A stretch of 63,822 nt of DNA from Ignavibacteria bacterium. GTDB lineage: Bacteria; Bacteroidota; Ignavibacteria; Kapaibacteriales; UBA4661. The DNA is taken from contig CANHDJ010000017.1 in NCBI GenBank assembly GCA_947459425.1, forward strand, positions 1-63,822, read 5' to 3'. Each line of letters begins with the position of its first letter. The first letter of the stretch is position 1. A program made the position numbers and the translations under genes. The notes under the pieces were generated by a model that did no database searches, was not told the DNA's origin, and saw only the letters and a program-made list of their open reading frames with translations. This document shows, in pieces, positions 1 to 63,822 of this stretch.

Positions 1-91
1 TGGCATCGTAGAGCGACTCGACCAGAGCGATCACGGCTTCTTCGCCTTGCTGGTATATCTGCGATATGTCCTTACGGCTGGGACGATTCAT
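1..91 (-). CDS. IS66-family transposase, N-terminal fragment (runs off left edge)
   Basis: Only the first 30 codons are inside the window. They read from the ATG at 91-89 and begin MNRPSRKDISQIYQQGEEAV, continuing into a hydrophobic/acidic stretch ending ESLYDA. The pattern 'I-Y-x-x-G-x-E-A-V-x-A-L-V-E-S-L' is what IS66 transposases (TnpC) carry just before their coiled coil and the NSxNSSxPPS motif. The catalytic DDE core lies outside the window, so completeness and activity cannot be judged. Family call is from memory of the family pattern. Confidence 0.65.
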   Translation of the reverse strand, partial: MNRPSRKDISQIYQQGEEAVIALVESLYDA

Positions 92-155
92 ATGACATTT
101 TGCTATGAAATTTTCATTCCATTTTTTTGATGACCTGACCAGTTACTTTTCAATT

Positions 156-1640
156 ATGACACCACCCACCACCCCAGATTTCAAGAGCTTTGCCGATGTC
201 CGCGCCAATATCATTGGCTACGACGACCTCATTGATACGCCATTTGGGGCAAAACGTATTGTGTATGCGGATTGGATAGCCAGTGGTCGGCTTTATGCAC
301 CAATTGAAAGAATTCTGATTGAAAAATTTGGTCCGCTTGTGGCAAACACCCATACTGAAACAACTGCCACCGGAACCGCTATGACACTTGCTTACCACGA
401 GGCTCAACAGATTATCAAAAATCATGTCGGAGCAAGCCCTGATGACGCTTTGCTGATGGTAGGGTCTGGGATGACCAGCGCTCTGGCAAAATTGCAGAGA
501 ATCTTGGGTCTGAAAGTGCCGGAGCAGCTTCAGGCGTATTGCACTATTCCCGACGATGCCCGTCCTGTAGTGTTTTTGACCCATATGGAGCATCATTCCA
601 ATCAAACGTCGTGGCTGGAAACCATCTGTACGGTCGAAATTATTCGCCCCAATGCGCAGGGACTCGTGGATATGAGCCATTTGGACGAACTGCTCGTCAA
701 ATATGCTGACCGCTCCATGAAAATCGCCTCTATCACGTCGTGTTCCAATGTTACGGGTATTTTTACGCCATATCACGCCATTGCGAAACGAATGCACGAG
801 GCGGGAGGCTGGTGTTTTGTGGATTTTGCCTGTTCCGCTCCGTATGTTCCTATCAATATGCACCCTTCGGACTCTTTAGAGCGATTGGATGCAATTTTCT
901 TCTCGCCACACAAGTTTTTAGGCGGACCCGGTACTCCGGGCGTGTTAATTTTCAACAAGTTGCTCTATTCCCTGCGTGTCCCCGACCAGCCGGGCGGCGG
1001 CACGGTGAAATGGACAAATCCTTGGGGTGAGCATCGGTATATTGAAGACATCGAAGCCCGCGAAGACGGCGGTACGCCAGCGTTCCTGCAAACCATCAAA
1101 GCAGCGCTGGCAATTCGGCTGAAAGACTCTATCGGTGTGGAAGCTATTCGTGAGCGAGAAGAAGTCTTGGTAGAGCGCATATTTGCTGCGTTGCAGGATG
1201 TGCCGAAACTACACGTTTTGGCAAAAGACAATCGGGAGCGCATCGGCATTTTTTCCTTTTTTATTGAGGGAATGCACTACAATCTTGGTGTGAAACTGCT
1301 CAATGACCGCTTCGGTATCCAAACACGCGGTGGATGCTCATGTGCAGGAACATACGGACATTTCCTGCTGAATGTTTCCTACAATTATTCTCACGCCGTC
1401 ACCTGTAAAATTGATGATGGCGATTCTTCGGAGAAGCCAGGCTGGATACGGTTTTCTGCGCATCCATCCATGACCGATGTCGAAGTGGAGTTTATTCTGA
1501 ACGCGATTCGGGAACTTGCTGCCAACCACGAAGAATGGGGGCGGGAATACGTCTATGATGCCGCAAGCAATGAATTTCATCACGTCCACTGGAAAAGCCC
1601 TGCGCACGGAATGGTGCGGGAATGGCTATCGGCAGTCTGA
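156..1640 (+). CDS. Class V aminotransferase-fold PLP enzyme (cysteine desulfurase-like)
   Basis: A 494-residue fold-type I PLP enzyme of the aminotransferase class V / SufS-CsdA superfamily. The Schiff-base lysine is in SPHKFLGGPG (about residue 253). The upstream acidic cofactor residue is in the FVDFACSAP stretch, and a THMEHHSNQTSW motif lies near residue 145-160. Toward the C-terminus RGGCSCAGTYGH supplies cysteines where desulfurases carry the persulfide Cys. It is about 100 residues longer than SufS, as in a Bacteroidota-type subgroup, so the substrate is uncertain. The open frame extends upstream to 105, but the ATG at 156 begins the part that looks like the family. It stands alone, with no suf genes beside it. 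Confidence 0.8.
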   Translation: MTPPTTPDFKSFADVRANIIGYDDLIDTPFGAKRIVYADWIASGRLYAPIERILIEKFGPLVANTHTETTATGTAMTLAYHEAQQIIKNHVGASPDDALLMVGSGMTSALAKLQRILGLKVPEQLQAYCTIPDDARPVVFLTHMEHHSNQTSWLETICTVEIIRPNAQGLVDMSHLDELLVKYADRSMKIASITSCSNVTGIFTPYHAIAKRMHEAGGWCFVDFACSAPYVPINMHPSDSLERLDAIFFSPHKFLGGPGTPGVLIFNKLLYSLRVPDQPGGGTVKWTNPWGEHRYIEDIEAREDGGTPAFLQTIKAALAIRLKDSIGVEAIREREEVLVERIFAALQDVPKLHVLAKDNRERIGIFSFFIEGMHYNLGVKLLNDRFGIQTRGGCSCAGTYGHFLLNVSYNYSHAVTCKIDDGDSSEKPGWIRFSAHPSMTDVEVEFILNAIRELAANHEEWGREYVYDAASNEFHHVHWKSPAHGMVREWLSAV

Positions 1641-1775
1641 CAGGATTGTACAGACAGTGCAATCGCTTCCTGTTCAATCTCCTTTTGTTCATCTCTGGCA
1701 AAATTGTTATCTTGAGCGCTTTATTTACGCTTGTAACTCCATGCCTTTTTTACCCATTTTTTTCTTGATAACACT

Positions 1776-2648
1776 ATGAAAAATTTTACGTTGTTGATGA
1801 TTCTTTGTACGGTTATTTCCACCGTGAGCGCTTTCGCGCAGGAACTCACCAATCTTTCGTTCCTTCAAGGCGGCGGCTATACCTTGATTTTTCGCCATTC
1901 TTCTGCCGATGTCGGTGCCGATAGAGGAGGAACTACGGGACCACTCGTAGATTCATTATGGTGGATGCGTTGTAACTCTACCGATTCTCGCCAACTCAGT
2001 TCAACAGGTCGTAATGAGGCTATGAATATTGGGCGCACCTTCAAACGATTGAATATTAAAATTAGCCGCATTGCTTCGAGCGAGTTTTGTCGGTGTTACG
2101 AAAGTGCAATCTTGATGAATACAGGCTTGCCGCTAACCTTATCACCGGGCTTGACGATGACCCTCTACAATCAAGACCTTCGCCGTCGAACAATTGATTC
2201 ACTTGCTGCCCCCATGCCACCACAAGGTACAAATACGGTCTTAGTTACACATCAAATTGATTTTAGCGATACGCTTTATAGTCGTGTTGCTGCTCTGGCA
2301 TGGAGCGACGCTGCAATCTATCGCAATCGTCTGAACGCTCGCCCCGAATTTATTGGATTTATTCGTGCGGCAACATGGAATCAACAAGCAGTCGGTATTG
2401 CTCGGCAGGATGAAGCACCCGTGAGCGAAATTACGGTTGCTCCCAACCCCACATCAGAAATGCTTTCGCTTAGAACACCTGAAAAGTACAGAGTTCGTAT
2501 TATCAATCAATTAGGTCAAGTCCTCGTGGATGATGACACGCTCAAAGATTCTCGGAGTTTGAATATTGAAGATTGGGCACGAGGCGCATACACGGTGATT
2601 TTCTCAAATAGCAAGCGCACGGTATCGCAGCAATTTCTGAAGAATTAA
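1776..2648 (+). CDS. Secreted histidine phosphatase-family protein with T9SS C-terminal sorting domain
   Basis: A 290-residue exported protein. The N-terminal signal peptide ends at SAFAQ. The body matches the histidine phosphatase (phosphoglycerate mutase) fold: the RH motif is in LIFRHSSADVG, followed by the CNSTDSRQLSSTGRNEA block, SSEFCRCYESA, and the second histidine in VLVTHQIDFSD. The last ~75 residues begin at APNPTSEM and end in a beta-strand-rich segment with RGAYTVIF, the type A sorting domain recognised by the type IX secretion system. It should therefore act outside the outer membrane. The natural substrate is unknown. It is followed by a strong terminator shared with the convergent rhomboid-like gene. 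Confidence 0.8.
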   Translation: MKNFTLLMILCTVISTVSAFAQELTNLSFLQGGGYTLIFRHSSADVGADRGGTTGPLVDSLWWMRCNSTDSRQLSSTGRNEAMNIGRTFKRLNIKISRIASSEFCRCYESAILMNTGLPLTLSPGLTMTLYNQDLRRRTIDSLAAPMPPQGTNTVLVTHQIDFSDTLYSRVAALAWSDAAIYRNRLNARPEFIGFIRAATWNQQAVGIARQDEAPVSEITVAPNPTSEMLSLRTPEKYRVRIINQLGQVLVDDDTLKDSRSLNIEDWARGAYTVIFSNSKRTVSQQFLKN

Positions 2649-2680
2649 GTCATATCGGTTTTCCTGCAAAAAGTGTAAGA

Positions 2681-2724
2681 AAAAAGCCCAAGAACCTCTA
2701 AATAACGAGAGTCTTGGGCTTTTT
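2681..2724. terminator. Bidirectional intrinsic terminator
   Basis: AAAAAGCCCAAGA is mirrored by TCTTGGGCTTTTT across an 18-nt loop, giving a 13-bp stem with an A-run on one side and a T-run on the other. It sits between the convergent histidine-phosphatase and rhomboid-like genes and can end both transcripts. Confidence 0.9.
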
Positions 2725-2750
2725 CTTGTCAATGAGTTTGATTGGTTTTC

Positions 2751-3638
2751 TCAGAGTTTCTTTGCATAGTCTTGCAAAAACTTTCGCTCTGATGGGGTGA
2801 GCGAGGCTTGTCCTTTTTCGTTGATTTTATCCAAAATTTCGTTTAAGTGTTCTTCGTCAAGTGGTGTGTCGTCCTCTTCTTCCTCTGAACGGCGCTCAAT
2901 GCCCGCCAAACGACGATCAGCATCGCCAGAATAGGTGCTGCGCCCAACCGAAGCGGGTGAAGGAGCCGTGGAGCGGCGTGTAGGCTGCTGAGTTGGACGT
3001 TCATCGCGGCGGAAGAGCGAAAATTCGCCAGAAGAGAATTTCCCAAAATAGAGATGCGAGAAAATAAAGCCGAAAAATACCCCAAACCCCGCATCAGCAA
3101 AGGCATTGATGAGCGCAGACGGGTTAAATGAAAGGCTAATAATGCTCCCAGCGACTGCCGCAATGAACATAATACCCAAAAGCATGGTCGCTCTGAGCGG
3201 AACAAGCCCAAAGAGCGAAACCTCGCCCGTTGGGTACAAATAGACGTACAGCGTCAGAACAAACAGCGCCAATGCCGTCGTTCCGGCAAGTGGCACACTG
3301 GAAATCCATAGCACCGGTGCGTATGCCAAGCCATGCACCACTACAAACAACGCTATAATGGCGACAAGGCGGCGCGGCTTCAAAATTCGCTCCACCTCCG
3401 GCGCAAAAAAGTAGAGGACGGCGCTTGAGGAAAGCATCTCCCAAAAACTACTTGATGCAAGGGGATAGGTGAAAAACCGCCAATACTGACCACCGCTCAC
3501 AGATGTAACAGGCACAAGCGCCAGCCACTGCGTAAGTGCGCCACGAAGCGCGAGATTGACAAAATACACCGCGCCCAGCATGAGCAAAAGGCGGTGCGAA
3601 GTCGGAAGCAGTTGCCAAAACAGCATAGCGCGTTCCAA
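2751..3638 (-). CDS. Rhomboid-like integral membrane protein, apparently catalytically inactive
   Basis: A 295-residue polytopic protein with about six hydrophobic segments in the first 200 residues, then a polar charged tail ending LDEEHLNEILDKINEKG...LTPSERKFL. That tail is typical of Bacteroidota rhomboid proteins (DUF6576-like). In active rhomboids TM4 carries GxSG and TM6 carries AHxxG. At the matching places this protein reads PLAGTTALAL and NAFADAGFGVFFG, so the serine and the histidine both appear to be missing. It would then be a pseudoprotease, possibly a membrane chaperone or binding protein like iRhom/derlin. No SD is obvious at the start. Confidence 0.7.
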   Translation of the reverse strand: MERAMLFWQLLPTSHRLLLMLGAVYFVNLALRGALTQWLALVPVTSVSGGQYWRFFTYPLASSSFWEMLSSSAVLYFFAPEVERILKPRRLVAIIALFVVVHGLAYAPVLWISSVPLAGTTALALFVLTLYVYLYPTGEVSLFGLVPLRATMLLGIMFIAAVAGSIISLSFNPSALINAFADAGFGVFFGFIFSHLYFGKFSSGEFSLFRRDERPTQQPTRRSTAPSPASVGRSTYSGDADRRLAGIERRSEEEEDDTPLDEEHLNEILDKINEKGQASLTPSERKFLQDYAKKL

Positions 3639-3783
3639 TAAGCGGTGGAAAGGGAATTTGAGTAGTGTTAAGTTTTGAGTGATAAGTGTTGAGTAAAAAA
3701 AACCGCTAAGTATTTACCAAGCAATGTATTCATCTCAATTTGATTCAACAATTATCAACACACATTGAACATTACCCCAGAGT

Positions 3784-4587
3784 TTAGATAACCGTAAGTT
3801 TGCGGGTTTGCGTAAATCCTGCTGACGTTTCCATACGATATAAATACACACCTCGGCTGAGGCTGGAAACATCCGTCGTAATGCGGTGTACGCCCGGTTC
3901 ATGCTCTTTTTTGACCAGTTCTGATATTTCCTTGCCTAAAATTGAAAGCAGGGAAATCGTTACCATACTTTGTTTTTCAACATTGTATTCTATCGTTGTC
4001 TGCCCCGATGCGGGGTTCGGATAGTTTTGCCCAAGCGAAAAACTCACTTGGCTGTCACCCAAAACCGAGGAAGTGACTAAGCCCGGAATATCAATCTGAA
4101 CAAAATCGTCGCCAGCCCGATACGTTGTGGCAAATGATGGCAGTGGGCGATTTGCCGGTCCGTTCACGACAGCCCCGCGTGCATTAAAGACAGAGCCATG
4201 ACAAAAACAATTGAAACGCCCATTTTGAAAAGGCTCGATGACACAACCCGAATGCGTACACATCTCGGAAAGAGCGGAAAACTCATTCTGTGCGATACGC
4301 GAGACGACAATGCGCCCAAGACTGCGTGGTGCGTTCGGTATGTCCAAACGAATAGACCCATTAACACTACGCAGAGCGGTAAACTCACTAAAGCGAAGCG
4401 TGTAAATGCCTGTTAAGGACGCACCTTTTTCGATCACATCATCGGGAAGAACCTTTGCTAAAACCGTACTTGGTCCGCAACTGGCGGCAATAACCGATAG
4501 CGCAAGGGCATTACGCAAGAACTCACGCCGAGATTGGCGTGATTCTGCCTTATTTGTAGGGGATAAAATATGTAGGGAGTTGTCCAT
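3784..4587 (-). CDS. Rieske [2Fe-2S] protein with twin-arginine signal and T9SS sorting domain
   Basis: A 267-residue redox protein. Box I is CTHSGC (Cys110, His112, Cys115) and box II is CFCHGS (Cys127, Cys129, His130). These give the Cys-His/Cys-His cluster ligands plus the usual disulfide pair (115-129). The N-terminus has SRREFLRNALALS, a good twin-arginine (Tat) signal, followed by AASC that could be a lipobox. The C-terminal ~80 residues start at LGQNYPNPAS and end RGVYLYRMETS..., a T9SS type A sorting domain. The start at 4587 is chosen because AAGGA lies about 9 nt upstream, although the frame is open further. It lies 72 nt downstream of nuoE. The electron partner is unknown. Confidence 0.85.
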   Translation of the reverse strand: MDNSLHILSPTNKAESRQSRREFLRNALALSVIAASCGPSTVLAKVLPDDVIEKGASLTGIYTLRFSEFTALRSVNGSIRLDIPNAPRSLGRIVVSRIAQNEFSALSEMCTHSGCVIEPFQNGRFNCFCHGSVFNARGAVVNGPANRPLPSFATTYRAGDDFVQIDIPGLVTSSVLGDSQVSFSLGQNYPNPASGQTTIEYNVEKQSMVTISLLSILGKEISELVKKEHEPGVHRITTDVSSLSRGVYLYRMETSAGFTQTRKLTVI

Positions 4588-4659
4588 AATCACCATCCTT
4601 TTTATGCTGTGTGATGCGGCGTATTTTCCTCCAAAAAGCCACCGCAATAAATCTCATGC

Positions 4660-5133
4660 TTACGTGAGCGATTCAATGAGCCGCTCAACGTCGGCATAAC
4701 TGACGTTTTCGTGATAATCTTCGTTTATAGCAATCATCGGTGCGCCCCCACAAGCCCCCATGCACTCAACTTCTTCCAGTGAAAGCCGTCCATCGGCGGT
4801 GCATTCGTTGTGTCCGATGCCGTATTTTGCCTTGACTTGCGCAAAAAGCGTGTCGCCGCCGCGCAGCATACAGGAAACATTGGTGCAGACTTGAACGTGG
4901 TACTTACCCATCGGCTTTTTGAAGTACATCGTATAAAACGTTGCCACACCGCGCACGTGCGCAAGCGGGAGCGAAAGCGCTTCGGCAACGCATCGCATCA
5001 CATCGTCCGAGAGCCAGCCCCATTTTGCTTGTGCCATCCAGAGAACGGGCATCAGTGCTGCTTTTCCTTCAGGATAGCGGGCTTTAATGGATTCAATTTT
5101 TTGGAGTTCTTCTGGTGTAAACGTGTACTGCAT
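4660..5133 (-). CDS. nuoE: NADH-quinone oxidoreductase subunit E (24-kDa, thioredoxin-like [2Fe-2S])
   Basis: A 157-residue protein matching the NuoE/HoxE family over its whole length. An N-terminal helical part (FTPEELQKIESIKARYPEGKAALMPVLW) precedes a thioredoxin-like [2Fe-2S] domain. The ligand cysteines are in CTNVSC and CMGACGGAP. In complex I this subunit joins the NADH-oxidising NuoF arm in the cytoplasm. No nuoF or other complex I gene is adjacent, so it could belong to a dispersed complex I or to another NAD-linked flavoprotein. A TTG two codons upstream is possible, but ATG at 5133 is preferred. Confidence 0.9.
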   Translation of the reverse strand: MQYTFTPEELQKIESIKARYPEGKAALMPVLWMAQAKWGWLSDDVMRCVAEALSLPLAHVRGVATFYTMYFKKPMGKYHVQVCTNVSCMLRGGDTLFAQVKAKYGIGHNECTADGRLSLEEVECMGACGGAPMIAINEDYHENVSYADVERLIESLT

Positions 5134-5304
5134 AGTCAAGCGAACAAATTGGGTTGTGGAAAACTGTGCGAAACAGCGTTAGAATAAGGCGCGAAAGCAC
5201 GGTAAACAACGCAAATACAAGTTACACAATTTTGTGGAAAAAACGAATCGGAGATGAAAAGGTTACAATCTTTTTTCGTTGGTGCTTTCCTCAAGCAAGG
5301 TGGG

Positions 5305-6228
5305 CTACGATTTTTTCAACAACAAATGCGTCTTCATCCACAATCGCAGTGCAATTAAGAATTTATGCGCCGTCGAGACGGAAATCTTTCCTTTGTAAAC
5401 GTTGTAATCCGCAATTTCAATTTTTTCCAATAATCGGTAATAAATTGCATCCATAATTTGCGCTGCAAACATCGTGATACTTTCGTCTGGACGCAAGGCA
5501 GCACGGGCTTTGTGGTAATATTCCCGCGCACGGCGGGCTTCAAATCGCATCAGTTCCACAAAATTTTCGTTGTAAATATTACGCTGCAATTCTTCTTCGC
5601 TGTAATGGAATCGCTCCAAATCCTCCTGCGGCAAGTAAATACGCCCGTTGTCGCTGTCTGCCTTAATATCCCGAAGAATATTGGTTAATTGCAGCGCATA
5701 GCCCAGATTTACTGCATATTCCTTGGTTTCATCGTATTTGTAGCCAAAAATTTCAATGGATATTAAGCCTACGATACTTGCGACGCTGTAACAATATTCT
5801 TTCAATTCTTCAAACGTCTTGTAACGGTGCTGCACAAGGTCGCGTTCACAGCCATCGATCAGGGTTTGCAGATATTGCTGGGGAATGGAAAACCGATTGA
5901 CAACCGCCGTAAGCGGCAGCATAATCGGATGCGTCGAAGTGCCGCTATAACAGCGCTCTACCTCGCGCCGCCAACGGTCAAGCCGTTCGCGCTTTCGCTG
6001 CGTGGCGGCGTGGAGGCTCACATCCGCACCGAGACTGCTTTGCGGTGTATCTATATCCACAATATCGTCGGTGTAGCGGCAAAAAGCATAGACCGTGTGA
6101 ATCGCCTCGCGCTCCTCTTTTGGCAGGAGCGAAAAGGAGTAGAAAAAATTGGTCGTGTTATGTTGCGGAAGCGGCAAGGTATCTTCAAGCGAAGAATCTA
6201 TGCCAGTATTGGTCAGCAGAGTAGCCAT
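5305..6228 (-). CDS. hpnD: Presqualene diphosphate synthase HpnD (squalene/phytoene synthase family)
   Basis: A 307-residue trans-isoprenyl diphosphate synthase of the head-to-head type. The two Asp-rich Mg-diphosphate sites are FCRYTDDIVD (first) and LTNILRDIKAD (second), with RIYLPQEDL after the second as in HpnD. In bacteria HpnD condenses two farnesyl diphosphates to presqualene diphosphate, which HpnC hydrolyses to hydroxysqualene. The hpnC-type gene lies directly upstream on the same strand with a 56-nt gap. Assignment as HpnD rather than phytoene synthase rests on the pairing with HpnC and on the motif spacing. The reducing partner HpnE is not in the window. Confidence 0.8.
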   Translation of the reverse strand: MATLLTNTGIDSSLEDTLPLPQHNTTNFFYSFSLLPKEEREAIHTVYAFCRYTDDIVDIDTPQSSLGADVSLHAATQRKRERLDRWRREVERCYSGTSTHPIMLPLTAVVNRFSIPQQYLQTLIDGCERDLVQHRYKTFEELKEYCYSVASIVGLISIEIFGYKYDETKEYAVNLGYALQLTNILRDIKADSDNGRIYLPQEDLERFHYSEEELQRNIYNENFVELMRFEARRAREYYHKARAALRPDESITMFAAQIMDAIYYRLLEKIEIADYNVYKGKISVSTAHKFLIALRLWMKTHLLLKKS

Positions 6229-6284
6229 GGTTGCACCCTCGGCGAGGTTGAGCGTTAAAACAATTTTGGGGACAAAACGAGCAT

Positions 6285-7247
6285 TTATCGGGTAAAGAAG
6301 AGCCGAACAGACCGCGCAAGAAGCGCCGGAACATCACGTTGGGAAATGCTGACGCGGTGAAACAAGATGCGGTGTTGCTGCTCGTAGGCAGCACGGACAA
6401 TGCGCTCTCCGCCTGCGATGGTCAGAGAAAGTTCCGCCCGAAGCCGCTTGTGCGGAATTGTCGGAAGTAAAGCTCTGCCGTGTGCAAAATACGACTTTGT
6501 TTGCTGAAAAAGAAGCGTAAAGCATTGAGAAAATCGTTCCTTAACCAAATTTAACGCGGAGTCGCCGGATTCTTTGCGAGAATTATCGTAGAGTGCCAGC
6601 AAATTTGCGCTTTCTAAGCCGCATTGCTGCAAGACTGCTTGCGGAATAAAGACCCGTCCGATAGGCAAATCCCGCGAAAAATCTTGCCAAAAATTTGCCA
6701 ACTGCAAGCCCGTACAAACCGCATCCGACAGCACCGCCCGTTCAGGCGTGTACAAATCAAAGAGCCGCAAGACCAATTCGCCGACGGGATTTGCCGAATG
6801 AGCGCAGTAATACTCCAAGTCTTGGAAGGTTTCGGCTTGGCGAAAGGCAGCATCCATGCGGAAGGCGGCGAGGAGTTTTTGAAACGGCAGCACGGGTAGG
6901 GATTTTGCCATGATGGTTTCATGAAGCGCTTGGAAAATAGGATTGCCACGTGTTTCGAGAGGATTGAGCAAAAGGCGCTCCAATGCTTCCAGAGCAGCAA
7001 ATTTTTTCGCTTCATCGTTGGGGGAAAGTTCGTCGGCAACATCGTCGGCAAGACGCGAAAAGGCATAAATGCTGTAAAAATGCGGCTGCAAATGACGCGG
7101 AATAAGCAGTGAGCCAACGGGAAAATTTTCGTAATGTCCAAGCGCCAGTCGCCGACAAAACGCCTGACTCTCTGCAAGCGAATCAGCAACAAAGCGCCCA
7201 CCGGAGGGGGTAGTGAGTTCGAGAAGTTCTTGGGTGGAAAATTTCAT
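6285..7247 (-). CDS. hpnC: Hydroxysqualene synthase HpnC (squalene/phytoene synthase family)
   Basis: A 320-residue squalene/phytoene synthase homologue. The first Asp-rich motif is FSRLADDVADE and the second is LANFWQDFSRD, followed by RVFIPQAVL. The preceding HYENFPVGSLLIPRHLQPHFYSIYAF is characteristic of HpnC, which converts presqualene diphosphate to hydroxysqualene for hopanoid synthesis. It is the first gene of a two-gene unit with hpnD. The start is the ATG at 7247, close to the divergent kinase gene, so the two share an upstream region of about 107 nt. Confidence 0.85.
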   Translation of the reverse strand: MKFSTQELLELTTPSGGRFVADSLAESQAFCRRLALGHYENFPVGSLLIPRHLQPHFYSIYAFSRLADDVADELSPNDEAKKFAALEALERLLLNPLETRGNPIFQALHETIMAKSLPVLPFQKLLAAFRMDAAFRQAETFQDLEYYCAHSANPVGELVLRLFDLYTPERAVLSDAVCTGLQLANFWQDFSRDLPIGRVFIPQAVLQQCGLESANLLALYDNSRKESGDSALNLVKERFSQCFTLLFQQTKSYFAHGRALLPTIPHKRLRAELSLTIAGGERIVRAAYEQQHRILFHRVSISQRDVPALLARSVRLFFTR

Positions 7248-7354
7248 GCGGTTTCTTCTGCAACTGCTTGGCTAATTCTGCATCTCTGCGTAGATTGTGG
7301 ATTGGTGCGCCTTTGTGTGCGCACGCACGTATCTTCGTAATCTACATTATCCCG

Positions 7355-8695
7355 ATGAAAACACCAACGCTAAAACTTTCTGGATTCAAGCCAACAACGG
7401 GCAAGCCCGGTAAGCCGGGGTTGACGGCGAATCAAATCAAGGTTTTGCTGATAACCATCGGCATCCTGATTAGCGCAACCGTGCTGCTCTACACGCAATA
7501 CCTCGTTTCACAACTGCGGGCAAAAGAAGAAAGTGTCGTGAAATTTTACGCTAATGTCATACAGCATTACGCAGAAAAGGGAATGGACGACAATGAAAAA
7601 GACGACAAGGTCGATTACACCTACTATCTCGAAGGCATCACGCCAACGATTAACTTTCCTGTTGTGCTTGCCAGCGCCGACGATGAGCCATCGAAACCCT
7701 ATTTACAATCGTCGCTGAACGTGCTGGATTCTGCCGTCGCCGTGCAGATGACCGAAGAGCAGCAACGGCAGATGCTCAAACGCACAATAGCTGAGATGGG
7801 TGAAGTCTATAAACCGCTTGAAATAAAGCTGGGGCAGATGGTGATTCAAAAAGTGTATTACGCCAATTCCAATCTTGTACGGAATTTGATGCTGTTTCCG
7901 TATATCGAAATTTTGGTCGTGGCAGGCTTCATTTTTCTGGGCTATATCGCCTTTAACTACGTCAGAACGGCGGAGCAGTCGAATGTATGGGTCGGGCTGG
8001 CAAAAGAAGCCGCTCACCAGCTTGGAACGCCACTTTCCAGTCTTTTGGCATGGCTGGAAATTACCAAAATGGATGCCGACAATCCCGAACAAGTCCGCGA
8101 AATTGTTGCTCAAATGGAACAAGATGTTGACCGATTGAGCAAGATTTCGCAGCGTTTTTCCAAGATTGGGTCGCTTCCGGAGATGAAAGAAGAGAATATT
8201 TCTGCGATTATTGCAAATGTGATTATTTACTTTGAACATCGCCTACCACACCTCGGTAAACGTGTCAAAATCAAGAAAAGTATCCAAGACAACATCACAC
8301 TCCGCATCAATGCTGAACTTTTTGAATGGGTGATAGAAAACCTTGTCAAAAACGCTGCCGAAGCTATGGAATCAGGCGGCGGCATCATTGATATCCTCTT
8401 GGAACAGCGCGGCGCAAAGACCGTCATTCTTGTCTGCGACAACGGTAAGGGCATGACTCCCAAAATTCGCCGCGAGGTATTCAAGCCGGGCTTCAGTACG
8501 AAAAAGCGTGGCTGGGGCTTGGGACTGAGCCTTTGTAAGCGGATTATTGAGGATTATCACGGGGGAAAAATCGGCATCAAAGACACCGCGCCCGGCAAAG
8601 GAACAGTCTTTGCCATAGAACTACCAAATTTGAAAAAAGACACCAAAGAAAGCCCCTCTATGGTGAAAAACCTTCCTCAAAATCTGCCTGTTTGA
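7355..8695 (+). CDS. Membrane sensor histidine kinase
   Basis: A 446-residue kinase. TM1 (about 28-48) and TM2 (about 178-200) enclose an extracytoplasmic sensor domain of ~130 residues with no recognised fold. The dimerisation helix carries the phosphoacceptor in AAHQLGTPLSSLLAWLE (His221). The ATPase domain has NLVKNAAEAM (N box), DNGKGM (G1) and KRGWGLGLSL (G2). The H-box form AHQLGTPLSS is common in FCB-group kinases. No response regulator is next to it, so it is an orphan kinase. The open frame extends upstream to 7268 but the N-terminus looks natural from ATG 7355. It is followed by moeA after 60 nt. Confidence 0.88.
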   Translation: MKTPTLKLSGFKPTTGKPGKPGLTANQIKVLLITIGILISATVLLYTQYLVSQLRAKEESVVKFYANVIQHYAEKGMDDNEKDDKVDYTYYLEGITPTINFPVVLASADDEPSKPYLQSSLNVLDSAVAVQMTEEQQRQMLKRTIAEMGEVYKPLEIKLGQMVIQKVYYANSNLVRNLMLFPYIEILVVAGFIFLGYIAFNYVRTAEQSNVWVGLAKEAAHQLGTPLSSLLAWLEITKMDADNPEQVREIVAQMEQDVDRLSKISQRFSKIGSLPEMKEENISAIIANVIIYFEHRLPHLGKRVKIKKSIQDNITLRINAELFEWVIENLVKNAAEAMESGGGIIDILLEQRGAKTVILVCDNGKGMTPKIRREVFKPGFSTKKRGWGLGLSLCKRIIEDYHGGKIGIKDTAPGKGTVFAIELPNLKKDTKESPSMVKNLPQNLPV

Positions 8696-8755
8696 ATCAT
8701 TTGTTTCGTGAATTATTTTTAGAAACCATCTGAAAACTACCCATTGACCCGCACT

Positions 8756-9958
8756 ATGATTTCTGTTGCCGAAGCCATCGTACTTGTTGAACAGCACACC
8801 CCCAAGCCTCAAGGCGCTTTGCATAGCCTCAGTACAGCCGCAGGATTGGTGCTGGCGCAAAACTACAATGCAAGCGAAGATTCTCCGCGCTTCACCAATA
8901 GTGCCATGGATGGCTTTGCCGTGCGCTTCGCGGACATTCTGCCGCATATACGCTTGCTCATTACGGGCGAAAGTAGTGCTGGAAATGCTGCGCAAAGCGC
9001 TCTTGCTGCAAACACGGTAATACGCATATCAACAGGAGCGCTGTTGCCCTTGGGAGCAGATACCATCGTGCCTCTGGAGGATTGTTTGGTGGAAGCAGAC
9101 GAAATGCAAGTGCGAAAGCATCCCACGCAAGGGCAGTTTGTTCGCCGCCAAGCAAGCGAATACGCTATCGGAGCGCCGATATTACGCAATGGCGACGAAC
9201 TCACGCCCGCACGAATAGCAATGGCGGCACAGCACGGATTAACCGAACTGAGTGTTTTCCCACCGCCCAGTGTGGCACTACTTTCAACAGGAAATGAGCT
9301 GGTAGAAGCGCACGAAACGCCCATAGGTACGCAAATTCGCAATGCAAATGTGCCAATGCTTGCGGCAGCAATCCGGCAATCCGGCGCTCGTCTCGCTCAT
9401 ACCTCGCACGTAAAGGATGATTTTGAGCAGGTCTGCGAAGCGCTTGCAGAAGCGGTACGGCTTGCCGATGTGGTTGTGACAACAGGCGGTGCATCGGTGG
9501 GCGAACACGATTTTATTAAACAAACCGCACAAACGCTTGGCTTTGAGACCATCTTCTGGCGTATTCGCCAAAAGCCCGGAAAACCGATGTTCTTTGCCAA
9601 ACGTACCTTGGAAGGCAGAACCACACTGCTTTTTGGACTGCCGGGCAACCCCGTTTCGACTCTTATGACATTTTTATACTACGTCCAACCAACACTTGCC
9701 CGAATGATGGGGAAAAACCTAGCACAACGGCGCACACAAGCGCGTATCAGCACCGACCTTGCGAATATGCACGGAAGAGCAGAATTTGTGCGTGTTCGTC
9801 TCATTAAAGAGCAGGGAAATGAGATTCCTCTTGCCGTGCCGCTTCCCAAGCAGGATTCTGCCATGCTTACGTCTATGACTGAAGCTGATGGTTTTGTGTT
9901 TTTGGATGTAGAAGCAAGAGTGGAGGCGGGTTCGTTGGTCAATGTGCAAGAATTTTAA
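8756..9958 (+). CDS. moeA: Molybdopterin molybdotransferase MoeA
   Basis: A 400-residue MoeA/gephyrin E-domain protein that inserts molybdate into adenylated molybdopterin in the cytoplasm. It shows the N-terminal NSAMDGFAVR motif, GALLPLGADTIVPLED, the MoCF-binding core TGNELVE ... GGASVGEHDF, and GLPGNPVSTLMTF. Length is normal for MoeA. ATG 8756 is chosen, although a TTG four codons upstream is in frame. No other moa/moe gene is in the window. Its last 4 nt overlap the end of the convergent TPR kinase gene. Confidence 0.93.
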   Translation: MISVAEAIVLVEQHTPKPQGALHSLSTAAGLVLAQNYNASEDSPRFTNSAMDGFAVRFADILPHIRLLITGESSAGNAAQSALAANTVIRISTGALLPLGADTIVPLEDCLVEADEMQVRKHPTQGQFVRRQASEYAIGAPILRNGDELTPARIAMAAQHGLTELSVFPPPSVALLSTGNELVEAHETPIGTQIRNANVPMLAAAIRQSGARLAHTSHVKDDFEQVCEALAEAVRLADVVVTTGGASVGEHDFIKQTAQTLGFETIFWRIRQKPGKPMFFAKRTLEGRTTLLFGLPGNPVSTLMTFLYYVQPTLARMMGKNLAQRRTQARISTDLANMHGRAEFVRVRLIKEQGNEIPLAVPLPKQDSAMLTSMTEADGFVFLDVEARVEAGSLVNVQEF

Positions 9959-12159
9959 GTGTCGGCAGCACGAGGAAACTCCACGAAAAACGTTGCGCCC
10001 TCGCCCAAGACCGATTCACACCCCACACGCCCCTGCATTGCCTCGGCGAGACGCTTGACAATCGATAACCCCAGACCGGTACTGTGTTCTCCGGCAGTTG
10101 GTTGGGCGGAAAGCCGCGCAAATTTGCCAAAGAGTCGTTTTTTATCCTCCTCGCTAATGCCCGGTCCTTCGTCCTGAACCTCTAACCGCACGACACTCTC
10201 ATCGCCCAGTAGTCGCACAAATACACGCTTTTGTATAGGCGAATATTTTATCGCATTAGAAATCAGGTTGTCAATGATTTCTGTGGCAATCCCCGCATCA
10301 ACGATGACCGTTGCGGCGCTTTGCCTCGTGTTCTCAACGTGGAGTTTCATAGCTTTTGCAGAGGCTCGTTCTTGATAATCGTGGACGGAATGTTCGACAA
10401 GCGCGGCTAAATCAAGTGTTTGGCGGTTAATATTGAGATTACCCGTCTCAATGGCGTTAATATCCAGCAGATTGGTAATAATGCTTGCCATACGCTGCGA
10501 TGCGGTAATAATCCCGCCAAGCCGCTCGTGGACTGCCTCGCGGGTGAGGCGGTCATAATACTCGCGGATGCTTGAAGCGCTCATTGTGATAGCCGTCAGT
10601 GGGTTTTTTAGGTCATGAGCGGCAATACCGAGAAACTCATTTTTTTCAACGTTAAGCTGTTGCAGTGTAAGATTTTGCTCGTGGAGTTGTGTGTTGGCAA
10701 TTTCGATTTCTGCGGCTTGGTCTTCTAAAATTTGCTGTTGACGCATAATTTCGTCGTTTTTCTGCTGCAACGCTGATTGTGCGCGGGCTTGAATCCGATA
10801 GCGCTGGATGAGCAAACCGGCGATAACAAGCAGAACGATAACTCCGAGCATCAAGCCGTTTCGCGTCATTGCATCCCGTTTTAATGCGGCTTCCTGAAGG
10901 GCATTATCTTTGGTGAGCGCCTCAATTTCCCGTTTTCGCTTCTCCGCATCGTATAGTGTGGTCATTTCAGCAATTTTTTTTGTGCTTTCGGCAGAAAAAA
11001 GGGAATCATGTAAAGCAGAAGAGCGTTTGTGATACTGATACGCCAGTGCATAATTACCCGATGCCGCATACAATTCGCTGGCAATATCGTACAGGCTTTG
11101 CGTGAGCGATTGAATCTGCAACGTATCGGCAAGTACGAGTGCGGGGCGAACAAAGGAAAAGGCTTTGGGGACGTTGTTTTGTGCTGCATACAAACGGGCG
11201 AGATTCAGCAGAGCAGAGCCTTCATTACGCGGGTCTTTGAGTTTGCGACACAGTTCCAAACAACGCAGAAAATAGAGTTCGGCGCGGTCGTAGCGCTTTT
11301 GCAGCAGAGAAACTTCGCCCAAATAGCGCGTTGACCAAATCATCCCAATACCATGCTCCGAAGCCTCATCCAAAGCCAATGCTTGGGAGAAATTCGCAAA
11401 TGCTTCTTCATATTTTCCTTCTTCTTGGAGCATAACACCAATGCCGTTGTACGCCACTGCTGCACCATGTTTATCGCCAACTGCCTGAAACGCCGACACG
11501 GATTTCCGGGTGTATTCGAGCGCTTGTGCTTTATAGCCTTGGTCGCGGTAAATATCGCCAATATTGCTGAGTGACCATGCCACGGACGTTTTTTCGCCGA
11601 TGCTTTCGCGCAAACGGAGTGCTTTGAAATGGCTTTCCAGTGCGAGGTCGTAGCGCCCGCGTGCAAAATGAACGTTGCCGATATTGTGATAGCACCACGC
11701 CGCCGTTGATTTATCCCCCAATTTCTCGACAACGGCAAGCGCTTTGTAGCTGTATTCCAAACATTCATCAAAACGGCTTTTTTTGCGGTGGATATAGGCA
11801 AGATTATTCAGCGCAATACCTTTGCCGCGCTCAAAGGAAATACGCTCGGCGTAGCTTAACATCCGCTGTGCGTAGCTCATTGCCGAATCGGGATAACTTC
11901 CCCAAAGTGCTTTTGTAATATCGCCAAGAATCAGTACCGAAAGTGTGTCATCGTGGGCGTTCTGAGCTATTGTGAATGCTTGATTGAGACTATCGACATT
12001 GCGTTTGCTCTGCTGACTATGGGTCAAAAAAGGGAAGAGAACGATGAGACAACCACACAATGCCGCAAGGTGCGGTATCCGCCAACGGTAAACGATGCAA
12101 TATGGAATCCTAAGCGGCATAATTGGAAAGAAAGATAGTGTATGGCGTAAAGACCGCAA
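9955..12159 (-). CDS. TPR-repeat sensor histidine kinase
   Basis: A 734-residue kinase. An N-terminal signal/anchor segment ends near THSQQ. About seven tetratricopeptide repeats follow (roughly 60-390, e.g. ALNNLAYIHRKKSRFDECLEY and YHNIGNVHFARGRYDLALE). Then come a transmembrane helix around 435 (LMLGVIVLLVIAGLLIQRY), a coiled coil, and HisKA with GIAAHDLKNPLTA (His515). The HATPase has NLISNAIKYS, DEGPGI and STGLGLSIVKRL. In this design periplasmic TPRs sense a protein or peptide ligand. No regulator is adjacent. A second ATG at 12120 gives a slightly shorter signal peptide and is equally possible. Confidence 0.88.
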   Translation of the reverse strand: MRSLRHTLSFFPIMPLRIPYCIVYRWRIPHLAALCGCLIVLFPFLTHSQQSKRNVDSLNQAFTIAQNAHDDTLSVLILGDITKALWGSYPDSAMSYAQRMLSYAERISFERGKGIALNNLAYIHRKKSRFDECLEYSYKALAVVEKLGDKSTAAWCYHNIGNVHFARGRYDLALESHFKALRLRESIGEKTSVAWSLSNIGDIYRDQGYKAQALEYTRKSVSAFQAVGDKHGAAVAYNGIGVMLQEEGKYEEAFANFSQALALDEASEHGIGMIWSTRYLGEVSLLQKRYDRAELYFLRCLELCRKLKDPRNEGSALLNLARLYAAQNNVPKAFSFVRPALVLADTLQIQSLTQSLYDIASELYAASGNYALAYQYHKRSSALHDSLFSAESTKKIAEMTTLYDAEKRKREIEALTKDNALQEAALKRDAMTRNGLMLGVIVLLVIAGLLIQRYRIQARAQSALQQKNDEIMRQQQILEDQAAEIEIANTQLHEQNLTLQQLNVEKNEFLGIAAHDLKNPLTAITMSASSIREYYDRLTREAVHERLGGIITASQRMASIITNLLDINAIETGNLNINRQTLDLAALVEHSVHDYQERASAKAMKLHVENTRQSAATVIVDAGIATEIIDNLISNAIKYSPIQKRVFVRLLGDESVVRLEVQDEGPGISEEDKKRLFGKFARLSAQPTAGEHSTGLGLSIVKRLAEAMQGRVGCESVLGEGATFFVEFPRAADT

Positions 12160-12331
12160 TATTGCGGTAAAAGGGGACTTTTACAATGAAAATTTTGGGA
12201 ATATCGCATTTGTTGGCTATGGAGGTTGTGAACAATGCAAAAAATCCTGTATCTTTGCTCATTCAAACAGAGCGTGACAGATTCTCACGCAGCATTTCTC
12301 GATCATTGTTCTTACTTACTCTTATTCCATT

Positions 12332-12781
12332 ATGACCCAGCAAGCACCTCATCAGCACAGCCACCCGACGCTTGATGCCATTATCAATGTTGCAATGGCT
12401 TCCGAATTTTTGCGTACGCAAGTAGATAAAGCGGTTGCGCCGATTCGTATTACGGGCGTTCAATATAATATTTTGCGAATTTTGAAGCGAGTGCATCCGC
12501 AGGGCATTTCACGGACGGAAGTCTTGAAACACCTTATCGAAAAAAGTGTTGATGTTACGCGGTCTATTGACGGCTTGATTCGTTTGGGCTTTGCCGAGCG
12601 AGTGCGCCCCGAAGAAGACCGACGTTTGTCCATCACATCCATCACTGAACAAGGGATGCAAGCGTTGAAAGACGTTGACCCGCATTTTTTTGCGATGATG
12701 GGGGTTATGAGCGAAACGCTCACCGAAGATGAGTTCCGCGAACTATCGCGCCTTTGTCGGAAATTAATGCAGTCGGCATAA
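12332..12781 (+). CDS. MarR-family winged-helix transcriptional regulator
   Basis: A 149-residue protein. A helical N-terminus (AIINVAMASEFLRTQVDKAV) precedes a winged helix: GVQYNILRILKRVHPQGISRTEVLKHLIEKSVDVTRSIDGLIRLGFAERVRPEEDRR, where the R-x-x-x-x-D-R-R wing is diagnostic of MarR. The C-terminal helix EFRELSRLCRKLM completes the dimer interface. MarR proteins usually repress a neighbouring gene in response to small phenolic or oxidant ligands. The next gene (LOG family) is separated by an inverted-repeat element, so the target is not clear. Confidence 0.9.
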   Translation: MTQQAPHQHSHPTLDAIINVAMASEFLRTQVDKAVAPIRITGVQYNILRILKRVHPQGISRTEVLKHLIEKSVDVTRSIDGLIRLGFAERVRPEEDRRLSITSITEQGMQALKDVDPHFFAMMGVMSETLTEDEFRELSRLCRKLMQSA

Positions 12782-12828
12782 TCGGCGGCTTGTAACTAAT
12801 TCATCCGATTGCGCAGAATACTTGTCGT

Positions 12829-12938
12829 ATTCGCCCCCTTGACAAAGGGGGAACGGGGGATTAAACGGTTGAATACCGCGTGAAATCTTTCGTTGTGGAC
12901 AGAAAATCCCCCGTTCCCCTTTTATCAAGGGGGCGAAT
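12829..12938. repeat. Inverted-repeat element (~110 bp, 34-nt arms)
   Basis: The left arm begins ATTCGCCCCCTTGACAAAGG and continues to 12862. The right arm (12905-12938) is its near-exact reverse complement, beginning AATCCCCCGTTCCCCTTTTA. The arms differ by a few bases and enclose about 42 nt. There is no coding capacity. It looks like a small non-autonomous palindromic insertion between marR and the LOG gene. The RNA would fold into a long hairpin that could separate the two genes transcriptionally. Confidence 0.75.
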
Positions 12939-13003
12939 GAGTGGGGCTAGTTACGATACAAAATCTTATTTATGTCTCACGTGTAACACTTATTTTATTT
13001 TCC

Positions 13004-13861
13004 ATGAAAAAAGCACCAAAAACACTTGAACGCGCACCAAAAGCATATAAAAACACTGACTTTCTGAACAGTAAAGATGCCCGCAGCATACGCATTCTTG
13101 CAGAATATCTGCACCCTGAGCAAACATTTCGCCACGTCCCGATGCTCGGAACAATAGCCTTTTTCGGCTCGGCGCGTATTCGTTCGGAAGAAGAGTTTAA
13201 GGCGGACGAGGTACGTTTGCACCAAGCCTTGCAGAATGCAAAAGCGAGTGATAAAAAATACGCTGAATCCGCGCTTGACCGTCTTTTGCGGCAACGACGC
13301 TTCACCGATTATTACAACCATGCAGTGGAATTAGCGCACAAACTCACCGAATGGACGCTGACATTGCCTAAACACAAGCGCTTGCTTATCTGCTCCGGCG
13401 GCGGTCCGGGTATCATGGAAGCGGCGAATCGTGGGGCGTACAATGCCGGTGGGGAATCCATTGGCTTAAATATTAGCTTGCCATTTGAGCAGTTCCCAAA
13501 CCCGTACATTTCGCCCGATCTCAATTTTGAGTTTCACTATTTTTTCATTCGTAAGTTTTGGTTTATGAATCTTGCCAAAGCGCTCATTGTTTTTCCGGGC
13601 GGATTTGGCACAATGGATGAACTTTTTGAACTACTTACGCTCGTGCAGACACAAAAAATTACGAAAGAAATGCCCATTATGCTTTATGGGAGAGAATTTT
13701 GGAAAAATTTATTTAACTTCGAGTATCTTGCCGAAACAGGAATGATCAGTGAAGAAGATTTGATGCTGTTTCACTTTGCTGACGACCCCGACGAGGCGTT
13801 TGAGTATTTGAAGCGTGAATTAACCCGTATTCATTCATTGGACGACCATCATGTTGCCTGA
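13004..13861 (+). CDS. LOG-family (TIGR00730-type) Rossmann-fold protein
   Basis: A 285-residue member of the LOG / 'lysine decarboxylase-like' family. Markers are GTIAFFGSARIRS near residue 55, GGGPGIMEAANRGAYNAGGESIGLNI, and the nucleotide-binding signature PGGFGTMDELFE. Enzymes of this family hydrolyse nucleoside 5'-monophosphates; some are cytokinin-activating phosphoribohydrolases and others are PpnN-type. It is longer at the N-terminus than plant-type LOG proteins, like the bacterial type II group. ATG 13004 is preferred over an in-frame ATG 63 nt upstream that abuts the inverted repeat. The end overlaps the next gene, indicating an operon. Confidence 0.9.
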   Translation: MKKAPKTLERAPKAYKNTDFLNSKDARSIRILAEYLHPEQTFRHVPMLGTIAFFGSARIRSEEEFKADEVRLHQALQNAKASDKKYAESALDRLLRQRRFTDYYNHAVELAHKLTEWTLTLPKHKRLLICSGGGPGIMEAANRGAYNAGGESIGLNISLPFEQFPNPYISPDLNFEFHYFFIRKFWFMNLAKALIVFPGGFGTMDELFELLTLVQTQKITKEMPIMLYGREFWKNLFNFEYLAETGMISEEDLMLFHFADDPDEAFEYLKRELTRIHSLDDHHVA

Positions 13862-13871
13862 AAAAAGCATT

Positions 13872-14810
13872 ATGACCGAAGAAGAGCAGCCGCTTGGTAT
13901 TCACTCTGTTGGCAGTGAGGAGCTTGTTTTACCGCCCGGCATCAAAGTGTCGGAGTTTCTCGCGGTTGAGCATCTTCTTGATGATCCCGATGAGGACGTT
14001 GTAACGGCAGTACGTGAAAAAATGATCAGTTATGGTTATCGGGTTGTTCCTTACCTGCGCGGGCATATTTTGCAGTATCCGAATCTCAGAGCCAAAGAGA
14101 CCGTAATGGCTGTCGTGCAGCATCACCAAAAAACGGCGCTAACGGCATTGATTAACCTTGTTCAAGAGGCGAAAGACGCGAAGAGCGATATTGACCTTGA
14201 GCAAGCATTTGTGCTGTTATCGCGTTTTGGCTACCCTGAGACCGATACTGAGGTGATAGCGACCGCTCTGGATGAAATTGCGCTGCGAACACACGCAATC
14301 TTTATGAAGTCTTCTCAGCACAACGACTTAGGCTTGCTTTTGAGTATGAATCAGGCATTCTTCGAGGAGACCGGATTTGCCGGAGCGGAGGACGATTGCT
14401 ACCACAATCCCGATAATACCTTTGCGCACACGCTTTGGAAAACCAAACGCGGCATACCAATTTCGCTCAGTGCCTTGTATTTGCTCATTGCGGAGCGAAC
14501 AGGGATGAACTTATATGGAGTTGGTATGCCGGCTCATTTTCTTGTTTTTCATCCGGAATTGGATATTTTTATTGATGCGTTCAATAACGGCGCATTCCTT
14601 TCGCGTGATGATTGCAAGCGCTTTATCAAGAGTGCCGGGTTCTCCTTTGAGCCATCAATGCTGGAAAAAGTCTCGAATATTGCAATTTTGATGCGTATGA
14701 TTCGCAACCTGATTTTTGCGTATTCTAAGACCGATAATGCGTGGGAAATAGATGAACTCCATGAACTGAGCGCAACAATTTTAGAAACAATGAATCAAGA
14801 AGAAGAGTAG
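13872..14810 (+). CDS. SirB1-like transglutaminase-family protein
   Basis: A 312-residue soluble protein. The first ~150 residues look like HEAT-type helices (EHLLDDPDEDVVTAVREKMISYGYRVVPYLRGHI). The second half matches the SirB1/transglutaminase-like domain: KTKRGIPISLSALYLLIAERTGMNLYGVGMPAHFLVFHPELDIFIDAFNNGAFLSRDDC. SirB1-type proteins usually lack the catalytic Cys of transglutaminases, and here too no Cys sits at the nucleophile position. Function is not established. An earlier ATG at 13851 overlaps the LOG gene by 11 nt, so the two are probably translated together. Confidence 0.85.
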   Translation: MTEEEQPLGIHSVGSEELVLPPGIKVSEFLAVEHLLDDPDEDVVTAVREKMISYGYRVVPYLRGHILQYPNLRAKETVMAVVQHHQKTALTALINLVQEAKDAKSDIDLEQAFVLLSRFGYPETDTEVIATALDEIALRTHAIFMKSSQHNDLGLLLSMNQAFFEETGFAGAEDDCYHNPDNTFAHTLWKTKRGIPISLSALYLLIAERTGMNLYGVGMPAHFLVFHPELDIFIDAFNNGAFLSRDDCKRFIKSAGFSFEPSMLEKVSNIAILMRMIRNLIFAYSKTDNAWEIDELHELSATILETMNQEEE

Positions 14811-14819
14811 TGAATCACT

Positions 14820-15206
14820 ATGCCAACGCAGCCGCCCATTATCCTTGCAACCGACGACAAACGCCTTCAACACAAGGCAGAACGGCTTTTTTCGGGCAGT
14901 GCGGTAGGGGTGCATATCGTAACCACAGCAGAAAGCATTGTCAGCCTTCTTGAAGTCAGTCTTGCGCAGCATCCTGACGTGCAACACTATGTTTTTATTG
15001 ACCTTGATGCCAAAGACTTTCATGGATACGATATAGCACGAGATGTAAAAGAGGCACAGCCAACCGTACATATTATCGGCGCATCATTCGGCACAGAACC
15101 TACTATTATACAGAAAACCAAAATCTACCGTATTGACTCGCTTTTACAACGATTTGCAATGGAAAAACTCCTCAAAACGATGGCGGAGAATGTGCAGCAA
15201 GCATAG
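14820..15206 (+). CDS. Stand-alone receiver-like (CheY-fold) protein, degenerate
   Basis: A 128-residue protein that follows the receiver pattern loosely. It opens with PPIILATDDKRLQ where the acidic pair is expected. The YVFIDLDAKDFHGYDIA strand-loop has an Asp at the phosphoacceptor position and Gly eight residues on, but Ala-Lys replaces the usual Met-Pro. Near the end IIGASFGT supplies the Ser/Thr. The conserved Lys loop is hard to identify, so phosphorylation may be lost. It starts 9 nt after the SirB1-like gene and is the third gene of that operon. I do not recognise a specific role. Confidence 0.6.
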   Translation: MPTQPPIILATDDKRLQHKAERLFSGSAVGVHIVTTAESIVSLLEVSLAQHPDVQHYVFIDLDAKDFHGYDIARDVKEAQPTVHIIGASFGTEPTIIQKTKIYRIDSLLQRFAMEKLLKTMAENVQQA

Positions 15207-15389
15207 TTTTGAGTGTTCAGTGTTGAGTATGAAAAGTATAAGCGAGGTTAGAGGTTGTTCGCATTAAGTATTGGATTCAATAAAAGGGGATAGTAACTTT
15301 GTATTTCAAGATATTAAGTTGTTTCACTGGAATCAATTACTTTACATAAGATTGATTCTTTGGAAAATATTACCCATCATAAAACAGGA

Positions 15390-15438
15390 GTGCGAACGTA
15401 GCTCGCTCCTCACGGAAGCAAATTTCGTTCGTTCGCAC
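15390..15438. repeat. Inverted repeat in the 3' intergenic region
   Basis: GTGCGAACG at 15390-15398 pairs perfectly with CGTTCGCAC at 15430-15438. It lies in the 269-nt gap between the receiver-like gene and the convergent VWA-OmpA gene. No T-run follows, so a terminator role is weak. The rest of that gap is AT-rich, and I see no gene in it. Confidence 0.5.
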
Positions 15439-15475
15439 CCCAAGTTTCTTTAGGTAACGGTATTATTCCAAGAAT

Positions 15476-18400
15476 TTATTCTGCTCGCCAGATTTTCATA
15501 ACTTCCACACGTCGGCATCTTGCTCGGTACAGCGCTGCTGACTCTTTGGGACGGCGCTCCAGAAGTTGTTTATTGCCCGACGATGTAGATACAATGAGCG
15601 ATTCGGCAACGCCGCGCTGTATTAATTCCTTGACGACGTATTCTGCGCGTTGCCAGCCTTCGGCGCGATTTGCATCATCCGAAGCCGTTTCGTCTGTATG
15701 CCCGACGATAACAACCTTGGCGAGTTGCCCCGCTACGCCTTTAATTTCAGCCGCTAAACGGTCGAGTTCCTCCGCAAAGGGTCTATTAAGCGGTACGCCA
15801 TTAGAATCAATCGAAAGAGGCTTCACATCTTTTGTATCGGCAAAACTGAGCCGAACAACAGATATTTCCGGCATTCGCACCTTGCGCTTGGGAACGTCTA
15901 GAACGGCGCTTTCATTGGTGGCGGTGTCAGAAATTGCCACAATCTCAGGCGCACGAGAAATCGAAGTATTTCTCCGCATTGATTCGGCAAGCGTTGTCCG
16001 CAGAACCGTTCTCGCACGATTCTCTTCCGCAGCATCCTCGTCAATACGCTGCTTTTTCAACGTAGTAATGGCTTGTGTTACTGATAGTGTATCTGTTTTG
16101 CGGTAAAACATCCGAAAACGCTCCGCTCCAAATTCACCTCTCGACTCAATGCGTACCTCCGCACTCACTCCTTTTGCCAAACGGAAGGAATATACGCCCT
16201 CATCATTGGTCTCGGTTCGCACCAAAACATCATTATTTGCTTGATTTTTGACCACAATCGGAATACCACGCAAATTTCTGGATGCTTCTTCTTGTACTGA
16301 CTCATCATCAAAGCGAACGCGCCCTTGAATCGTCACAAATGGGGTTAATCGAAACACGGTAAATCTTTGTTCAAGTGTATCACCTGCTCGAATGCCATGA
16401 GTGTCAATTTTATATTCAGGTGATTCATATTGTGTAACAGATGTTGGGATAATTTTTACAGTGTATTTTCTACCACTGACAATTGCTACTTCAAACTGCC
16501 CTCTGTTTTTGGCAAGAGCCTTGCGATCCATGCTCACAAGGGGCAATTCGTAGCCAAGATTGTCACGTAGGTGAATATCTGCCTGAAGTGACGCACCAGT
16601 ATCGTCAAGCACTGTACCACGCAAGACTGTCCGCGACAGCAGGAGAATTTCTTGCCGCAAGGTGTCGCCGAAACTCGCACGGGAAGCATCCAGCGTCCGC
16701 ATAACCACGCCGAGTGCGTTATCGCTCTCAGACCGCACAACCATGCGGTATTTACGCCCTTCGATAATTGCTTGCGAAAACGTGCCGTCTGCTCGTGTGC
16801 GAAAAGGTCCGATAACATTCGATTCGGCATCGGTGAGCGTAAGCGACGCAAGAACGGGAGAACCGTCGGCGCGGCGCACCACACCAGCGAATTGTGTCGT
16901 TTTGCTCAATGCCGGGGGCGCTGTTGTGACGGCATAAAGCATTGCTGTTTCCCTGCCAATCTGCGTAAGAACGTCAGTAAAGGGCTTCGCAATATCGTAT
17001 TCCCGCCCTAAGGTCAGGTACGCCGTCGGCACACCGTTGTTTTCGCACGGTTTCACGATTTTTACAAGAGAAATGTGCTTGTCCCACAGCTCTCGCAATG
17101 CCAAAACCTCGCGTAATGCGGGTCTTCGCCCCGAATACATGATTTCGTCTGAAATCACAATACCGATGCGCTCTGCGCCCGGACGAAATTTCATCCCGGC
17201 AAGCTCGTCCAGCGCATTCGGTGTGTATTCGTCGCGCTGCGTGGCTTCGGCACGGGCAAGAAATTCATCAAAACGATCCAGCCTGTCTGTTGGCTGCAAA
17301 ACATCAATAATATCAATTCCATACAAAATACCGCCAAGACGAGCATCGGCACCGCTTCGCTGCAATTCACGGGCAAAAAACTCAATATTTGACCGCACTT
17401 CCTTGATTTTTTCGCGCATACTGCCCGAACAGTCTATCAATATCACCACATCTATCGGCACGGCTATCGTCGTATCAAGCCTCTGCACCGCAATAATACT
17501 CTCTGCGGGCTTGCCGGAAGCACCGCGCACAACAAAATCGGACGCATCAAGCCCCTGCACACTGCGTCCAAGCGAATCGGTCACACGCACAATCGTCGTG
17601 ACCAATGGAAAGCGAGAATACACGGTACTTTTTAACTCACATCGGTGTTGTTTTACGGTGGAGATATTGAACGCATCCGGTTTTGCCAATACTTCTGTGA
17701 CACGAGGCGTGTTGTAAAAGCGTGTCCGCAGTGCAGTAAAAAATGCTGCCGAATCTTTTGTCAGCCCCATATCGGCAAATGATTCCGCTAAAATCGGATT
17801 CAGGCGCGGAAGCGCAGCAAGAAAGACGACGGGGTCGTCAAATGCAGTATTGATGCTGCCTAGGCAGTATTCGTCATCAAGCCGCTTGCCCCGTAATTGC
17901 CCAAAAGTGTGTGCTTTATCACCGGAAAAATGGGCAATAATCGTATGTTCCATCGGTGATACAGGTGTAACACCTAATACATATCCCAAATCAATAATAT
18001 CACTATTCACCTCGAAGCCCAGTCGTGCTGCGGGCTGTAGGAGAGAAATATTTCCCGTCACAACAACCGATGAATTGAGCATCCCCCAACTGACTCCCAC
18101 ATCAAGGCTTGGCTGTGCTGGAAAACTCCACGACCCGGAACGAAACATTGCCAGCGCCGTAATATCAGGCGTGATCGAATAGGCAGCCGAGCCAACCACC
18201 TGCACCATACCGGGCGCAAGCCGAATATATCCAACGTCTGTTCCTGTATCTTCGTCCATCTTCATCGTCGTAGCAGAAGCGCTCAAAAGCAAGCCCGGAA
18301 GAGGCTTGTAGAGAATCGAAGCGTTATAGTCGAAATACCCGCCCCCCGCAAAGCTCAGACGAAACCCCGCTCCGCCCCACAGCACGTCATCAAGAAGCGC

Positions 18401-18781
18401 TGTTCCATAGCCGATATAAAACTCGCCACCTGAACGGCGAATAGCTGGATTGGAAGCGTATCCCAAGCCCAAGCCAAGAAACTTCGTAAATATGCCGAAT
18501 TTTGCACTTGAAGAGGATTCATTTCCACTTACGGATGTGGCAAGCGTTAGATCAAAGTAGGGGCGCACTCCTAATAATGCGGGGTTCCAGCCAACAGCCG
18601 TCGCATCGGCAAGATAATCCAAACGGCGATTGGTCATCAATTCCGGCATAAATATCGACTGTTTCTGGCTTGTGGGGCGAAGAGACTGCCCTTTGAGGAG
18701 AGAGAACGCGCAAAACAACAGCACGGAGAACGTCACAAAAAAGAGCCGTATAGTATTGCGGCAAAAGGAAATACCAAGCAT
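15476..18781 (-). CDS. Outer-membrane protein with VWA domain, Cna-B/carboxypeptidase-like repeats and C-terminal OmpA domain
   Basis: An 1101-residue envelope protein. A signal peptide is followed by ~300 residues of beta-barrel-like sequence with a PorV/type IX-style opening (LADATAVGWNPALLGVRPYFDLTLATS). A von Willebrand A domain comes next, with the MIDAS motif DCSGSM inside VVILIDCSGSMREKIKEV. Several carboxypeptidase-regulatory-like beta sandwiches (GVVRRADGSPVLASLTLTD; GTVLDDTGASLQADIHLRD) lead to an OmpA C-terminal domain. That domain has VVIVGHTDETASDDANRAEGW and RCRRVEVMKIW, predicted to bind peptidoglycan. This would tie a surface metal-dependent adhesion domain to the cell wall. 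It appears monocistronic. Confidence 0.82.
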   Translation of the reverse strand: MLGISFCRNTIRLFFVTFSVLLFCAFSLLKGQSLRPTSQKQSIFMPELMTNRRLDYLADATAVGWNPALLGVRPYFDLTLATSVSGNESSSSAKFGIFTKFLGLGLGYASNPAIRRSGGEFYIGYGTALLDDVLWGGAGFRLSFAGGGYFDYNASILYKPLPGLLLSASATTMKMDEDTGTDVGYIRLAPGMVQVVGSAAYSITPDITALAMFRSGSWSFPAQPSLDVGVSWGMLNSSVVVTGNISLLQPAARLGFEVNSDIIDLGYVLGVTPVSPMEHTIIAHFSGDKAHTFGQLRGKRLDDEYCLGSINTAFDDPVVFLAALPRLNPILAESFADMGLTKDSAAFFTALRTRFYNTPRVTEVLAKPDAFNISTVKQHRCELKSTVYSRFPLVTTIVRVTDSLGRSVQGLDASDFVVRGASGKPAESIIAVQRLDTTIAVPIDVVILIDCSGSMREKIKEVRSNIEFFARELQRSGADARLGGILYGIDIIDVLQPTDRLDRFDEFLARAEATQRDEYTPNALDELAGMKFRPGAERIGIVISDEIMYSGRRPALREVLALRELWDKHISLVKIVKPCENNGVPTAYLTLGREYDIAKPFTDVLTQIGRETAMLYAVTTAPPALSKTTQFAGVVRRADGSPVLASLTLTDAESNVIGPFRTRADGTFSQAIIEGRKYRMVVRSESDNALGVVMRTLDASRASFGDTLRQEILLLSRTVLRGTVLDDTGASLQADIHLRDNLGYELPLVSMDRKALAKNRGQFEVAIVSGRKYTVKIIPTSVTQYESPEYKIDTHGIRAGDTLEQRFTVFRLTPFVTIQGRVRFDDESVQEEASRNLRGIPIVVKNQANNDVLVRTETNDEGVYSFRLAKGVSAEVRIESRGEFGAERFRMFYRKTDTLSVTQAITTLKKQRIDEDAAEENRARTVLRTTLAESMRRNTSISRAPEIVAISDTATNESAVLDVPKRKVRMPEISVVRLSFADTKDVKPLSIDSNGVPLNRPFAEELDRLAAEIKGVAGQLAKVVIVGHTDETASDDANRAEGWQRAEYVVKELIQRGVAESLIVSTSSGNKQLLERRPKESAALYRARCRRVEVMKIWRAE

Positions 18782-18913
18782 ATCGCACCTCGAAATGTGA
18801 ATAAAAATTGCAACAACGAATCATGCAAAGATTTATTCTTTCGAGCAGAAAATCAACCCCTTTGGGGCGAAATGACAGTATAATGGGGCGAACAGAATAA
18901 TTCAACGGGAAAT

Positions 18914-19363
18914 TTAGCGCTCTGTTCGATGAGGCTGCACATTGCGCGGTTTCCGCAACGCCTCAGAAAATGCCTCCGACCCCTTGCTCAGAGCGCTCAC
19001 GGTCATGGCAATGCTTCCCAATGGCTGAATAATACCTGTTTGCAAAAATTCGCGGAGTTTGCGCAGTTGCCCCGCCAGTGCCTCTATTTCTGCAAAAATT
19101 CCGCCCGATGAATGGATATCGTCGTTGATTTTTTGCGTGATAAGGGCGCTGTTTTTCGTGGTTTCCTCAAGATTTTGGAGCGTTCCCAAAAGCCGCACAC
19201 GAAGTTCTTTCAACTCTTGCGGGAGTTTTTCGAGAGACTGAGAGATGGTTTGCACTAAGCGCAATGTGCCACGCACATCCTTGAGCGTGAGAATGGCATA
19301 GATGCAGAGTGCAGAAAAAGAGAGCAGCGCAAGGCTAATTGCGGCTTGTAACCATAGTTCCAT
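18914..19363 (-). CDS. DUF948-like membrane-anchored coiled-coil protein
   Basis: A 149-residue protein with a single N-terminal transmembrane helix (LWLQAAISLALLSFSALCIYAILTL) and then a long amphipathic helical/coiled-coil region. Examples are TLRLVQTISQSLEKLPQELKELRVRLLGTLQNLEETTKNS and the C-terminal IIQPLGSIAMTVSALSKG. This is the layout of DUF948 / YtxG-type general stress proteins. It sits directly downstream of a YtxH-domain gene, repeating the pairing known from Firmicutes ytxGH. The start at 19363 gives a natural membrane anchor; the open frame runs further upstream but is not needed. Confidence 0.65.
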   Translation of the reverse strand: MELWLQAAISLALLSFSALCIYAILTLKDVRGTLRLVQTISQSLEKLPQELKELRVRLLGTLQNLEETTKNSALITQKINDDIHSSGGIFAEIEALAGQLRKLREFLQTGIIQPLGSIAMTVSALSKGSEAFSEALRKPRNVQPHRTER

Positions 19364-19507
19364 AGTGGCTGGGGCGTTAAAAGACGAGAACACAAAAAAA
19401 ACTATCCGCGAATCTGCACAAATCCTCACGAAAACCAAAGAAGTTTCAGAGAAATTATGCGGATTCGCGGATAAAAACAAGGTGCTATGGTCAGCGAAGC
19501 GTTGAAA

Positions 19508-19939
19508 TTAGATATGTTCGCTATTCTTCATGCGCGTAATTTCGCCTTGAAACGCCTCTGCACCAGCGCGGGCGGCATCTTGAATACGACCAACATTGTC
19601 CTTAATACCAGATTGCGCCGTGCTGACGCGAGAACGAGCATCATTCATCAAATGCTCTGCCTCCGAAAGCAGCGAACCGGCTTGCTGACGAGCCGTCCGC
19701 ACGAGTTCATCAGCGCGAACCTTGCCTTCGTTCACATAATCGCCCATTTTGCGGGACTGCTCTTGCGCAAAATCGCTTGCCTTGTCATAGATGTCGCCAG
19801 AGCGCTCCGCGAGGTCTTGACGGAGTTCTTTACCGCTTTTCGGAGCAAAAAGGAGTGCCACCAGAGCGCCGACGGCTCCACCGATAACGATACCAGCAGC
19901 AAGACCTTTGGAGAACGAACCTTCAGTGTTGTTAGACAT
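19508..19939 (-). CDS. YtxH domain-containing protein
   Basis: A 143-residue protein with the YtxH signature: a short glycine-rich membrane segment (GLAAGIVIGGAVGALVALLFAPKSGKELRQDL) and then an alanine/glutamate-rich helix of ~90 residues. In Firmicutes YtxH is a general-stress protein; the molecular role is unknown. The gene is followed on the same strand by the DUF948-like protein (145-nt gap). Both are predicted to sit in the inner membrane with helical domains, so a joint envelope role is an inference. Confidence 0.85.
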   Translation of the reverse strand: MSNNTEGSFSKGLAAGIVIGGAVGALVALLFAPKSGKELRQDLAERSGDIYDKASDFAQEQSRKMGDYVNEGKVRADELVRTARQQAGSLLSEAEHLMNDARSRVSTAQSGIKDNVGRIQDAARAGAEAFQGEITRMKNSEHI

Positions 19940-20016
19940 TTTTACGAAGAATAATGATAAATAAAAACAGTGATTGTATTTTACAGTGAATATAATTGAA
20001 ATTAATTTCTACTGTT

Positions 20017-20568
20017 TCACATTGTTTGTTCAGTGAAATTTTGTGATTTCACTTGAACAGCAAGGAGCATTTCTGCAAATTCGCGGAATGCGCCATGACC
20101 GCCCTTGCTCTTGCAAATGTATTGCGACCATTCCTGAACCAGTGGTACTGCGTCGTTTGGACACGCGCTTACACCACAAAGTTTAAGCGGTGCTTCGTCG
20201 TTGACATCATCGCCAATATAGGCAATCGCGGAAAGCGGGACTTGAAGTGATTCGGCTAATGCGTTAATAGCAGTCTTCTTATCGCCAATGTCTTCAAGTA
20301 CGCGGTTAATGCCTAATTTACGCGCCCGCGCTTTCGATATGCCCGTCTTGTCGCTCGTCATTAGTACAACTTCTATGCCAGAACGCTGCAAAAGTGTTAC
20401 TCCCATCCCGTCATGGGCTGAAAAGCGCTTCATTGCTTCCCCTTGGGCGGAATAATACATCCCGCCGTCGGTCAGCGTGCCGTCCACATCTGAGACAACG
20501 ACGCGAATTGAGACACAACGGCGAAGAAAATCCTCATGAAGTGGGTTCGTCATTTGGGAAGAATGCAT
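20017..20568 (-). CDS. kdsC: 3-deoxy-D-manno-octulosonate 8-phosphate phosphatase-like HAD protein (KdsC family)
   Basis: A 183-residue HAD-superfamily phosphatase of the C0 (capless, IIIA) type. The nucleophile motif is VVVSDVDGTLTDGGMYYS, motif II is VVLMTSDKTG, and motif III/IV is IAYIGDDVNDEAPLKLCG. This is the KdsC layout, which removes phosphate from KDO-8-P in lipopolysaccharide synthesis. The same fold includes NeuA-linked phosphatases, and no kds/lpx neighbour confirms the substrate. ATG 20568 is chosen; ATG 20553 is an alternative. The frame remains open upstream but would run into the divergent prmA start. Confidence 0.8.
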   Translation of the reverse strand: MHSSQMTNPLHEDFLRRCVSIRVVVSDVDGTLTDGGMYYSAQGEAMKRFSAHDGMGVTLLQRSGIEVVLMTSDKTGISKARARKLGINRVLEDIGDKKTAINALAESLQVPLSAIAYIGDDVNDEAPLKLCGVSACPNDAVPLVQEWSQYICKSKGGHGAFREFAEMLLAVQVKSQNFTEQTM

Positions 20569-20683
20569 GGATGTTGTACTTTTGCCTCGTTGTTGAAAAT
20601 CATTGCTTGAACACACAACACACGCCAGATCATCAGGCACATTGTTCATAAAAGCAGCCACAAAGTTACAAATTCTTTCTACT

Positions 20684-21550
20684 ATGACCAAACTCTACCT
20701 TTCACTCGAATACGCTCTTCCCGAAGAACGCTTCGAGGACGCTTACACGGCACTTGCCGACGTACAACACCTCGGTATAGCCGAAGCGCATGATGAAATC
20801 ACGATTTGCCTTCTCCATGACGGTAGCGATGACTTTCAGAAGCGTTCAGAAACGCATATACAAAGCCTTTTTACTAAGTTCAATGTCCCCGCAATACTGG
20901 AAAAATCTCTACTTATCAAAGAAGAAAACTGGAATAAAGAGTGGGAAGACAGTATTGATCCAGTTTGGGTGAATGAGCGCATTGTTATCACACCATCGTG
21001 GAAGCAGGAGACGGTCTCTGCGCCTCTCAAAATCGTCATCAATCCACAAATGTCGTTTGGAACGGGTCATCATGAGACAACACGTATGGTAGCGGCTTTG
21101 CTGGAGCAAAGCGTTCGCCCATCGGATTTTTGGGTTGATGCGGGAACAGGCACGGGGCTGTTGGCAATTCTTGCCCTACGGCTTGGGGCAAAACGTGTCT
21201 ATGCATTTGATAACGATGAATGGTCAGTAATGAATACAGGTGAAAATTTCACACATAACAATATTACCCCAACACTTTTGAATATTGTCATTGAACAAAA
21301 CGACATTAACACCATGAACTTCCCCGTGTGCAATGGGATTACAGCAAATCTTCATAGGAATCTCCTCTTGCAAAACATGGGAAAATTTGCCGCAGCACTT
21401 CGAGAAGCCCAAGGAATACTCATCGTTTCCGGCTTATTGAAATATGACAAGGAAAATGTTATTAGCGCGGCTTTGGACTGCGGATTCTCACATACACAAA
21501 CACTCAGTGAAGGCGAATGGATTGCCATAAAATTCACTGCTTCACTATAA
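20684..21550 (+). CDS. prmA: Ribosomal protein L11 methyltransferase PrmA
   Basis: A 288-residue SAM-dependent methyltransferase. An N-terminal substrate-recognition domain is followed by the PrmA signature NPQMSFGTGHHETTRMV. The SAM-binding loop is WVDAGTGTGLLAILALRLGAKRVYAFDND, and the DPL-like step is replaced by the ITANLHRNLL segment (family norm NIxxxPL/NILA). PrmA trimethylates L11 of the 50S subunit. It is divergent from kdsC with a ~115-nt shared region and is followed after 10 nt by the Ppx/GppA gene. Confidence 0.92.
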   Translation: MTKLYLSLEYALPEERFEDAYTALADVQHLGIAEAHDEITICLLHDGSDDFQKRSETHIQSLFTKFNVPAILEKSLLIKEENWNKEWEDSIDPVWVNERIVITPSWKQETVSAPLKIVINPQMSFGTGHHETTRMVAALLEQSVRPSDFWVDAGTGTGLLAILALRLGAKRVYAFDNDEWSVMNTGENFTHNNITPTLLNIVIEQNDINTMNFPVCNGITANLHRNLLLQNMGKFAAALREAQGILIVSGLLKYDKENVISAALDCGFSHTQTLSEGEWIAIKFTASL

Positions 21551-21560
21551 AAAGAAACAC

Positions 21561-22517
21561 ATGAAATTATCATCCATTGACATAGGAACAAATACACTGC
21601 TCATAGTCATAGCTGAACAACAAAACAACAAACAACTGAACATCCTTCACGATATTCATTCTATCGCAAGGCTAGGCGAAGGCGTTGATAAGACAGGTAT
21701 TATTAAGGAAGAGGCGCTTGAACGGGCAGTTGTTATAGCACAGGAGTATGAGCGTATCTGCGTTCAAGAAGGTGTAACGCACAAGGTAGCTATTGCGACG
21801 AGTGCTGTCCGCGACGCGGCAAATGGTGCGTCGGTTTGCCGGAAATTATCGCAAGTGTTGGGATGTGAAGTTCGCACAATATCCGGTGACGAGGAGGCGC
21901 GACTATCTTTCATCGGTACATCTGAATCACTAAACAAAAAAACAGTAATTGACATTGGCGGCGGCAGTACGGAATATGTAACAGGTGAAAACAACCATAT
22001 TCAACACCGCATGAGCCTCCAAATTGGTGCGGTGCGCTTGCATGAACGTTATCTCAAAGCACTTCCACCGTCTGAGGAAAATATTCTTGCTGCACGGATG
22101 GAGATTCGTCGCCAGTTAGGTCTCCTGCCCCAAGCCTCTGCCATGCAGAATGGTCAATTTGAATCCGGTGAACTCATCGGTGTTGGCGGGACGTTTACGA
22201 CGCTCGCAGCACTGGACATGGGACTTCGGGAGTTTGATTCTGTCGGCATTCACCATCACACCATGACCGCAGAAAACATTTCGCGGATAACGCATGAACT
22301 TCTCACGACTCCTCTGCCAAAACTCTTAGAAAATCCGGCAATTCATCCCAAACGTGCCGATATTCTGCCCGCCGGAGCGCTTATTTTAGAGGAAACACTT
22401 CGCTTCTTTGGTGCGACCGCCTGCAAAGCGAGTACAAAAGGCTTACGTTATGGAGTGCTGTACGATACCTTACAGCAATTCAACATGGGCGAGCAGAATT
22501 CACCTATTCGCTCTTGA
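21561..22517 (+). CDS. Ppx/GppA exopolyphosphatase/guanosine pentaphosphatase family protein
   Basis: A 318-residue protein of the ASKHA fold. The P-loop-like phosphate 1 motif is SSIDIGTNTLLIVIAE, and phosphate 2 is VIDIGGGSTEYV. Further markers are ATSAVRDAANG, GDEEARLSFIG and GVGGTFTTLAAL. It is the short single-domain form (about 300 residues) that lacks the C-terminal HD region of enterobacterial Ppx. It should hydrolyse polyphosphate or pppGpp in the stringent response; the choice between these cannot be made from sequence. It is the second gene of a prmA operon and ends at a bidirectional terminator. Confidence 0.9.
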   Translation: MKLSSIDIGTNTLLIVIAEQQNNKQLNILHDIHSIARLGEGVDKTGIIKEEALERAVVIAQEYERICVQEGVTHKVAIATSAVRDAANGASVCRKLSQVLGCEVRTISGDEEARLSFIGTSESLNKKTVIDIGGGSTEYVTGENNHIQHRMSLQIGAVRLHERYLKALPPSEENILAARMEIRRQLGLLPQASAMQNGQFESGELIGVGGTFTTLAALDMGLREFDSVGIHHHTMTAENISRITHELLTTPLPKLLENPAIHPKRADILPAGALILEETLRFFGATACKASTKGLRYGVLYDTLQQFNMGEQNSPIRS

Positions 22518-22545
22518 GTCTCTGCTGACGCTAGGTCGTTACTGC

Positions 22546-22589
22546 AAAAAAAAACAAGGGTAGCTGTGAGGGCTACCCGTGTTTTTTTT
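22546..22589. terminator. Bidirectional intrinsic terminator
   Basis: A nine-A run and ACAAGGGTAGC pair with GCTACCCGTGT and an eight-T run (one mismatch) across a TGTGAGG loop. It lies between the convergent Ppx/GppA and endonuclease/phosphatase genes. Confidence 0.9.
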
Positions 22590-22652
22590 GATTTAGATGC
22601 TTAACTGGCTCATTTTCGGATAAAGACATTGTCCAGTTGTTCCTTTGAACTC

Positions 22653-24494
22653 CTACCGCACCACCAGCACTGAGTTTTGCAAAGCCCCGTTCTGTTCGCG
22701 GACACGGCAAACATACAGCCCTCGTGCGAAACCCTCCACACTCAAGGTCTGTGTAAATTCCTCGCCACGACGAACATCTATTGCTGCCGACCATACCGTC
22801 CGTCCCAAAACATCATGTACCGTCAAGAGCGCTTCACCGCTTGTTTCCGGCACAAAACGTACTGTTGCCAGTGCTGTTGCCGGATTCGGGGCAATACTCA
22901 GTGTTTGCGCGACATTCTGGTGCATCTGAACACTCGTAATGCGGTCAAGCAATAGCCGAGCTGTGACGGGAAAGTGGTCAGTAGTCGTATTGACGTATCC
23001 GGGAATATAAACGAAAGGTGATTCTATCTGCACCCCGCCCTGCAACACGCTTCGTGCCAGTTCGTTGCTCACGACGATATTATCAATCATGCCACCGCTA
23101 TTAAACGAGGACAAACCTTGCTGCGCCAGCGCAGTAGTGGTCACGGTATAGCGCACGGAATCTTGCACAAAAGGCAGATACGGCGATGGCAGATTTTGGA
23201 AAATCGATAGCGTCGGGCTGTCGTTAAAATCTCCCGCAAGAATCACATTTTGCGTCGGATAATTGCTATTCAAAAAGTCATAGAGAAGCCGAGCATCGCT
23301 GCTGCGAAGGTCGTAATCGCGCTGTGTTGAGCCGGCTTTAGCATGAATGACAAAGGTATGAAAGCGCCGTTTTACGCCCTGCACCGTCGCATCGAACTCT
23401 AAGCGGAGTGGAAAGCGCCCTGCGGCGAATTGCGTCCCCGTAAGAACCATTTCCGAACGCATCGTATCAATGACCGAGCGCTTGAACAAATACGCCGTGC
23501 GTTGCGGCACAAATTGCGGCTGCGGTGGCGCAAAACCGGCAATCACCGCTCCATAGCGTGGCAGCGAATCCAGTATTCGTAAAAAAAGCGCATTGTTGGA
23601 AACTTCTTGAAGGGCGTAAACATCAGCATCAATGCTATCCAGCGTGCGAATGACGTTCCGAAATTGCAAGAGCGAGTCCGCAGGACCAAGCCGCGTAACG
23701 CCGTCGTTATCAAACGGACGACCGAACCACTTCAAATTCCAAGTGGTTACATCAAGTGTTCGTGCTTTTGTGATAGTATCCGCCGGATTAACGGATAGCG
23801 CAATGCCAAGGTCTGCTGCCGAGCGCGGCGTAATTTGGTACGTGCCGCGAAACTGTCCTAATACGCCTACAACGGAAAGCGCGGTGCGCGGAATACGCTG
23901 ATTGACGAGGTTGATTCCGGCACTCACTCGCACCTGTGCGGTTGTCGAGCCGTCGCCGACCACATAGTTTGTAGCGCTGCGAAAGGATGTGGTATCGCTA
24001 AAGCGAACACCAGAAACACGAACAAACTGCCCTTCAAGCGCTTCACCGCTTGCGCCGACCAATTCTCGCAAAGTAACTTCACGAGCAATCGGAATGATGC
24101 GGGCTGCCGGAATAATCCGCCAGCTCAGTTGCGATGTTGCTGTACTGGAAATTTGCCCAAGACCACTTCCCGCAACGCCTGTTGTTGCCTGAAACTCCGT
24201 GTAAGGACCACTCACTTCCACCGAATCGCCGAGTGCAATGCCTCGACTGAAGGGATTGCCAAAAACAGCGATACCGCCGGTGCCGTCCTGCATATACGAC
24301 GGTCCGCCAAACTCGTTTGCTACCGTAACGCGCCCCGCCACGTACAAAACCGCCCCTAGCGGCTGTTGGCGGGCTTCGCGGATGGTGCGAAATGTTGCAG
24401 TGGTAAAAGGAGCAGTCTGCGCAGAGAGGAACTGCACCAAAGCGCTTGAAAATAGAAAGATAGAAACAACAACAAGGCGAAACAAGAGATTCAT
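22653..24494 (-). CDS. Secreted endonuclease/exonuclease/phosphatase protein with T9SS sorting domain
   Basis: A 613-residue exported protein. The signal peptide is MNLLFRLVVVSIFLFSSALVQFLSAQ. Next comes an OB-like nucleic-acid-binding part (about 35-240) with VLYVAGRVTVANEFGGPSYMQDGTGGIAVFG. The EEP domain has VTTWNLKWFG, DADVYALQEVSN, FVIHAKAGS, VILAGDFNDSP and a final TTDHFPVTARL catalytic His. The C-terminus APNPATALATVRFVPE ... ARGLYVCRVREQ is a type A sorting domain. It is probably a cell-surface or released DNase/phosphoesterase for nutrient scavenging. The start at 24494 gives a clean signal peptide, though the frame is open upstream. Confidence 0.88.
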   Translation of the reverse strand: MNLLFRLVVVSIFLFSSALVQFLSAQTAPFTTATFRTIREARQQPLGAVLYVAGRVTVANEFGGPSYMQDGTGGIAVFGNPFSRGIALGDSVEVSGPYTEFQATTGVAGSGLGQISSTATSQLSWRIIPAARIIPIAREVTLRELVGASGEALEGQFVRVSGVRFSDTTSFRSATNYVVGDGSTTAQVRVSAGINLVNQRIPRTALSVVGVLGQFRGTYQITPRSAADLGIALSVNPADTITKARTLDVTTWNLKWFGRPFDNDGVTRLGPADSLLQFRNVIRTLDSIDADVYALQEVSNNALFLRILDSLPRYGAVIAGFAPPQPQFVPQRTAYLFKRSVIDTMRSEMVLTGTQFAAGRFPLRLEFDATVQGVKRRFHTFVIHAKAGSTQRDYDLRSSDARLLYDFLNSNYPTQNVILAGDFNDSPTLSIFQNLPSPYLPFVQDSVRYTVTTTALAQQGLSSFNSGGMIDNIVVSNELARSVLQGGVQIESPFVYIPGYVNTTTDHFPVTARLLLDRITSVQMHQNVAQTLSIAPNPATALATVRFVPETSGEALLTVHDVLGRTVWSAAIDVRRGEEFTQTLSVEGFARGLYVCRVREQNGALQNSVLVVR

Positions 24495-24746
24495 ACTGAA
24501 TACGATTAATGATGAAAAAAAATCAGTGTTTGGTTGCAAATTACGGAAAATTCTCTCATTCAGCCATATCAACATTTCTGAATACGTTCAAGGGCGTTAT
24601 TACGCAAGACCATTTTGCTGCACATCTCGTCCGCTTCGTTGCAATGCTGTATCATTCGCAAGGCTTGCGTCGTAGATTGAGGTGGCGAGAAGGCTTGTGG
24701 CTTTTGTTGCCGATTGGTTCACTTTTTTACGCTTTGGAGAAAAACT

Positions 24747-25520
24747 ATGCTTCCCCTACCTCATTCCGTTGCGCTTGGAATCATTGGCGTTCTGAGCCTT
24801 TGTGTTGCACTCGAAATGCTCTGGAGTTGGCGCAAACACAAACGCGCCTATAATACCAAAGAAACCTTTGCCAATATCGCCATTTTACTGGGCTTTCAGA
24901 TCTCCAAGGTAGCGCTCTTCGGGTATCAACTGTATTGGTCGAATATGGCGTTTTCACTCGCATTGCTCCCATTGCCGGAAGCACCGTGGGTTTTTGCGTG
25001 TTGTTTTGTTGCGACTGATTGCGTTTACTACTGGCATCATCGAATCATGCACACAACCCGCTTCTTTTGGACGTTTCACGTCGTCCATCATTCCAGTCCT
25101 TGGATGAACCTAACGACGAGCTACCGTCTGAACTGGCTCAGTGGAATTTTTGGTGTATTTTTCTACCTACCGCTTATCATCATTGGCTTCCCGCCAAAAT
25201 TTGTTGCCGCAAGCATTGGTTTAGGGCTGTTGTACCAGTTTTTTCTTCATACCGAAGCCATTGGTAAACTCGGTGTAGTTGAAGGCATCCTCAATACCCC
25301 ATCGGCACACCGCGTTCACCATGCAACAAACGAGCAGTATATTGATAAAAACTACGGCGGTGTTTTTATGCTCTGGGACAGAATCTTTGGGACGTATATT
25401 GAAGAAGAAGAAAAGCCGCAATACGGTATCACAAGCGGCTTTCAAGGACACAACCCGTTTCAACTTGTCTTTCACGGCTTTGCGGATTATGTTCGAGGGA
25501 AAATGCACTACAAAGGTTGA
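24747..25520 (+). CDS. Sterol desaturase/fatty acid hydroxylase-family membrane di-iron protein
   Basis: A 257-residue integral membrane protein with four or five hydrophobic segments and the three histidine clusters of the family: HHRIMH (about residue 103), HVVHH (about 118) and HRVHH (about 198). These bind two irons for O2-dependent hydroxylation or desaturation of a lipid. The usual closing sequence NYGGVFMLWDRIFGTYIEE is present. GGAGA about 9 nt before ATG 24747 fixes the start. The stop is 3 nt from the sensor kinase start, so lipid modification and signalling are co-transcribed. The substrate (fatty acid, sterol-like or hopanoid) is unknown. Confidence 0.9.
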   Translation: MLPLPHSVALGIIGVLSLCVALEMLWSWRKHKRAYNTKETFANIAILLGFQISKVALFGYQLYWSNMAFSLALLPLPEAPWVFACCFVATDCVYYWHHRIMHTTRFFWTFHVVHHSSPWMNLTTSYRLNWLSGIFGVFFYLPLIIIGFPPKFVAASIGLGLLYQFFLHTEAIGKLGVVEGILNTPSAHRVHHATNEQYIDKNYGGVFMLWDRIFGTYIEEEEKPQYGITSGFQGHNPFQLVFHGFADYVRGKMHYKG

Positions 25521-25523
25521 AAC

Positions 25524-26609
25524 ATGATAAAAAAACGAATCTTCACCGCGCTAGGAATCATCGGCTTTTGGAGCATTTTAGCAATCGCTTCGGTGCAGCA
25601 GGTGTACGACAATCTTCCGGCGGCTTCCACAACGCCTTTTCCGATTATTGTTCTTCGGCAAAGCGTTTTGTGGCTATTGTGGATACCCCTCACCTTTGCA
25701 ATTTTAGCGTTTACACGCACGTTTCCGCTTGAACGCTCACGGCTCGGCAAAAGTATCCCCGTGCATATTGTTTCTTGCGCTGTGGTCTGCCTTCTCCATG
25801 GCTCGGCGATGGTTGCGTGGCAGCACTACGCCGCCGCGTATAGCGAACAGCTTATACCCGCATCCATGCTCCGCTTTAGTCAGGTTGTTTTGGCGGCATT
25901 TGATGTGCTGGTCTATGGAATGATTGTTTTTCCGGCAACAGCGCTCCGGCTCTCGCGCCGGGCGCATGAGCGCGAAATGCGCACGGCGCACTTGGAAAAC
26001 CAACTTTTGCAAGCAGAATTTTCCGCCCTCAAAATGCAAATGCACCCGCATTTTCTCTTTAACGCACTCAATTCCGTCGCAACGCTTGTCCGCGAAGTCC
26101 GAACCCAAGAGGCAGTACGCGCCATTGCTCAACTGAGTGACCTTTTGCGCTCTGCTCTCGACGACAGCCGCGACGACTGCATTCCGCTCGACGATGAATT
26201 GCTGTTTTTGCGAAAATATATTGCGATTGAGCAAATTCGTTTCGGTGAGAATCTCCGCATTGAGTGGGAAATTGCGCCAGAGACCGCATCGGCACTTGTT
26301 CCAACGTTTATTATGCAGCCCTTGGTCGAAAATGCCATCAAACACGGCTTGAGCGGACGCATTGGCTCGACACTCTTGCGTATTAGCGCTCATGTGGAGC
26401 CGGGCAAGGCACCAAAACTTGTTCTTGATGTTGAAGACGATGGTGCCGGGCTGCAAAGCAATCCGCTTACGCAGACCGCATCCGGTGTGGGCTTGCGAAA
26501 TATCGTCTCGCGCTTGCGGTTTCTTTATGGCGACAACGCCGCATTTTTCCTTACTCCGCGCTTGCCGAATGGTGCTAGAGCGAGAGTAGAGCTACCGTTG
26601 GAACGATAA
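25524..26609 (+). CDS. LytS/YehU-type (His_kinase/pfam06580) sensor kinase
   Basis: A 361-residue kinase with four N-terminal transmembrane helices and no large extracytoplasmic domain. The His-kinase motif is LKMQMHPHFLFNALNSVATLVR (His176). The ATPase has PTFIMQPLVENAIKHGL, DDGAGL and GVGLRNIVSRLRFLYG. It pairs with the LytTR regulator 44 nt downstream. The tight upstream link with the lipid hydroxylase suggests that membrane composition is either sensed or adjusted by this system; that is inference. Confidence 0.92.
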   Translation: MIKKRIFTALGIIGFWSILAIASVQQVYDNLPAASTTPFPIIVLRQSVLWLLWIPLTFAILAFTRTFPLERSRLGKSIPVHIVSCAVVCLLHGSAMVAWQHYAAAYSEQLIPASMLRFSQVVLAAFDVLVYGMIVFPATALRLSRRAHEREMRTAHLENQLLQAEFSALKMQMHPHFLFNALNSVATLVREVRTQEAVRAIAQLSDLLRSALDDSRDDCIPLDDELLFLRKYIAIEQIRFGENLRIEWEIAPETASALVPTFIMQPLVENAIKHGLSGRIGSTLLRISAHVEPGKAPKLVLDVEDDGAGLQSNPLTQTASGVGLRNIVSRLRFLYGDNAAFFLTPRLPNGARARVELPLER

Positions 26610-26653
26610 CAACCTGACCACTTACCAAACGTTGATAAAAAGGACACAAAACC

Positions 26654-27565
26654 ATGCGTATTCTCATTGTTGACGACGAAGAACTTGCCCGCAGGAGCAT
26701 TCGTCTTTTGCTCGAATCCTTCACTCATACAACCGATATTCAAGAAGCACAGAATGGGCGCGAGGCTCTTCAAATCTTACTTGAAGGCAAAACTGATATG
26801 GTCTTTTTGGATATTCAAATGCCGGAAATGTCGGGGTTTGACGTATTGCAAGCACAGGAGCGCACGATAGCGCAAGACCCTCCGCACGGCGCAGAAATCC
26901 TTGCTCCGATAACAATTTTTGTAACGGCATTCGACCGCTACGCCCTCCGAGCCTTTGAAGCAAGCGCTGTTGACTATTTGCTGAAGCCTTTCGATGATGA
27001 ACGATTTCGTCAGGCATTGGAGCGCGGAGCAACGCGGCTTGCCGAGCGCGAGGCGCTCCGAGTGCGGCAACAAGCGCCTTCAAGTAATATTCCGCCAAGC
27101 AATCTTCAACCAAGCAGCCATCCGCTCAATCATTCGCTCAATGAAGACGAACAAGCCCGTCTCATGCGCTTTTTGGAGGAAAACCCTCTCTATGCCGCAC
27201 AAAACCTTGTTCAACAGATCACACCAAACACCCCACCGCAATTTTTGGAGCGCCTCACCCTGCAAAGCCGCAACCGTACTATCGTTGTGGCGGTTGATGA
27301 TATTGATTGGATTGAAGCGGAAAGTTATTACGTGCAGATTCACACCAGTACCAAATCGTACCTCATGCGCGAAACCATGAGCAACCTTGAAGAGCGCTTA
27401 AACCCTCGTTATTTCCGCCGCATTCACCGCTCGGCAATCGTCAACCTCCGCGCCGTAAAATCCATTGAAACCCAGACGCACGGCGACGGTATTGTCATTC
27501 TCCGTAATAACACTCGCCTCAAACTCAGCCGCACACGTAGGCAGCAGTTTATGGATGCACTTTGA
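26654..27565 (+). CDS. LytTR-family response regulator
   Basis: A 303-residue regulator. The receiver has ILIVDDEELARRS, the phosphoacceptor in VFLDIQMPEMSG (Asp53), TAFDRYALRAFEASAVDYLLKPF and a typical alpha-5. A linker of ~70 residues rich in Ser/Pro/Asn follows. The LytTR DNA-binding domain (about 200-303) contains VDDIDWIEAESYYVQIHT and YFRRIHRSAIVNLRAV. It is the cognate partner of the LytS-type kinase immediately upstream. LytTR proteins bind paired direct repeats; none was identified with confidence here. Confidence 0.94.
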   Translation: MRILIVDDEELARRSIRLLLESFTHTTDIQEAQNGREALQILLEGKTDMVFLDIQMPEMSGFDVLQAQERTIAQDPPHGAEILAPITIFVTAFDRYALRAFEASAVDYLLKPFDDERFRQALERGATRLAEREALRVRQQAPSSNIPPSNLQPSSHPLNHSLNEDEQARLMRFLEENPLYAAQNLVQQITPNTPPQFLERLTLQSRNRTIVVAVDDIDWIEAESYYVQIHTSTKSYLMRETMSNLEERLNPRYFRRIHRSAIVNLRAVKSIETQTHGDGIVILRNNTRLKLSRTRRQQFMDAL

Positions 27566-27752
27566 TTTGCGCCTTTTCATACGGTTTACAAAGCTCCTGA
27601 ACAGCCATCATACCGCTTCATTGCACCACAAAAGCATTTCACAGCAGAAGTATTTCACAGCCCCCGCCCTTGATGTATTTTGCCTTCAATCACAATAGAA
27701 GGCTCATCCATCGCTGATGAGTGCTTGTTTTTCATCCTTTTTTGGAGGTTTT

Positions 27753-28940
27753 ATGCTTCAGTATTTAGATCAACTCATTTGTCGTGTAAGCGGCATCCTA
27801 TCATGTCTTGCAATTATTCTGCTCGCTGCCTGTGCCAGCCCGTCCGCCGCACCCGACGACACCATTGCAGACACCGACCTTTCGACCGATGTGCAACGTC
27901 TGGATTTTGGGGCAACCGAAGAAACAAAAACATTCACCATTAAATTTCCTACGCCGCCTGCGGGCGCAAAAGGTTTCGGCTGGAATATCCGCCGCAGTGA
28001 ACCTTGGCTTCAGTTGGACGCGGAAGATGGTAGTGGCACAAGAACAATCACCGCACGAATCAACCGTTCGCGCTTGCCATTCGGCACGTTCTACGACACA
28101 CTCACAATCCTTGCACGGCGCACAGGTGCTGCGCTTCAGAGTGGAACAATCGCAACAGTTACCATACCCGTTTCGGTGCAAAATCCCCCGAAAACAACAA
28201 CTTCTATGTCGGCACTATACCAGCAGCTTGTCGGTGGTAACTTGCAGCTTCCTCCCGGATTGGATAGTGCAGCCAGCCTCACAGCAGCATTGAGTATCAA
28301 TGCAGCAGGAACGACAGTTTTATCAGCATTGGGAGCATTTTACCAAAACAGACAATTTCTTGTTGATGCGGGCGTAATGTCCATCAAAGCAGGAACATTC
28401 TTGCGTTTGGATAGCGTTGCGATGACCAAACGCTCCTTTACCTTCACCAACCCCGCCACAAGCCAGCCCGTAAGCGGCACATACTACGCACCAAGCAGTA
28501 CGGCTGTTCCGGCGGAACTTCTCCGCTTCGACGGCACAACGTTTCAGCGTTTTAATGTCTATGGGAGTTCCACGTTTGTCGGCTACCGCGATAGCGTTGT
28601 TTCGGTTGTTTCGCCTGTGCTGACTTCTCCTGCTTCCGGCGGTTCTGCAAGCCGTTCGAGTGGAATTGCGCTGCAATGGACGACTTCCGCCGACGTTGGC
28701 GATAGTGTTTATGCGGTAGTTATTTCGGCAGTTGATTCAACAAAATTAGCAACATCCATACCCGTCCCTGATGCAAACGGCATGGTGACTATCTCCTCAA
28801 CCCAAACAACCCGTTTACCTGCGGGCAGCGCCAATGTTATTCTTGTGCGGTATCGCACTGCCATTCGGATAACTTCGGGTGGCGAAAAGCGTATCATTCT
28901 GTCGTTGGCGCAGCGCAGCTACACCATCACACTCCAATAG
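27753..28940 (+). CDS. Lipoprotein with BACON-like domain
   Basis: A 395-residue lipoprotein. GGAGG six to ten nt before ATG 27753 fixes the start. The signal sequence ends in the lipobox ILLAAC (about residue 29). Residues ~45-145 resemble a BACON domain (FTIKFPTPPAGAKGFGWNIRRSEPWLQLDAEDGSGTRTITARINRSRLPFGTFYDTLTI), a beta sandwich linked to carbohydrate or mucin binding in Bacteroidota. The rest is beta-rich with a fibronectin-like segment (SSGIALQWTTSADVGDSVYAVVISAVDS). No enzyme motif is seen. It is probably a surface-exposed binding protein. Confidence 0.75.
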   Translation: MLQYLDQLICRVSGILSCLAIILLAACASPSAAPDDTIADTDLSTDVQRLDFGATEETKTFTIKFPTPPAGAKGFGWNIRRSEPWLQLDAEDGSGTRTITARINRSRLPFGTFYDTLTILARRTGAALQSGTIATVTIPVSVQNPPKTTTSMSALYQQLVGGNLQLPPGLDSAASLTAALSINAAGTTVLSALGAFYQNRQFLVDAGVMSIKAGTFLRLDSVAMTKRSFTFTNPATSQPVSGTYYAPSSTAVPAELLRFDGTTFQRFNVYGSSTFVGYRDSVVSVVSPVLTSPASGGSASRSSGIALQWTTSADVGDSVYAVVISAVDSTKLATSIPVPDANGMVTISSTQTTRLPAGSANVILVRYRTAIRITSGGEKRIILSLAQRSYTITLQ

Positions 28941-29097
28941 AATCAACAAGACCAATACCAACGCCGTTTCAGGGTTTGTGGAATTTTTGGGAGTGTCTAT
29001 GATACGCACTGCCTCTTTCTGCAAACCCTGTTTTTCTGCGACAATATTTGTAACTTGGGGAATCAATACGCAACACTCTCACTTACCCGAAGCAGCC

Positions 29098-30105
29098 ATG
29101 AAAATTATCTTTTTCGATGCCCATGCCTTTGAGCAAGATGCCTTTGAACGCGCCAACAGCGCCCTTGGAACCGATAAACACGAGTTAGTGATGGTCAAAG
29201 CAAATCTGAATGCGACAACAGCAGAACTTGCTCGTGGTGCGGAGGCAATCTCTATTTTTGTCAACGACAACGCTTCGGCGGAAGTTCTGGAGAAACTTCA
29301 CGCTCTTGGTGTAAAATTTCTCGCTTTGCGCTCGGCGGGGTTTAACCACGTTGATCTCAAACGCGCACAGGAACTGGGCTTCCGTGTAGCAAATGTTCCA
29401 GCGTATTCGCCGTATGCCGTTGCCGAACACACGGTTGCGCTCATGCTGGCACTCAATCGCAAAATTGTCCGCGCCAGCAATCGCATCCGCGACTTAAATT
29501 TCTCGTTGGATGGTTTGGTCGGGTTCGATATGAACGGAAAGACCGTCGGCATTATCGGTACAGGCAAAATAGGGGCAATCGTCGCCAAAATTCTCTTCGG
29601 TTTTGGCTGCAAGCTGCTTTACTACGATATTGCTCCAAACGCTGCCTTAGAAACCCAGTATGGCGCTCAGTTTACCGACCTTGACACGCTGTCGCAGCAG
29701 TCCGATATTATCACGCTCCACACCCCCCTTTTGCCCGAAACGAAGCACCTCATCAATGCAGAGCGTATTGCACAAATGAAGCGCGGCGTAATGCTCATCA
29801 ACACCAGCAGAGGCGGGCTTATCAACACTGCCGATGCTATTGAGAGCCTCAAGTCCGGTCATATCGGTTATTTGGGAATTGATGTGTATGAACAGGAGCA
29901 AGGGCTGTTTTTCCATGATTACTCCGACACCATCTTGCAAGACGATATGATTGCACGACTTATGACGTTTCCGAATGTCATCATCACAAGCCATCAAGCA
30001 TTTTTAACGCATACCGCTTTGCACAATATTGCCGAAACAACGCTTCACAACGTGAGTTGCTGGGCGACGGGTGCGGCAAGCCCGCACGAAATCAACAAGG
30101 CGTGA
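29098..30105 (+). CDS. ldhA: D-lactate dehydrogenase (NAD-dependent, LdhA-type)
   Basis: A 335-residue D-2-hydroxyacid dehydrogenase that follows E. coli LdhA closely. It has IFVNDNASAEVLEKL, the substrate Arg region LRSAGFNHVDL, VPAYSPYAVAEHT, the NAD loop GIIGTGKIGAIVAK, and NTSRGGLINT. The catalytic His is in IITSHQAFLT with the paired Glu in IDVYEQEQ. It reduces pyruvate to D-lactate in fermentation. ATG 29098 matches the family N-terminus; the frame stays open upstream without similarity. It ends near a terminator hairpin. Confidence 0.93.
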   Translation: MKIIFFDAHAFEQDAFERANSALGTDKHELVMVKANLNATTAELARGAEAISIFVNDNASAEVLEKLHALGVKFLALRSAGFNHVDLKRAQELGFRVANVPAYSPYAVAEHTVALMLALNRKIVRASNRIRDLNFSLDGLVGFDMNGKTVGIIGTGKIGAIVAKILFGFGCKLLYYDIAPNAALETQYGAQFTDLDTLSQQSDIITLHTPLLPETKHLINAERIAQMKRGVMLINTSRGGLINTADAIESLKSGHIGYLGIDVYEQEQGLFFHDYSDTILQDDMIARLMTFPNVIITSHQAFLTHTALHNIAETTLHNVSCWATGAASPHEINKA

Positions 30106-30183
30106 CGGGAGTCTCTAGCACAGAGCGCACAAGAGCCTCGTTTCCAACGAAGAATTACGGAATTTTCACGCACCTTTGCAATA

Positions 30184-30225
30184 AAAAACCCTGTAAGCAA
30201 GATATAATCTTGTTTACAGGGTTTT
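30184..30225. terminator. Bidirectional intrinsic terminator
   Basis: AAAACCCTGTAAGCAAGA and TCTTGTTTACAGGGTTTT form an 18-bp stem with one mismatch and a 5-nt loop. It separates ldhA from the convergent hydrolase. The rest of the 260-nt gap shows no gene. Confidence 0.88.
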
Positions 30226-30365
30226 GGTAGGTGAAGGGCAATTCCACAAAAAATGTCCCGCAGACCAGATTCTATCGGCTTTTGAGGTGTATCGTTCAAC
30301 CTAAACACATATTTGAAATTGTTTTAGAATGAATTTCACTAAATTTCCGTAGTTCTCATTTCCAA

Positions 30366-31277
30366 TTATTGAGCATCGGTGCGCTCTAAAAATCGCACTA
30401 TTTCTTCCAAAACCCGCTCCGAAGCCTCTTCTTCGACAAAATGCCCGGCATGAGGTATTTCAACAACTTCTGCTTTATGCCAAAGACTTTTCCAAAGCGG
30501 TAGGTGGTCAATGGCACGGACAAAGCGGTCTTTCATGCCCCAGAGTATCAATATTGGTTTATCTGCAAGCGTAAGTGCATTTTTTTGTAAAGCATTATAC
30601 CATCCTCTGTTTCCATCAAGCGCTTGTACAAGCCCAAAGGTTGCGATGCGATTTGTTGGCGTGTCCAATGGCGCAAGGTATTGTGCGTGAACGGCGGGAG
30701 AAAGTTTTTTCTTGTCGCCAAACGATTGCGGAATAAGCACTTTTGGCGAAAAACCGTATTGCAAATATAGCCACTTGCCAAGGGCATTATTGAAAATTTT
30801 CCCGCCTTGTTCCATGCGCGGAAGCGACCACATCCACGAATTGGCAACGATAATACGGCGCACATTGTCAGGATGATGCACTGCATAATCCATAGAAATC
30901 GGACCACCATAATCTTGTGTGATTATCGTAACATCCTTTAAGTTCAATGCCTTGATAAACGCCGTTAAACGCCGAGCGTGTGCTTGCGGCGTGTAATCTG
31001 CGCTATCAGGTTTATCAGACAACCCAAAACCCAAGTGGTCAAGCGCTATACAGCGATAGTGCGCCGACAGATGCTTAATGCAATGCCTATACAAAAACGA
31101 CCAAACAGGCGTACCGTGAACCATCAGCAAAATATCGCCTTGCCCTTCATCAACATAGTGCATTGCGTGTCCTTCAATGAGTTGGAACCGCGATTCAAAG
31201 GGATATTCGGCTTTGTCGAGCCATTCGGGGCTTATTCGCCCCATTGCCTTTGCCGCAGTATTGACCGTGCTTTCCAT
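30366..31277 (-). CDS. Alpha/beta hydrolase, haloalkane dehalogenase-like
   Basis: A 303-residue alpha/beta hydrolase. The oxyanion region is MVHGTPVWSFLYR, the nucleophile elbow is ITQDYGGPIS (Asp), the acid is in ILWGMKDRF, and the base is in IPHAGHFVEEE. The Asp nucleophile and overall pattern are those of haloalkane dehalogenases. However, the halide-holding Asn of HGNP is Thr, and the Trp after the nucleophile (QDWGG) is Tyr, so dehalogenation is doubtful. GGGAG about 8 nt upstream supports ATG 31277. It lies 17 nt after the TetR gene and is presumably under its control. Confidence 0.85.
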   Translation of the reverse strand: MESTVNTAAKAMGRISPEWLDKAEYPFESRFQLIEGHAMHYVDEGQGDILLMVHGTPVWSFLYRHCIKHLSAHYRCIALDHLGFGLSDKPDSADYTPQAHARRLTAFIKALNLKDVTIITQDYGGPISMDYAVHHPDNVRRIIVANSWMWSLPRMEQGGKIFNNALGKWLYLQYGFSPKVLIPQSFGDKKKLSPAVHAQYLAPLDTPTNRIATFGLVQALDGNRGWYNALQKNALTLADKPILILWGMKDRFVRAIDHLPLWKSLWHKAEVVEIPHAGHFVEEEASERVLEEIVRFLERTDAQ

Positions 31278-31294
31278 CTGTTTCTCCCGAAAAA

Positions 31295-31912
31295 TCATAA
31301 AAATCGTGAATGATAGAGTGGTTTCAAATGCGCTAATACATCGTCAAGCGGGTAGGAATCAGGCTGACGAACAAGATGGGTACAAATGCCGTCAATGAGG
31401 GCAAAAAGCAATCGTGCTTCGGCGTGCGGATTGAGTGTTGGAGCGTCTTTTTCTGTGCGCGGCAATTTTGGAAGGGATGCCGAGCAGAATGCCTCTAATT
31501 GCTGCAAAATCATGGACTCAAATTGATGAACGCGCTCCCCCAAACGCTCAATCGCTGCGGGTTGTGTGCGAAGGCTGCCAAGCAAGCGCCAAAAATCTTG
31601 ATGTTTCAGCGTCAGACGACAAGCATTTTCGATAAAATCAAATAAACTTGGGCGCTCTCTGCCCGCCTCCGCCGCGACGCGGAACGATTCCTGCACATCC
31701 GCCCAGCCTTTTTCAAAAATTGCTAACAACAATTCATCTTTGCTGGCAAAGTAGTTGTACATCAAACCCTGAGAAATCCCTGCCCGCTTCGCAATTGCAC
31801 TCACGGACGCACCATCAAACCCCTTTTCGGCAAAAAGTTCAAGGGCCGCTTGCACTATCTCTGCGCGGCTTTCTTCCTGCATGGCGTGGAACTGCTCTTT
31901 TGTACGTGGCAT
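31295..31912 (-). CDS. TetR-family transcriptional regulator
   Basis: A 205-residue TetR protein. The N-terminal HTH is EIVQAALELFAEKGFDGASVSAIAKRAGISQGLMYNYFASKDELLLAI. The C-terminal helical ligand domain resembles the TetR_C groups found in lipid/xenobiotic regulators. ATG 31912 is preferred over 31945 because a palindromic operator lies between them, which places the site in the leader rather than inside the gene. It is first in a two-gene operon with the alpha/beta hydrolase and so probably represses both itself and that enzyme. Confidence 0.92.
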   Translation of the reverse strand: MPRTKEQFHAMQEESRAEIVQAALELFAEKGFDGASVSAIAKRAGISQGLMYNYFASKDELLLAIFEKGWADVQESFRVAAEAGRERPSLFDFIENACRLTLKHQDFWRLLGSLRTQPAAIERLGERVHQFESMILQQLEAFCSASLPKLPRTEKDAPTLNPHAEARLLFALIDGICTHLVRQPDSYPLDDVLAHLKPLYHSRFL

Positions 31913-31929
31913 AATTTGATTGCTTTTTG

Positions 31930-31949
31930 TTGAATGACTGTTCATTCAA
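31930..31949. promoter_or_regulatory. TetR-type operator palindrome
   Basis: TTGAATGA and TCATTCAA form a perfect 8-bp inverted repeat around a CTGT spacer, 18 nt upstream of the TetR start. The TGAATGA/TCATTCA half-site form is common for TetR-family autoregulators, so this is the likely binding site of the adjacent regulator. Confidence 0.75.
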
Positions 31950-32025
31950 AGATAAACGAAACAACAATATTTTCCAAAAGAAAAAGATTGAGAATCAGGA
32001 ATACTACTTTTTATGCGTGATGCGG

Positions 32026-32697
32026 TTATTTCTCCCCCACCAAGCCGCTTAAAATCTGGGCAAATGCACTCAAATTGCGTGTTTGATACCAAACCCTGCC
32101 TTGACCACGAAAACGGCAGACCAAGCCTTCACCGGAAGCAAGACTCGACCACATACTCCGCGAAGCCATCTGTACATCATATTGCAACGTGTCCTCAAAA
32201 GCAACAATATGACCGCTATCAATGATACAACCTTCATCCGGCGTGACCATTTTTTCGATAATTGCGCCGTAGGAATTGAGAAATACCAAGCCTTGTCCCG
32301 AAATTTTTGAAAGAAACAAGCCTTCGCCGCCCAACCATTATTTGACCGAACCCTGCATGGAAACCGTCAATTTCGGATCGCCCGCCAAATATGCTCCACC
32401 TTGAGCAAAAATCGTATTGCCGGAGAGTTCAAATTTCAAAATATCCCCCGGCGCAGACGGCGCAAGCACAAGTTCGCCACTACCGGTTTCGGCGGTATAA
32501 AGCGACGCAAACAGCGATTCTCCGCCAATGGCAGCTTTAAGTGAACCGAGTAACCCCTTGCCACTTCCTGATGTTTTCAAGGCAATACTGGGCGACATTG
32601 CTATCATTGCGCCGGATTCGGCTCTGAACGACTCACCTTGTCGCAGATGAATCGTTAAGGTTGTAAAAACGGGGCTGTTACTGATTTCGTAGTTCAT
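32026..32697 (-). pseudogene. AIM24/TIGR00266-family gene interrupted by one in-frame stop codon
   Basis: Two minus-strand open segments in the same frame make one AIM24-family protein of ~223 residues. The first part runs from MNYEISNSPVFTTLTIHL with GESFRAESGAMIAMSP and GGESLFASLYTAETGSGELVL to LTVSMQGSVK. It is followed by TAA at 32340-32338, and reading resumes without frame change as WLGGEGLFLSKISGQGLVFLNSYGAI ... DSGHIVAFEDTLQYDV. Both halves are well preserved, so the loss is recent, or the stop is a sequencing error or is read through. AIM24 proteins have a beta-solenoid-like fold and no settled bacterial function. Confidence 0.8.
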
Positions 32698-32898
32698 GGT
32701 AAAAAAAGTAAAGTGAATAGAATCCACGACATTGAGCCGCAAAGCTCCACAAATGCGTGTTAGAGAGCAATAGCGAAAAACACTTCATCGCAAAAATCAA
32801 CACAAAACAAAAAAAATGCAGCGCTTCCCCTGAAGATAGCGCTGCTGAAAAGATTTCGGATAACATTTCACAACAATAATTCACACAAAACGGCGTAG

Positions 32899-33807
32899 CT
32901 ACTGCTTGGCAAGATACGTCCGCAATCGCCGCTTCCAGCCCGGAAGCCAACGTTGTTCATTGCGCTCCGGCGGTGCGTTTTCGACCCGCTCGGTCAAACG
33001 CTGCTCCGCCGATGCAGCAAACTCGCGGAGTGCAGCTTTTCCTTCTTCCGTGCCGTTCATACCTTGCAGCACCTGAAGCAGTCCCCAACCTCGATAGCCG
33101 TAATGTTCGGATGTCCGAATCCCTTCGCCTTTGAAATTCACGTAATCCGCCAACACATACAAGCCCATCGGCGCATTGGCAACACGGTAAAACTGCGCTT
33201 TGACGCGCTCTCGGTCATCATCGGGCGCGGCATCAAGGATTTTTTGCAAGGCAGATTCCATGCGGTTTGCGATAAATCGCGCTTGCAAACTCACCGTCGA
33301 AGCAAGTAACGTCCGCAAATCCCGCATTTCCTCGCTTTGCTGCGCGGATTGAAACTCCTCCCGCATCGTCCAGGGGCAACTGCGCTCACCACGCTCAAAT
33401 GCCTCTTTCAGCCATGTTGGGACGTATTGCACACCTTGCTCATTTGTCAGCAAAAAATCGACCAAACGCGGGAAAGACTCACCAAATGGCGCTTTGCAGC
33501 CCGCCGGAAACCAAATAAAATGCCCAATGCCGAGCGAAGCAAACTCCTCGCCCTTATTCCACGTCGTCAAGCCCTCAATGCTGCCCTTACATTCGTTTTT
33601 CCAGATGCGGTACCCGATGGCAAGCGCTTCATCATCACTTAGAACGACGCTATTTGACGGTATATTTTTTTTTGATGAGGATGCAATAACATCAACAGGA
33701 ACAGACGAGGTATGATTCGACAAAGTAGAAGTCGTCGAGCAGCCGCTCCAAACAAGTGTTAGTGCGCTTGCTCCGACGGCAAAAAGAAACACAGTACGAT
33801 GACGCAT
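32899..33807 (-). CDS. Conserved lipoprotein of unknown function
   Basis: A 302-residue lipoprotein. MRHRTVFLFAVGASALTLVWSGC provides the signal and lipobox. The mature part has the block IGYRIWKNECKGSIEGLTTWNKGEEFASLGIGHFIWFPAGCKAPFGESFPRLVDFLL. I recall this as a conserved family in Gram-negatives without assigned function. The Glu of the N-E-C segment, followed by a Gly-rich GIGHFIW stretch, is reminiscent of lysozyme-like or peptidoglycan-acting proteins, but that is only suggestive. Aromatic GYRGWGLLQVL lies near the C-terminus. ATG 33807 is chosen for the signal peptide. Confidence 0.65.
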   Translation of the reverse strand: MRHRTVFLFAVGASALTLVWSGCSTTSTLSNHTSSVPVDVIASSSKKNIPSNSVVLSDDEALAIGYRIWKNECKGSIEGLTTWNKGEEFASLGIGHFIWFPAGCKAPFGESFPRLVDFLLTNEQGVQYVPTWLKEAFERGERSCPWTMREEFQSAQQSEEMRDLRTLLASTVSLQARFIANRMESALQKILDAAPDDDRERVKAQFYRVANAPMGLYVLADYVNFKGEGIRTSEHYGYRGWGLLQVLQGMNGTEEGKAALREFAASAEQRLTERVENAPPERNEQRWLPGWKRRLRTYLAKQ

Positions 33808-33969
33808 AGACAAGCAAAAAGAATAGTGCTGAGAATGGTACTTCATAGCGGAAACAAAAAACGGAAGCCATTCACCCCCCAGCGACAGCTTCCGTCCTTT
33901 GCGGTTCTATGAAAAAGATTTTCTTGAAGTAGTCCAAAAAGTCCGAAGGAGCGCAGGAATCGTGCGCTT

Positions 33970-35160
33970 CTACTCCGAAGGATATGCCGTAACAGGTAGT
34001 ATCGGCATCGAAATTGGCTGCAACGCGCTCTGCTGTATTCTGTATTGAAGCGACGGCTGCATGATGGGAACAATAATTTGAACAGGCTCAATGACAATAG
34101 CCTTTAGTGCAACGGTTTCAATGGACGGAATGTTCCGTGAATGCGCCAGTCTAAGCGAAGACGTGAGTGCCACAACGCGCATTGCGGCTTGTTTGCGCTT
34201 GAAAAACCCAGTATTAAGTGGTTCATTGTCAATACCAGCAACGAGAATTTGACCCGATTTGGTGGCGTGAGCGCTATTCTGCTCCACGGCGGCTTCGGTA
34301 ATAAACTGTGGCTCTCGTGGCAATGCGGCTTCAGTACGAGGCTCCGGCATACGCTGTAACATCGTCGCAGCAATACTGGAGATTGAGCGCCGCGAAGCAT
34401 CGTACTCAGCGTGGATAGGCGCTGTTGGCGTGAGGTCGTCCACCGCATGAACAAGAGCATCACCGATCGAGTGCGAAACTTCTTGTGTTTGCTTAAAAGC
34501 AATGGCTCGTACTGCTTCAACATCAATATCCACATTCAACAATGCGGCAAGATGAATGGTTTTCATTTCTCCTTGCTCACCCGCTTCACTTGTTTGGCTT
34601 TCATTTGACAAAGGACGGTTGTTTTGAGCAACGGCAGAAGCGGCGGATTCGCCCGTCAGTTCGGTGAATGGTGTTCCACGCATTTCCTCCGGCGTTGCAA
34701 CAAATCTTCCTGCAAAGAGCGTGCCAATAAGTGAAACATCCGAAGTCATCACCGACCAACCCAACGCAAACGCTATTGCTAACACCGCTACTCTTGCCGC
34801 ATATTTTTTCGTGGCGGCTTTAGCACGCACGGCAAAGGGTGGATTCAATCGCTCATGCTCTGCCCGCATTTGGCTCACGGCAATTTGCTGTAAGGTGCGT
34901 GAATAGAGGCTTCGAGCTAGGTAGTGATACTCCGGCAGCGTTGCTTTGAAGGCTTCGGCGAGATGATACTGCGAAACACCGATAAAATCTGCGTAGGCAG
35001 GCAGGAATGTCTGCATATACGCCGCCGGAAACTTATCAAAAGCATCGGTTTCCATAGCGACAATGGCACTTTCACGGATTTTAGCAAAGGTTTTCACGTC
35101 ACTAATGGACAATTTGCGCTCTTCTCTAGCAAGTCGCAGCAAGGTTCCGGGCGTGTACAT
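33970..35160 (-). CDS. RodZ-like helix-turn-helix membrane protein
   Basis: A 396-residue protein. The N-terminal ~75 residues form an XRE/HTH_25 domain (MYTPGTLLRLAREERKLSISDVKTFAKIRESAIVAMET ... PAAYMQTFLPAYADFIGV), the fold of RodZ. A basic linker leads to one transmembrane helix (about 122-140, RVAVLAIAFALGWSV) and a low-complexity periplasmic tail of ~250 residues without a recognisable DUF4115 domain. RodZ connects MreB to the elongasome; no mre gene is adjacent. It could instead be a membrane-tethered regulator. It is divergent from the heparinase-family gene with ~214 nt between. Confidence 0.75.
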   Translation of the reverse strand: MYTPGTLLRLAREERKLSISDVKTFAKIRESAIVAMETDAFDKFPAAYMQTFLPAYADFIGVSQYHLAEAFKATLPEYHYLARSLYSRTLQQIAVSQMRAEHERLNPPFAVRAKAATKKYAARVAVLAIAFALGWSVMTSDVSLIGTLFAGRFVATPEEMRGTPFTELTGESAASAVAQNNRPLSNESQTSEAGEQGEMKTIHLAALLNVDIDVEAVRAIAFKQTQEVSHSIGDALVHAVDDLTPTAPIHAEYDASRRSISSIAATMLQRMPEPRTEAALPREPQFITEAAVEQNSAHATKSGQILVAGIDNEPLNTGFFKRKQAAMRVVALTSSLRLAHSRNIPSIETVALKAIVIEPVQIIVPIMQPSLQYRIQQSALQPISMPILPVTAYPSE

Positions 35161-35374
35161 GGCAATTTTCCTTGAAATTTCGTTGGTGTTTTGGCGTTGT
35201 TGTGTAGTTTTGCGGTTGTCTGCATGAACAATCGGCGTGTCAAAAAGCTATGCAGACAACACAAGCAATCATGCAATTTTCATGCCGATTTCTCAGCACA
35301 ACAGGCAGCAAAACCGCATAAACACTACACTCTCTTCAAGCAGAACATTCAACAACACTCCTATCTCATTGAAT

Positions 35375-37366
35375 ATGAACACTTTTAGCTTCGCTCATTA
35401 CAGTCGTGTTGCGTATTATCGCCTCTGGAAGCCTCGTGTATGGCGTTTATTTGTACAAAACCGCGTTACGAATATCCCATTAGCTTCATTCTCCACCAGC
35501 AAACCCTTATTTTTCAACGCAGAAGTCCATGCGGCATTAGCGCAAGCTATAAGCAACGCCCTTTCGCCCGAAGATATTTATATTCAAGCAGATAACGCAG
35601 TTAATCATCGTTTTGCTTTTTTTACCGAAATGCTGCGGGATCACGGCGAAAGCATCAACTGGCAAAAAGATTATGCAAGCGCCCGTGATTACGCCAATGG
35701 AGAAGCGCTCAAACCCTCTCACGAACTGAATTTCATGCAATCTGAACACGGTAGCGACGTGAAATATGCGTGGGAACTCAGTCGTTGTCAATGGTTTACG
35801 TGGTTAGGGATGGCTCACCTACTGGATGTTCATAATAAGCGCTATGCACAAGCATTTGAACGAGATGTGCGGTCATGGATTGCCGAAAACCCGCTTGGAA
35901 TGGGCATCAACTGGACAATGCCGATGGAAGTGGCTATTCGCGCAAGTAATTGGATTTTAGCACATTCATTTTTTCATACCTCCTCTGCTCTTTCCGATGA
36001 GTTTTGGCAAGCGTTTACACGGTCTTTATGGCAACATGGTAAATTTTTATCGTACAACCTCGAATATGTTCGCAACAACGCTAACCACTTTATTTCCAAT
36101 GCAATGGGGCTGGTTATTATTGGAGCATTTTTTTATCATCGTCGCACAGGAAGGCGGTGGTTTCGGACAGGTAAGCGCTTTTTGGAGCGCGAGATACTAC
36201 GGCAATTCACCAAAGATGGCGTAAACTACGAGAAATCAACAGCATATCACCGATTTATCGTAGAAATGCTCACATTATCATCTCTTTGCGCAGAGCGCGT
36301 ACAATCCTCTTTTTCCAACAAGTTTTATGAACGACTTAGCGCAGCAACGGGTTACATGGCGGCGTATATGCGCACCGATGGTTCTGCCCCGATGGTGGGC
36401 GATACCGATAACGGGCGCGTTTTTCGATTTATCGCTTCGGAGGATTTCAATAATCACTTGTCAATTATGCTGTTAAGTGCTGTTCATTGCAAGAAACCAC
36501 AGTATGTTTCGGGATTTGCACCTACGGGGCAAATTTTCACATTAGAAAATACCGCCTTAAACGAGCAATTTGAACAACATAACTCAAACATTTCAACCGA
36601 TAAAATAATCGCCAGAACACCGACCTTTACCCCAGAAATGCACTTTGTTCAAAGCGGTTATATTATTCATAAAACAGAGGATACACACCTTTTTATTGAT
36701 GCTGGCAATTACGGGATGAATGGTTGGGGCGGACACGGACACAATGACTGCCTGTCGTTTGAATTTTGGCTGCGGGGGCAAACTATTTTCACCGATAGCG
36801 GAACAGGAGCGTACACCAGCAATAAAGCGCTCCGCAACGAACTTCGCTCAACAAAAGCGCATAATACCGTCATGGTCGGCAGGAAAGAACAGGTAGAATG
36901 GCTTGAAAGCAGCCTCTGGCGCATCAAACATGATGATTTAGACCCAAGCGTTCTGGAACTCCGCAGTGGAAAACAAGGCACAGCGCATACATTTTACCTC
37001 CTTGCCGAACATTCCGCTTACAAACAGCGCTTCGGCGTACAACATCGGCGGGGAATCCGTTTCAACGGCACGGGCGAGAGCGGCGAGTTGGTTGTAATTG
37101 ATGAACTTATTCCGTTTGAGCAAGCAATGATTGGTATTAGCGGAACGGCGTATTTTCACCTTCCGTCGGAAATCATACCGCATCAAACCGCAGAAAATAT
37201 AGTTACCTTGGAAGCAAACGAATTGACCCTCAGCGTTATAGCAAAAAGCCCGATAACAGTGGAGCGCTGCCGTATTTCACGATTTTACGGCGATGTGCGG
37301 GAAAGTTGGTGTTTGAGCGTAGAATGCAGTCTGGATGCGAGGTCTGAAGTACGAGTACGGTGGTGA
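35375..37366 (+). CDS. Heparinase II/III-family (alginate/uronate lyase-like) protein
   Basis: A 663-residue protein with the two-part layout of the family. An N-terminal alpha/alpha toroid (about 60-370) has KYAWELSRCQWFTWLGMAH, INWTMPMEVAIRASNWILAH and NNANHFISNAMGLVIIGAFF. A C-terminal beta sandwich has the HepII/III motif GGHGHNDCLSFEFWLRGQTIFTDSGTGAYTSN followed by LRSTKAHNTVMVG. No signal peptide is visible. That is typical of homologues found in surface-polysaccharide gene sets in which the role is exopolysaccharide processing. Here the neighbours are not glycan genes. ATG 35375 fits the family start. Confidence 0.85.
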   Translation: MNTFSFAHYSRVAYYRLWKPRVWRLFVQNRVTNIPLASFSTSKPLFFNAEVHAALAQAISNALSPEDIYIQADNAVNHRFAFFTEMLRDHGESINWQKDYASARDYANGEALKPSHELNFMQSEHGSDVKYAWELSRCQWFTWLGMAHLLDVHNKRYAQAFERDVRSWIAENPLGMGINWTMPMEVAIRASNWILAHSFFHTSSALSDEFWQAFTRSLWQHGKFLSYNLEYVRNNANHFISNAMGLVIIGAFFYHRRTGRRWFRTGKRFLEREILRQFTKDGVNYEKSTAYHRFIVEMLTLSSLCAERVQSSFSNKFYERLSAATGYMAAYMRTDGSAPMVGDTDNGRVFRFIASEDFNNHLSIMLLSAVHCKKPQYVSGFAPTGQIFTLENTALNEQFEQHNSNISTDKIIARTPTFTPEMHFVQSGYIIHKTEDTHLFIDAGNYGMNGWGGHGHNDCLSFEFWLRGQTIFTDSGTGAYTSNKALRNELRSTKAHNTVMVGRKEQVEWLESSLWRIKHDDLDPSVLELRSGKQGTAHTFYLLAEHSAYKQRFGVQHRRGIRFNGTGESGELVVIDELIPFEQAMIGISGTAYFHLPSEIIPHQTAENIVTLEANELTLSVIAKSPITVERCRISRFYGDVRESWCLSVECSLDARSEVRVRW

Positions 37367-37518
37367 ACACAGAAAATCTCTTCAAAATACACACTCTAAC
37401 GGAAAACTTTTGGCGAAATCAAGATGATTTTTACTATATTGCAACTTCTCTGCTTCAAACTAGTGATGAATACTTGAATCTGCACTCTTTTTTGCGGAAT
37501 AAAACAACTTCAAATACC

Positions 37519-38058
37519 ATGAACAACACACGTTTTACGCTTTTTACGGGAATGATTGTCGCCGCAGCGCTTTCGCGCATCTTGCCGCACCCGCCTAATT
37601 TCGCACCTATCAACGCCATCGCCCTTTTTGCCGGCGCGTATTTAGCTGATCGCAAACTCTTTGCCTTTGCCGTACCGCTTTGCGCCATGCTTTTGAGCGA
37701 CACGGTACTGGAAATGCTCACCGGATGGGGCTTCCATTCGGGAATGTGGGTTGTTTATGGCACAATGACTCTTATTACGGTGCTTGGGTTGCGATTTATC
37801 CAGAAACCTTCATTGCTCACCGTTGGCGCAACAACACTTGCGGCATCCGTCCTCTTTTTTGTCCTGACGAATTGTGCGGTCTGGGCTTCGAGCGGTATGT
37901 ATGCTCATACATTTGCGGGCTTGCAAACCTGCTTTGTGGCGGCATTGCCGTTTTTCCAGAACAGCCTACTCGGTGATATGTTCTACTCGACCGTACTCTT
38001 TGGCAGCGTTGCCCTTGCGGAGCGCTTTATTCCTGCATTGAAACCTATCAAAATCTAA
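37519..38058 (+). CDS. DUF6580-family integral membrane protein
   Basis: A 179-residue protein with about five transmembrane segments. MIVAAALSRILPHPPNFAPINAIALFAGAYLADRKLFAFAVPL is the hallmark opening of the family (often annotated DUF6580, ECF-transporter S-component-like). The end FFQNSLLGDMFYSTVLFGSVALAERFIP is also typical. S-component-like proteins bind vitamins or metals, but no ligand or energising module is adjacent. The frame is open back to 37360, overlapping the preceding gene, but ATG 37519 starts the conserved part. Confidence 0.8.
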   Translation: MNNTRFTLFTGMIVAAALSRILPHPPNFAPINAIALFAGAYLADRKLFAFAVPLCAMLLSDTVLEMLTGWGFHSGMWVVYGTMTLITVLGLRFIQKPSLLTVGATTLAASVLFFVLTNCAVWASSGMYAHTFAGLQTCFVAALPFFQNSLLGDMFYSTVLFGSVALAERFIPALKPIKI

Positions 38059-38181
38059 AGGCATACAAGGACGCTTGGCAGACCATCTTCCATGCTCTTT
38101 TTTTGCGTCCTAACGCATTTATTTTGAATTCTCTATGAAACAAACAATACCATTTTTATCACGATTGTGGAGTTAACCACT

Positions 38182-39195
38182 ATGGCAACACTCAGATTTG
38201 GTAGCCGTGAGTTTGAAAGCTCTCAGGCTGCGCTGATTCGAGATATTGACCTTTCCAACAGCGCACTCGCTACCCTTCCCATCGAAATTGGCTATTTGAC
38301 GAGCCTTCAAGGGTTGGATGCTAGCGATAACGCTCTTACGCATCTTCCGTCCGAACTCGGTCGGCTGACCGGGCTTCAAGAACTTCTCTTGGGTGGCAAC
38401 GAAATTGCAGCGCTTCCACCGGAGATTGCTCTTTTGACGGGCATTCAAGTTCTCGACCTTCATAGCAATAAACTTCGCCATTTGCCGAGTGAAATTGCTC
38501 TCTTGACGAATATTCAAGAACTTGATTTACATGACAACAAATTGCGTACCATTCCTAGCGAAATCGGATTTATGGTGCATTTACGCAAATTGGATTTGTC
38601 CTCGAACAATCTCCAAACACTGCCCTCCGAGATTGCTAATCTCCGCAGCTTGCGTCAAATCTCGCTTGCGAACAATCCCGACCTTGATTTCGGGGATGCG
38701 CTGATGAAACTCGCCAAATTGCCAAATCTCAGAACGCTCATTTTGGACGAAAATGGCTTCAATTTCCTTCCAAAAGAAATCGGGCAGTTTGTCAATCTTG
38801 ACGTGCTTTCGATTAAACGCAACAACATCAACGTTTTGCCAAGCGACATCGGTAATCTCACGCACCTCACAACACTGGATGTGAGCGAAAACAACCTGAT
38901 TGCTATTCCGAAAGAAATTGGCAACATGGCAAATCTTCATTATTTGCACCTGAGCCATAACAAAATCACGGGCTTGCCGGATGAAATCGGTCAACTCTTT
39001 TACTTGCAAGTTCTTAGCCTTAACTCCAATCGTTTGGAAGGCTTACCAACCGACGTTGGTCGTTTGAAAAATCTCCACTCGCTGGATATTTTGGATAACA
39101 AAATCCTCAAGAAGAACAAAGACGAGCGCCTTAAAATTAAGCGTTTGCTACCGAACACGAATATTTCGTGGCTCAGTATGCAAGATGATGAATAA
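38182..39195 (+). CDS. Leucine-rich-repeat protein
   Basis: A 337-residue protein made almost wholly of about 12 leucine-rich repeats of 23 residues, consensus LPxEIGxLTxLQxLDLxxNxL. This is the 'bacterial/SDS22-like' plant-type length seen in Leptospira, Bacteroidota and IpaH-type proteins. There is no signal peptide, membrane segment or effector domain, so it is presumably a cytoplasmic protein-protein scaffold. An in-frame GTG at 38167 is an alternative start. The gene ends at a strong terminator. The highly repetitive DNA could vary in repeat number between strains. Confidence 0.92.
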   Translation: MATLRFGSREFESSQAALIRDIDLSNSALATLPIEIGYLTSLQGLDASDNALTHLPSELGRLTGLQELLLGGNEIAALPPEIALLTGIQVLDLHSNKLRHLPSEIALLTNIQELDLHDNKLRTIPSEIGFMVHLRKLDLSSNNLQTLPSEIANLRSLRQISLANNPDLDFGDALMKLAKLPNLRTLILDENGFNFLPKEIGQFVNLDVLSIKRNNINVLPSDIGNLTHLTTLDVSENNLIAIPKEIGNMANLHYLHLSHNKITGLPDEIGQLFYLQVLSLNSNRLEGLPTDVGRLKNLHSLDILDNKILKKNKDERLKIKRLLPNTNISWLSMQDDE

Positions 39196-39211
39196 GACTT
39201 TTGAGCATCAG

Positions 39212-39254
39212 AAGAAAAAGGGCAAACGTTGCACAACGTCTGCCCTTTTTTCTT
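39212..39254 (+). terminator. Intrinsic terminator after the LRR gene
   Basis: AAGAAAAAGGGCA pairs with TGCCCTTTTTTCTT, with an inner ACGTT/AACGT stem near the loop, and a T-run follows. It isolates the LRR gene from the toxin-antitoxin-like pair downstream. Confidence 0.9.
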
Positions 39255-39325
39255 GTACACTTGATTTTATGCCGTTTTTGCCGTATTTTTACAGGACTTT
39301 TTTGAAACACATCTGAGGTACAACA

Positions 39326-39880
39326 ATGCTCCCCAACTACAACGAAGAAAAAGCAACGCAACTTGCGGTCTTGCTCCTTCAAGGATTACAAGGTCAAAGC
39401 GATAGGATTACCTTGCTCAAGTTAATGTATATCGCAGACAGAGAAGCACTCTCGCGCTGGGGTTTCCCCATTACTTGCGATATGGCTATTTCCATGAAAA
39501 ACGGCCCCGTTCTCAGCGCGACCTATGACCGCATCAAAAGCAATGACACCAACAATCGGTGGTCGCAATCTATTCAAAATACTGGCTCATTTGGTCTAAA
39601 AATTGCCGATAATGCCAATGCTTCACTGGACAACCTTTCACCCAAAGAGATAGAACTTGTTCAAGAAATTCTCGCCCAGTACGGAGAAAAAGAGCAATGG
39701 GAGTTAGTCGAGATGACACATGAGTTCCCGGAATGGCACAAGCCACAAGGTGCAGTTTTGCCTATACACTGGTCGGAGATTCTTGCGGCAAAAGGGATAG
39801 ACCAAACTCAAAGCAACGAAATTTTATGCGAAATCGAAGCATTTGCCGCACTTGACAATATTCTTGAGAGGTTTGCATGA
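39326..39880 (+). CDS. Panacea (SocA-like) domain protein, probable antitoxin
   Basis: A 184-residue protein of the Panacea/SocA family (DUF4065-like). It has the conserved N-terminal helix pair KATQLAVLLLQGLQGQSDRITLLKLMYIADREALSRWGFPIT and the central MKNGPVLSATYDRI (family norm GPVxxxVYxxh). The C-terminal half (LSPKEIELVQEILAQYGEKEQWELVEMTHEFPEWHKP) also fits. Panacea domains serve as promiscuous antitoxins that neutralise unrelated toxins encoded next to them. GAGG about 9 nt upstream supports the start. The next gene overlaps it by ATGA, so the two products are made together. Confidence 0.85.
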   Translation: MLPNYNEEKATQLAVLLLQGLQGQSDRITLLKLMYIADREALSRWGFPITCDMAISMKNGPVLSATYDRIKSNDTNNRWSQSIQNTGSFGLKIADNANASLDNLSPKEIELVQEILAQYGEKEQWELVEMTHEFPEWHKPQGAVLPIHWSEILAAKGIDQTQSNEILCEIEAFAALDNILERFA

Positions 39881-40263
39881 TGTACAGATTCGTCGGCATT
39901 GAAGGCGATACATTCATCGGCGGCGAGCCATCAATACCAATCCATCATCTCTATATCCTCTCCACAAACGAAGACCCTAGTGGTAATGTTCTTATCGTAA
40001 ACATCACGTCCGATTCTTCCGACACAACTGTCCGTCTCGACAAAGGCGACCACCCTTTCATCTATAAACAGTGCTATGTCGCTTACAAATATGCCCGAAT
40101 CCGACCACTTGCCAACATACAACGAGCAATAGAGGCAGGAAATATCCAAGTACACGACCCGCTTGATGCAGATATTCTCGAAAAAATTCAAAACGGTTTT
40201 TTGCACTCGCCCTTTGTTGCTGCAAATATCAAAGAATTTATGAAAAACTACCTTGCCGCATAA
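39877..40263 (+). CDS. Partner of the Panacea protein, candidate toxin
   Basis: A 128-residue protein translated from an ATGA overlap with the Panacea gene. The first ~80 residues look like a small beta barrel (GDTFIGGEPSIPIHHLYILSTNEDPSGNVLIVNITSDSSDTTVRLDKGDHPFIYKQCYVAYKYARI). It has the 'V-x-V-N-I-T ... G-D-H-P-F-I ... S/C-Y-V-x-Y' spacing found in PemK/MazF-like or SH3-like modules, then a short helical tail. Catalytic residues cannot be assigned. The toxin role is inferred from position; gene order (antitoxin then toxin) is the usual one. Confidence 0.65.
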   Translation: MMYRFVGIEGDTFIGGEPSIPIHHLYILSTNEDPSGNVLIVNITSDSSDTTVRLDKGDHPFIYKQCYVAYKYARIRPLANIQRAIEAGNIQVHDPLDADILEKIQNGFLHSPFVAANIKEFMKNYLAA

Positions 40264-40279
40264 ATCTCATCGGATATTT

Positions 40280-41869
40280 TCACCGCAACACCCGCACCTC
40301 CGCTCTACGATTGAGTCGCCGCCCATTTTCGGTAAAATTTTCCGCCACTGGGCGCAATTCGCCTAAGCCTTCCCAAAAAATTCGACTCCCATCAATGCCT
40401 TCCGCCTCTAAGCCGCGCCGTACCATCATTGCACGGCTCACCGACAGGCGAAAATTATGCTCCGATGTGCCTTCTTCGCTCGTATGCCCCACGACCATTA
40501 GCCGCACCGACGGGCGCTCACGCATGATTTGACGCGCCGACGACGCTATATCGCGCACCAAACGCGCTTCGTACTCCCGCAAACGCTCATCGTCGTAATC
40601 AAACAAAATCACCCCCAGCATATCCTCTGGCGCAAGTGTTGGCGCTTGAAAACGCAAATGGTTACAGAGCGATTCCACCGCTCCGGCTTGCGAACGGGCA
40701 TCCACCACGATACTATTCGTGCGCTCCATTCCGCCCCGCTCTGCGGCTCGTTCGGCAAAGATTTCGTACCGCACACCAAGCGGAAGCATTTCGTCAAATT
40801 GCGCATTGCGCGTCGGGATAAAGCGCTCCAATGCGCCATTTTCCAGATTCCGCACCAACACCGTCGCATTTGCCATAACGTTTCGCATATCGCTCACTAC
40901 GCCGGAAACGTGCAGCGAACGGCTTTCCAACGTGAGAAAAACGGGCTTATCGCGCACAATTTCGCGCTGCGCGGGCGCGGATGCGGAAGATTCTGCACTT
41001 GGAGACGGCTTTTGCGGCTGCGGCGGAACAATATCGAACGTCAGCGACGCGCCCAAACGCAGCGTGTTCATCGTCCAACGCACGGCAGGATTTGCTCCGG
41101 CGGGCGATTGCAGCATCGTCAAAAGATTAAAATGATAACTCAGTTCCGGTGTAATCCACGCCGTTTCGCCCAAAGGAAAATCGTAACTTACCGCGCCCAT
41201 AACCGCCAAATAGAACGGATTTTGCTGCACGAGCGAAGCCCCCGAAGCCGCCAATGACCGCGTTCGCAAGCCCGATTCGGGAAAACCGACATTATTTGGC
41301 GAAAGCAAACGCTCCACGCCCACAAATGTCCGATTGAGCGTCCATGCGGCTTCCAAGCCCAAATGCAGCCCCAAATTCAACCCCATTTCTTCCACAAGTG
41401 GCATCCAGACAAAGCGCGGCTCGAAGGCAATCATGCCCATTTGCATCGCTATATTGTACTCGCTCCGCATAATCACGGGCTGCCCGCTCACAAATGCCAC
41501 TCCCAGCGTATCCAGAAGCCGCGTCATACTGCCGCCCGTCAGCACATAGCCCAAGCGCAATTGCACCGCCGTCGAAGCCGAAAGCGGTTGCTGGAACAGC
41601 ACTCCGCCCGCAACACCGAATCCGCCCGCCGAGCGAAAGAGATTGGTCGAATCGCAAACGCACATCGAAAAGCCGGGAAACACGTTGAAATTTGCGTCGT
41701 AAAACGGCAGTACGAATGCGCCGTACACGCCAATGCGCGGGTACAACGGCTCTGGTTCTAGCTTTTTGCCTGAGAGTTGATTTTGAGCAAAACTTTTATG
41801 CAATAACAGCACAAATATGGCAAAGGCGATAAAACCTCGCACGGCAAGAATAGCAGCAGGGTAGATCAT
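40280..41869 (-). CDS. OmpA-family outer-membrane protein (last gene of surface operon)
   Basis: A 529-residue protein. Signal peptide to SFAQ; residues ~40-290 are a beta-barrel-like domain (RIGVYGAFVLPFYDANFNVFPGFS ... VSYDFPLGETAWITPELSYHFNLL). A short Ser/Pro/Ala linker and a beta-sandwich follow. The C-terminal OmpA domain (about 420-529) has VILFDYDDERLREYEARLV, LMVVGHTSEEGTSEHNFRLSVSRA and NRRAEVRVLR, which should bind peptidoglycan. Its start overlaps the stop of the preceding lipoprotein gene by ATGA, so they are translationally coupled. Confidence 0.88.
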   Translation of the reverse strand: MIYPAAILAVRGFIAFAIFVLLLHKSFAQNQLSGKKLEPEPLYPRIGVYGAFVLPFYDANFNVFPGFSMCVCDSTNLFRSAGGFGVAGGVLFQQPLSASTAVQLRLGYVLTGGSMTRLLDTLGVAFVSGQPVIMRSEYNIAMQMGMIAFEPRFVWMPLVEEMGLNLGLHLGLEAAWTLNRTFVGVERLLSPNNVGFPESGLRTRSLAASGASLVQQNPFYLAVMGAVSYDFPLGETAWITPELSYHFNLLTMLQSPAGANPAVRWTMNTLRLGASLTFDIVPPQPQKPSPSAESSASAPAQREIVRDKPVFLTLESRSLHVSGVVSDMRNVMANATVLVRNLENGALERFIPTRNAQFDEMLPLGVRYEIFAERAAERGGMERTNSIVVDARSQAGAVESLCNHLRFQAPTLAPEDMLGVILFDYDDERLREYEARLVRDIASSARQIMRERPSVRLMVVGHTSEEGTSEHNFRLSVSRAMMVRRGLEAEGIDGSRIFWEGLGELRPVAENFTENGRRLNRRAEVRVLR

Positions 41870-42345
41870 GGCTGGTAAATAAGTTGTTGAACATCAACAT
41901 ACGTTAAATCGGCAGAAAGATTGATACGGAACTCGCGGGTTTCGCCCAGACCCCGCACCGATACGGCGGCGGTATTCGGTGGGCTGGAGCCAAGATTATG
42001 CGCAAACAATGCCAAATACGTGTAACCACACTCCGCAATCTGCACCGTATCCAAACGCGACACATCCAAAAGGCGCACACGGTCTTGATTGATAATTTTT
42101 CGCGCTCCAAGATACAGAGAAATCGTATCGCCGTCGTCCGCACTGGCATCCCAAGCCCGCACCACGATTGCTCTGCTGCGCACAATCAGCGTTCCCGACA
42201 CTTGCGTCGGGCGACCATCAATCTGCGGCGGCACGGTTATCGCCTCTGGATAGCGCGTTTGGTCTTCTGCAAGCGGCGCACAGGCTGCAAGACAAGCAGC
42301 GAGACAGGCGGCAAGAAAACAAGAAACAAGGAGGAAATAGTTCAT
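41866..42345 (-). CDS. Small lipoprotein with triplicated lipobox-like repeat
   Basis: A 159-residue lipoprotein without recognised domain. The signal region reads SCFLAACLAACLAACAPLAE: LAAC occurs three times, and any of the three cysteines could be lipidated. The mature part is beta-rich (PPQIDGRPTQVSGTLIVRSRAIVVRAWDASADDGDTISLYLGARKII). GGAG about 9 nt upstream supports the start. It lies between two OmpA-domain genes and overlaps the second, so it is probably an accessory subunit of the same outer-membrane assembly. Confidence 0.75.
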   Translation of the reverse strand: MNYFLLVSCFLAACLAACLAACAPLAEDQTRYPEAITVPPQIDGRPTQVSGTLIVRSRAIVVRAWDASADDGDTISLYLGARKIINQDRVRLLDVSRLDTVQIAECGYTYLALFAHNLGSSPPNTAAVSVRGLGETREFRINLSADLTYVDVQQLIYQP

Positions 42346-42392
42346 TATTGCTCTCCAAATGTGAGTAAGATTTGATGAGAATGAGCAAGTTA

Positions 42393-42473
42393 GCGAGAGC
42401 CTCGCTCAAAGCAGCGAGACCCTCGCAAAAGCTCGTCCCCGCGAGGCTCTCGTTTCTTAACGAGGGCCTTGCT
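42393..42473. repeat. Paired REP hairpins, copy A (opposite arrangement)
   Basis: Unit 1 at 42393-42426 and unit 2 at 42438-42473 are imperfect hairpins of the same family that flanks the RAYT gene. Here each unit is flipped relative to copies B-D: the plus strand shows A/C mismatches in unit 1 and G/T pairs in unit 2. It fills the gap between the lipoprotein start and the end of the 779-residue OmpA gene. Confidence 0.85.
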
Positions 42474-42483
42474 TCGGAAAACA

Positions 42484-44823
42484 CTACCGCACTGGCGTTT
42501 CCACCCGCACTTCCACCGTGCGAGAGTAGAAGCGCCCTTCGGGCAGTTCATTCGGATATTTGATGATGCTGCTTCCCAAGCCCTTTGCCGTGCGCTTTCC
42601 GCGAGTAATTGCCGTAGCAATGGCTTCGGCACGTTCTTGCGAAATGCGCTGGTTAATAGCTGCCGTTCCCGTAATGTCGGTATAACCGCGTACCAGGATC
42701 GTGGACTCATCCTTGACGTTCGGACGGACAAACTCCACCATGATTCGCTCAATATCCAACGAGAGTTGGGATTGCTCAAAAGCGAAATTGATGAGACGAT
42801 ACTCGTCAATTTCCTTATCGGCAACACGTTTGCGGCGTTTTTCCTGCACCGTGCGCAATTCCACCGGAATCGCCGATTCCGCCTCGCCTTCGCGTCCGGC
42901 GGCATCGCTGGCAAAAAGAGAAAACTCTACGGGCTTGCTCACACGCGGCGCGGAGGCACGGCGGGCGTTCAAATTCCACACGTATTCCGGCGGCAATGCT
43001 CCATTTTCGCGGACTTGGCGCAAAAACTTTTTGTCCTGCGTCAAATCAAGCGCCCATTCCGTAACCGTTGCCGGACGACCCCGCCAAAAGGCTTGCATCC
43101 GAAAGACCACATCGGGCGGATTCGAGATACGAAGCGTGTCATAGACCAGAACAGGCTTCAAGATATTCCAATCATCGCTGTAAAGTTCCACACGGCGATT
43201 GTCTTCCTCGCCAAGCGCAACATCGGTCGCATTGGACGACTTCTCCGGCAGCCCGCGCGATTCCAATTTCAGCCGATTTGCCGCAATTCCCCAGACGTTA
43301 CGCAAATACTCCGCAACCGCCTCAGCCCGGCGCAAGGCGATTTGTGGTGCATTTTCCTCTGATTCCGGTCCTAAGCCGATTTTCCCCAAACATCCCACAA
43401 TACGCAGTGTTGATGCGGTATTGCGCTTCATACGCTGCCCCACGACGTTCAGCATCGTATAGTAAATATCCAGCGTTTCTGCGCCTGTCAGCCGTGCTTC
43501 ATCGAACGTTTGCGCTTCGGCGGGCTGCAAACGCCGATACCGCGCCGGAATCAAGCCCGAAAAGCGGTCAAAGAAGATATACGCCAAAAGCGGATACATC
43601 TGCGCAGAAATAAACTCTTCGGTTACAACCCTCACCAATCCTGATTCTTTGCCCAAACTATCCACCGCAACAGCATTGACAATCAAGCGCAAATCGTCGC
43701 CCGGCGCACCGGTGACGATTTCCAACGGTGTCCGCAGGATTTTGGGCGGCGGAAGCGCTTTGGGCGCAAATTCTTTGGCAAGCGCTTGGGTAAAAGAATC
43801 ACCTTGCAAAGCAGATTCCGCCTTGCTTCCCGCCAAAGCCGACCGCGCACCGGCAGCAAAATAGAGCGAATCCACATTGAGCGGCAAGGGCGGAATCTCA
43901 GGTGGCGGCACGGCATACCGCAAGGCAAAGCCACCTTTGAGTGCGTTAATTTGCCACGCCAAACCGCCGACAAGCGTCGTCAAACCGTAGTCCGCAATAA
44001 TTTCCGGCGTGAGAATCACCGTTTTATCGGCAGTAAGCGGAATATCCCATCCCAAGCCCGCCACCAGTGATGCTTGCAAGGGCAAAATCTGCGGCAATGC
44101 AGCACCCGAAGCCACATTCCGCTCTTGAAGCCCGCTCACATACCGCGCCCGTCCCGTCGGTTCAAGGAGTTCTTCGCGTTGTGAAAAGCCCGTTTGCCAA
44201 AGGTATGCACCTCGCAAACCTGCATAAAAACTCAGCCCCAAGCTATCAAAGGGCTTCCAAGCGCCCAACACCTGAGCGCCCGCCGAACGAATACGCGCCG
44301 CCAATGTATGCCGAAACACCGCTTGAATCCTTGTTCCGTCAATACTTATCAATGCTGGTTCGTTGGCAATAAATTGTGCGTCCTGCAACGCCGCGTCAGC
44401 ACGGAACGAGAGAAAAAAGCGCTTTGCAAACGTCTCTGCATCTTGCTCCGAAGCATCATTTGTTGGACGAAAAAGCGACATTGGCACATCCACCACTACG
44501 CCGACACTTCCGCCAACACCTGTTCCCAAGCGGTATTCCGGGCAACACGCCGCCACGCCGGGCAGCGCTGTGAATGCGCCAGTATGGATATTCCCTGCAC
44601 CAGCCAAAAAGCCGCCATAGCGCATGGTTGCAGGGCTTTGAGCAAAAGCATCTCTTGAAAAAACAAGCGTGATACAAAAAATGATACAAAAAATGAGTAT
44701 AGAGCGAGGGTCTGCCTTCTTAGGCAGGCTCTCGCTTACAAGGGAACTTACTATGCCTGTGCAGTGCCGTATCGAGAGCCTCGCCGAGAAGCGAGACCCT
44801 CGCGTCTGAGTAATTACGTTCAT
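42484..44823 (-). CDS. Large OmpA-family outer-membrane protein with two OmpA-like domains
   Basis: A 779-residue protein. After a signal peptide (ILIFCIIFCITLVFSRDAFAQ) residues ~65-320 are barrel-like (MRYGGFLAGAGNIHTGAFTALPGVAACC ... VGGLAWQINALKGGFALRY). A first OmpA-like domain lies near 470-570 (LRIVGCLGKIGLG ... NRRVELYSDD). The C-terminal OmpA domain has FAFEQSQLSLDIERIMVEF and ILVRGYTDITGTAAINQRISQERA. The only standard start codon is ATG 44823, in an ATGA overlap with the upstream stop. The first ~40 residues are thus read through a REP pair before the signal peptide begins. Confidence 0.85.
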   Translation of the reverse strand: MNVITQTRGSRFSARLSIRHCTGIVSSLVSESLPKKADPRSILIFCIIFCITLVFSRDAFAQSPATMRYGGFLAGAGNIHTGAFTALPGVAACCPEYRLGTGVGGSVGVVVDVPMSLFRPTNDASEQDAETFAKRFFLSFRADAALQDAQFIANEPALISIDGTRIQAVFRHTLAARIRSAGAQVLGAWKPFDSLGLSFYAGLRGAYLWQTGFSQREELLEPTGRARYVSGLQERNVASGAALPQILPLQASLVAGLGWDIPLTADKTVILTPEIIADYGLTTLVGGLAWQINALKGGFALRYAVPPPEIPPLPLNVDSLYFAAGARSALAGSKAESALQGDSFTQALAKEFAPKALPPPKILRTPLEIVTGAPGDDLRLIVNAVAVDSLGKESGLVRVVTEEFISAQMYPLLAYIFFDRFSGLIPARYRRLQPAEAQTFDEARLTGAETLDIYYTMLNVVGQRMKRNTASTLRIVGCLGKIGLGPESEENAPQIALRRAEAVAEYLRNVWGIAANRLKLESRGLPEKSSNATDVALGEEDNRRVELYSDDWNILKPVLVYDTLRISNPPDVVFRMQAFWRGRPATVTEWALDLTQDKKFLRQVRENGALPPEYVWNLNARRASAPRVSKPVEFSLFASDAAGREGEAESAIPVELRTVQEKRRKRVADKEIDEYRLINFAFEQSQLSLDIERIMVEFVRPNVKDESTILVRGYTDITGTAAINQRISQERAEAIATAITRGKRTAKGLGSSIIKYPNELPEGRFYSRTVEVRVETPVR
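44704..44804. repeat. Paired REP hairpins, copy B (inside an OmpA gene)
   Basis: Unit 1 (44704-44735) is GCGAGGGTCTGCC, loop TTCTTA, GGCAGGCTCTCGC. Unit 2 (44773-44804) is the inverted form with GCGAGACCCTCGCG as its right arm. Both keep the two G/T (or A/C) mismatches of the family. The pair lies in the translated 5' end of the 779-residue OmpA gene. Confidence 0.85.
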
Positions 44824-47282
44824 CGCACCACCTCTATTCGCTTTGTGGCGATAATGTCTTCACCAAAGCGCACCACCAGCATATATGCGCCTTGCGAGAG
44901 GTTTTGTGTTGAGATGATTTCGCGGTGCAGAATACTTTTTCCGTCATTGCCCAGCCGCAACCCCGCATACATACTGCTATACAGGCTTTTTCCCTGTATA
45001 TCGTACACATTCATTCGCAAAATCCGCATCGGCACAGGAACATCGGCGGCATCGGACACACGCGCCAGCACCTCGAATGCCTCAGAAGCAGGATTGGGAG
45101 CGGTTTGCAGAGTCAGCATAATGGTTGCTCCGGTGATAAGACGAATGGTTGATTGTGTCGAAACCCGCATCAAACGGAACATTCCGCCCAACGCCTGTAC
45201 ATCCGCCATGCCCGCAAGCGGCATCGTTTCAAGGCTATCCAGAAGAATCATCGTGGCAGAAGTATTGCCCAACATGGCACGGAACGTGTAGGAATCAAGC
45301 ACACGGGGATTTTGCGGCAAAAGATTGGTAAAAAAAGCATCGGAAAGTGGCATTTCGATACGCATGGTGCGTTCGGCATTATTCGCACTATTCAGCACCG
45401 TATCGCCCAAAAGCCGCTTGTCTTCAGGGCTGAGAAGCCGTGCGTTCATCCTCAGACGTGCGCGAAGTCCCGTTACGCCGGAACGTTGCAAAGCGCTTGT
45501 ATTCTGAGTTTCCAGCAAAATCGGTAGTTGAAGAACTTCATTCTGAGCGGCTTGGAGCGTGTCGGGTACGCGCAACAGCACATCTGCCGGAAAGCGCACG
45601 AAATCAATATCTCCACCAACCGCCGCCGAAGCCGTCGCGCAGCCGTCCTCGCTAAAAAGCCGCACCGAAACCTTGCCGGAGCGCGGTGGAACCACTTTTT
45701 GCGCCCGCCCGCTTGCAAAAGGAACACCATCCAATGACCATTCATAGCGGCTTGCCGGAATGTTCACCGACAGCGCATTACCTTCGGTGCGGATGAGTGC
45801 TTGTCCGGGCGTGAGTAAAACTGCTCCACGCCGCACAGCAATAACAGCATCCGACAAAGCACGGCAGCCATTCCGCGAAGCCGCAACCGTATAAGCCGCA
45901 CCATCACCCGTCACCCGCAGAAAACGGCTCGTCCCGCCCGACGACGACCCAAGCGCCGTGCCGTTGAAAAACCACTGAATATTCTCTACATCCACTCCCG
46001 CATCCAGCACGGCGGTTTCATCGGGACAAAGACTTACGGAGTTAGGAACAATGCGGGGTTTGAAATCTCCGCCCTGACGAATACGGAAGGACGCATTTGC
46101 CACGCAGCCGCTCACGGTATCTTCCACCAAGAGCGCATACAAACTGGGTTTCGAGGCGCTCAGGAACTCGCGGGTTTCGCCGCGTATTGTGCCGTTGTCA
46201 TCCGCCCAGCGAAAACGCAAATTTCGCCGTGCCGCCGCGCTGAGTTCCTGCCCCGAAGCCGTACGCAAGGTCGAGCCGATATAGGCAGTACCGCCTTCGC
46301 AGACGAAATCATAGCCGCCAAGTTCCACCCGCAGCGCATTTGCTTCCAGCGCAATGGTGAAGGACGTGCTGCCCATTACGGCATTCCCGCACAGGTCTAA
46401 TGCGGGTTTCCGAATCTCCAAGCGGTACTGCCCCGATTGCGACAGGGCTTGCGGCAGCGCCAGACGAAAAGTCTGCTCGTAGTTTTCCCGCGACAAGGTG
46501 CATCGCTCCGACGGTACAACCCGCAATGGCAGCACCAATGCGGGATTCTCGCCACGCAGGAGAAATGTCGAATCGGACACCGATTGGCAGCGCAGCAAGC
46601 CCGAAAAATTCACGGTGAGTTCGCGCACAATGCAGGAAATATCCGTTGGGCGAACGCTCTGAAGACGAGGAATAGCGGCACTACTGCGGTCAAAAATACC
46701 GGGTGTGGAGGGCGCAAAATTCAGACGATAGCCCTTGGAATCGGGCGAAACGTCGTAATTACTGACCAAGAGCAAATATTCTTCGCCTGCTTTGACGGGG
46801 ATGCGGGCATTGAAGCGCCCTCCGCTTGAACTCACGCTTTGGCTTGGTGTTGAGCCGTTTGCGCCAGTATTGCCTGTTCTTTGAGAATAATTGCACGAGC
46901 GCTCATCAAACAACGTCAGGTCAGCACAGGTTTTACCACCTGTTGCATCATAGACCGCAAAGTCGTAATCGTCGGTTTCTTGGTCTTCGGGCGTGAGTTC
47001 GAGAACGAAGCCCAACAAGCCATCGCGCCCGATGCGAAGACGATACCACGTAGGATTGCGGACGTTCCGCAAACAGGAACTTGGTGGAAAATCTCTGCCA
47101 CCTTGATTGGTATTGGGCTGCACAAAAACCGTATCGCAGATGGTAAGCGCCGTACAAGCCTCTTGAGCAGAAAGCCGCGCAGGATGTGTACAAAACAAGC
47201 ATACCAGCGCCAACGGCGCAACCCGCATCCAAAGAGGGTTGCGCCGCAAGGCACAAAGGAAAGAAGAACATGGGAACAGCAT
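44820..47282 (-). CDS. Large secreted T9SS protein with PPC/gliding-type N-terminal domain
   Basis: An 820-residue exported protein. A signal peptide ends at ARLSAQ. The first domain (about 45-190) has the Cys-containing pattern NPTWYRLRIGRDGLLGFVLELTPEDQETDDYDFAVYDATGGKTCADL seen at the front of many Bacteroidota gliding/adhesin proteins. Ig-like and PKD-like strands follow. The end TAPNPASEAFEVLARV ... SQGAYMLVVRFGED is a T9SS type A sorting domain. AAGG before ATG 47282 supports that start; ATG 47228 is an alternative. It follows the larger T9SS gene by 8 nt and overlaps the next OmpA gene. Confidence 0.85.
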   Translation of the reverse strand: MLFPCSSFLCALRRNPLWMRVAPLALVCLFCTHPARLSAQEACTALTICDTVFVQPNTNQGGRDFPPSSCLRNVRNPTWYRLRIGRDGLLGFVLELTPEDQETDDYDFAVYDATGGKTCADLTLFDERSCNYSQRTGNTGANGSTPSQSVSSSGGRFNARIPVKAGEEYLLLVSNYDVSPDSKGYRLNFAPSTPGIFDRSSAAIPRLQSVRPTDISCIVRELTVNFSGLLRCQSVSDSTFLLRGENPALVLPLRVVPSERCTLSRENYEQTFRLALPQALSQSGQYRLEIRKPALDLCGNAVMGSTSFTIALEANALRVELGGYDFVCEGGTAYIGSTLRTASGQELSAAARRNLRFRWADDNGTIRGETREFLSASKPSLYALLVEDTVSGCVANASFRIRQGGDFKPRIVPNSVSLCPDETAVLDAGVDVENIQWFFNGTALGSSSGGTSRFLRVTGDGAAYTVAASRNGCRALSDAVIAVRRGAVLLTPGQALIRTEGNALSVNIPASRYEWSLDGVPFASGRAQKVVPPRSGKVSVRLFSEDGCATASAAVGGDIDFVRFPADVLLRVPDTLQAAQNEVLQLPILLETQNTSALQRSGVTGLRARLRMNARLLSPEDKRLLGDTVLNSANNAERTMRIEMPLSDAFFTNLLPQNPRVLDSYTFRAMLGNTSATMILLDSLETMPLAGMADVQALGGMFRLMRVSTQSTIRLITGATIMLTLQTAPNPASEAFEVLARVSDAADVPVPMRILRMNVYDIQGKSLYSSMYAGLRLGNDGKSILHREIISTQNLSQGAYMLVVRFGEDIIATKRIEVVR

Positions 47283-47290
47283 CGCAAGCC

Positions 47291-50200
47291 TTATTTGATG
47301 ATTTGCACGGGCTTGGTGACGGTTGCATTTCCAGCGCGGATGCGGAGGAGATACGCGCCGCTTGGCAGCGATTCCACGAGGGCAGAGTACGAATGTGTTC
47401 CGGCGGTTCGCAAGCCCAGAGGCAGCGCCATGACTTGCTGTCCGAGTAGGTTCACGATTTCCGCTTGCACTTGGGCGGCTTCAGGCAAAGCAAACTGCAC
47501 GGTAAGGAGTGATGAAGCGGGGTTCGGGAAGACTGCCACGCCAAAAGCATCGTTATCGCTGACGGCGCGAACACTCGTTGCCACGCGCAGAGTGCGAATA
47601 ATATCGGTGCGATTGTCTTTGTTGGTGTCCAAAAGCTGCACGACACCGCTTTGCGCAATGTTATCCCAATTTTCAATCACGAAGGTATGCGTTTCGTTGG
47701 GATTCAGAGCGAGGCGTTCAAAGGTCTGCCCCACACCACGCGAAAACGAAATATCGTAATTTTTCGCCCCAGAAGCAGCACCACTATTTGATTCTATCAA
47801 AACCGACCTGCCGTCGTTGATAAGATTGGTGGTAAGCGAATCGCCCGCCATCATGCCGCGAAGTGTGATGCGGACAAGGTTTTCCCAATCGGCTTTGGTT
47901 TCGTCCAATTTTGCAAAGGTGAGCGTCGCTTCGGGAACGGTGGAATTGGAGGTAAAGCGCACAACTTCGTTAGGAACGTCAATGTTCATGCCCTGTCCAC
48001 GAGTGTCCGCCGCCGTCCAATCCGCACGTGCGGAGAAGCGGTCACCGCTATTGAAGGCGAGGCTGTTCGGGGCATTTGCTTGCGCGGGGCGGTAGCTGAT
48101 GTTGAGATTGTCGGCGAGTTCGCGGGGCAGCGAATAGCCGGAGACGGATGGTAACTTGCTGTCCCATAAGCCTGATTGCACTTGTACAGGGTATGCACCG
48201 GGAAAGGCGTTATCATCGCCAAACGGGTCTTTGTCATTGCGAATGGAACCAAATTGATTCGTAACAGTAACCAGCGATTGAGCATTTCCTTCGGGCGTTG
48301 AGTTAAAGCGAATAGTGGAGCGCTGCGGCGTGGCTTCAAACCCTTCGTCGTCGGTGCTTTGTAATGCAGCCAATATCGGGCGTTCAGGCAAAGTAATCGG
48401 GCGCTCTTGCGAAGCATATGCAGAAATGGTAAATCCCCGCCCCGAAGCGCGCCAAACATTCGAGGGTGCCTGAAAGAGATACTGCCATGAATTGGTGGCT
48501 CTATCAACAACAATGGCTTTTGTCAAAATGATATTGCGGTCGGGCCAATTTGGGTCATAGACATAGACGCTATCCACGACACGCCCATTGACTGTACCGG
48601 AAACAATGCGATACGGAACAACTGCGTGTCCGCCGCCAGAGCGGTCATCATAAATTGAAATAACGGGCTGCCGTAAACGATTGCCCGCACGGACTTCCTC
48701 GAAAGCAGCACGCAGTTTTTGGACAGTTGTCGTGGGATTATCTTTGCCGCTCACGGCATAATCACCAAAGTTCTGATACATCTGATGGCTGTGAATAAGA
48801 CGGCGAAGGCTGTTACTGACAGGCGTTGTGTAGGGCAAAGCACGATTATAGACACCAGCAAAACTCAGAACACTGGCGCGAGCAAATCCTCCGCAAGAGC
48901 CGCCCCAGCTCTCAACAACACCACCAGAAACAGTATTGAAGCGCCAATTATCCACAGCATTCGTCGTCGGGGTTTGCACACCGTTGTTGCGGACATACAC
49001 CGAACCCGCTCTTGCAAAACCAATCTCGTTGTCGTCCCACAAATACGTTGGCTCTTGCGGAGCTTGCGCTGAGGTGCGATTTGGAAAACGTGCGCTTGCT
49101 ATTGCACGGAATGTGGGATTATTTTGGCTATAGGTGCTGTACGGCGCATTCGCGTAATTCACGCTGCCGTAATATTCCGGCACCCAAACCGCTCCCGTTT
49201 CCCAAAAATTTCTGAAATTAAATCCATGTTGAAGTGGGTCAAAGCCGGAAGTCAGATTCAGCGTCGAAGGTAATGCTGGCAATGGCGGCGGAATGCGGGC
49301 AAGAAAACTGCGTGTTTCGGAAAACGCACTTGTTTCACCATTGCTCCGCACCGCACGGACGCGCCAGAAGATTTGAGTTCCAGCAGCAGTAGGGAGAATT
49401 GTCGAACCATACAGCCACGATGTTTCTGCCCCAAGTGCATAAAAACTTGTACTTTGGACATGAAATGCCGACGATGCAGAAAATTGAATTTGATAGGTTG
49501 CTGCTTCAGGTACACCCGACCATGTTAATCCCTGATAATATGCGACATTGTTGCTGACAGGCGGCTCAAGAATCGCCCCGTTATTCGGCGCAAGAATAAT
49601 CGGCGCACCGAAGCCGCTCTGCATCTGGGACGGAAGCGTTACGGTAAAATTCTGCTCCGTAACACGTCCGGGGCGCATTACCACACTTGCCGTCGCCGGA
49701 GCAAATGTATAACCGAGGTTGCCGATAGTAGGCGTGGCGGTTTGCTGCGCTGTTTGAGGCTGTTCCGTCAAAAGATACATTCCATTACGGTCGGTTTCGA
49801 CCGTTCTGCCGTTGCTCATGGTTATCTTGACACCCTGCAACGGCGCACCAGCAGTGGTACGGACTTGACCGCGCAACGCCGTAAAGCTATTGGTGATGAG
49901 CGGGGTGCTTGCCGTATTAGCGACGTAGGGAACGGCTGGGAAGCCTACGCTTGGCTCTGCCCACAACACCAGCAATTCCGTTGCCGACAAAACGGGAACA
50001 TTCGTGAAATTGTAATTTCCTTGTGCATCGGTGAACTGCGTGCCGACAACTTCCGAGGTCTGGAAACTCAAATCCTGAATACGCCCGCTTGGAACACGGA
50101 ATAAGCGTACACCAACGTTTGCCAACCGACTCGTCAGAGAAACATTGTTGTTATCAAGGTACGATGCAAGCACGACACCTGGAATAGAAATCACCCGCAA

Positions 50201-51475
50201 AGCGTTCGGCGGCATTGGCGGAGCGACAGCCCCGATAAACGTCGGCAGCGTCTGAAAATTAGCGTTTACCACTGTTGTTGCCAGCGATGACGGTGTAAAA
50301 CGGTACCCCGCCAAAATCGGTGTAACGATATACGTTCCGTCGGCAAGACCTGTGGCAAAGGTTGAGTTGGAAAATGGTGGCGCTTGAACGAGGCGATTAA
50401 AGACCGTACTGCGCTGCACACGAAAACTGACACCATTGAGCGGATTCTGATTTACCAGCGTTGTACTCATAGTCAATGCACCTCCCGGAGCGTTGAAATC
50501 CACCCCCGCTCGGTTTGCATTCGCAATAGTAACCGCCGTTTGAGCAGGAGCAAAAACTATATTAAAGGCTTGTATTTGAACGGTGTAAGAGCCATTAGCT
50601 AAACCACTGACGGTGTAAAATCCTTGCCCGTCGCAGACGGCACGTTGAACGTTATTCACAAACACTGGCACGCCGCTTCCAGGCGCTCCATTCCCTATCG
50701 TACACCGCCCCGAAATACTAAACGTCGTTGGCGCAGCCGTTGCGGGCGGCGTAAAAACAAAACTCGTATTACGCGGAAAAGCCGATACAAACGAAGCAAT
50801 ATTCTGGGTTGCTCCAAAATCAAAGAGTGCGCAGGAATTTTGCGCAAAAAACGGCAAGACTCGCAAGACATAATCATTCGTATTTGCCCCGCGCAAGCCT
50901 ATCTGCGATTGCACCGTTGCATTTTGTGCCAGAGTGCCAGCACCAAAATTCAGACGAATCACGCCATTTTCCGACAACACCGCTTCGGCGGTAAAGGTTG
51001 CGGGGCTTGTGCCAGTCGGCACGGCGACCGAGACGTTCTGCCACTGCACCGTAAAGGTACGGTTTGGTGCTGTTCCCGAAATCCGTGTAAAAATTGTGCT
51101 TGCAGCTGTTCCGCGCAGGTCTGTTCCGAACACGGCAATGATTCCCGCACCGCCGGTTGAATGGACAACGCGCAGCGGTCCGCCGTAAATTGGGCGCGGT
51201 GCGGGCGAAGCCGCCCCGAACCACACCCAGCCGTTTGCGCTAACATTGAGGCTGCTGTACCGCGCACCATTGAAAGGGAAATCGAAACCGATAGGCGTAG
51301 TATAGTTCTGCTCGTCCAGAACCACTCCCTGCCCCAGAACCGTAGCTCCAGCACTTTGGGCTAACACGGGCTGCATGGCAGTTGAATATTGATACGAACT
51401 CACTTGGGCAACGGAGACACCGCTCATTCCCAAGACCAAACACAACGCAACACCAGTAAGTATGCACTTCCACAT
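47291..51475 (-). CDS. Very large secreted T9SS protein with embedded papain-like cysteine domain
   Basis: A 1394-residue exported protein, first gene of the operon. AGGAG six nt upstream fixes ATG 51475. A signal peptide (MWKCILTGVALCLVLGMSGVSVAQ) precedes a nidogen/GEVED-like beta region (IGFDFPFNGARYSSLNVSANGWVWFG), Cna-B/SdrD-type repeats and a fibronectin-like segment (PVSNNVAYYQGLTWSGVPEAATYQIQFSASS). Around residues 780-1010 is a papain-fold candidate: Cys861 in WGGSCGGFARASVLSF, His950 in GGGHAVVPYRI, and Asp974/Asn976 in YVYDPNWPDRN. The C-terminus FPNPASSLLTVQFALPE ... SGAYLLRIRAGN is a T9SS sorting domain. Confidence 0.88.
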   Translation of the reverse strand: MWKCILTGVALCLVLGMSGVSVAQVSSYQYSTAMQPVLAQSAGATVLGQGVVLDEQNYTTPIGFDFPFNGARYSSLNVSANGWVWFGAASPAPRPIYGGPLRVVHSTGGAGIIAVFGTDLRGTAASTIFTRISGTAPNRTFTVQWQNVSVAVPTGTSPATFTAEAVLSENGVIRLNFGAGTLAQNATVQSQIGLRGANTNDYVLRVLPFFAQNSCALFDFGATQNIASFVSAFPRNTSFVFTPPATAAPTTFSISGRCTIGNGAPGSGVPVFVNNVQRAVCDGQGFYTVSGLANGSYTVQIQAFNIVFAPAQTAVTIANANRAGVDFNAPGGALTMSTTLVNQNPLNGVSFRVQRSTVFNRLVQAPPFSNSTFATGLADGTYIVTPILAGYRFTPSSLATTVVNANFQTLPTFIGAVAPPMPPNALRVISIPGVVLASYLDNNNVSLTSRLANVGVRLFRVPSGRIQDLSFQTSEVVGTQFTDAQGNYNFTNVPVLSATELLVLWAEPSVGFPAVPYVANTASTPLITNSFTALRGQVRTTAGAPLQGVKITMSNGRTVETDRNGMYLLTEQPQTAQQTATPTIGNLGYTFAPATASVVMRPGRVTEQNFTVTLPSQMQSGFGAPIILAPNNGAILEPPVSNNVAYYQGLTWSGVPEAATYQIQFSASSAFHVQSTSFYALGAETSWLYGSTILPTAAGTQIFWRVRAVRSNGETSAFSETRSFLARIPPPLPALPSTLNLTSGFDPLQHGFNFRNFWETGAVWVPEYYGSVNYANAPYSTYSQNNPTFRAIASARFPNRTSAQAPQEPTYLWDDNEIGFARAGSVYVRNNGVQTPTTNAVDNWRFNTVSGGVVESWGGSCGGFARASVLSFAGVYNRALPYTTPVSNSLRRLIHSHQMYQNFGDYAVSGKDNPTTTVQKLRAAFEEVRAGNRLRQPVISIYDDRSGGGHAVVPYRIVSGTVNGRVVDSVYVYDPNWPDRNIILTKAIVVDRATNSWQYLFQAPSNVWRASGRGFTISAYASQERPITLPERPILAALQSTDDEGFEATPQRSTIRFNSTPEGNAQSLVTVTNQFGSIRNDKDPFGDDNAFPGAYPVQVQSGLWDSKLPSVSGYSLPRELADNLNISYRPAQANAPNSLAFNSGDRFSARADWTAADTRGQGMNIDVPNEVVRFTSNSTVPEATLTFAKLDETKADWENLVRITLRGMMAGDSLTTNLINDGRSVLIESNSGAASGAKNYDISFSRGVGQTFERLALNPNETHTFVIENWDNIAQSGVVQLLDTNKDNRTDIIRTLRVATSVRAVSDNDAFGVAVFPNPASSLLTVQFALPEAAQVQAEIVNLLGQQVMALPLGLRTAGTHSYSALVESLPSGAYLLRIRAGNATVTKPVQIIK

Positions 51476-51887
51476 AACGAACTCCTGAAAATTTGATAAG
51501 GTAAAAAACACAACATTGTGTGTAGATTTTGCGACCGAATGCAAACTACCCTTTTCCATCATCAAAGTAAATGGGGAATATTCCCCATTTTTGCGATGTT
51601 TTTTGTCTGGCTTTTTCGGGAAACCCGCTTTTATCATTCAGAGGTGGGAAGAACAACGCCGGATTATGACTAGGGCAATCGCATGAAAATTTTTGAACGG
51701 CTTGAATACTCACATCGTGGAACAAGGGGTTGCAACCCCTTGTTGTTAGCGCAAGGTTTTATGCGGGTTACAGATGCTCATGCGATTGCCCTAGGATTAT
51801 GACGAGTTTTCTTGTGTGCGGGAATAGTTGTATTTTGGTGGAATTGCAAGCAAGTATGCAGGTTCGTTTACTAAAATTTTTATTGTT
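51476..51887. other. 412-bp gene-free stretch holding a MITE
   Basis: Left of the MITE is the leader of the T9SS operon, including GGGGAATATTCCCC, a palindrome at about 51572-51585 that could be an operator. To the right is the leader of the PD-(D/E)XK gene. No gene is seen in it. Confidence 0.6.
51671..51793. mobile_element. MITE-like element, 123 bp, 16-bp terminal inverted repeats
   Basis: TAGGGCAATCGCATGA at the left end is mirrored perfectly by TCATGCGATTGCCCTA at the right end. GGATTATGAC occurs immediately outside both ends (51661-51670 and 51794-51803), which reads as a target duplication of 8-10 bp. The centre holds a perfect 24-bp palindrome at 51721-51744 with AACAAGGGGTTG as its half. 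It has no coding capacity, so it would depend on a transposase elsewhere. Confidence 0.85.
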
Positions 51888-52541
51888 ATGACAATCAAAA
51901 CCTTTGATTCATGGGATACCGACGATATTGAGCGCACCTTTCATCTGCGCCGTGTGCTAGATTCTCCGACATTGCAATCTTGGATTGACGTTCCCACGCT
52001 CACCTCGCTTGATGCAACAACGCGACAGAATCTTGAGGCATTGCGGCAGAAAATCTTCCTCTATGGTAGCGGGTGGAATGAAGATGAGTTAAAATTTCAC
52101 TTTATTGCACCATTGGTAAGCATTGTAGATTTTAGCATTGAAGCGAAAAACATTCACGCCTTCACGCAGCGCACGATGACGGCGACCATCAACGATATTG
52201 AACTATCGGGACGGGTAGATTTTGTCGTCGCAACGGGCAAGACAAAGCCGATTCAGCCCTTTTTCTTTTTGCATGAATACAAAAAAGAATTTGCCGGAAA
52301 TAGCGACCCACGCGCCCAACTTTTGGCGGAAATGCTTGCTGCACGAGCCTTAAACGGTGTTGACTATCCGATGTACGGCTGCTATGTTGTCGGGCGAATG
52401 TGGTTTTTTGTGGTTCTTTCGGGCAGCGATTATGCAGAAAGCCCGGCATTTGACAGCACACAACCTGACGTTTTCAACATCCTTGCCATTCTCACCGAAG
52501 CAAAAAGAATTATTGGCACACTGGCTGATGATTATGTGTAG
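51888..52541 (+). CDS. Orphan PD-(D/E)XK nuclease-like protein
   Basis: A 217-residue soluble protein. The core looks like a PD-(D/E)XK nuclease fold: Asp111 in ELSGRVDFVVATG, then a beta strand PFFFLHEYKKE with Glu130-x-Lys132. These are preceded by an N-terminal helical part (ALRQKIFLYGSGWNEDELKFHFIAPLVSIVDF). A family of such short proteins is common in Bacteroidota and cyanobacterial genomes without assigned function. No methyltransferase or specificity gene is adjacent, so it is not a standard restriction system. It lies between the MITE and a REP pair next to the RAYT gene. Confidence 0.6.
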   Translation: MTIKTFDSWDTDDIERTFHLRRVLDSPTLQSWIDVPTLTSLDATTRQNLEALRQKIFLYGSGWNEDELKFHFIAPLVSIVDFSIEAKNIHAFTQRTMTATINDIELSGRVDFVVATGKTKPIQPFFFLHEYKKEFAGNSDPRAQLLAEMLAARALNGVDYPMYGCYVVGRMWFFVVLSGSDYAESPAFDSTQPDVFNILAILTEAKRIIGTLADDYV

Positions 52542-52558
52542 GATAATAATGCACTCTT

Positions 52559-52666
52559 GCGAGGGTCTCGCTGCCTTGAGCGAGGCTCTCGCTCTCCACC
52601 AAACGCTCTTTCGCCGAAGCAACAGAAAAAAGCGAGACCCTCGTTAAGAAACGAGAGCCTCGCGGG
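52559..52666. repeat. Paired REP hairpins, copy C (5' side of RAYT)
   Basis: Unit 1 (52559-52592) is GCGAGGGTCTCGCT, loop GCCTTG, AGCGAGGCTCTCGC: 12 standard pairs and two G/T pairs. Unit 2 (52631-52666) is inverted, AGCGAGACCCTCG, loop region TTAAGAA, ACGAGAGCCTCGC. The pair ends 37 nt before the RAYT start. Confidence 0.92.
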
Positions 52667-52703
52667 GAGTGGTAAAATTTTCCTCACAAAAAACAGACTG
52701 ACG

Positions 52704-53246
52704 ATGAAGGTCTATCACAACCATTATTATCACATCTACAACCGCACTAATGCTCACGAGACGGCTTTTCGCACCCGCGAAAACTATGGGCATTTTTTGA
52801 AAAAATATCGAACTTTGGCGGAGAATATTTTCGAGACAATAGCATATTGCCTCATGCCGACGCATTTTCATTTTCTTGTTCGCGTTTCAACGGAGGAAAC
52901 AAGTACGACAGGAGCAGTGTTGGGAAAAATCCTTTCTTCCTACACGCAAGGCTTCAATCGGTATTGGAGTCGGCATGGCAGCTTGTTCCAACAGCACACC
53001 AAAGCAATTTGTGTGGACGATGAACGATATTTGCTGGCGCTGTTAGCATATATTCACAACAACCCTGTTCGTGCGGGTTTGGTGGCATTGCCGGAAGAAT
53101 GGGAGTTTTCGAGTTATCAAGACTACTGCGACCTGCGTAACGGTACGTTGCCGAATAAACAACTTGTCCACGACTATTTCCCAAGCGTCCAAGCCTTTCG
53201 GGAATTTTCTGTGCAACAAGCCGAACAGCCAGAGTTTTGGGTGTGA
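52704..53246 (+). CDS. REP-associated tyrosine transposase (RAYT, Y1/HUH)
   Basis: A 180-residue IS200-like TnpA_REP protein. It opens with MKVYHNHYYHIYNRTNAHE. The HUH metal motif is PTHFHFLVR (His54, His56) and the nucleophile is in SSYTQGFNRYW (Tyr80). The family C-terminus is DDERYLLALLAYIHNNPVRAGLV ... EWEFSSYQDY. RAYTs cut and rejoin single-stranded REP hairpins and are usually domesticated single-copy genes. Paired REPs sit immediately on both sides (copies C and D) and two more occur within 11 kb upstream. ATG 52704 is the family-like start, although the frame is open back through copy C. Confidence 0.95.
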   Translation: MKVYHNHYYHIYNRTNAHETAFRTRENYGHFLKKYRTLAENIFETIAYCLMPTHFHFLVRVSTEETSTTGAVLGKILSSYTQGFNRYWSRHGSLFQQHTKAICVDDERYLLALLAYIHNNPVRAGLVALPEEWEFSSYQDYCDLRNGTLPNKQLVHDYFPSVQAFREFSVQQAEQPEFWV

Positions 53247-53271
53247 ATTTCGCGTGGAAACGGACGTTCTT

Positions 53272-53357
53272 GCGAGGGTCTCGCTGCCTTGAGCGAGGCT
53301 CTCGCTCTCCACTTACGCCAAAGCGAGACCCTCGTTAAGAAACGAGAGCCTCGCGGG
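53272..53357. repeat. Paired REP hairpins, copy D (3' side of RAYT)
   Basis: Unit 1 (53272-53305) is base-for-base the same as unit 1 of copy C. Unit 2 (53322-53357) is identical to unit 2 of copy C. Only the spacer differs (16 nt here, 38 nt in C). The pair begins 25 nt after the RAYT stop and ends ~105 nt before the propeller kinase start. Confidence 0.92.
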
Positions 53358-53461
53358 AGCGGGCTAAAAATACGGCTTTTTCCCCATTGTGCCATTCCGC
53401 CTTTTTCCCTATTTTGTTGTCTCACGGTGCATTTCCTGTTCACACTCTTTCCTCGCTTGCT

Positions 53462-56400
53462 ATGCCGCTCCGTTCCTTGCTTCTCATGCTGTTCCTGTGT
53501 GCCGCACCAATGTGTACCGCACCAATGCTGGCGCAGCTTGCACAACAGCCCGAACCCGCCTATCTCCACCATCCCTACCGCTTTCGGCACATCAACACCG
53601 AACACGGCGGCTTGTCGCAAAACACCGTCTTTGCTGCCCTGCAAGACCGCAAGGGATTTCTGTGGATTGCCACCGGCGACGGGCTGAATCGGTATGATGG
53701 CTATGAATGCAAGGTTTTTCGGCATAATCCGGGGGATTCGACACCAATTCCAACACGCCAAATCTTTTGTGTCTTGGTGGATAGCGACGGCGATATTTGG
53801 TGCGGAACGGACAAGGAAGTTCTCCGCTTTATCCCGCAAACAGGAAAGTTTGAGCCTTTTTACCTGCCTAATGTCAAAGCAGTCACAGCACTATCATACA
53901 TCTTCAAATTATTTGAAGATTCCAAGAAAAGGATATGGATTTGTGCGGGAATGGGCGTGTATTGGCTTGATAAAAAATCCAAAAAAGTTCAGCTACCATC
54001 GGCACTTCACGCATCGGGAAAAGCGTTAGATTTGCTTCCTGCCAATTTCATAGAGTCCGCGCAAAAGCGTTTGTTGATTGGATATGGTATCAAAACCAAC
54101 AATGGAGAATTGCGTTCAGGATATTATGAGTTGGACGAAAAAAACGACACATTTATTCCCGCAAACATTACTCCTGAAAACCCCGATAAATACATGATTG
54201 CTGTGTACGTGGACAAAAAAGGAATATCGTGGGTACACACCTACACCCCGCAGAATGACCGTTTTACGGAATATTGGAAATACGAACCCGCAACAAAGAC
54301 GTTACGCCCCAGCAATGCGTTCGAGGGGAAAAACCAAATTTCTCATGTGTACGAAGATGGCTTGGGTAATAATTGGTTTATGGGGAAAGAAACGTTGCGT
54401 ATCGTGAATCCACTAACGAAGGAAGCAGATACCATTCAATACGTTGCGGGCGATGCACAGGGCTTGGCTTCAACACGTCTTATCAATTTCAAAGGCAATT
54501 CCTACAATAGCGGTAAACACTACCTTGCAACCGAAGGCGGCGGAGTGAATTTTTTTCGCCCCAAACCAAAGTTTGCCCATGTATATCGGCAAAATAAAGC
54601 GATTCCCAATCAACTCAGTGAAAATATGCTCTGGGGAATGGCGGAAGACAGTGCGGGCTATGTGTGGATAGCAACAATCGGCGGCGGCATAAACCGCTTC
54701 AATCCTAGCACGGGTGAAATACGCTCTTTTCTTGGAGAAGATATTATGCGCCCAGTTATGTGCGATAAAGAAGGTGCAATCTGGACTGCCGCTTTCCAGT
54801 TCGACCTTATTCGGATAACCAATACCTCCTCGAAGCAGCCTCAAATCACAAAATTCTCTCTTCCAAAGTCTTTGCAAGTGCAGCCCATTTATAGCATTGT
54901 TCAAGATCGTTTCGGAATACTGTGGTGCGGAATCGTTGGAAATACCGTTGTTTGCTTTAATCCGAAAACACAAGCCTTCACGCGAGTTTTTCCTGGACTT
55001 GGGACGTATCTTTTTGCGGATAGTCAAGGCTACATCTGGTCTGGCGGCAACGGTGTTCACATATTTGACCCAGCCGATGCTGACCGTATTTCCTTTTTTG
55101 GCAAAGATTCCACGCCGCACCTTTTCACACATTTTGAATATGAGGAAAATAGCCTCAAAAACCCAAGTGCGGAAGCTCGCGCTTTTCAAGAAACAAAAAA
55201 CGAGCAAGGCAAAACCGAGATATGGATAGCCACCATTCGCGGTCTCGACCACTTCGACCCAGCAACAAAGCGGTTCACGCATTACAACGAGTCCAACGGA
55301 ATGCCGAACAGCTACGTGTACGGCATTCTGCCTGACGACAACGGAAATTTGTGGATAAGCACAAATCGGGGGTTGTCGAAGTTTAACAAAGCAGCCAAAA
55401 CATGGCGCAATTACTCGCCTTACGACGGTTTGCAGTCTTACGAGTTCGACCGCTCCTCGTTTGTGCGCCTTCGCAAGGGCGGCACGGATGGGCGTATGAA
55501 AGGCTGGATGCTCTTTGGCGGTGTGAACGGCTTTAATATTTTCCACCCCGATTCGGTGCGCGATAATCCCGAAAAACCGCCCGTCGCCATTACCAATATT
55601 CTCATCAACGAAAAGCCGTACAGCGACCTTTGGCGTGGCTTTCAGAAGGATTCACCACAACACGGCACAGCCGAAGTGAGCGAACTCACGGCACTTGACC
55701 TTGCATGGACGGACAACACGCTCAGTTTTGAATTTGCCGCGCTGGAATTTACCGACCCCGAAAAAAATCAATACGCCTACATGATGGAAGGCATTGACCA
55801 AAGCTGGGTGAGCGCGGGAACGCTGCGGACGGCGCGGTATGCGGGCTTGTCGCCCGGCGATTACGTGTTCCGCGTACGCGCCTGCAACAACGATGGCGTT
55901 TGGAACGAGGTGGGAACATCGCTCCGCATCCGTATTGTGCCACCTTTTTGGCGAACAGCGTGGTTTTATGGGCTGGTGCTGGCGGGCGGGATTGGGCTTG
56001 TCGTCGGCACAACGCGCACGATTTCGCGGCAGCGATTCAAGCGCGATCTGGCGCTTGCCACAGAACGCTTGGAAGCCGCACGATTGCTAGAAACCGAACG
56101 TTTGGAACAGGAACTTGCGTTGCAACGAGAACGCCTCGAAAAGGAAATTGCATTGGAAAAAGAGCGTGGGCGGATTTCACAGGATTTGCATGATGAGTTG
56201 GGTCCGGGCATGACGAAAATTCTCCTGCTCTCCAGCATTGCCACCCAAGCATCGGAAACGGAGAGCGAAGAGGCTGGCACTTCACAAGCTGGAATGACGC
56301 ATGAAATCACGCTTGCAGCGCAAGAGGTAATGAAAGCAATGTCAGGCGTAGTCTGGCTGACCAAGCCGGAAAATGATTCTCTCACCAATCTGACAGCATA

Positions 56401-56791
56401 CATCCGCGAATATGCCGATGATTATCTCGATCGCGCCGGAATCCGCTTGGAATGGAGCATGACGGGAGCCGTGCCGGAATGGACAATGCCAGGAACCGTC
56501 CGGCGGGGTGTGTTTTTGGTCGTTAAAGAGTGTTTGAATAATGTGGTTAAGCACTCCGGCGCAAGCAAGGCAAGCATTCTTCTTGACTTCAGCACCGACA
56601 ACATCGTGCGCGTCGTTATCTCGGACAACGGACGCGGCTTCGATCCAAGCAATACGCGGCGTTTCGGGAATGGGATGAATAATATGCAGCGCCGGATTGA
56701 AGAAATCGGTGGAAAATTTACGCTTACAAGCAGTCATGCGGGGACACGGGTGGAGATAGCAGTGGTAATGAAACTGGGGGAAGAGTCATAG
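53462..56791 (+). CDS. Two-component-propeller sensor histidine kinase (HisKA_3)
   Basis: An 1109-residue kinase. A signal peptide is followed by two seven-bladed 'regulator propeller' modules (about 40-720; repeats such as GFLWIATGDGLNRYDG, GYVWIATIGGGINRFNP, GNLWISTNRGLSKFN). Then come a Y_Y_Y beta-sandwich (about 740-830, SFEFAALEFTDPEKNQYAYMMEGIDQSWV) and one TM helix (AWFYGLVLAGGIGLVV). The coiled coil leads to HisKA_3 with RISQDLHDELGPGM (His910). The ATPase has CLNNVVKHSGA, DNGRGFD and GNGMNNMQRR. The matching NarL-type regulator is probably the one at 58105. The signal peptide contains a small duplication (CAAPM/CTAPM). Confidence 0.93.
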   Translation: MPLRSLLLMLFLCAAPMCTAPMLAQLAQQPEPAYLHHPYRFRHINTEHGGLSQNTVFAALQDRKGFLWIATGDGLNRYDGYECKVFRHNPGDSTPIPTRQIFCVLVDSDGDIWCGTDKEVLRFIPQTGKFEPFYLPNVKAVTALSYIFKLFEDSKKRIWICAGMGVYWLDKKSKKVQLPSALHASGKALDLLPANFIESAQKRLLIGYGIKTNNGELRSGYYELDEKNDTFIPANITPENPDKYMIAVYVDKKGISWVHTYTPQNDRFTEYWKYEPATKTLRPSNAFEGKNQISHVYEDGLGNNWFMGKETLRIVNPLTKEADTIQYVAGDAQGLASTRLINFKGNSYNSGKHYLATEGGGVNFFRPKPKFAHVYRQNKAIPNQLSENMLWGMAEDSAGYVWIATIGGGINRFNPSTGEIRSFLGEDIMRPVMCDKEGAIWTAAFQFDLIRITNTSSKQPQITKFSLPKSLQVQPIYSIVQDRFGILWCGIVGNTVVCFNPKTQAFTRVFPGLGTYLFADSQGYIWSGGNGVHIFDPADADRISFFGKDSTPHLFTHFEYEENSLKNPSAEARAFQETKNEQGKTEIWIATIRGLDHFDPATKRFTHYNESNGMPNSYVYGILPDDNGNLWISTNRGLSKFNKAAKTWRNYSPYDGLQSYEFDRSSFVRLRKGGTDGRMKGWMLFGGVNGFNIFHPDSVRDNPEKPPVAITNILINEKPYSDLWRGFQKDSPQHGTAEVSELTALDLAWTDNTLSFEFAALEFTDPEKNQYAYMMEGIDQSWVSAGTLRTARYAGLSPGDYVFRVRACNNDGVWNEVGTSLRIRIVPPFWRTAWFYGLVLAGGIGLVVGTTRTISRQRFKRDLALATERLEAARLLETERLEQELALQRERLEKEIALEKERGRISQDLHDELGPGMTKILLLSSIATQASETESEEAGTSQAGMTHEITLAAQEVMKAMSGVVWLTKPENDSLTNLTAYIREYADDYLDRAGIRLEWSMTGAVPEWTMPGTVRRGVFLVVKECLNNVVKHSGASKASILLDFSTDNIVRVVISDNGRGFDPSNTRRFGNGMNNMQRRIEEIGGKFTLTSSHAGTRVEIAVVMKLGEES

Positions 56792-56856
56792 GGAGCGATT
56801 GCTTGCGCCGTCCATGCCTTGCGTCAAAGCCGCACTATGCTTCGGAAAGCATCCCT

Positions 56857-56890
56857 AGCCGTCCTACCGCTTCTTAGCGGTGGGACGGCT
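56857..56890. repeat. REP-like hairpin between convergent genes
   Basis: AGCCGTCCTACCGC, loop TTCTTA, GCGGTGGGACGGCT: a 14-bp stem with a single G/T pair. The TTCTTA loop is the same as in REP copy B unit 1, but the stem sequence is unrelated. It lies in the 133-nt gap between the kinase and the convergent DUF2887 gene. Confidence 0.7.
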
Positions 56891-56924
56891 TCGGCGAACG
56901 ACGCTTGGACGAGAGCAAATGTAG

Positions 56925-57926
56925 CTATGATTGCCTATCGCGCATCTGCTCGACAAGTGCTAACGGTAGTCCAAGCATCTCGGCAATCTGCTGTGGCGGC
57001 AAGCCTATTTGAAGAAAAATGGGTATGGTTTCAATCTTTCCTTCCGCTTTTCCTTCCGCTTTTCCTTCCGCTTTTCCTTCCGCTTTTCCTTCCGCTTTTC
57101 CTTCCGCTTTTCCTTCCGCTTTTCCTTCCGCTTTTCCTTCCGCTTTGGCGATAACCATTGCTTCTTCTGCCGCTTGCTTTATAGCCTGTGCTTCTTCTGT
57201 GGCTTGCTTAATTGCTTCTGCAATCATTTCCTGCACCGAAAGGCTTTCATGCAGGTCGTCAAAAATATCCGAGTTTTTTATCATAGCGATTAACTCCTTT
57301 AATGACAAGTATTTGTATTTACTTCGGAACAAATCAATAAATAATTCTTCAAACAGCTTTTTTGTCCTTTGCGCTTCCGATTCACCAATGGCATTGCGCA
57401 ACTCTTTGACGATACTCATATCCTGCATTTGGTCAGCAGGGCTGACGGTTATGCGCATAAGGGCTATTGCGGCAAGCATCTCTGCGGAAAGAAATGGCGT
57501 AAGCGTCTGTAGAACAGGGCTTGTGCGGGTTGTCGTCAAGGGAAATTCGTCCAAATAGACCACGCTCAACGCTTCTGCTCGTATCATTGCTTCCCAGATT
57601 CCCGCATCAACATCCACGCTTCGTGATGGCAAAACCAAGAGCATCTGCCACTTTTTGCGTTCAGGGTATTGCATCTGCAATAACACCGTTTCGCTAATAA
57701 GCCTCATATAGACCTGCTCATCGCGCTGGAACTGCACTTCCACGACCAGTACGGGCGCATCAATGCGCTTTGGGAGCAGTACACCATCTGGTCGCTGCGA
57801 TTGTTGCTTGAGTTCCACCGATTGAAAACTATACTCTGCATCTTTGTTATGTGCCATTCCAGCAAGATGTAGAGCCGTTTCCGGCAAAATTTCAAAAATT
57901 TTGTAAAAGAGAAAATCGGTTTTCAT
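56925..57926 (-). CDS. DUF2887/Rpn-like PD-(D/E)XK protein with AEGK repeats
   Basis: A 333-residue protein. Residues 1-200 match DUF2887/Rpn-family transposase-like nucleases: MKTDFLFYKIFEILPETALHLAG, FQSVELKQQSQRPDGVLLPK, APVLVVEVQFQRDEQVYMRLISE (E-V-Q as the ExK/Q position), LLVLPSRSVD, PVLQTLTPF. A helical region follows, then nine AEGK tetrapeptides in a row, and a short end (LPPQQIAEMLGLPLALVEQMRDR) typical of these proteins. They move between loci and promote recombination or DNA nicking. ATG 57926 is preferred to an upstream in-frame start. Confidence 0.85.
   Translation of the reverse strand: MKTDFLFYKIFEILPETALHLAGMAHNKDAEYSFQSVELKQQSQRPDGVLLPKRIDAPVLVVEVQFQRDEQVYMRLISETVLLQMQYPERKKWQMLLVLPSRSVDVDAGIWEAMIRAEALSVVYLDEFPLTTTRTSPVLQTLTPFLSAEMLAAIALMRITVSPADQMQDMSIVKELRNAIGESEAQRTKKLFEELFIDLFRSKYKYLSLKELIAMIKNSDIFDDLHESLSVQEMIAEAIKQATEEAQAIKQAAEEAMVIAKAEGKAEGKAEGKAEGKAEGKAEGKAEGKAEGKAEGKIETIPIFLQIGLPPQQIAEMLGLPLALVEQMRDRQS
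57035..57142 (-). repeat. 12-bp tandem repeat x9 (AEGK coding)
   Basis: CTTTTCCTTCCG on the plus strand repeats nine times (the first unit slightly diverged), each unit coding AEGK on the minus strand. Copies are nearly identical, and the unit is a multiple of three so changes in number stay in frame. Confidence 0.95.
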
Positions 57927-58012
57927 TATGCTCAAGAATAAATCGGGAAGTGCTTGAGAACAAATGTACAAAAAAATCATCAAAATAAGGTTGTGGACAT
58001 AATTAGTTTAAT

Positions 58013-58067
58013 GCTTCGACAGGCTCAGCATGAGATTTTATGCGCTCTTCAGCCTGAGTTATCGAAG
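58013..58067. repeat. Palindromic intergenic element
   Basis: GCTTCGACAGGCTCAGCATG on the left is mirrored imperfectly by CAGCCTGAGTTATCGAAG on the right. The motif CTTCGACAGGCTCAG is, from memory, a frequent intergenic sequence in Bacteroidota genomes. It lies between the DUF2887 gene and the NarL-type regulator. Confidence 0.6.
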
Positions 58068-58104
58068 TCTTTCATTATCCGTAACCTTATTGAGTGAAAA
58101 GCAG

Positions 58105-58725
58105 CTACACACGCCCGCGTAGATACTTCCGCACTGCTTCCACATTGGTATTGACGTGAAGTTTTTCGTAGATATTGAAAATATGCCGCCCGACGGTTTT
58201 GACGCTGATACAAAGCTGCTCGGCAATATGCTTGTACTGAAGCCCTTGCGCAAGCAAGCCTAAAATCTCGGTTTCGCGGGACGTAAGATTCGCCAAAAGT
58301 GGGTCGGGACGGAATACATCAACAAGTTTGCGTGCGACCTGCGGCGTAAGTGGCGAACCACCATTGGCAAGGTCGAAGATGGCTTCGACGATACGGGGTT
58401 TGGTTGCACTTTTCAGCAAATATCCGCCCGCTCCGGCTTGCAAAGCCTCAAAAATACGGTCGGGGTCTTCAAAAACCGTGAACATCAAAATATGCAGACT
58501 GGGAATCAGTTTTTTGAGCGCCTCTGCACATTCGTTACCCGTCATAGACGGCAGACCAATATCCATCAGTACAATACGGGGTTGCAGTTCCGGCAACTCC
58601 TCCAACGCATATTCCGCGTTGTGGTACACACCAACACATTCCAAACCTTCGGTTGAGGTAACGATAGTCCTCAAATGCTCACGGTAGAGCTGTTCATCTT
58701 CAATAATGGCAACGCTGATATTCAT
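58105..58725 (-). CDS. NarL/FixJ-type response regulator
   Basis: A 206-residue regulator. The receiver has VAIIEDEQLYRE, phosphoacceptor Asp55 in IVLMDIGLPSMTG, MFTVFEDPDRIFEALQAGAGGYLLKSA. The C-terminal LuxR HTH (about 145-206) has LTSRETEILGLLAQGLQYKHIAEQLCISVKTVGRHIFNIYEKLHVNTNVEAV. HisKA_3 kinases such as the propeller kinase at 53462 normally pair with this type, and it is the only NarL-type regulator in the window. The DUF2887 gene lies between them. ATG 58725 starts the receiver; the longer frame adds nothing recognisable. Confidence 0.93.
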   Translation of the reverse strand: MNISVAIIEDEQLYREHLRTIVTSTEGLECVGVYHNAEYALEELPELQPRIVLMDIGLPSMTGNECAEALKKLIPSLHILMFTVFEDPDRIFEALQAGAGGYLLKSATKPRIVEAIFDLANGGSPLTPQVARKLVDVFRPDPLLANLTSRETEILGLLAQGLQYKHIAEQLCISVKTVGRHIFNIYEKLHVNTNVEAVRKYLRGRV

Positions 58726-58900
58726 GGCAGCACGAGAAAAAAATGAAAAAATGGTTACGTGCAAATTTACGGTGTATTTCCATGCCGCGCCATACAGAAT
58801 ATTCCGTATTTTTGTGGATTATTGAAAAAAGTTTACGACGCATTTCTGCCGAAATACCGGATTCGCACAGTACAATCGTTCTCACGCTCTTCCCAATACC

Positions 58901-59575
58901 ATGATTTCTCAATTTCTCGGACGCATTCTTCCGCTTATTTTTGCCCTATCACTCGCACTCAGCGCTTGCCGCACCGCCGAAGTCAGCACGAGCGCTCTGC
59001 GCAACCCCCAAAAGCGCGATTACCAATTCGACATCAAAACCGAAGCGGGGATGCAATCGGAGAACTTCGGCATAAAATCAGGGCTTATCGGCTATATTGA
59101 CAACGCAGAGCCGCGTTGGGCGACCATCGTGGAATTTGGCGAAACGCACGTCGTCTGGATTCGCAACGTGCAGCGCAAAGTGAGCGGCAAAATGCTCAAC
59201 GTCGAATTTGACTTGATTCTTGCCAAACCCACACTGGCGCTTTTTGTCGAAAACGACGTTATCAAACGCCGCCGCATTGTGATTCCTGCTTTCGATCGCA
59301 CCACCGACCCCAAAGACGGTGATGCAACCATTAGCCTCAAACTTCGCACCGTTGCTGCGGGGGCAAATATTAGTCGTTCTGCACTCGCTTGGCTAACCAA
59401 TCTTTCCGAAAAAACAGGCGACGGCGCAACAATTACGGGCGTTCTCGGCTCCATTACTAAATCGCTTCCTTCCTCCGAAAGTGTTCAGCAGCAACGTGCA
59501 GAAGGCGCAATCATCGGTGGTATCGCTTTTGCCCATCTCCACGATATGATTCTCAATCTTGAAGATGGAAAGTGA
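58901..59575 (+). CDS. Lipoprotein of unknown function
   Basis: A 224-residue lipoprotein. MISQFLGRILPLIFALSLALSAC gives the signal and lipobox. The mature part has a beta-rich domain (YQFDIKTEAGMQSENFGIKSGLIGYIDNAEPRWATIVEFGETHVVWIRNVQRKVSGKMLNVEFDLILAKP). Near the C-terminus are a glycine-rich segment (AEGAIIGGIAFAHLHDMIL) and an interrupted hydrophobic stretch. I do not recognise the family. It is followed after 94 nt by yggS on the same strand. Confidence 0.65.
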   Translation: MISQFLGRILPLIFALSLALSACRTAEVSTSALRNPQKRDYQFDIKTEAGMQSENFGIKSGLIGYIDNAEPRWATIVEFGETHVVWIRNVQRKVSGKMLNVEFDLILAKPTLALFVENDVIKRRRIVIPAFDRTTDPKDGDATISLKLRTVAAGANISRSALAWLTNLSEKTGDGATITGVLGSITKSLPSSESVQQQRAEGAIIGGIAFAHLHDMILNLEDGK

Positions 59576-59669
59576 GCCAAAGTCTAATAAGAAAGCCAAT
59601 TTTTGCGAAACGCGCTTTTTTTGCGCCAAAGTCCGCTAACTTGTCGGAATTTTTTGTAAATTTCGTGCT

Positions 59670-60416
59670 ATGAATAATCAAGCGCTCTCTCCCCTCGCCC
59701 AAGAACTTCGCTCCCGCTACGATGCCATATCGCGCTCGGTTGCGGATGCGGCGCTTGCAGCCCAACGCTCACCGAGTGCGGTGCGCGTAATAGCGGTCTC
59801 GAAAACCCAGCCGATTGAAGTTATGCAGGCTGCCTTGGAAGCGGGTTTGCCAGCCTTCGGTGAAAATTATGCCCAAGAACTCAAGGATAAAGGCTCGGCA
59901 TTGCCGCAGAACAGCGCAGAATGGCACTTTATCGGGCATTTGCAGACGAATAAAGTAAAAATGATTGCGCCCTTCGTCACCTGCATCCACTCGGTAGATT
60001 CGGAGCGGCTTGCGAAGGAAATTGCGAAAAGCGCTTTGAATCTAGGTCGAACGATTGATGTGCTGTTGCAAGTCAACACCTCTGGCGAAGCATCGAAGTC
60101 CGGCTGTGAGCCGCATGAAACCTACGATCTTGCGGAAGCCGCTCTGCAACTGCCGAATATTCGTGTTCGTGGGCTGATGACGATTGCGGCGTTTAGCGAC
60201 GATGCGGAGTTTGTGCGCCCAATGTTTCGCCTTTTACGCTCATTGCGCTATGAATTACGCCTCAAATTCCCCGAAGCCGCACAGCAAGGTGCTTTTGACG
60301 AACTTTCGATGGGTATGAGTGGCGATTACGAGGCGGCGATTCAAGAAGGCGCAACGATGGTGCGCGTTGGGACAGCGATTTTTGGTGCGAGGTCAATATC
60401 TCGGCAATCCCTCTGA
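59670..60416 (+). CDS. yggS: YggS/PLPBP pyridoxal-phosphate homeostasis protein
   Basis: A 248-residue TIM-barrel PLP-binding protein. The cofactor lysine is in VIAVSKTQPIEVMQAA. The conserved GENYAQELKDKG, WHFIGHLQTNK, SVDSERLAKEI, VLLQVNTSGEASKSGC, RGLMTIAAFSDD and ELSMGMSGDYEAAIQEGATMVRVGTAIFG are all present. It buffers PLP and keeps amino-acid pools balanced; no enzymatic reaction is known. Length and motifs are complete. It precedes the purine phosphorylase by 58 nt. Confidence 0.95.
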   Translation: MNNQALSPLAQELRSRYDAISRSVADAALAAQRSPSAVRVIAVSKTQPIEVMQAALEAGLPAFGENYAQELKDKGSALPQNSAEWHFIGHLQTNKVKMIAPFVTCIHSVDSERLAKEIAKSALNLGRTIDVLLQVNTSGEASKSGCEPHETYDLAEAALQLPNIRVRGLMTIAAFSDDAEFVRPMFRLLRSLRYELRLKFPEAAQQGAFDELSMGMSGDYEAAIQEGATMVRVGTAIFGARSISRQSL

Positions 60417-60474
60417 CATCCGATTCATATAATTTTCCTTTCATCAACACTTCATCAACATTTTTCTCCATTCC

Positions 60475-61296
60475 ATGAACGACCTCCGCACACGCATCGC
60501 CGAAACCCAAGCGGCACTCAGCGCCGTTACCAAACTCCAGCCCGAAATCGGCATCGTGCTTGGCACAGGGCTGGGCGGCTTAGTCAGCAAAATTGAGATT
60601 GAGTCCACCATTGATTACGACAACATTCCTCATTTCCCTGTTTCGACGGTGGAGTCGCATCACGGACGGCTTATTTTTGGGAAACTTGGCACCAAAAGCG
60701 TGATGGCAATGCAAGGACGCTTTCATTATTACGAAGGCTACACCATGCAGCAAATCACCTACCCCATTCGCACGATGAAACTGATGGGCATTAACACGCT
60801 CTTTGTTTCTAATGCTTGCGGCACGGTGAATCCGCTTTTTCGCAAAGGCGACGTGATGATTATGGACGACCACATCAATCTCATCGGCGACAACCCACTT
60901 ATCGGACGCAATGATGATAGTTTTGGTCCGCGCTTCCCCGATATGTCCGAGCCGTATTCCAAGCGCCTCATTGCGATTGCTGAGCGCGTGGCATTGGAGC
61001 TCGGTATTTCGGTCAAAAAAGGTGTGTATGTTGCCGTTGCCGGACCGAACCTCGAAACCCGTGCGGAGTACCGTTTTATGCGGGCTATCGGTGCAGATGT
61101 CGTCGGAATGAGTACCGTCCCGGAAAACATCGTTGCGCGGCATATGGGTATGGAAGTTTTTGGCTGCTCCATTATCACCGATGAGTGTTATCCCGAAGCG
61201 CTGCATCCCGTCAGTGTTGCAGAGATTATAGCCGTTGCTAACGAAGCCGAACCCAAGATGACTAGCATCATGGAAGGCGTGATTAACGCGGCGTGA
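60475..61296 (+). CDS. punA: Purine-nucleoside phosphorylase (trimeric, PNP/MTAP family)
   Basis: A 273-residue enzyme that splits inosine and guanosine (and deoxy forms) with phosphate in purine salvage. The phosphate-binding GIVLGTGLGGL, SHHGRLIFG and GRFHYYEGYTMQQITYPIRTMKLMGI are present, as are SNACGTVNPLFRKGDVMIMDDHINL and GPNLETRAEYRFMRAIGADVVGMSTVPE. This is the low-molecular-mass (human-like) class rather than hexameric DeoD. A complete gene; it may share a transcript with yggS. Confidence 0.95.
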   Translation: MNDLRTRIAETQAALSAVTKLQPEIGIVLGTGLGGLVSKIEIESTIDYDNIPHFPVSTVESHHGRLIFGKLGTKSVMAMQGRFHYYEGYTMQQITYPIRTMKLMGINTLFVSNACGTVNPLFRKGDVMIMDDHINLIGDNPLIGRNDDSFGPRFPDMSEPYSKRLIAIAERVALELGISVKKGVYVAVAGPNLETRAEYRFMRAIGADVVGMSTVPENIVARHMGMEVFGCSIITDECYPEALHPVSVAEIIAVANEAEPKMTSIMEGVINAA

Positions 61297-61361
61297 GAAG
61301 AGGAATTGGTTAATTGGTCATTGATTATTTTGTTCTTCGTCATTTTTTCAAGGTAATTTCC

Positions 61362-62519
61362 ATGCGAAACATCGTGAAGTATTCTCGGCGCAATCGTATT
61401 ACAGCGTTTTTCGTTGTTTTCATCGCCCTTCTCTCTTGCGAACCTTTCGAGCCAACACCGGAGCGCCCTTTTGGTGATTGGCAGATTTTGACCATTACCG
61501 ATGAAGCAAATTCGCGGTATGTCGAATATGCCGTTTCCCAAGCTAGCCTCACGACGGTTGGGCGAATTGATCGCTTGACGGCGAAAATCATTAACGAAGA
61601 TCTCTTTCGTGGCAAAGATGCTGTACGCGGCATTGGCGGGCGCGTCAGCAAAGTCGTGAGGTTTTTCGATAATATCTACGTTTTTTTACCGGAACAACGC
61701 AAAATTGAGGTTCTTTCGGAGACAACGTATCGTTCGGTCGTGACGCTTGATTTTACGGCACAAAATCGTATTCCTTCGGATCTTGTTTTTATTAATGCAA
61801 CCAGTGGTTACATCATTTTTGAAAACGCCTCCGTTATTACGGAATATGATGCCTTAAATCGCAGAACAACAATGGACATTGAAGTTGGGCGTAATCCCTC
61901 AGCGCTGGCAGTTCGTACGGATGAACGTCAGGGCACAAGCGAGGTGTATTGCGCGTTGCGTGGTGATAATCAAGTCGTTGTGATTAAAACCAATAATGCC
62001 AATTCTTCACCAGGCAAACACAACGACATTGTGGCACGTATCCCCGTTCCAACTGCCCCGCAATTTATTCAGGTTACGCCTGATAAAGAAAATCTCATTG
62101 TGGTGAGCGCAGGCGGCGGACGCTTCGACAATGCACCACGCACAGCGCTTCGGGCAAGCAGAATTGATTTGCGCAGACGAGTTGTGACACAGCAATACCC
62201 CGTTGTCAATACTGCTGATTCAACGACCGAAACAGCATACGGAATGGTATTGACAACACAGGACAAAATCTATATTCCGACGAGAAACGCTTTGTACGAA
62301 ATGGTAATAACCGACCTCTTTCAAAGTCAGATCGTCCTTGATGGTGTCTTTCGCAGTGTGCAATACAGCCCTGTTCGTGAGGAGGTTTTGGTTGCTGAGG
62401 TGGATTCTGTCAGCATGAGTGCTTCCTGCATTATTGTCAGTCAAGCGCGTGGTAAAAACAACGTCCTTGTGCCGCTTACTGACTTGAAAGCCCGACCCAA
62501 ACTGCTTTTCACAAAATAA
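61362..62519 (+). CDS. YncE-like beta-propeller lipoprotein
   Basis: A 385-residue exported protein. The signal reads TAFFVVFIALLSC with Cys at about 25 as the lipobox residue. The rest is made of ~45-residue repeats with YncE/lactonase-type blades (FDNIYVFLPEQRKIEVLSETTYRSVVTLDF; PSALAVRTDERQGTSEVYCALRGDNQVVVIKT; PQFIQVTPDKENLIVVSAGGG). Many Bacteroidota have such surface propellers, commonly of unknown ligand. AAGG before ATG 61362 supports the start. It lies between the purine phosphorylase and cheV. Confidence 0.75.
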   Translation: MRNIVKYSRRNRITAFFVVFIALLSCEPFEPTPERPFGDWQILTITDEANSRYVEYAVSQASLTTVGRIDRLTAKIINEDLFRGKDAVRGIGGRVSKVVRFFDNIYVFLPEQRKIEVLSETTYRSVVTLDFTAQNRIPSDLVFINATSGYIIFENASVITEYDALNRRTTMDIEVGRNPSALAVRTDERQGTSEVYCALRGDNQVVVIKTNNANSSPGKHNDIVARIPVPTAPQFIQVTPDKENLIVVSAGGGRFDNAPRTALRASRIDLRRRVVTQQYPVVNTADSTTETAYGMVLTTQDKIYIPTRNALYEMVITDLFQSQIVLDGVFRSVQYSPVREEVLVAEVDSVSMSASCIIVSQARGKNNVLVPLTDLKARPKLLFTK

Positions 62520-62574
62520 GTATCATTCTTGTCGCAATTCAACCCCTTGTTCACTTTTCATTCAAGCGCATACT

Positions 62575-63528
62575 ATGGCAAAGCACACGAATATCCTGCT
62601 GGAATCCGGCACGAACGAACTGGAAGTTATTGAGTTCATCATTGAATACCCCGAAAATGATGGCAGTAAAGTCGTACAGTCCTTCGGCATTAACGTTGCG
62701 AAGGTGCGGGAAATTATCAAAATGCCCGAACTCACGGCATTGCCGAATATGCCCGCCAGCACGGTTGGTATTTTCAATCTGCGCGGCTATATTGTTCCCG
62801 TGATTGACCTCGCCAACTGGCTCTATCAGTTCGATAATATCACGCCGGAACGCAAACTCATTGTGGCGGAATTTAACAATATGCGCTTGGGTTTTGTGGT
62901 GAACGATGTGCGCCGTATCTATCGTTTTTCGTGGAAACAGGTCGAAGCGCCCGATGCACTGACGGATTTTGGTGCGGATAATACTTCCATCATCGGTATT
63001 ATCAAGAGCGAGGACAAAAATATCCTCATGGTGGACGTGGAAAAAATTATTGCCGAAATCAACCCCAAACTTGGTTTGGAGCAGGTCGAGGATATTCACC
63101 ATTTGGACGGCACAAACTATACGATTTTGATGGCAGAGGATTCGCCCACCATTCGCAAAATGATTCTTGACCGCCTCCGCGTGGCTTCCTACAACGTTAT
63201 TTCTTGCAACGACGGGCTTCAGGCGTGGGAAATGCTCTCTGGTTTTGCGGAACGCGCCAGTGCGGGCGAGGACATCAAAAAAATGGTTAATTTGGTCATC
63301 ACCGACATCGAAATGCCGCAGTTGGACGGACACGCACTCACGAAGAACATCCGCTCCCATCCTGTATTGGCGGGTATTCCGGTGATAATTTTCTCCTCCT
63401 TGGTTTCGGATGATTTGCACCACAAAGGCGAGGCAGTCGGCGCAGATGCTCAGTTGACCAAGCCAAAAATTTCCATGCTCCTTGATACGGTGCTGGATTT
63501 GATGAAAAAGTATAAGCAGTTGCATTAA
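62575..63528 (+). CDS. cheV: Chemotaxis protein CheV (CheW domain plus receiver)
   Basis: A 317-residue fusion. The CheW-like coupling domain (about 1-165) has FGINVAKVREIIKMPELTALPNMPASTVGIFNLRGYIVPVIDLANWL and IGIIKSEDKNILMVDVEKI. The receiver domain (about 180-317) has ILMAEDSPTIRKM, phosphoacceptor Asp244 in LVITDIEMPQLDG, IFSSLVSDD and TKPK. CheV links chemoreceptors to CheA and tunes adaptation by phosphorylation. No che operon is adjacent. Its presence implies chemotaxis-type signalling in the host. Confidence 0.95.
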   Translation: MAKHTNILLESGTNELEVIEFIIEYPENDGSKVVQSFGINVAKVREIIKMPELTALPNMPASTVGIFNLRGYIVPVIDLANWLYQFDNITPERKLIVAEFNNMRLGFVVNDVRRIYRFSWKQVEAPDALTDFGADNTSIIGIIKSEDKNILMVDVEKIIAEINPKLGLEQVEDIHHLDGTNYTILMAEDSPTIRKMILDRLRVASYNVISCNDGLQAWEMLSGFAERASAGEDIKKMVNLVITDIEMPQLDGHALTKNIRSHPVLAGIPVIIFSSLVSDDLHHKGEAVGADAQLTKPKISMLLDTVLDLMKKYKQLH

Positions 63529-63542
63529 ACTATGGGATCCAA

Positions 63543-63680
63543 ATGAAAAGATACATCTATCTTGGGCTACTATTGTGGTCTTTCCAGTATGCAAAGGCTC
63601 AAAACACCCCGCAAATTGAGACTCAACAATCTCGGATTGATTCTTTAAAGATGCAATCCAAAAAGATTAAGAGCGGGTAG
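63543..63680 (+). pseudogene. Secreted-protein gene truncated by an IS1-like element
   Basis: A 45-codon frame starts MKRYIYLGLLLWSFQYAKAQ, a good signal peptide, and continues with a polar helical part (TPQIETQQSRIDSLKMQSKKIKSG). It meets TAG at 63678-63680, which lies inside the presumed left end of the IS1-like element. The gene starts 14 nt after the cheV stop and is probably the 5' remnant of a longer exported protein. No domain can be named from this fragment. Confidence 0.55.
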
Positions 63681-63822
63681 TGGTATAAATTTACATGATT
63701 TTATGTAAGTTTGTAAGAAATAAAGACGTTTATTCCCTCTATCGTTCCACTATGATTACCGAAACCCATACCCATAGCTGCGGAAAATGCGGCAGTACCA
63801 ATATCGTTCGCAATGGCATCAA
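63676..63822 (+). mobile_element. IS1-like insertion sequence, left end (runs off right edge)
   Basis: The element appears to start at GGTAGTGGTATAAATTTACA. An inner inverted repeat (TTTACATGA / ATGTAAG) precedes the transposase gene. The right end is outside the window, so the boundary is inferred from where the cut gene stops making sense. Confidence 0.5.
63752..63822 (+). CDS. IS1-family InsA-like transposase subunit, N-terminal fragment
   Basis: Twenty-three codons are visible: MITETHTHSCGKCGSTNIVR followed by NGI. The Cys-x2-Cys zinc-ribbon half (CGKC) followed by G-S-T-N-I-V-R-N-G is the usual start of IS1/IS1595-type InsA proteins. The remainder is outside the window. Confidence 0.7.
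   Translation, partial: MITETHTHSCGKCGSTNIVRNGI

Follow-up and report, generated by a model that had tools for sequence, protein, structure and literature searches.

A RAYT gene between wobble-marked REP pairs in an Ignavibacteria genome, and REP copies beside the ends of small transposons

Introduction

According to the available text of PMC8266576, a RAYT acts on just one of the two strands of a folded REP, and in E. coli the irregular zone of the REP stem matters for activity; the same text studied the use of perfect versus irregular stems, and of the REP versus its complement, through two distant RAYT groups. REPtrons are likewise published, as is the finding that they do not seem to move as a whole (PMC6006769, available portion). 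The accessible part of PMC3733652 presents REP dimers enclosed by other inverted repeats (GTAG-15 of Anabaena variabilis and CGTC-1 of H. neapolitanus) and notes that such transposases show no clear correlation with REP families. A literature search, covering mostly papers open without subscription, found none joining TnpA-REP with Kapabacteria.

Here we analyse a RAYT locus in a 63,822-nt stretch (the window) of an Ignavibacteria bacterium genome (GCA_947459425.1, contig CANHDJ010000017.1). A RAYT gene between its REPs is an arrangement already known from other bacteria, and the novelty in FCB bacteria that an original prediction had claimed for it gives way to the published Bacteroidetes RAYT classes flanked by REP-like structures (PMC6006769, in the portion available). 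More unusual are two wobble pairs that hold fixed places in most stems, and the position of some REP copies beside the ends of unrelated small transposons. We conclude that the locus is very probably a REPtron: the gene of a domesticated single-strand transposase (RAYT) is flanked left and right by REP hairpins, further copies of which are dispersed in the genome.

Results

The RAYT gene and its flanking REP pairs

The gene and the four REP units around it are as follows (the strand given for a unit is the one with G.T pairs).

52559..52592, + strand: upstream REP unit 1 (covariance model R1, 46.9 bits; folding)
52632..52663, - strand: upstream REP unit 2, with swapped arm order (R1, 50.5 bits; folding)
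52704..53246, + strand: RAYT (TnpA-REP) gene, 180 aa from the ATG, with HUH motif H54-F-H56 and catalytic tyrosine Y116 in YIHNNP
53272..53305, + strand: downstream REP unit 1, identical to upstream unit 1 (R1, 46.9 bits)
53323..53354, - strand: downstream REP unit 2, identical to upstream unit 2 (R1, 50.5 bits)

The list of open reading frames also gives the RAYT frame from an upstream TTG, the 180 aa being the reading from the ATG, and the longer version from 52557 (229 aa) was set aside, as its start falls inside the REP. The identification as a RAYT was borne out by the HUH motif and single catalytic tyrosine, with H54, H56 and Y116 invariant in 19/19 and 35/35 alignment rows, and by the predicted structure, which matched the RAYT structure far above the IS200/IS605 transposases. 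The RAYT model NF047646 of NCBIfam scored the protein at 65.2 bits, under its curated cut-off of 80, which belongs to one naming model and is no defining trait of the RAYT family. A sequence search of solved structures gave a weak match to 4er8 alone (E 0.14), and a PHROGs search gave E 0.016.

REPs lie on both sides of the gene, as in a REPtron. The upstream repeat blocks (45 nt with unit 1, 52555-52599; 38 nt with unit 2, 52629-52666) end 37 nt before the ATG, and in the downstream ones (53268-53312 and 53320-53357) the first hairpin starts 25 nt past the stop codon. As originally predicted, the RAYT gene sits between two REP pairs of the same order: both blocks are 100% identical between the flanks, an identity that extends beyond the hairpin stem, whereas the spacers between paired units differ in length and sequence. 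Within each pair the units are opposed. A 12-nt arm with up to 2 mismatches matched 27 times in the window against 3.71 expected, and none of 100 shuffles reached 27. The covariance model placed two further pairs of the family in the window.

42394..42471, no strand assigned: REP pair in divergent order, with no transposon ends seen
44705..44802, no strand assigned: REP pair, with a 10-of-14 match to a transposon end (see below) 1 nt beyond its right unit, under the 11-of-14 threshold

The REP family across genomes

The original prediction also called for a search for REP copies beyond the window, and these were found. With a covariance model built from 39 hairpins, scoring the best 150 candidates per genome and counting units at E <= 0.01, we obtained 41 units in this genome, at least 130 in genome G004, 57 in G002 and 13 in G005; the same search gave no unit in the 6 remaining genomes. 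Two of the 41 overlap, being alternative readings of the tandem array on contig 49. Grouped by hand, this genome's units fall into 23 places, most holding opposed pairs and some single units, so that the inverted pair is the dispersed unit, as in REPINs. L052 1513-1643, on contig 49 of this genome (G000), repeats REP arms in tandem every 25 nt and has one transposon-like end, to its left.

In 92 hairpins from the four genomes (59 distinct), 97.0% of stem cells were paired, compared with 85.3% after shuffling, 77 cells were changed on both sides of the stem (shuffled mean 16.6), and stem covariation was 0.350 versus 0.136 in shuffles. Further pair types did not rise above shuffles in these 92 hairpins (77 of 500 shuffles reached the observed value).

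Units of the window's family are present in G002 and G005, whose assemblies lack a RAYT of the window's clade. Two REP pattern families do not track RAYT presence: the CCGTYCTACG type occurs in 7/8 genomes of the genus, including G005 (36 matches per strand), where the RAYT search gave nothing beyond a weak match.

Wobble pairs and the difference between strands

Unit 1 pairs fully on the + strand, two G.T pairs included, and unit 2 does likewise on the - strand, and the opposite strands of both carry A.C at these positions. DNA folding gave -12.2 (G/T strand) versus -8.8 kcal/mol (A/C strand) and -11.8 versus -8.9 kcal/mol, the G/T strand being more stable in all four folded units, by 2.9 to 3.8 kcal/mol. 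On the A/C strand a 3x3 internal loop was present in the best fold of three of the four units and in the centroid of the fourth; for unit 1 it appeared in the centroid only, the best fold being two small hairpins of equal energy.

That two G/T pairs per unit on one strand, with A/C on the other, constitute a kept feature, as had been predicted, was supported across the family: G.T was retained at the two positions in 54/59 and 51/59 distinct hairpins, and at both in 49/59. Remaining stem positions were Watson-Crick in 52 to 59 of 59, with the exception of the loop-closing position (43). The conservation of the two wobble positions is partly selected for, because the first 39 hairpins were found by arm patterns that hold these positions and the model derived from them found the others; the inner covarying stem positions are absent from the seed arm patterns.

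The motif GT[AG]G, at most 14 nt 5' of the hairpin, was found on the A/C strand in 16/92 units and on the G/T strand in 6/92, against a background of 207/3900. Both unit 1 copies at the RAYT gene have it on the A/C strand, a few nt from the stem; it is on neither unit 2 of the RAYT flanks in the window, and a minority of the 92 units carry it. Its excess on the A/C strand hints faintly that this strand could be the substrate.

We propose that RAYT would bind one strand of the REP while this is single-stranded and folded into a hairpin, as happens at replication forks, would cut beside the hairpin through Y116 and would then rejoin the strands; REP pairs would in this way be copied or moved, with the RAYT gene staying put. 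The two fixed G.T pairs make the predicted folds of the strands differ: one strand forms a continuous stem, and in the other the stem is interrupted around two A.C positions. We hold with moderate confidence that the interrupted (A/C) strand is the RAYT substrate.

RAYT relatives and mobility of the locus

RAYT matches were found in 49 of 149 genomes, the window's own included, the weakest being perhaps other Y1 proteins. In named genomes a relative is encoded in at least 579 of at least 586 stretches among the matches listed, and 80 loci were kept; the closest named relative among these listed matches is on JAAFIV010000016.1 (Ignavibacteria bacterium bin62), at 62%. A tree whose bootstrap is not fully settled united the window RAYT and both G004 RAYTs in one clade (100/98) and set the G002 and G007 RAYTs, which have other hairpins, apart as a pair (97/99). 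Both G004 RAYTs are flanked by the same hairpin core as the window gene, with paired C-to-T / G-to-A changes around one of them, and the G002 RAYT has a different hairpin family on the single flank within its contig; the hairpin family differs between these RAYT clades (window/G004 versus G002).

To the original prediction, the near-identity of the two flanks had suggested recent movement or active upkeep. A repeat of at least 13 nt common to both gene flanks is, however, frequent: it was present in 48/70 RAYT loci from several phyla and absent from 22/70, compared with 1/64 control pairs taken 1.2 kb further out. These 70 loci are the window and 69 of the 80 named ones (11 with a short flank on one side were excluded before counting), and the test scores shared repeats rather than palindromes, a few matches being of low complexity (e.g. 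L115). Nor do the two G004 RAYT loci, one of whose genes has an internal stop, speak for recent movement: they are 68% alike over the gene, and outside it blastn (E <= 1e-3) finds nothing. Mobility of the whole module was rejected on this restriction of similarity to the gene, and the 'self-contained module' finds no backing as a mobile unit in this assembly (86.6% complete), which has a single RAYT copy. An empty-site test was of no use, the upstream neighbour belonging to a many-copy family, and a synteny test met a G002 homologue of the downstream kinase that is cut by a contig end. This upstream neighbour (51888-52541, + strand) has no Pfam match, and its family is matched 6 times in this genome and as many as 19 times in a relative of the same genus.

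Stems in the genus have one or two wobbles in G000, G002 and G004, and G007 has palindromes with mismatches (by eye). In a neighbouring family with seven RAYT loci, L060, L061 and L064 are flanked by perfect-stem palindromes plus some imperfect copies; around these RAYTs, 53-58% identical to the window protein, the flanking palindromes are perfect or nearly so. With perfect stems in these relatives and wobble-marked stems in the genus, swaps between such close relatives could serve to map a change in recognition.

REP insertions of at least 18 nt inside the gene were found in 7/73 related loci and not in the window gene; a minimum of 13 nt gave 8 matches, of which one poly-A/T was set aside, and the controls gave 2/73, both of 13 nt. 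In L059, L060 (1791-1823), L063 and L064 (1697-1729) the flank palindromes also occur inside the RAYT gene with no stop, between the HUH and Tyr motifs according to the alignment. L061 (1323-2386) has a RAYT with 33-nt palindromes, some perfect, every 43-44 nt on both sides, resembling a CRISPR array at first sight.

Transposon ends beside REP copies

Many REP copies away from RAYT genes adjoin a 14-bp, inward-pointing GTAACTATTCAGGT. Requiring at least 11 of 14 bases within 130 nt on at least one side of a REP place, we found such ends at 9/21 non-RAYT places here (4 on both sides), at 11/26 examined places in G002 (2 on both sides), at 1/27 examined non-RAYT places in G004 and at 0/3 in G005, compared with 3/326 control windows; at RAYT genes they numbered 0/6 (0/2 here, 0/4 in G004). 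Other thresholds (10 of 14, 45 nt) gave 11/23 here, 8/10 in G002, 0/11 in G004 and 1/2 in G005, so that at 11 of 14 and 130 nt the share in G002 is lower and G004 has one case where it had none. The G002 and G004 places were taken best-scoring first among the matches listed and are hence non-random, and the place counts leave out L268-L270 (short, at contig starts), one further pair on G002 contig C32 and several additional units. An exact joint pattern of transposon end and hairpin arm, with zero mismatches, gave nothing in 8 genomes and was replaced by this mismatch-tolerant test on stretches around REP places.

Elements with both ends numbered 11, of which 9 had both flanks readable, and 4/9 showed 7 or 8 of 8 target-duplication bases, a match reached by 0/2490 random pairs. 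None of these four carries the window hairpin family, two of them carrying another, and the three two-ended elements with the window family show 1, 4 and 5 of 8 bases. The combination of a GTAACTATTCAGGT-ended element with the window hairpin family may be mobile.

Several related elements were observed. A 202-bp element with the same inverted ends, without these hairpin pairs, is present in three copies (L094 1501-1702, L099 1-202, L106 1313-1514), and in the only copy whose two flanks are readable the 8-bp target duplication is perfect. Elements of 155-157 bp with the same ends (L084 1501-1655, L102 1501-1657, L104 1501-1655) carry another hairpin family, CCCGTCGGGCGGC, with two wobble pairs in the one element checked, L084; those of L102 and L104 have perfect 8-bp target duplications. 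The ends of IS66 elements, together with a 30-aa reading frame at the edge of the window, raised the suspicion that an IS66-type transposase owns the GTAACT ends; this owner was discarded, PF03050 having no match in this assembly and the 30-aa stretch none in Pfam. The contig itself begins inside an apparent mobile element with end GTAACTGGTCAGGT (window 133-146, - strand), also seen near several other contig ends, and a multi-copy insertion sequence may break this assembly at such ends.

Discussion

The predicted fold, the catalytic residues, the flanking REPs, their genome-wide copies and the stem covariation with kept wobbles are features we observed at this locus and in its family. Weighing against the REPtron reading are the NF047646 score under its cut-off, the GT[AG]G motif in a minority of units, the selection of the first hairpins by patterns holding the wobble positions, the further pair types not above shuffles, and the REP units in G002 and G005. 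Could the hairpins belong to another miniature transposon, one that ends in GTAACTATTCAGGT and duplicates 8 bp of its target, and their position beside an unrelated RAYT be a coincidence of insertion? The enrichment of ends at non-RAYT places here and in G002 over control windows, the duplications in 4/9 readable two-ended elements, and the presence in two of those four of another hairpin family, with two wobbles where checked, would fit such an origin. We consider it improbable, since pairs around RAYT genes lack the ends, 26/27 other places in G004 (the richest genome, with two same-clade RAYTs) and 3/3 in G005 lack them too, two-ended elements with the window hairpins match at no more than 5 of 8 duplication bases, and repeats are shared across the gene in most RAYT loci. 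Even less likely are transcription terminators or RNA processing signals flanking the transposase gene by chance, for although the larger part of 13/23 elements falls outside reading frames of >=150 aa (99/829 control positions) and the hairpins fold stably, their inverted pairing, kept wobbles and dispersal, the identity beyond the stem on both RAYT sides and the variation of hairpin family with RAYT clade all count against it.

Compatible with the REPtron reading is a tentative and rather doubtful extension of it, in which REP pairs of the genus would be spread by two unrelated enzymes, RAYT acting on single-strand hairpins and a double-strand transposase moving the GTAACTATTCAGGT-ended miniature transposon, with its 8-bp target duplications, and REPs as cargo. 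If this is true, genomes that lack a cognate RAYT, such as G002 (11/26), could keep and spread their REP populations by the second route, and a genome with two cognate RAYTs, G004, would hardly use it (1/27); G005, a small sample, does not fit. REP pairs beside transposon ends suggest how REPs might survive the loss of their transposase, and this would be relevant to the lacking correlation between transposases and REP families noted in the accessible part of PMC3733652.

Comparison with known systems

With the E. coli REPtron (TnpA-REP, group 2 / subclass 2.2; 4ER8) the locus shares the whole-protein predicted fold, a single gene flanked by REPs, and long REP hairpins with a conserved irregular zone, important for activity in E. 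coli (PMC8266576, available text). The asymmetry made by the A.C positions here is in kind that of the E. coli REP bulge, and these positions could serve alike. The two differ in that the proteins are 14% identical, that the DHLH and WE published for subclass 2.2, in the sources as available, are THFH and (by eye) FQ in the window protein, and that the irregularity here consists of two A.C positions around one pair, with a GTAG tag that is weak or lacking.

RAYT subclasses 2.4 and 2.6 (Bertels groups 4 and 5; Bacteroidetes and other phyla), compared here by motifs against a published table, resemble the window RAYT in host group and in YIHNNP, which fits both, and the in-gene REP insertions that mark subclass 2.4 occur in related loci. 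Unlike them, the window protein has T for N in its HUH motif and F for W in the WQ motif, and the REPs of the genus have irregular stems, a trait published for subclass 2.2 in the available portion of PMC6006769.

The REPINs of Pseudomonas fluorescens also have two inverted REPs as the dispersed unit (PMC3116915, available text), whereas here there are two unit types, one with swapped arm order, and transposon ends adjoin some of the pairs. REP pairs inside transposons of the GTAACTATTCAGGT kind do not appear in the available parts of PMC3116915 or PMC3733652. Like GTAG-15 and CGTC-1, as presented in the accessible part of PMC3733652, the copies here include REP dimers enclosed by other inverted repeats; unlike in those cases, the enclosing repeat also ends hairpin-less elements, some with 8-bp target duplications.
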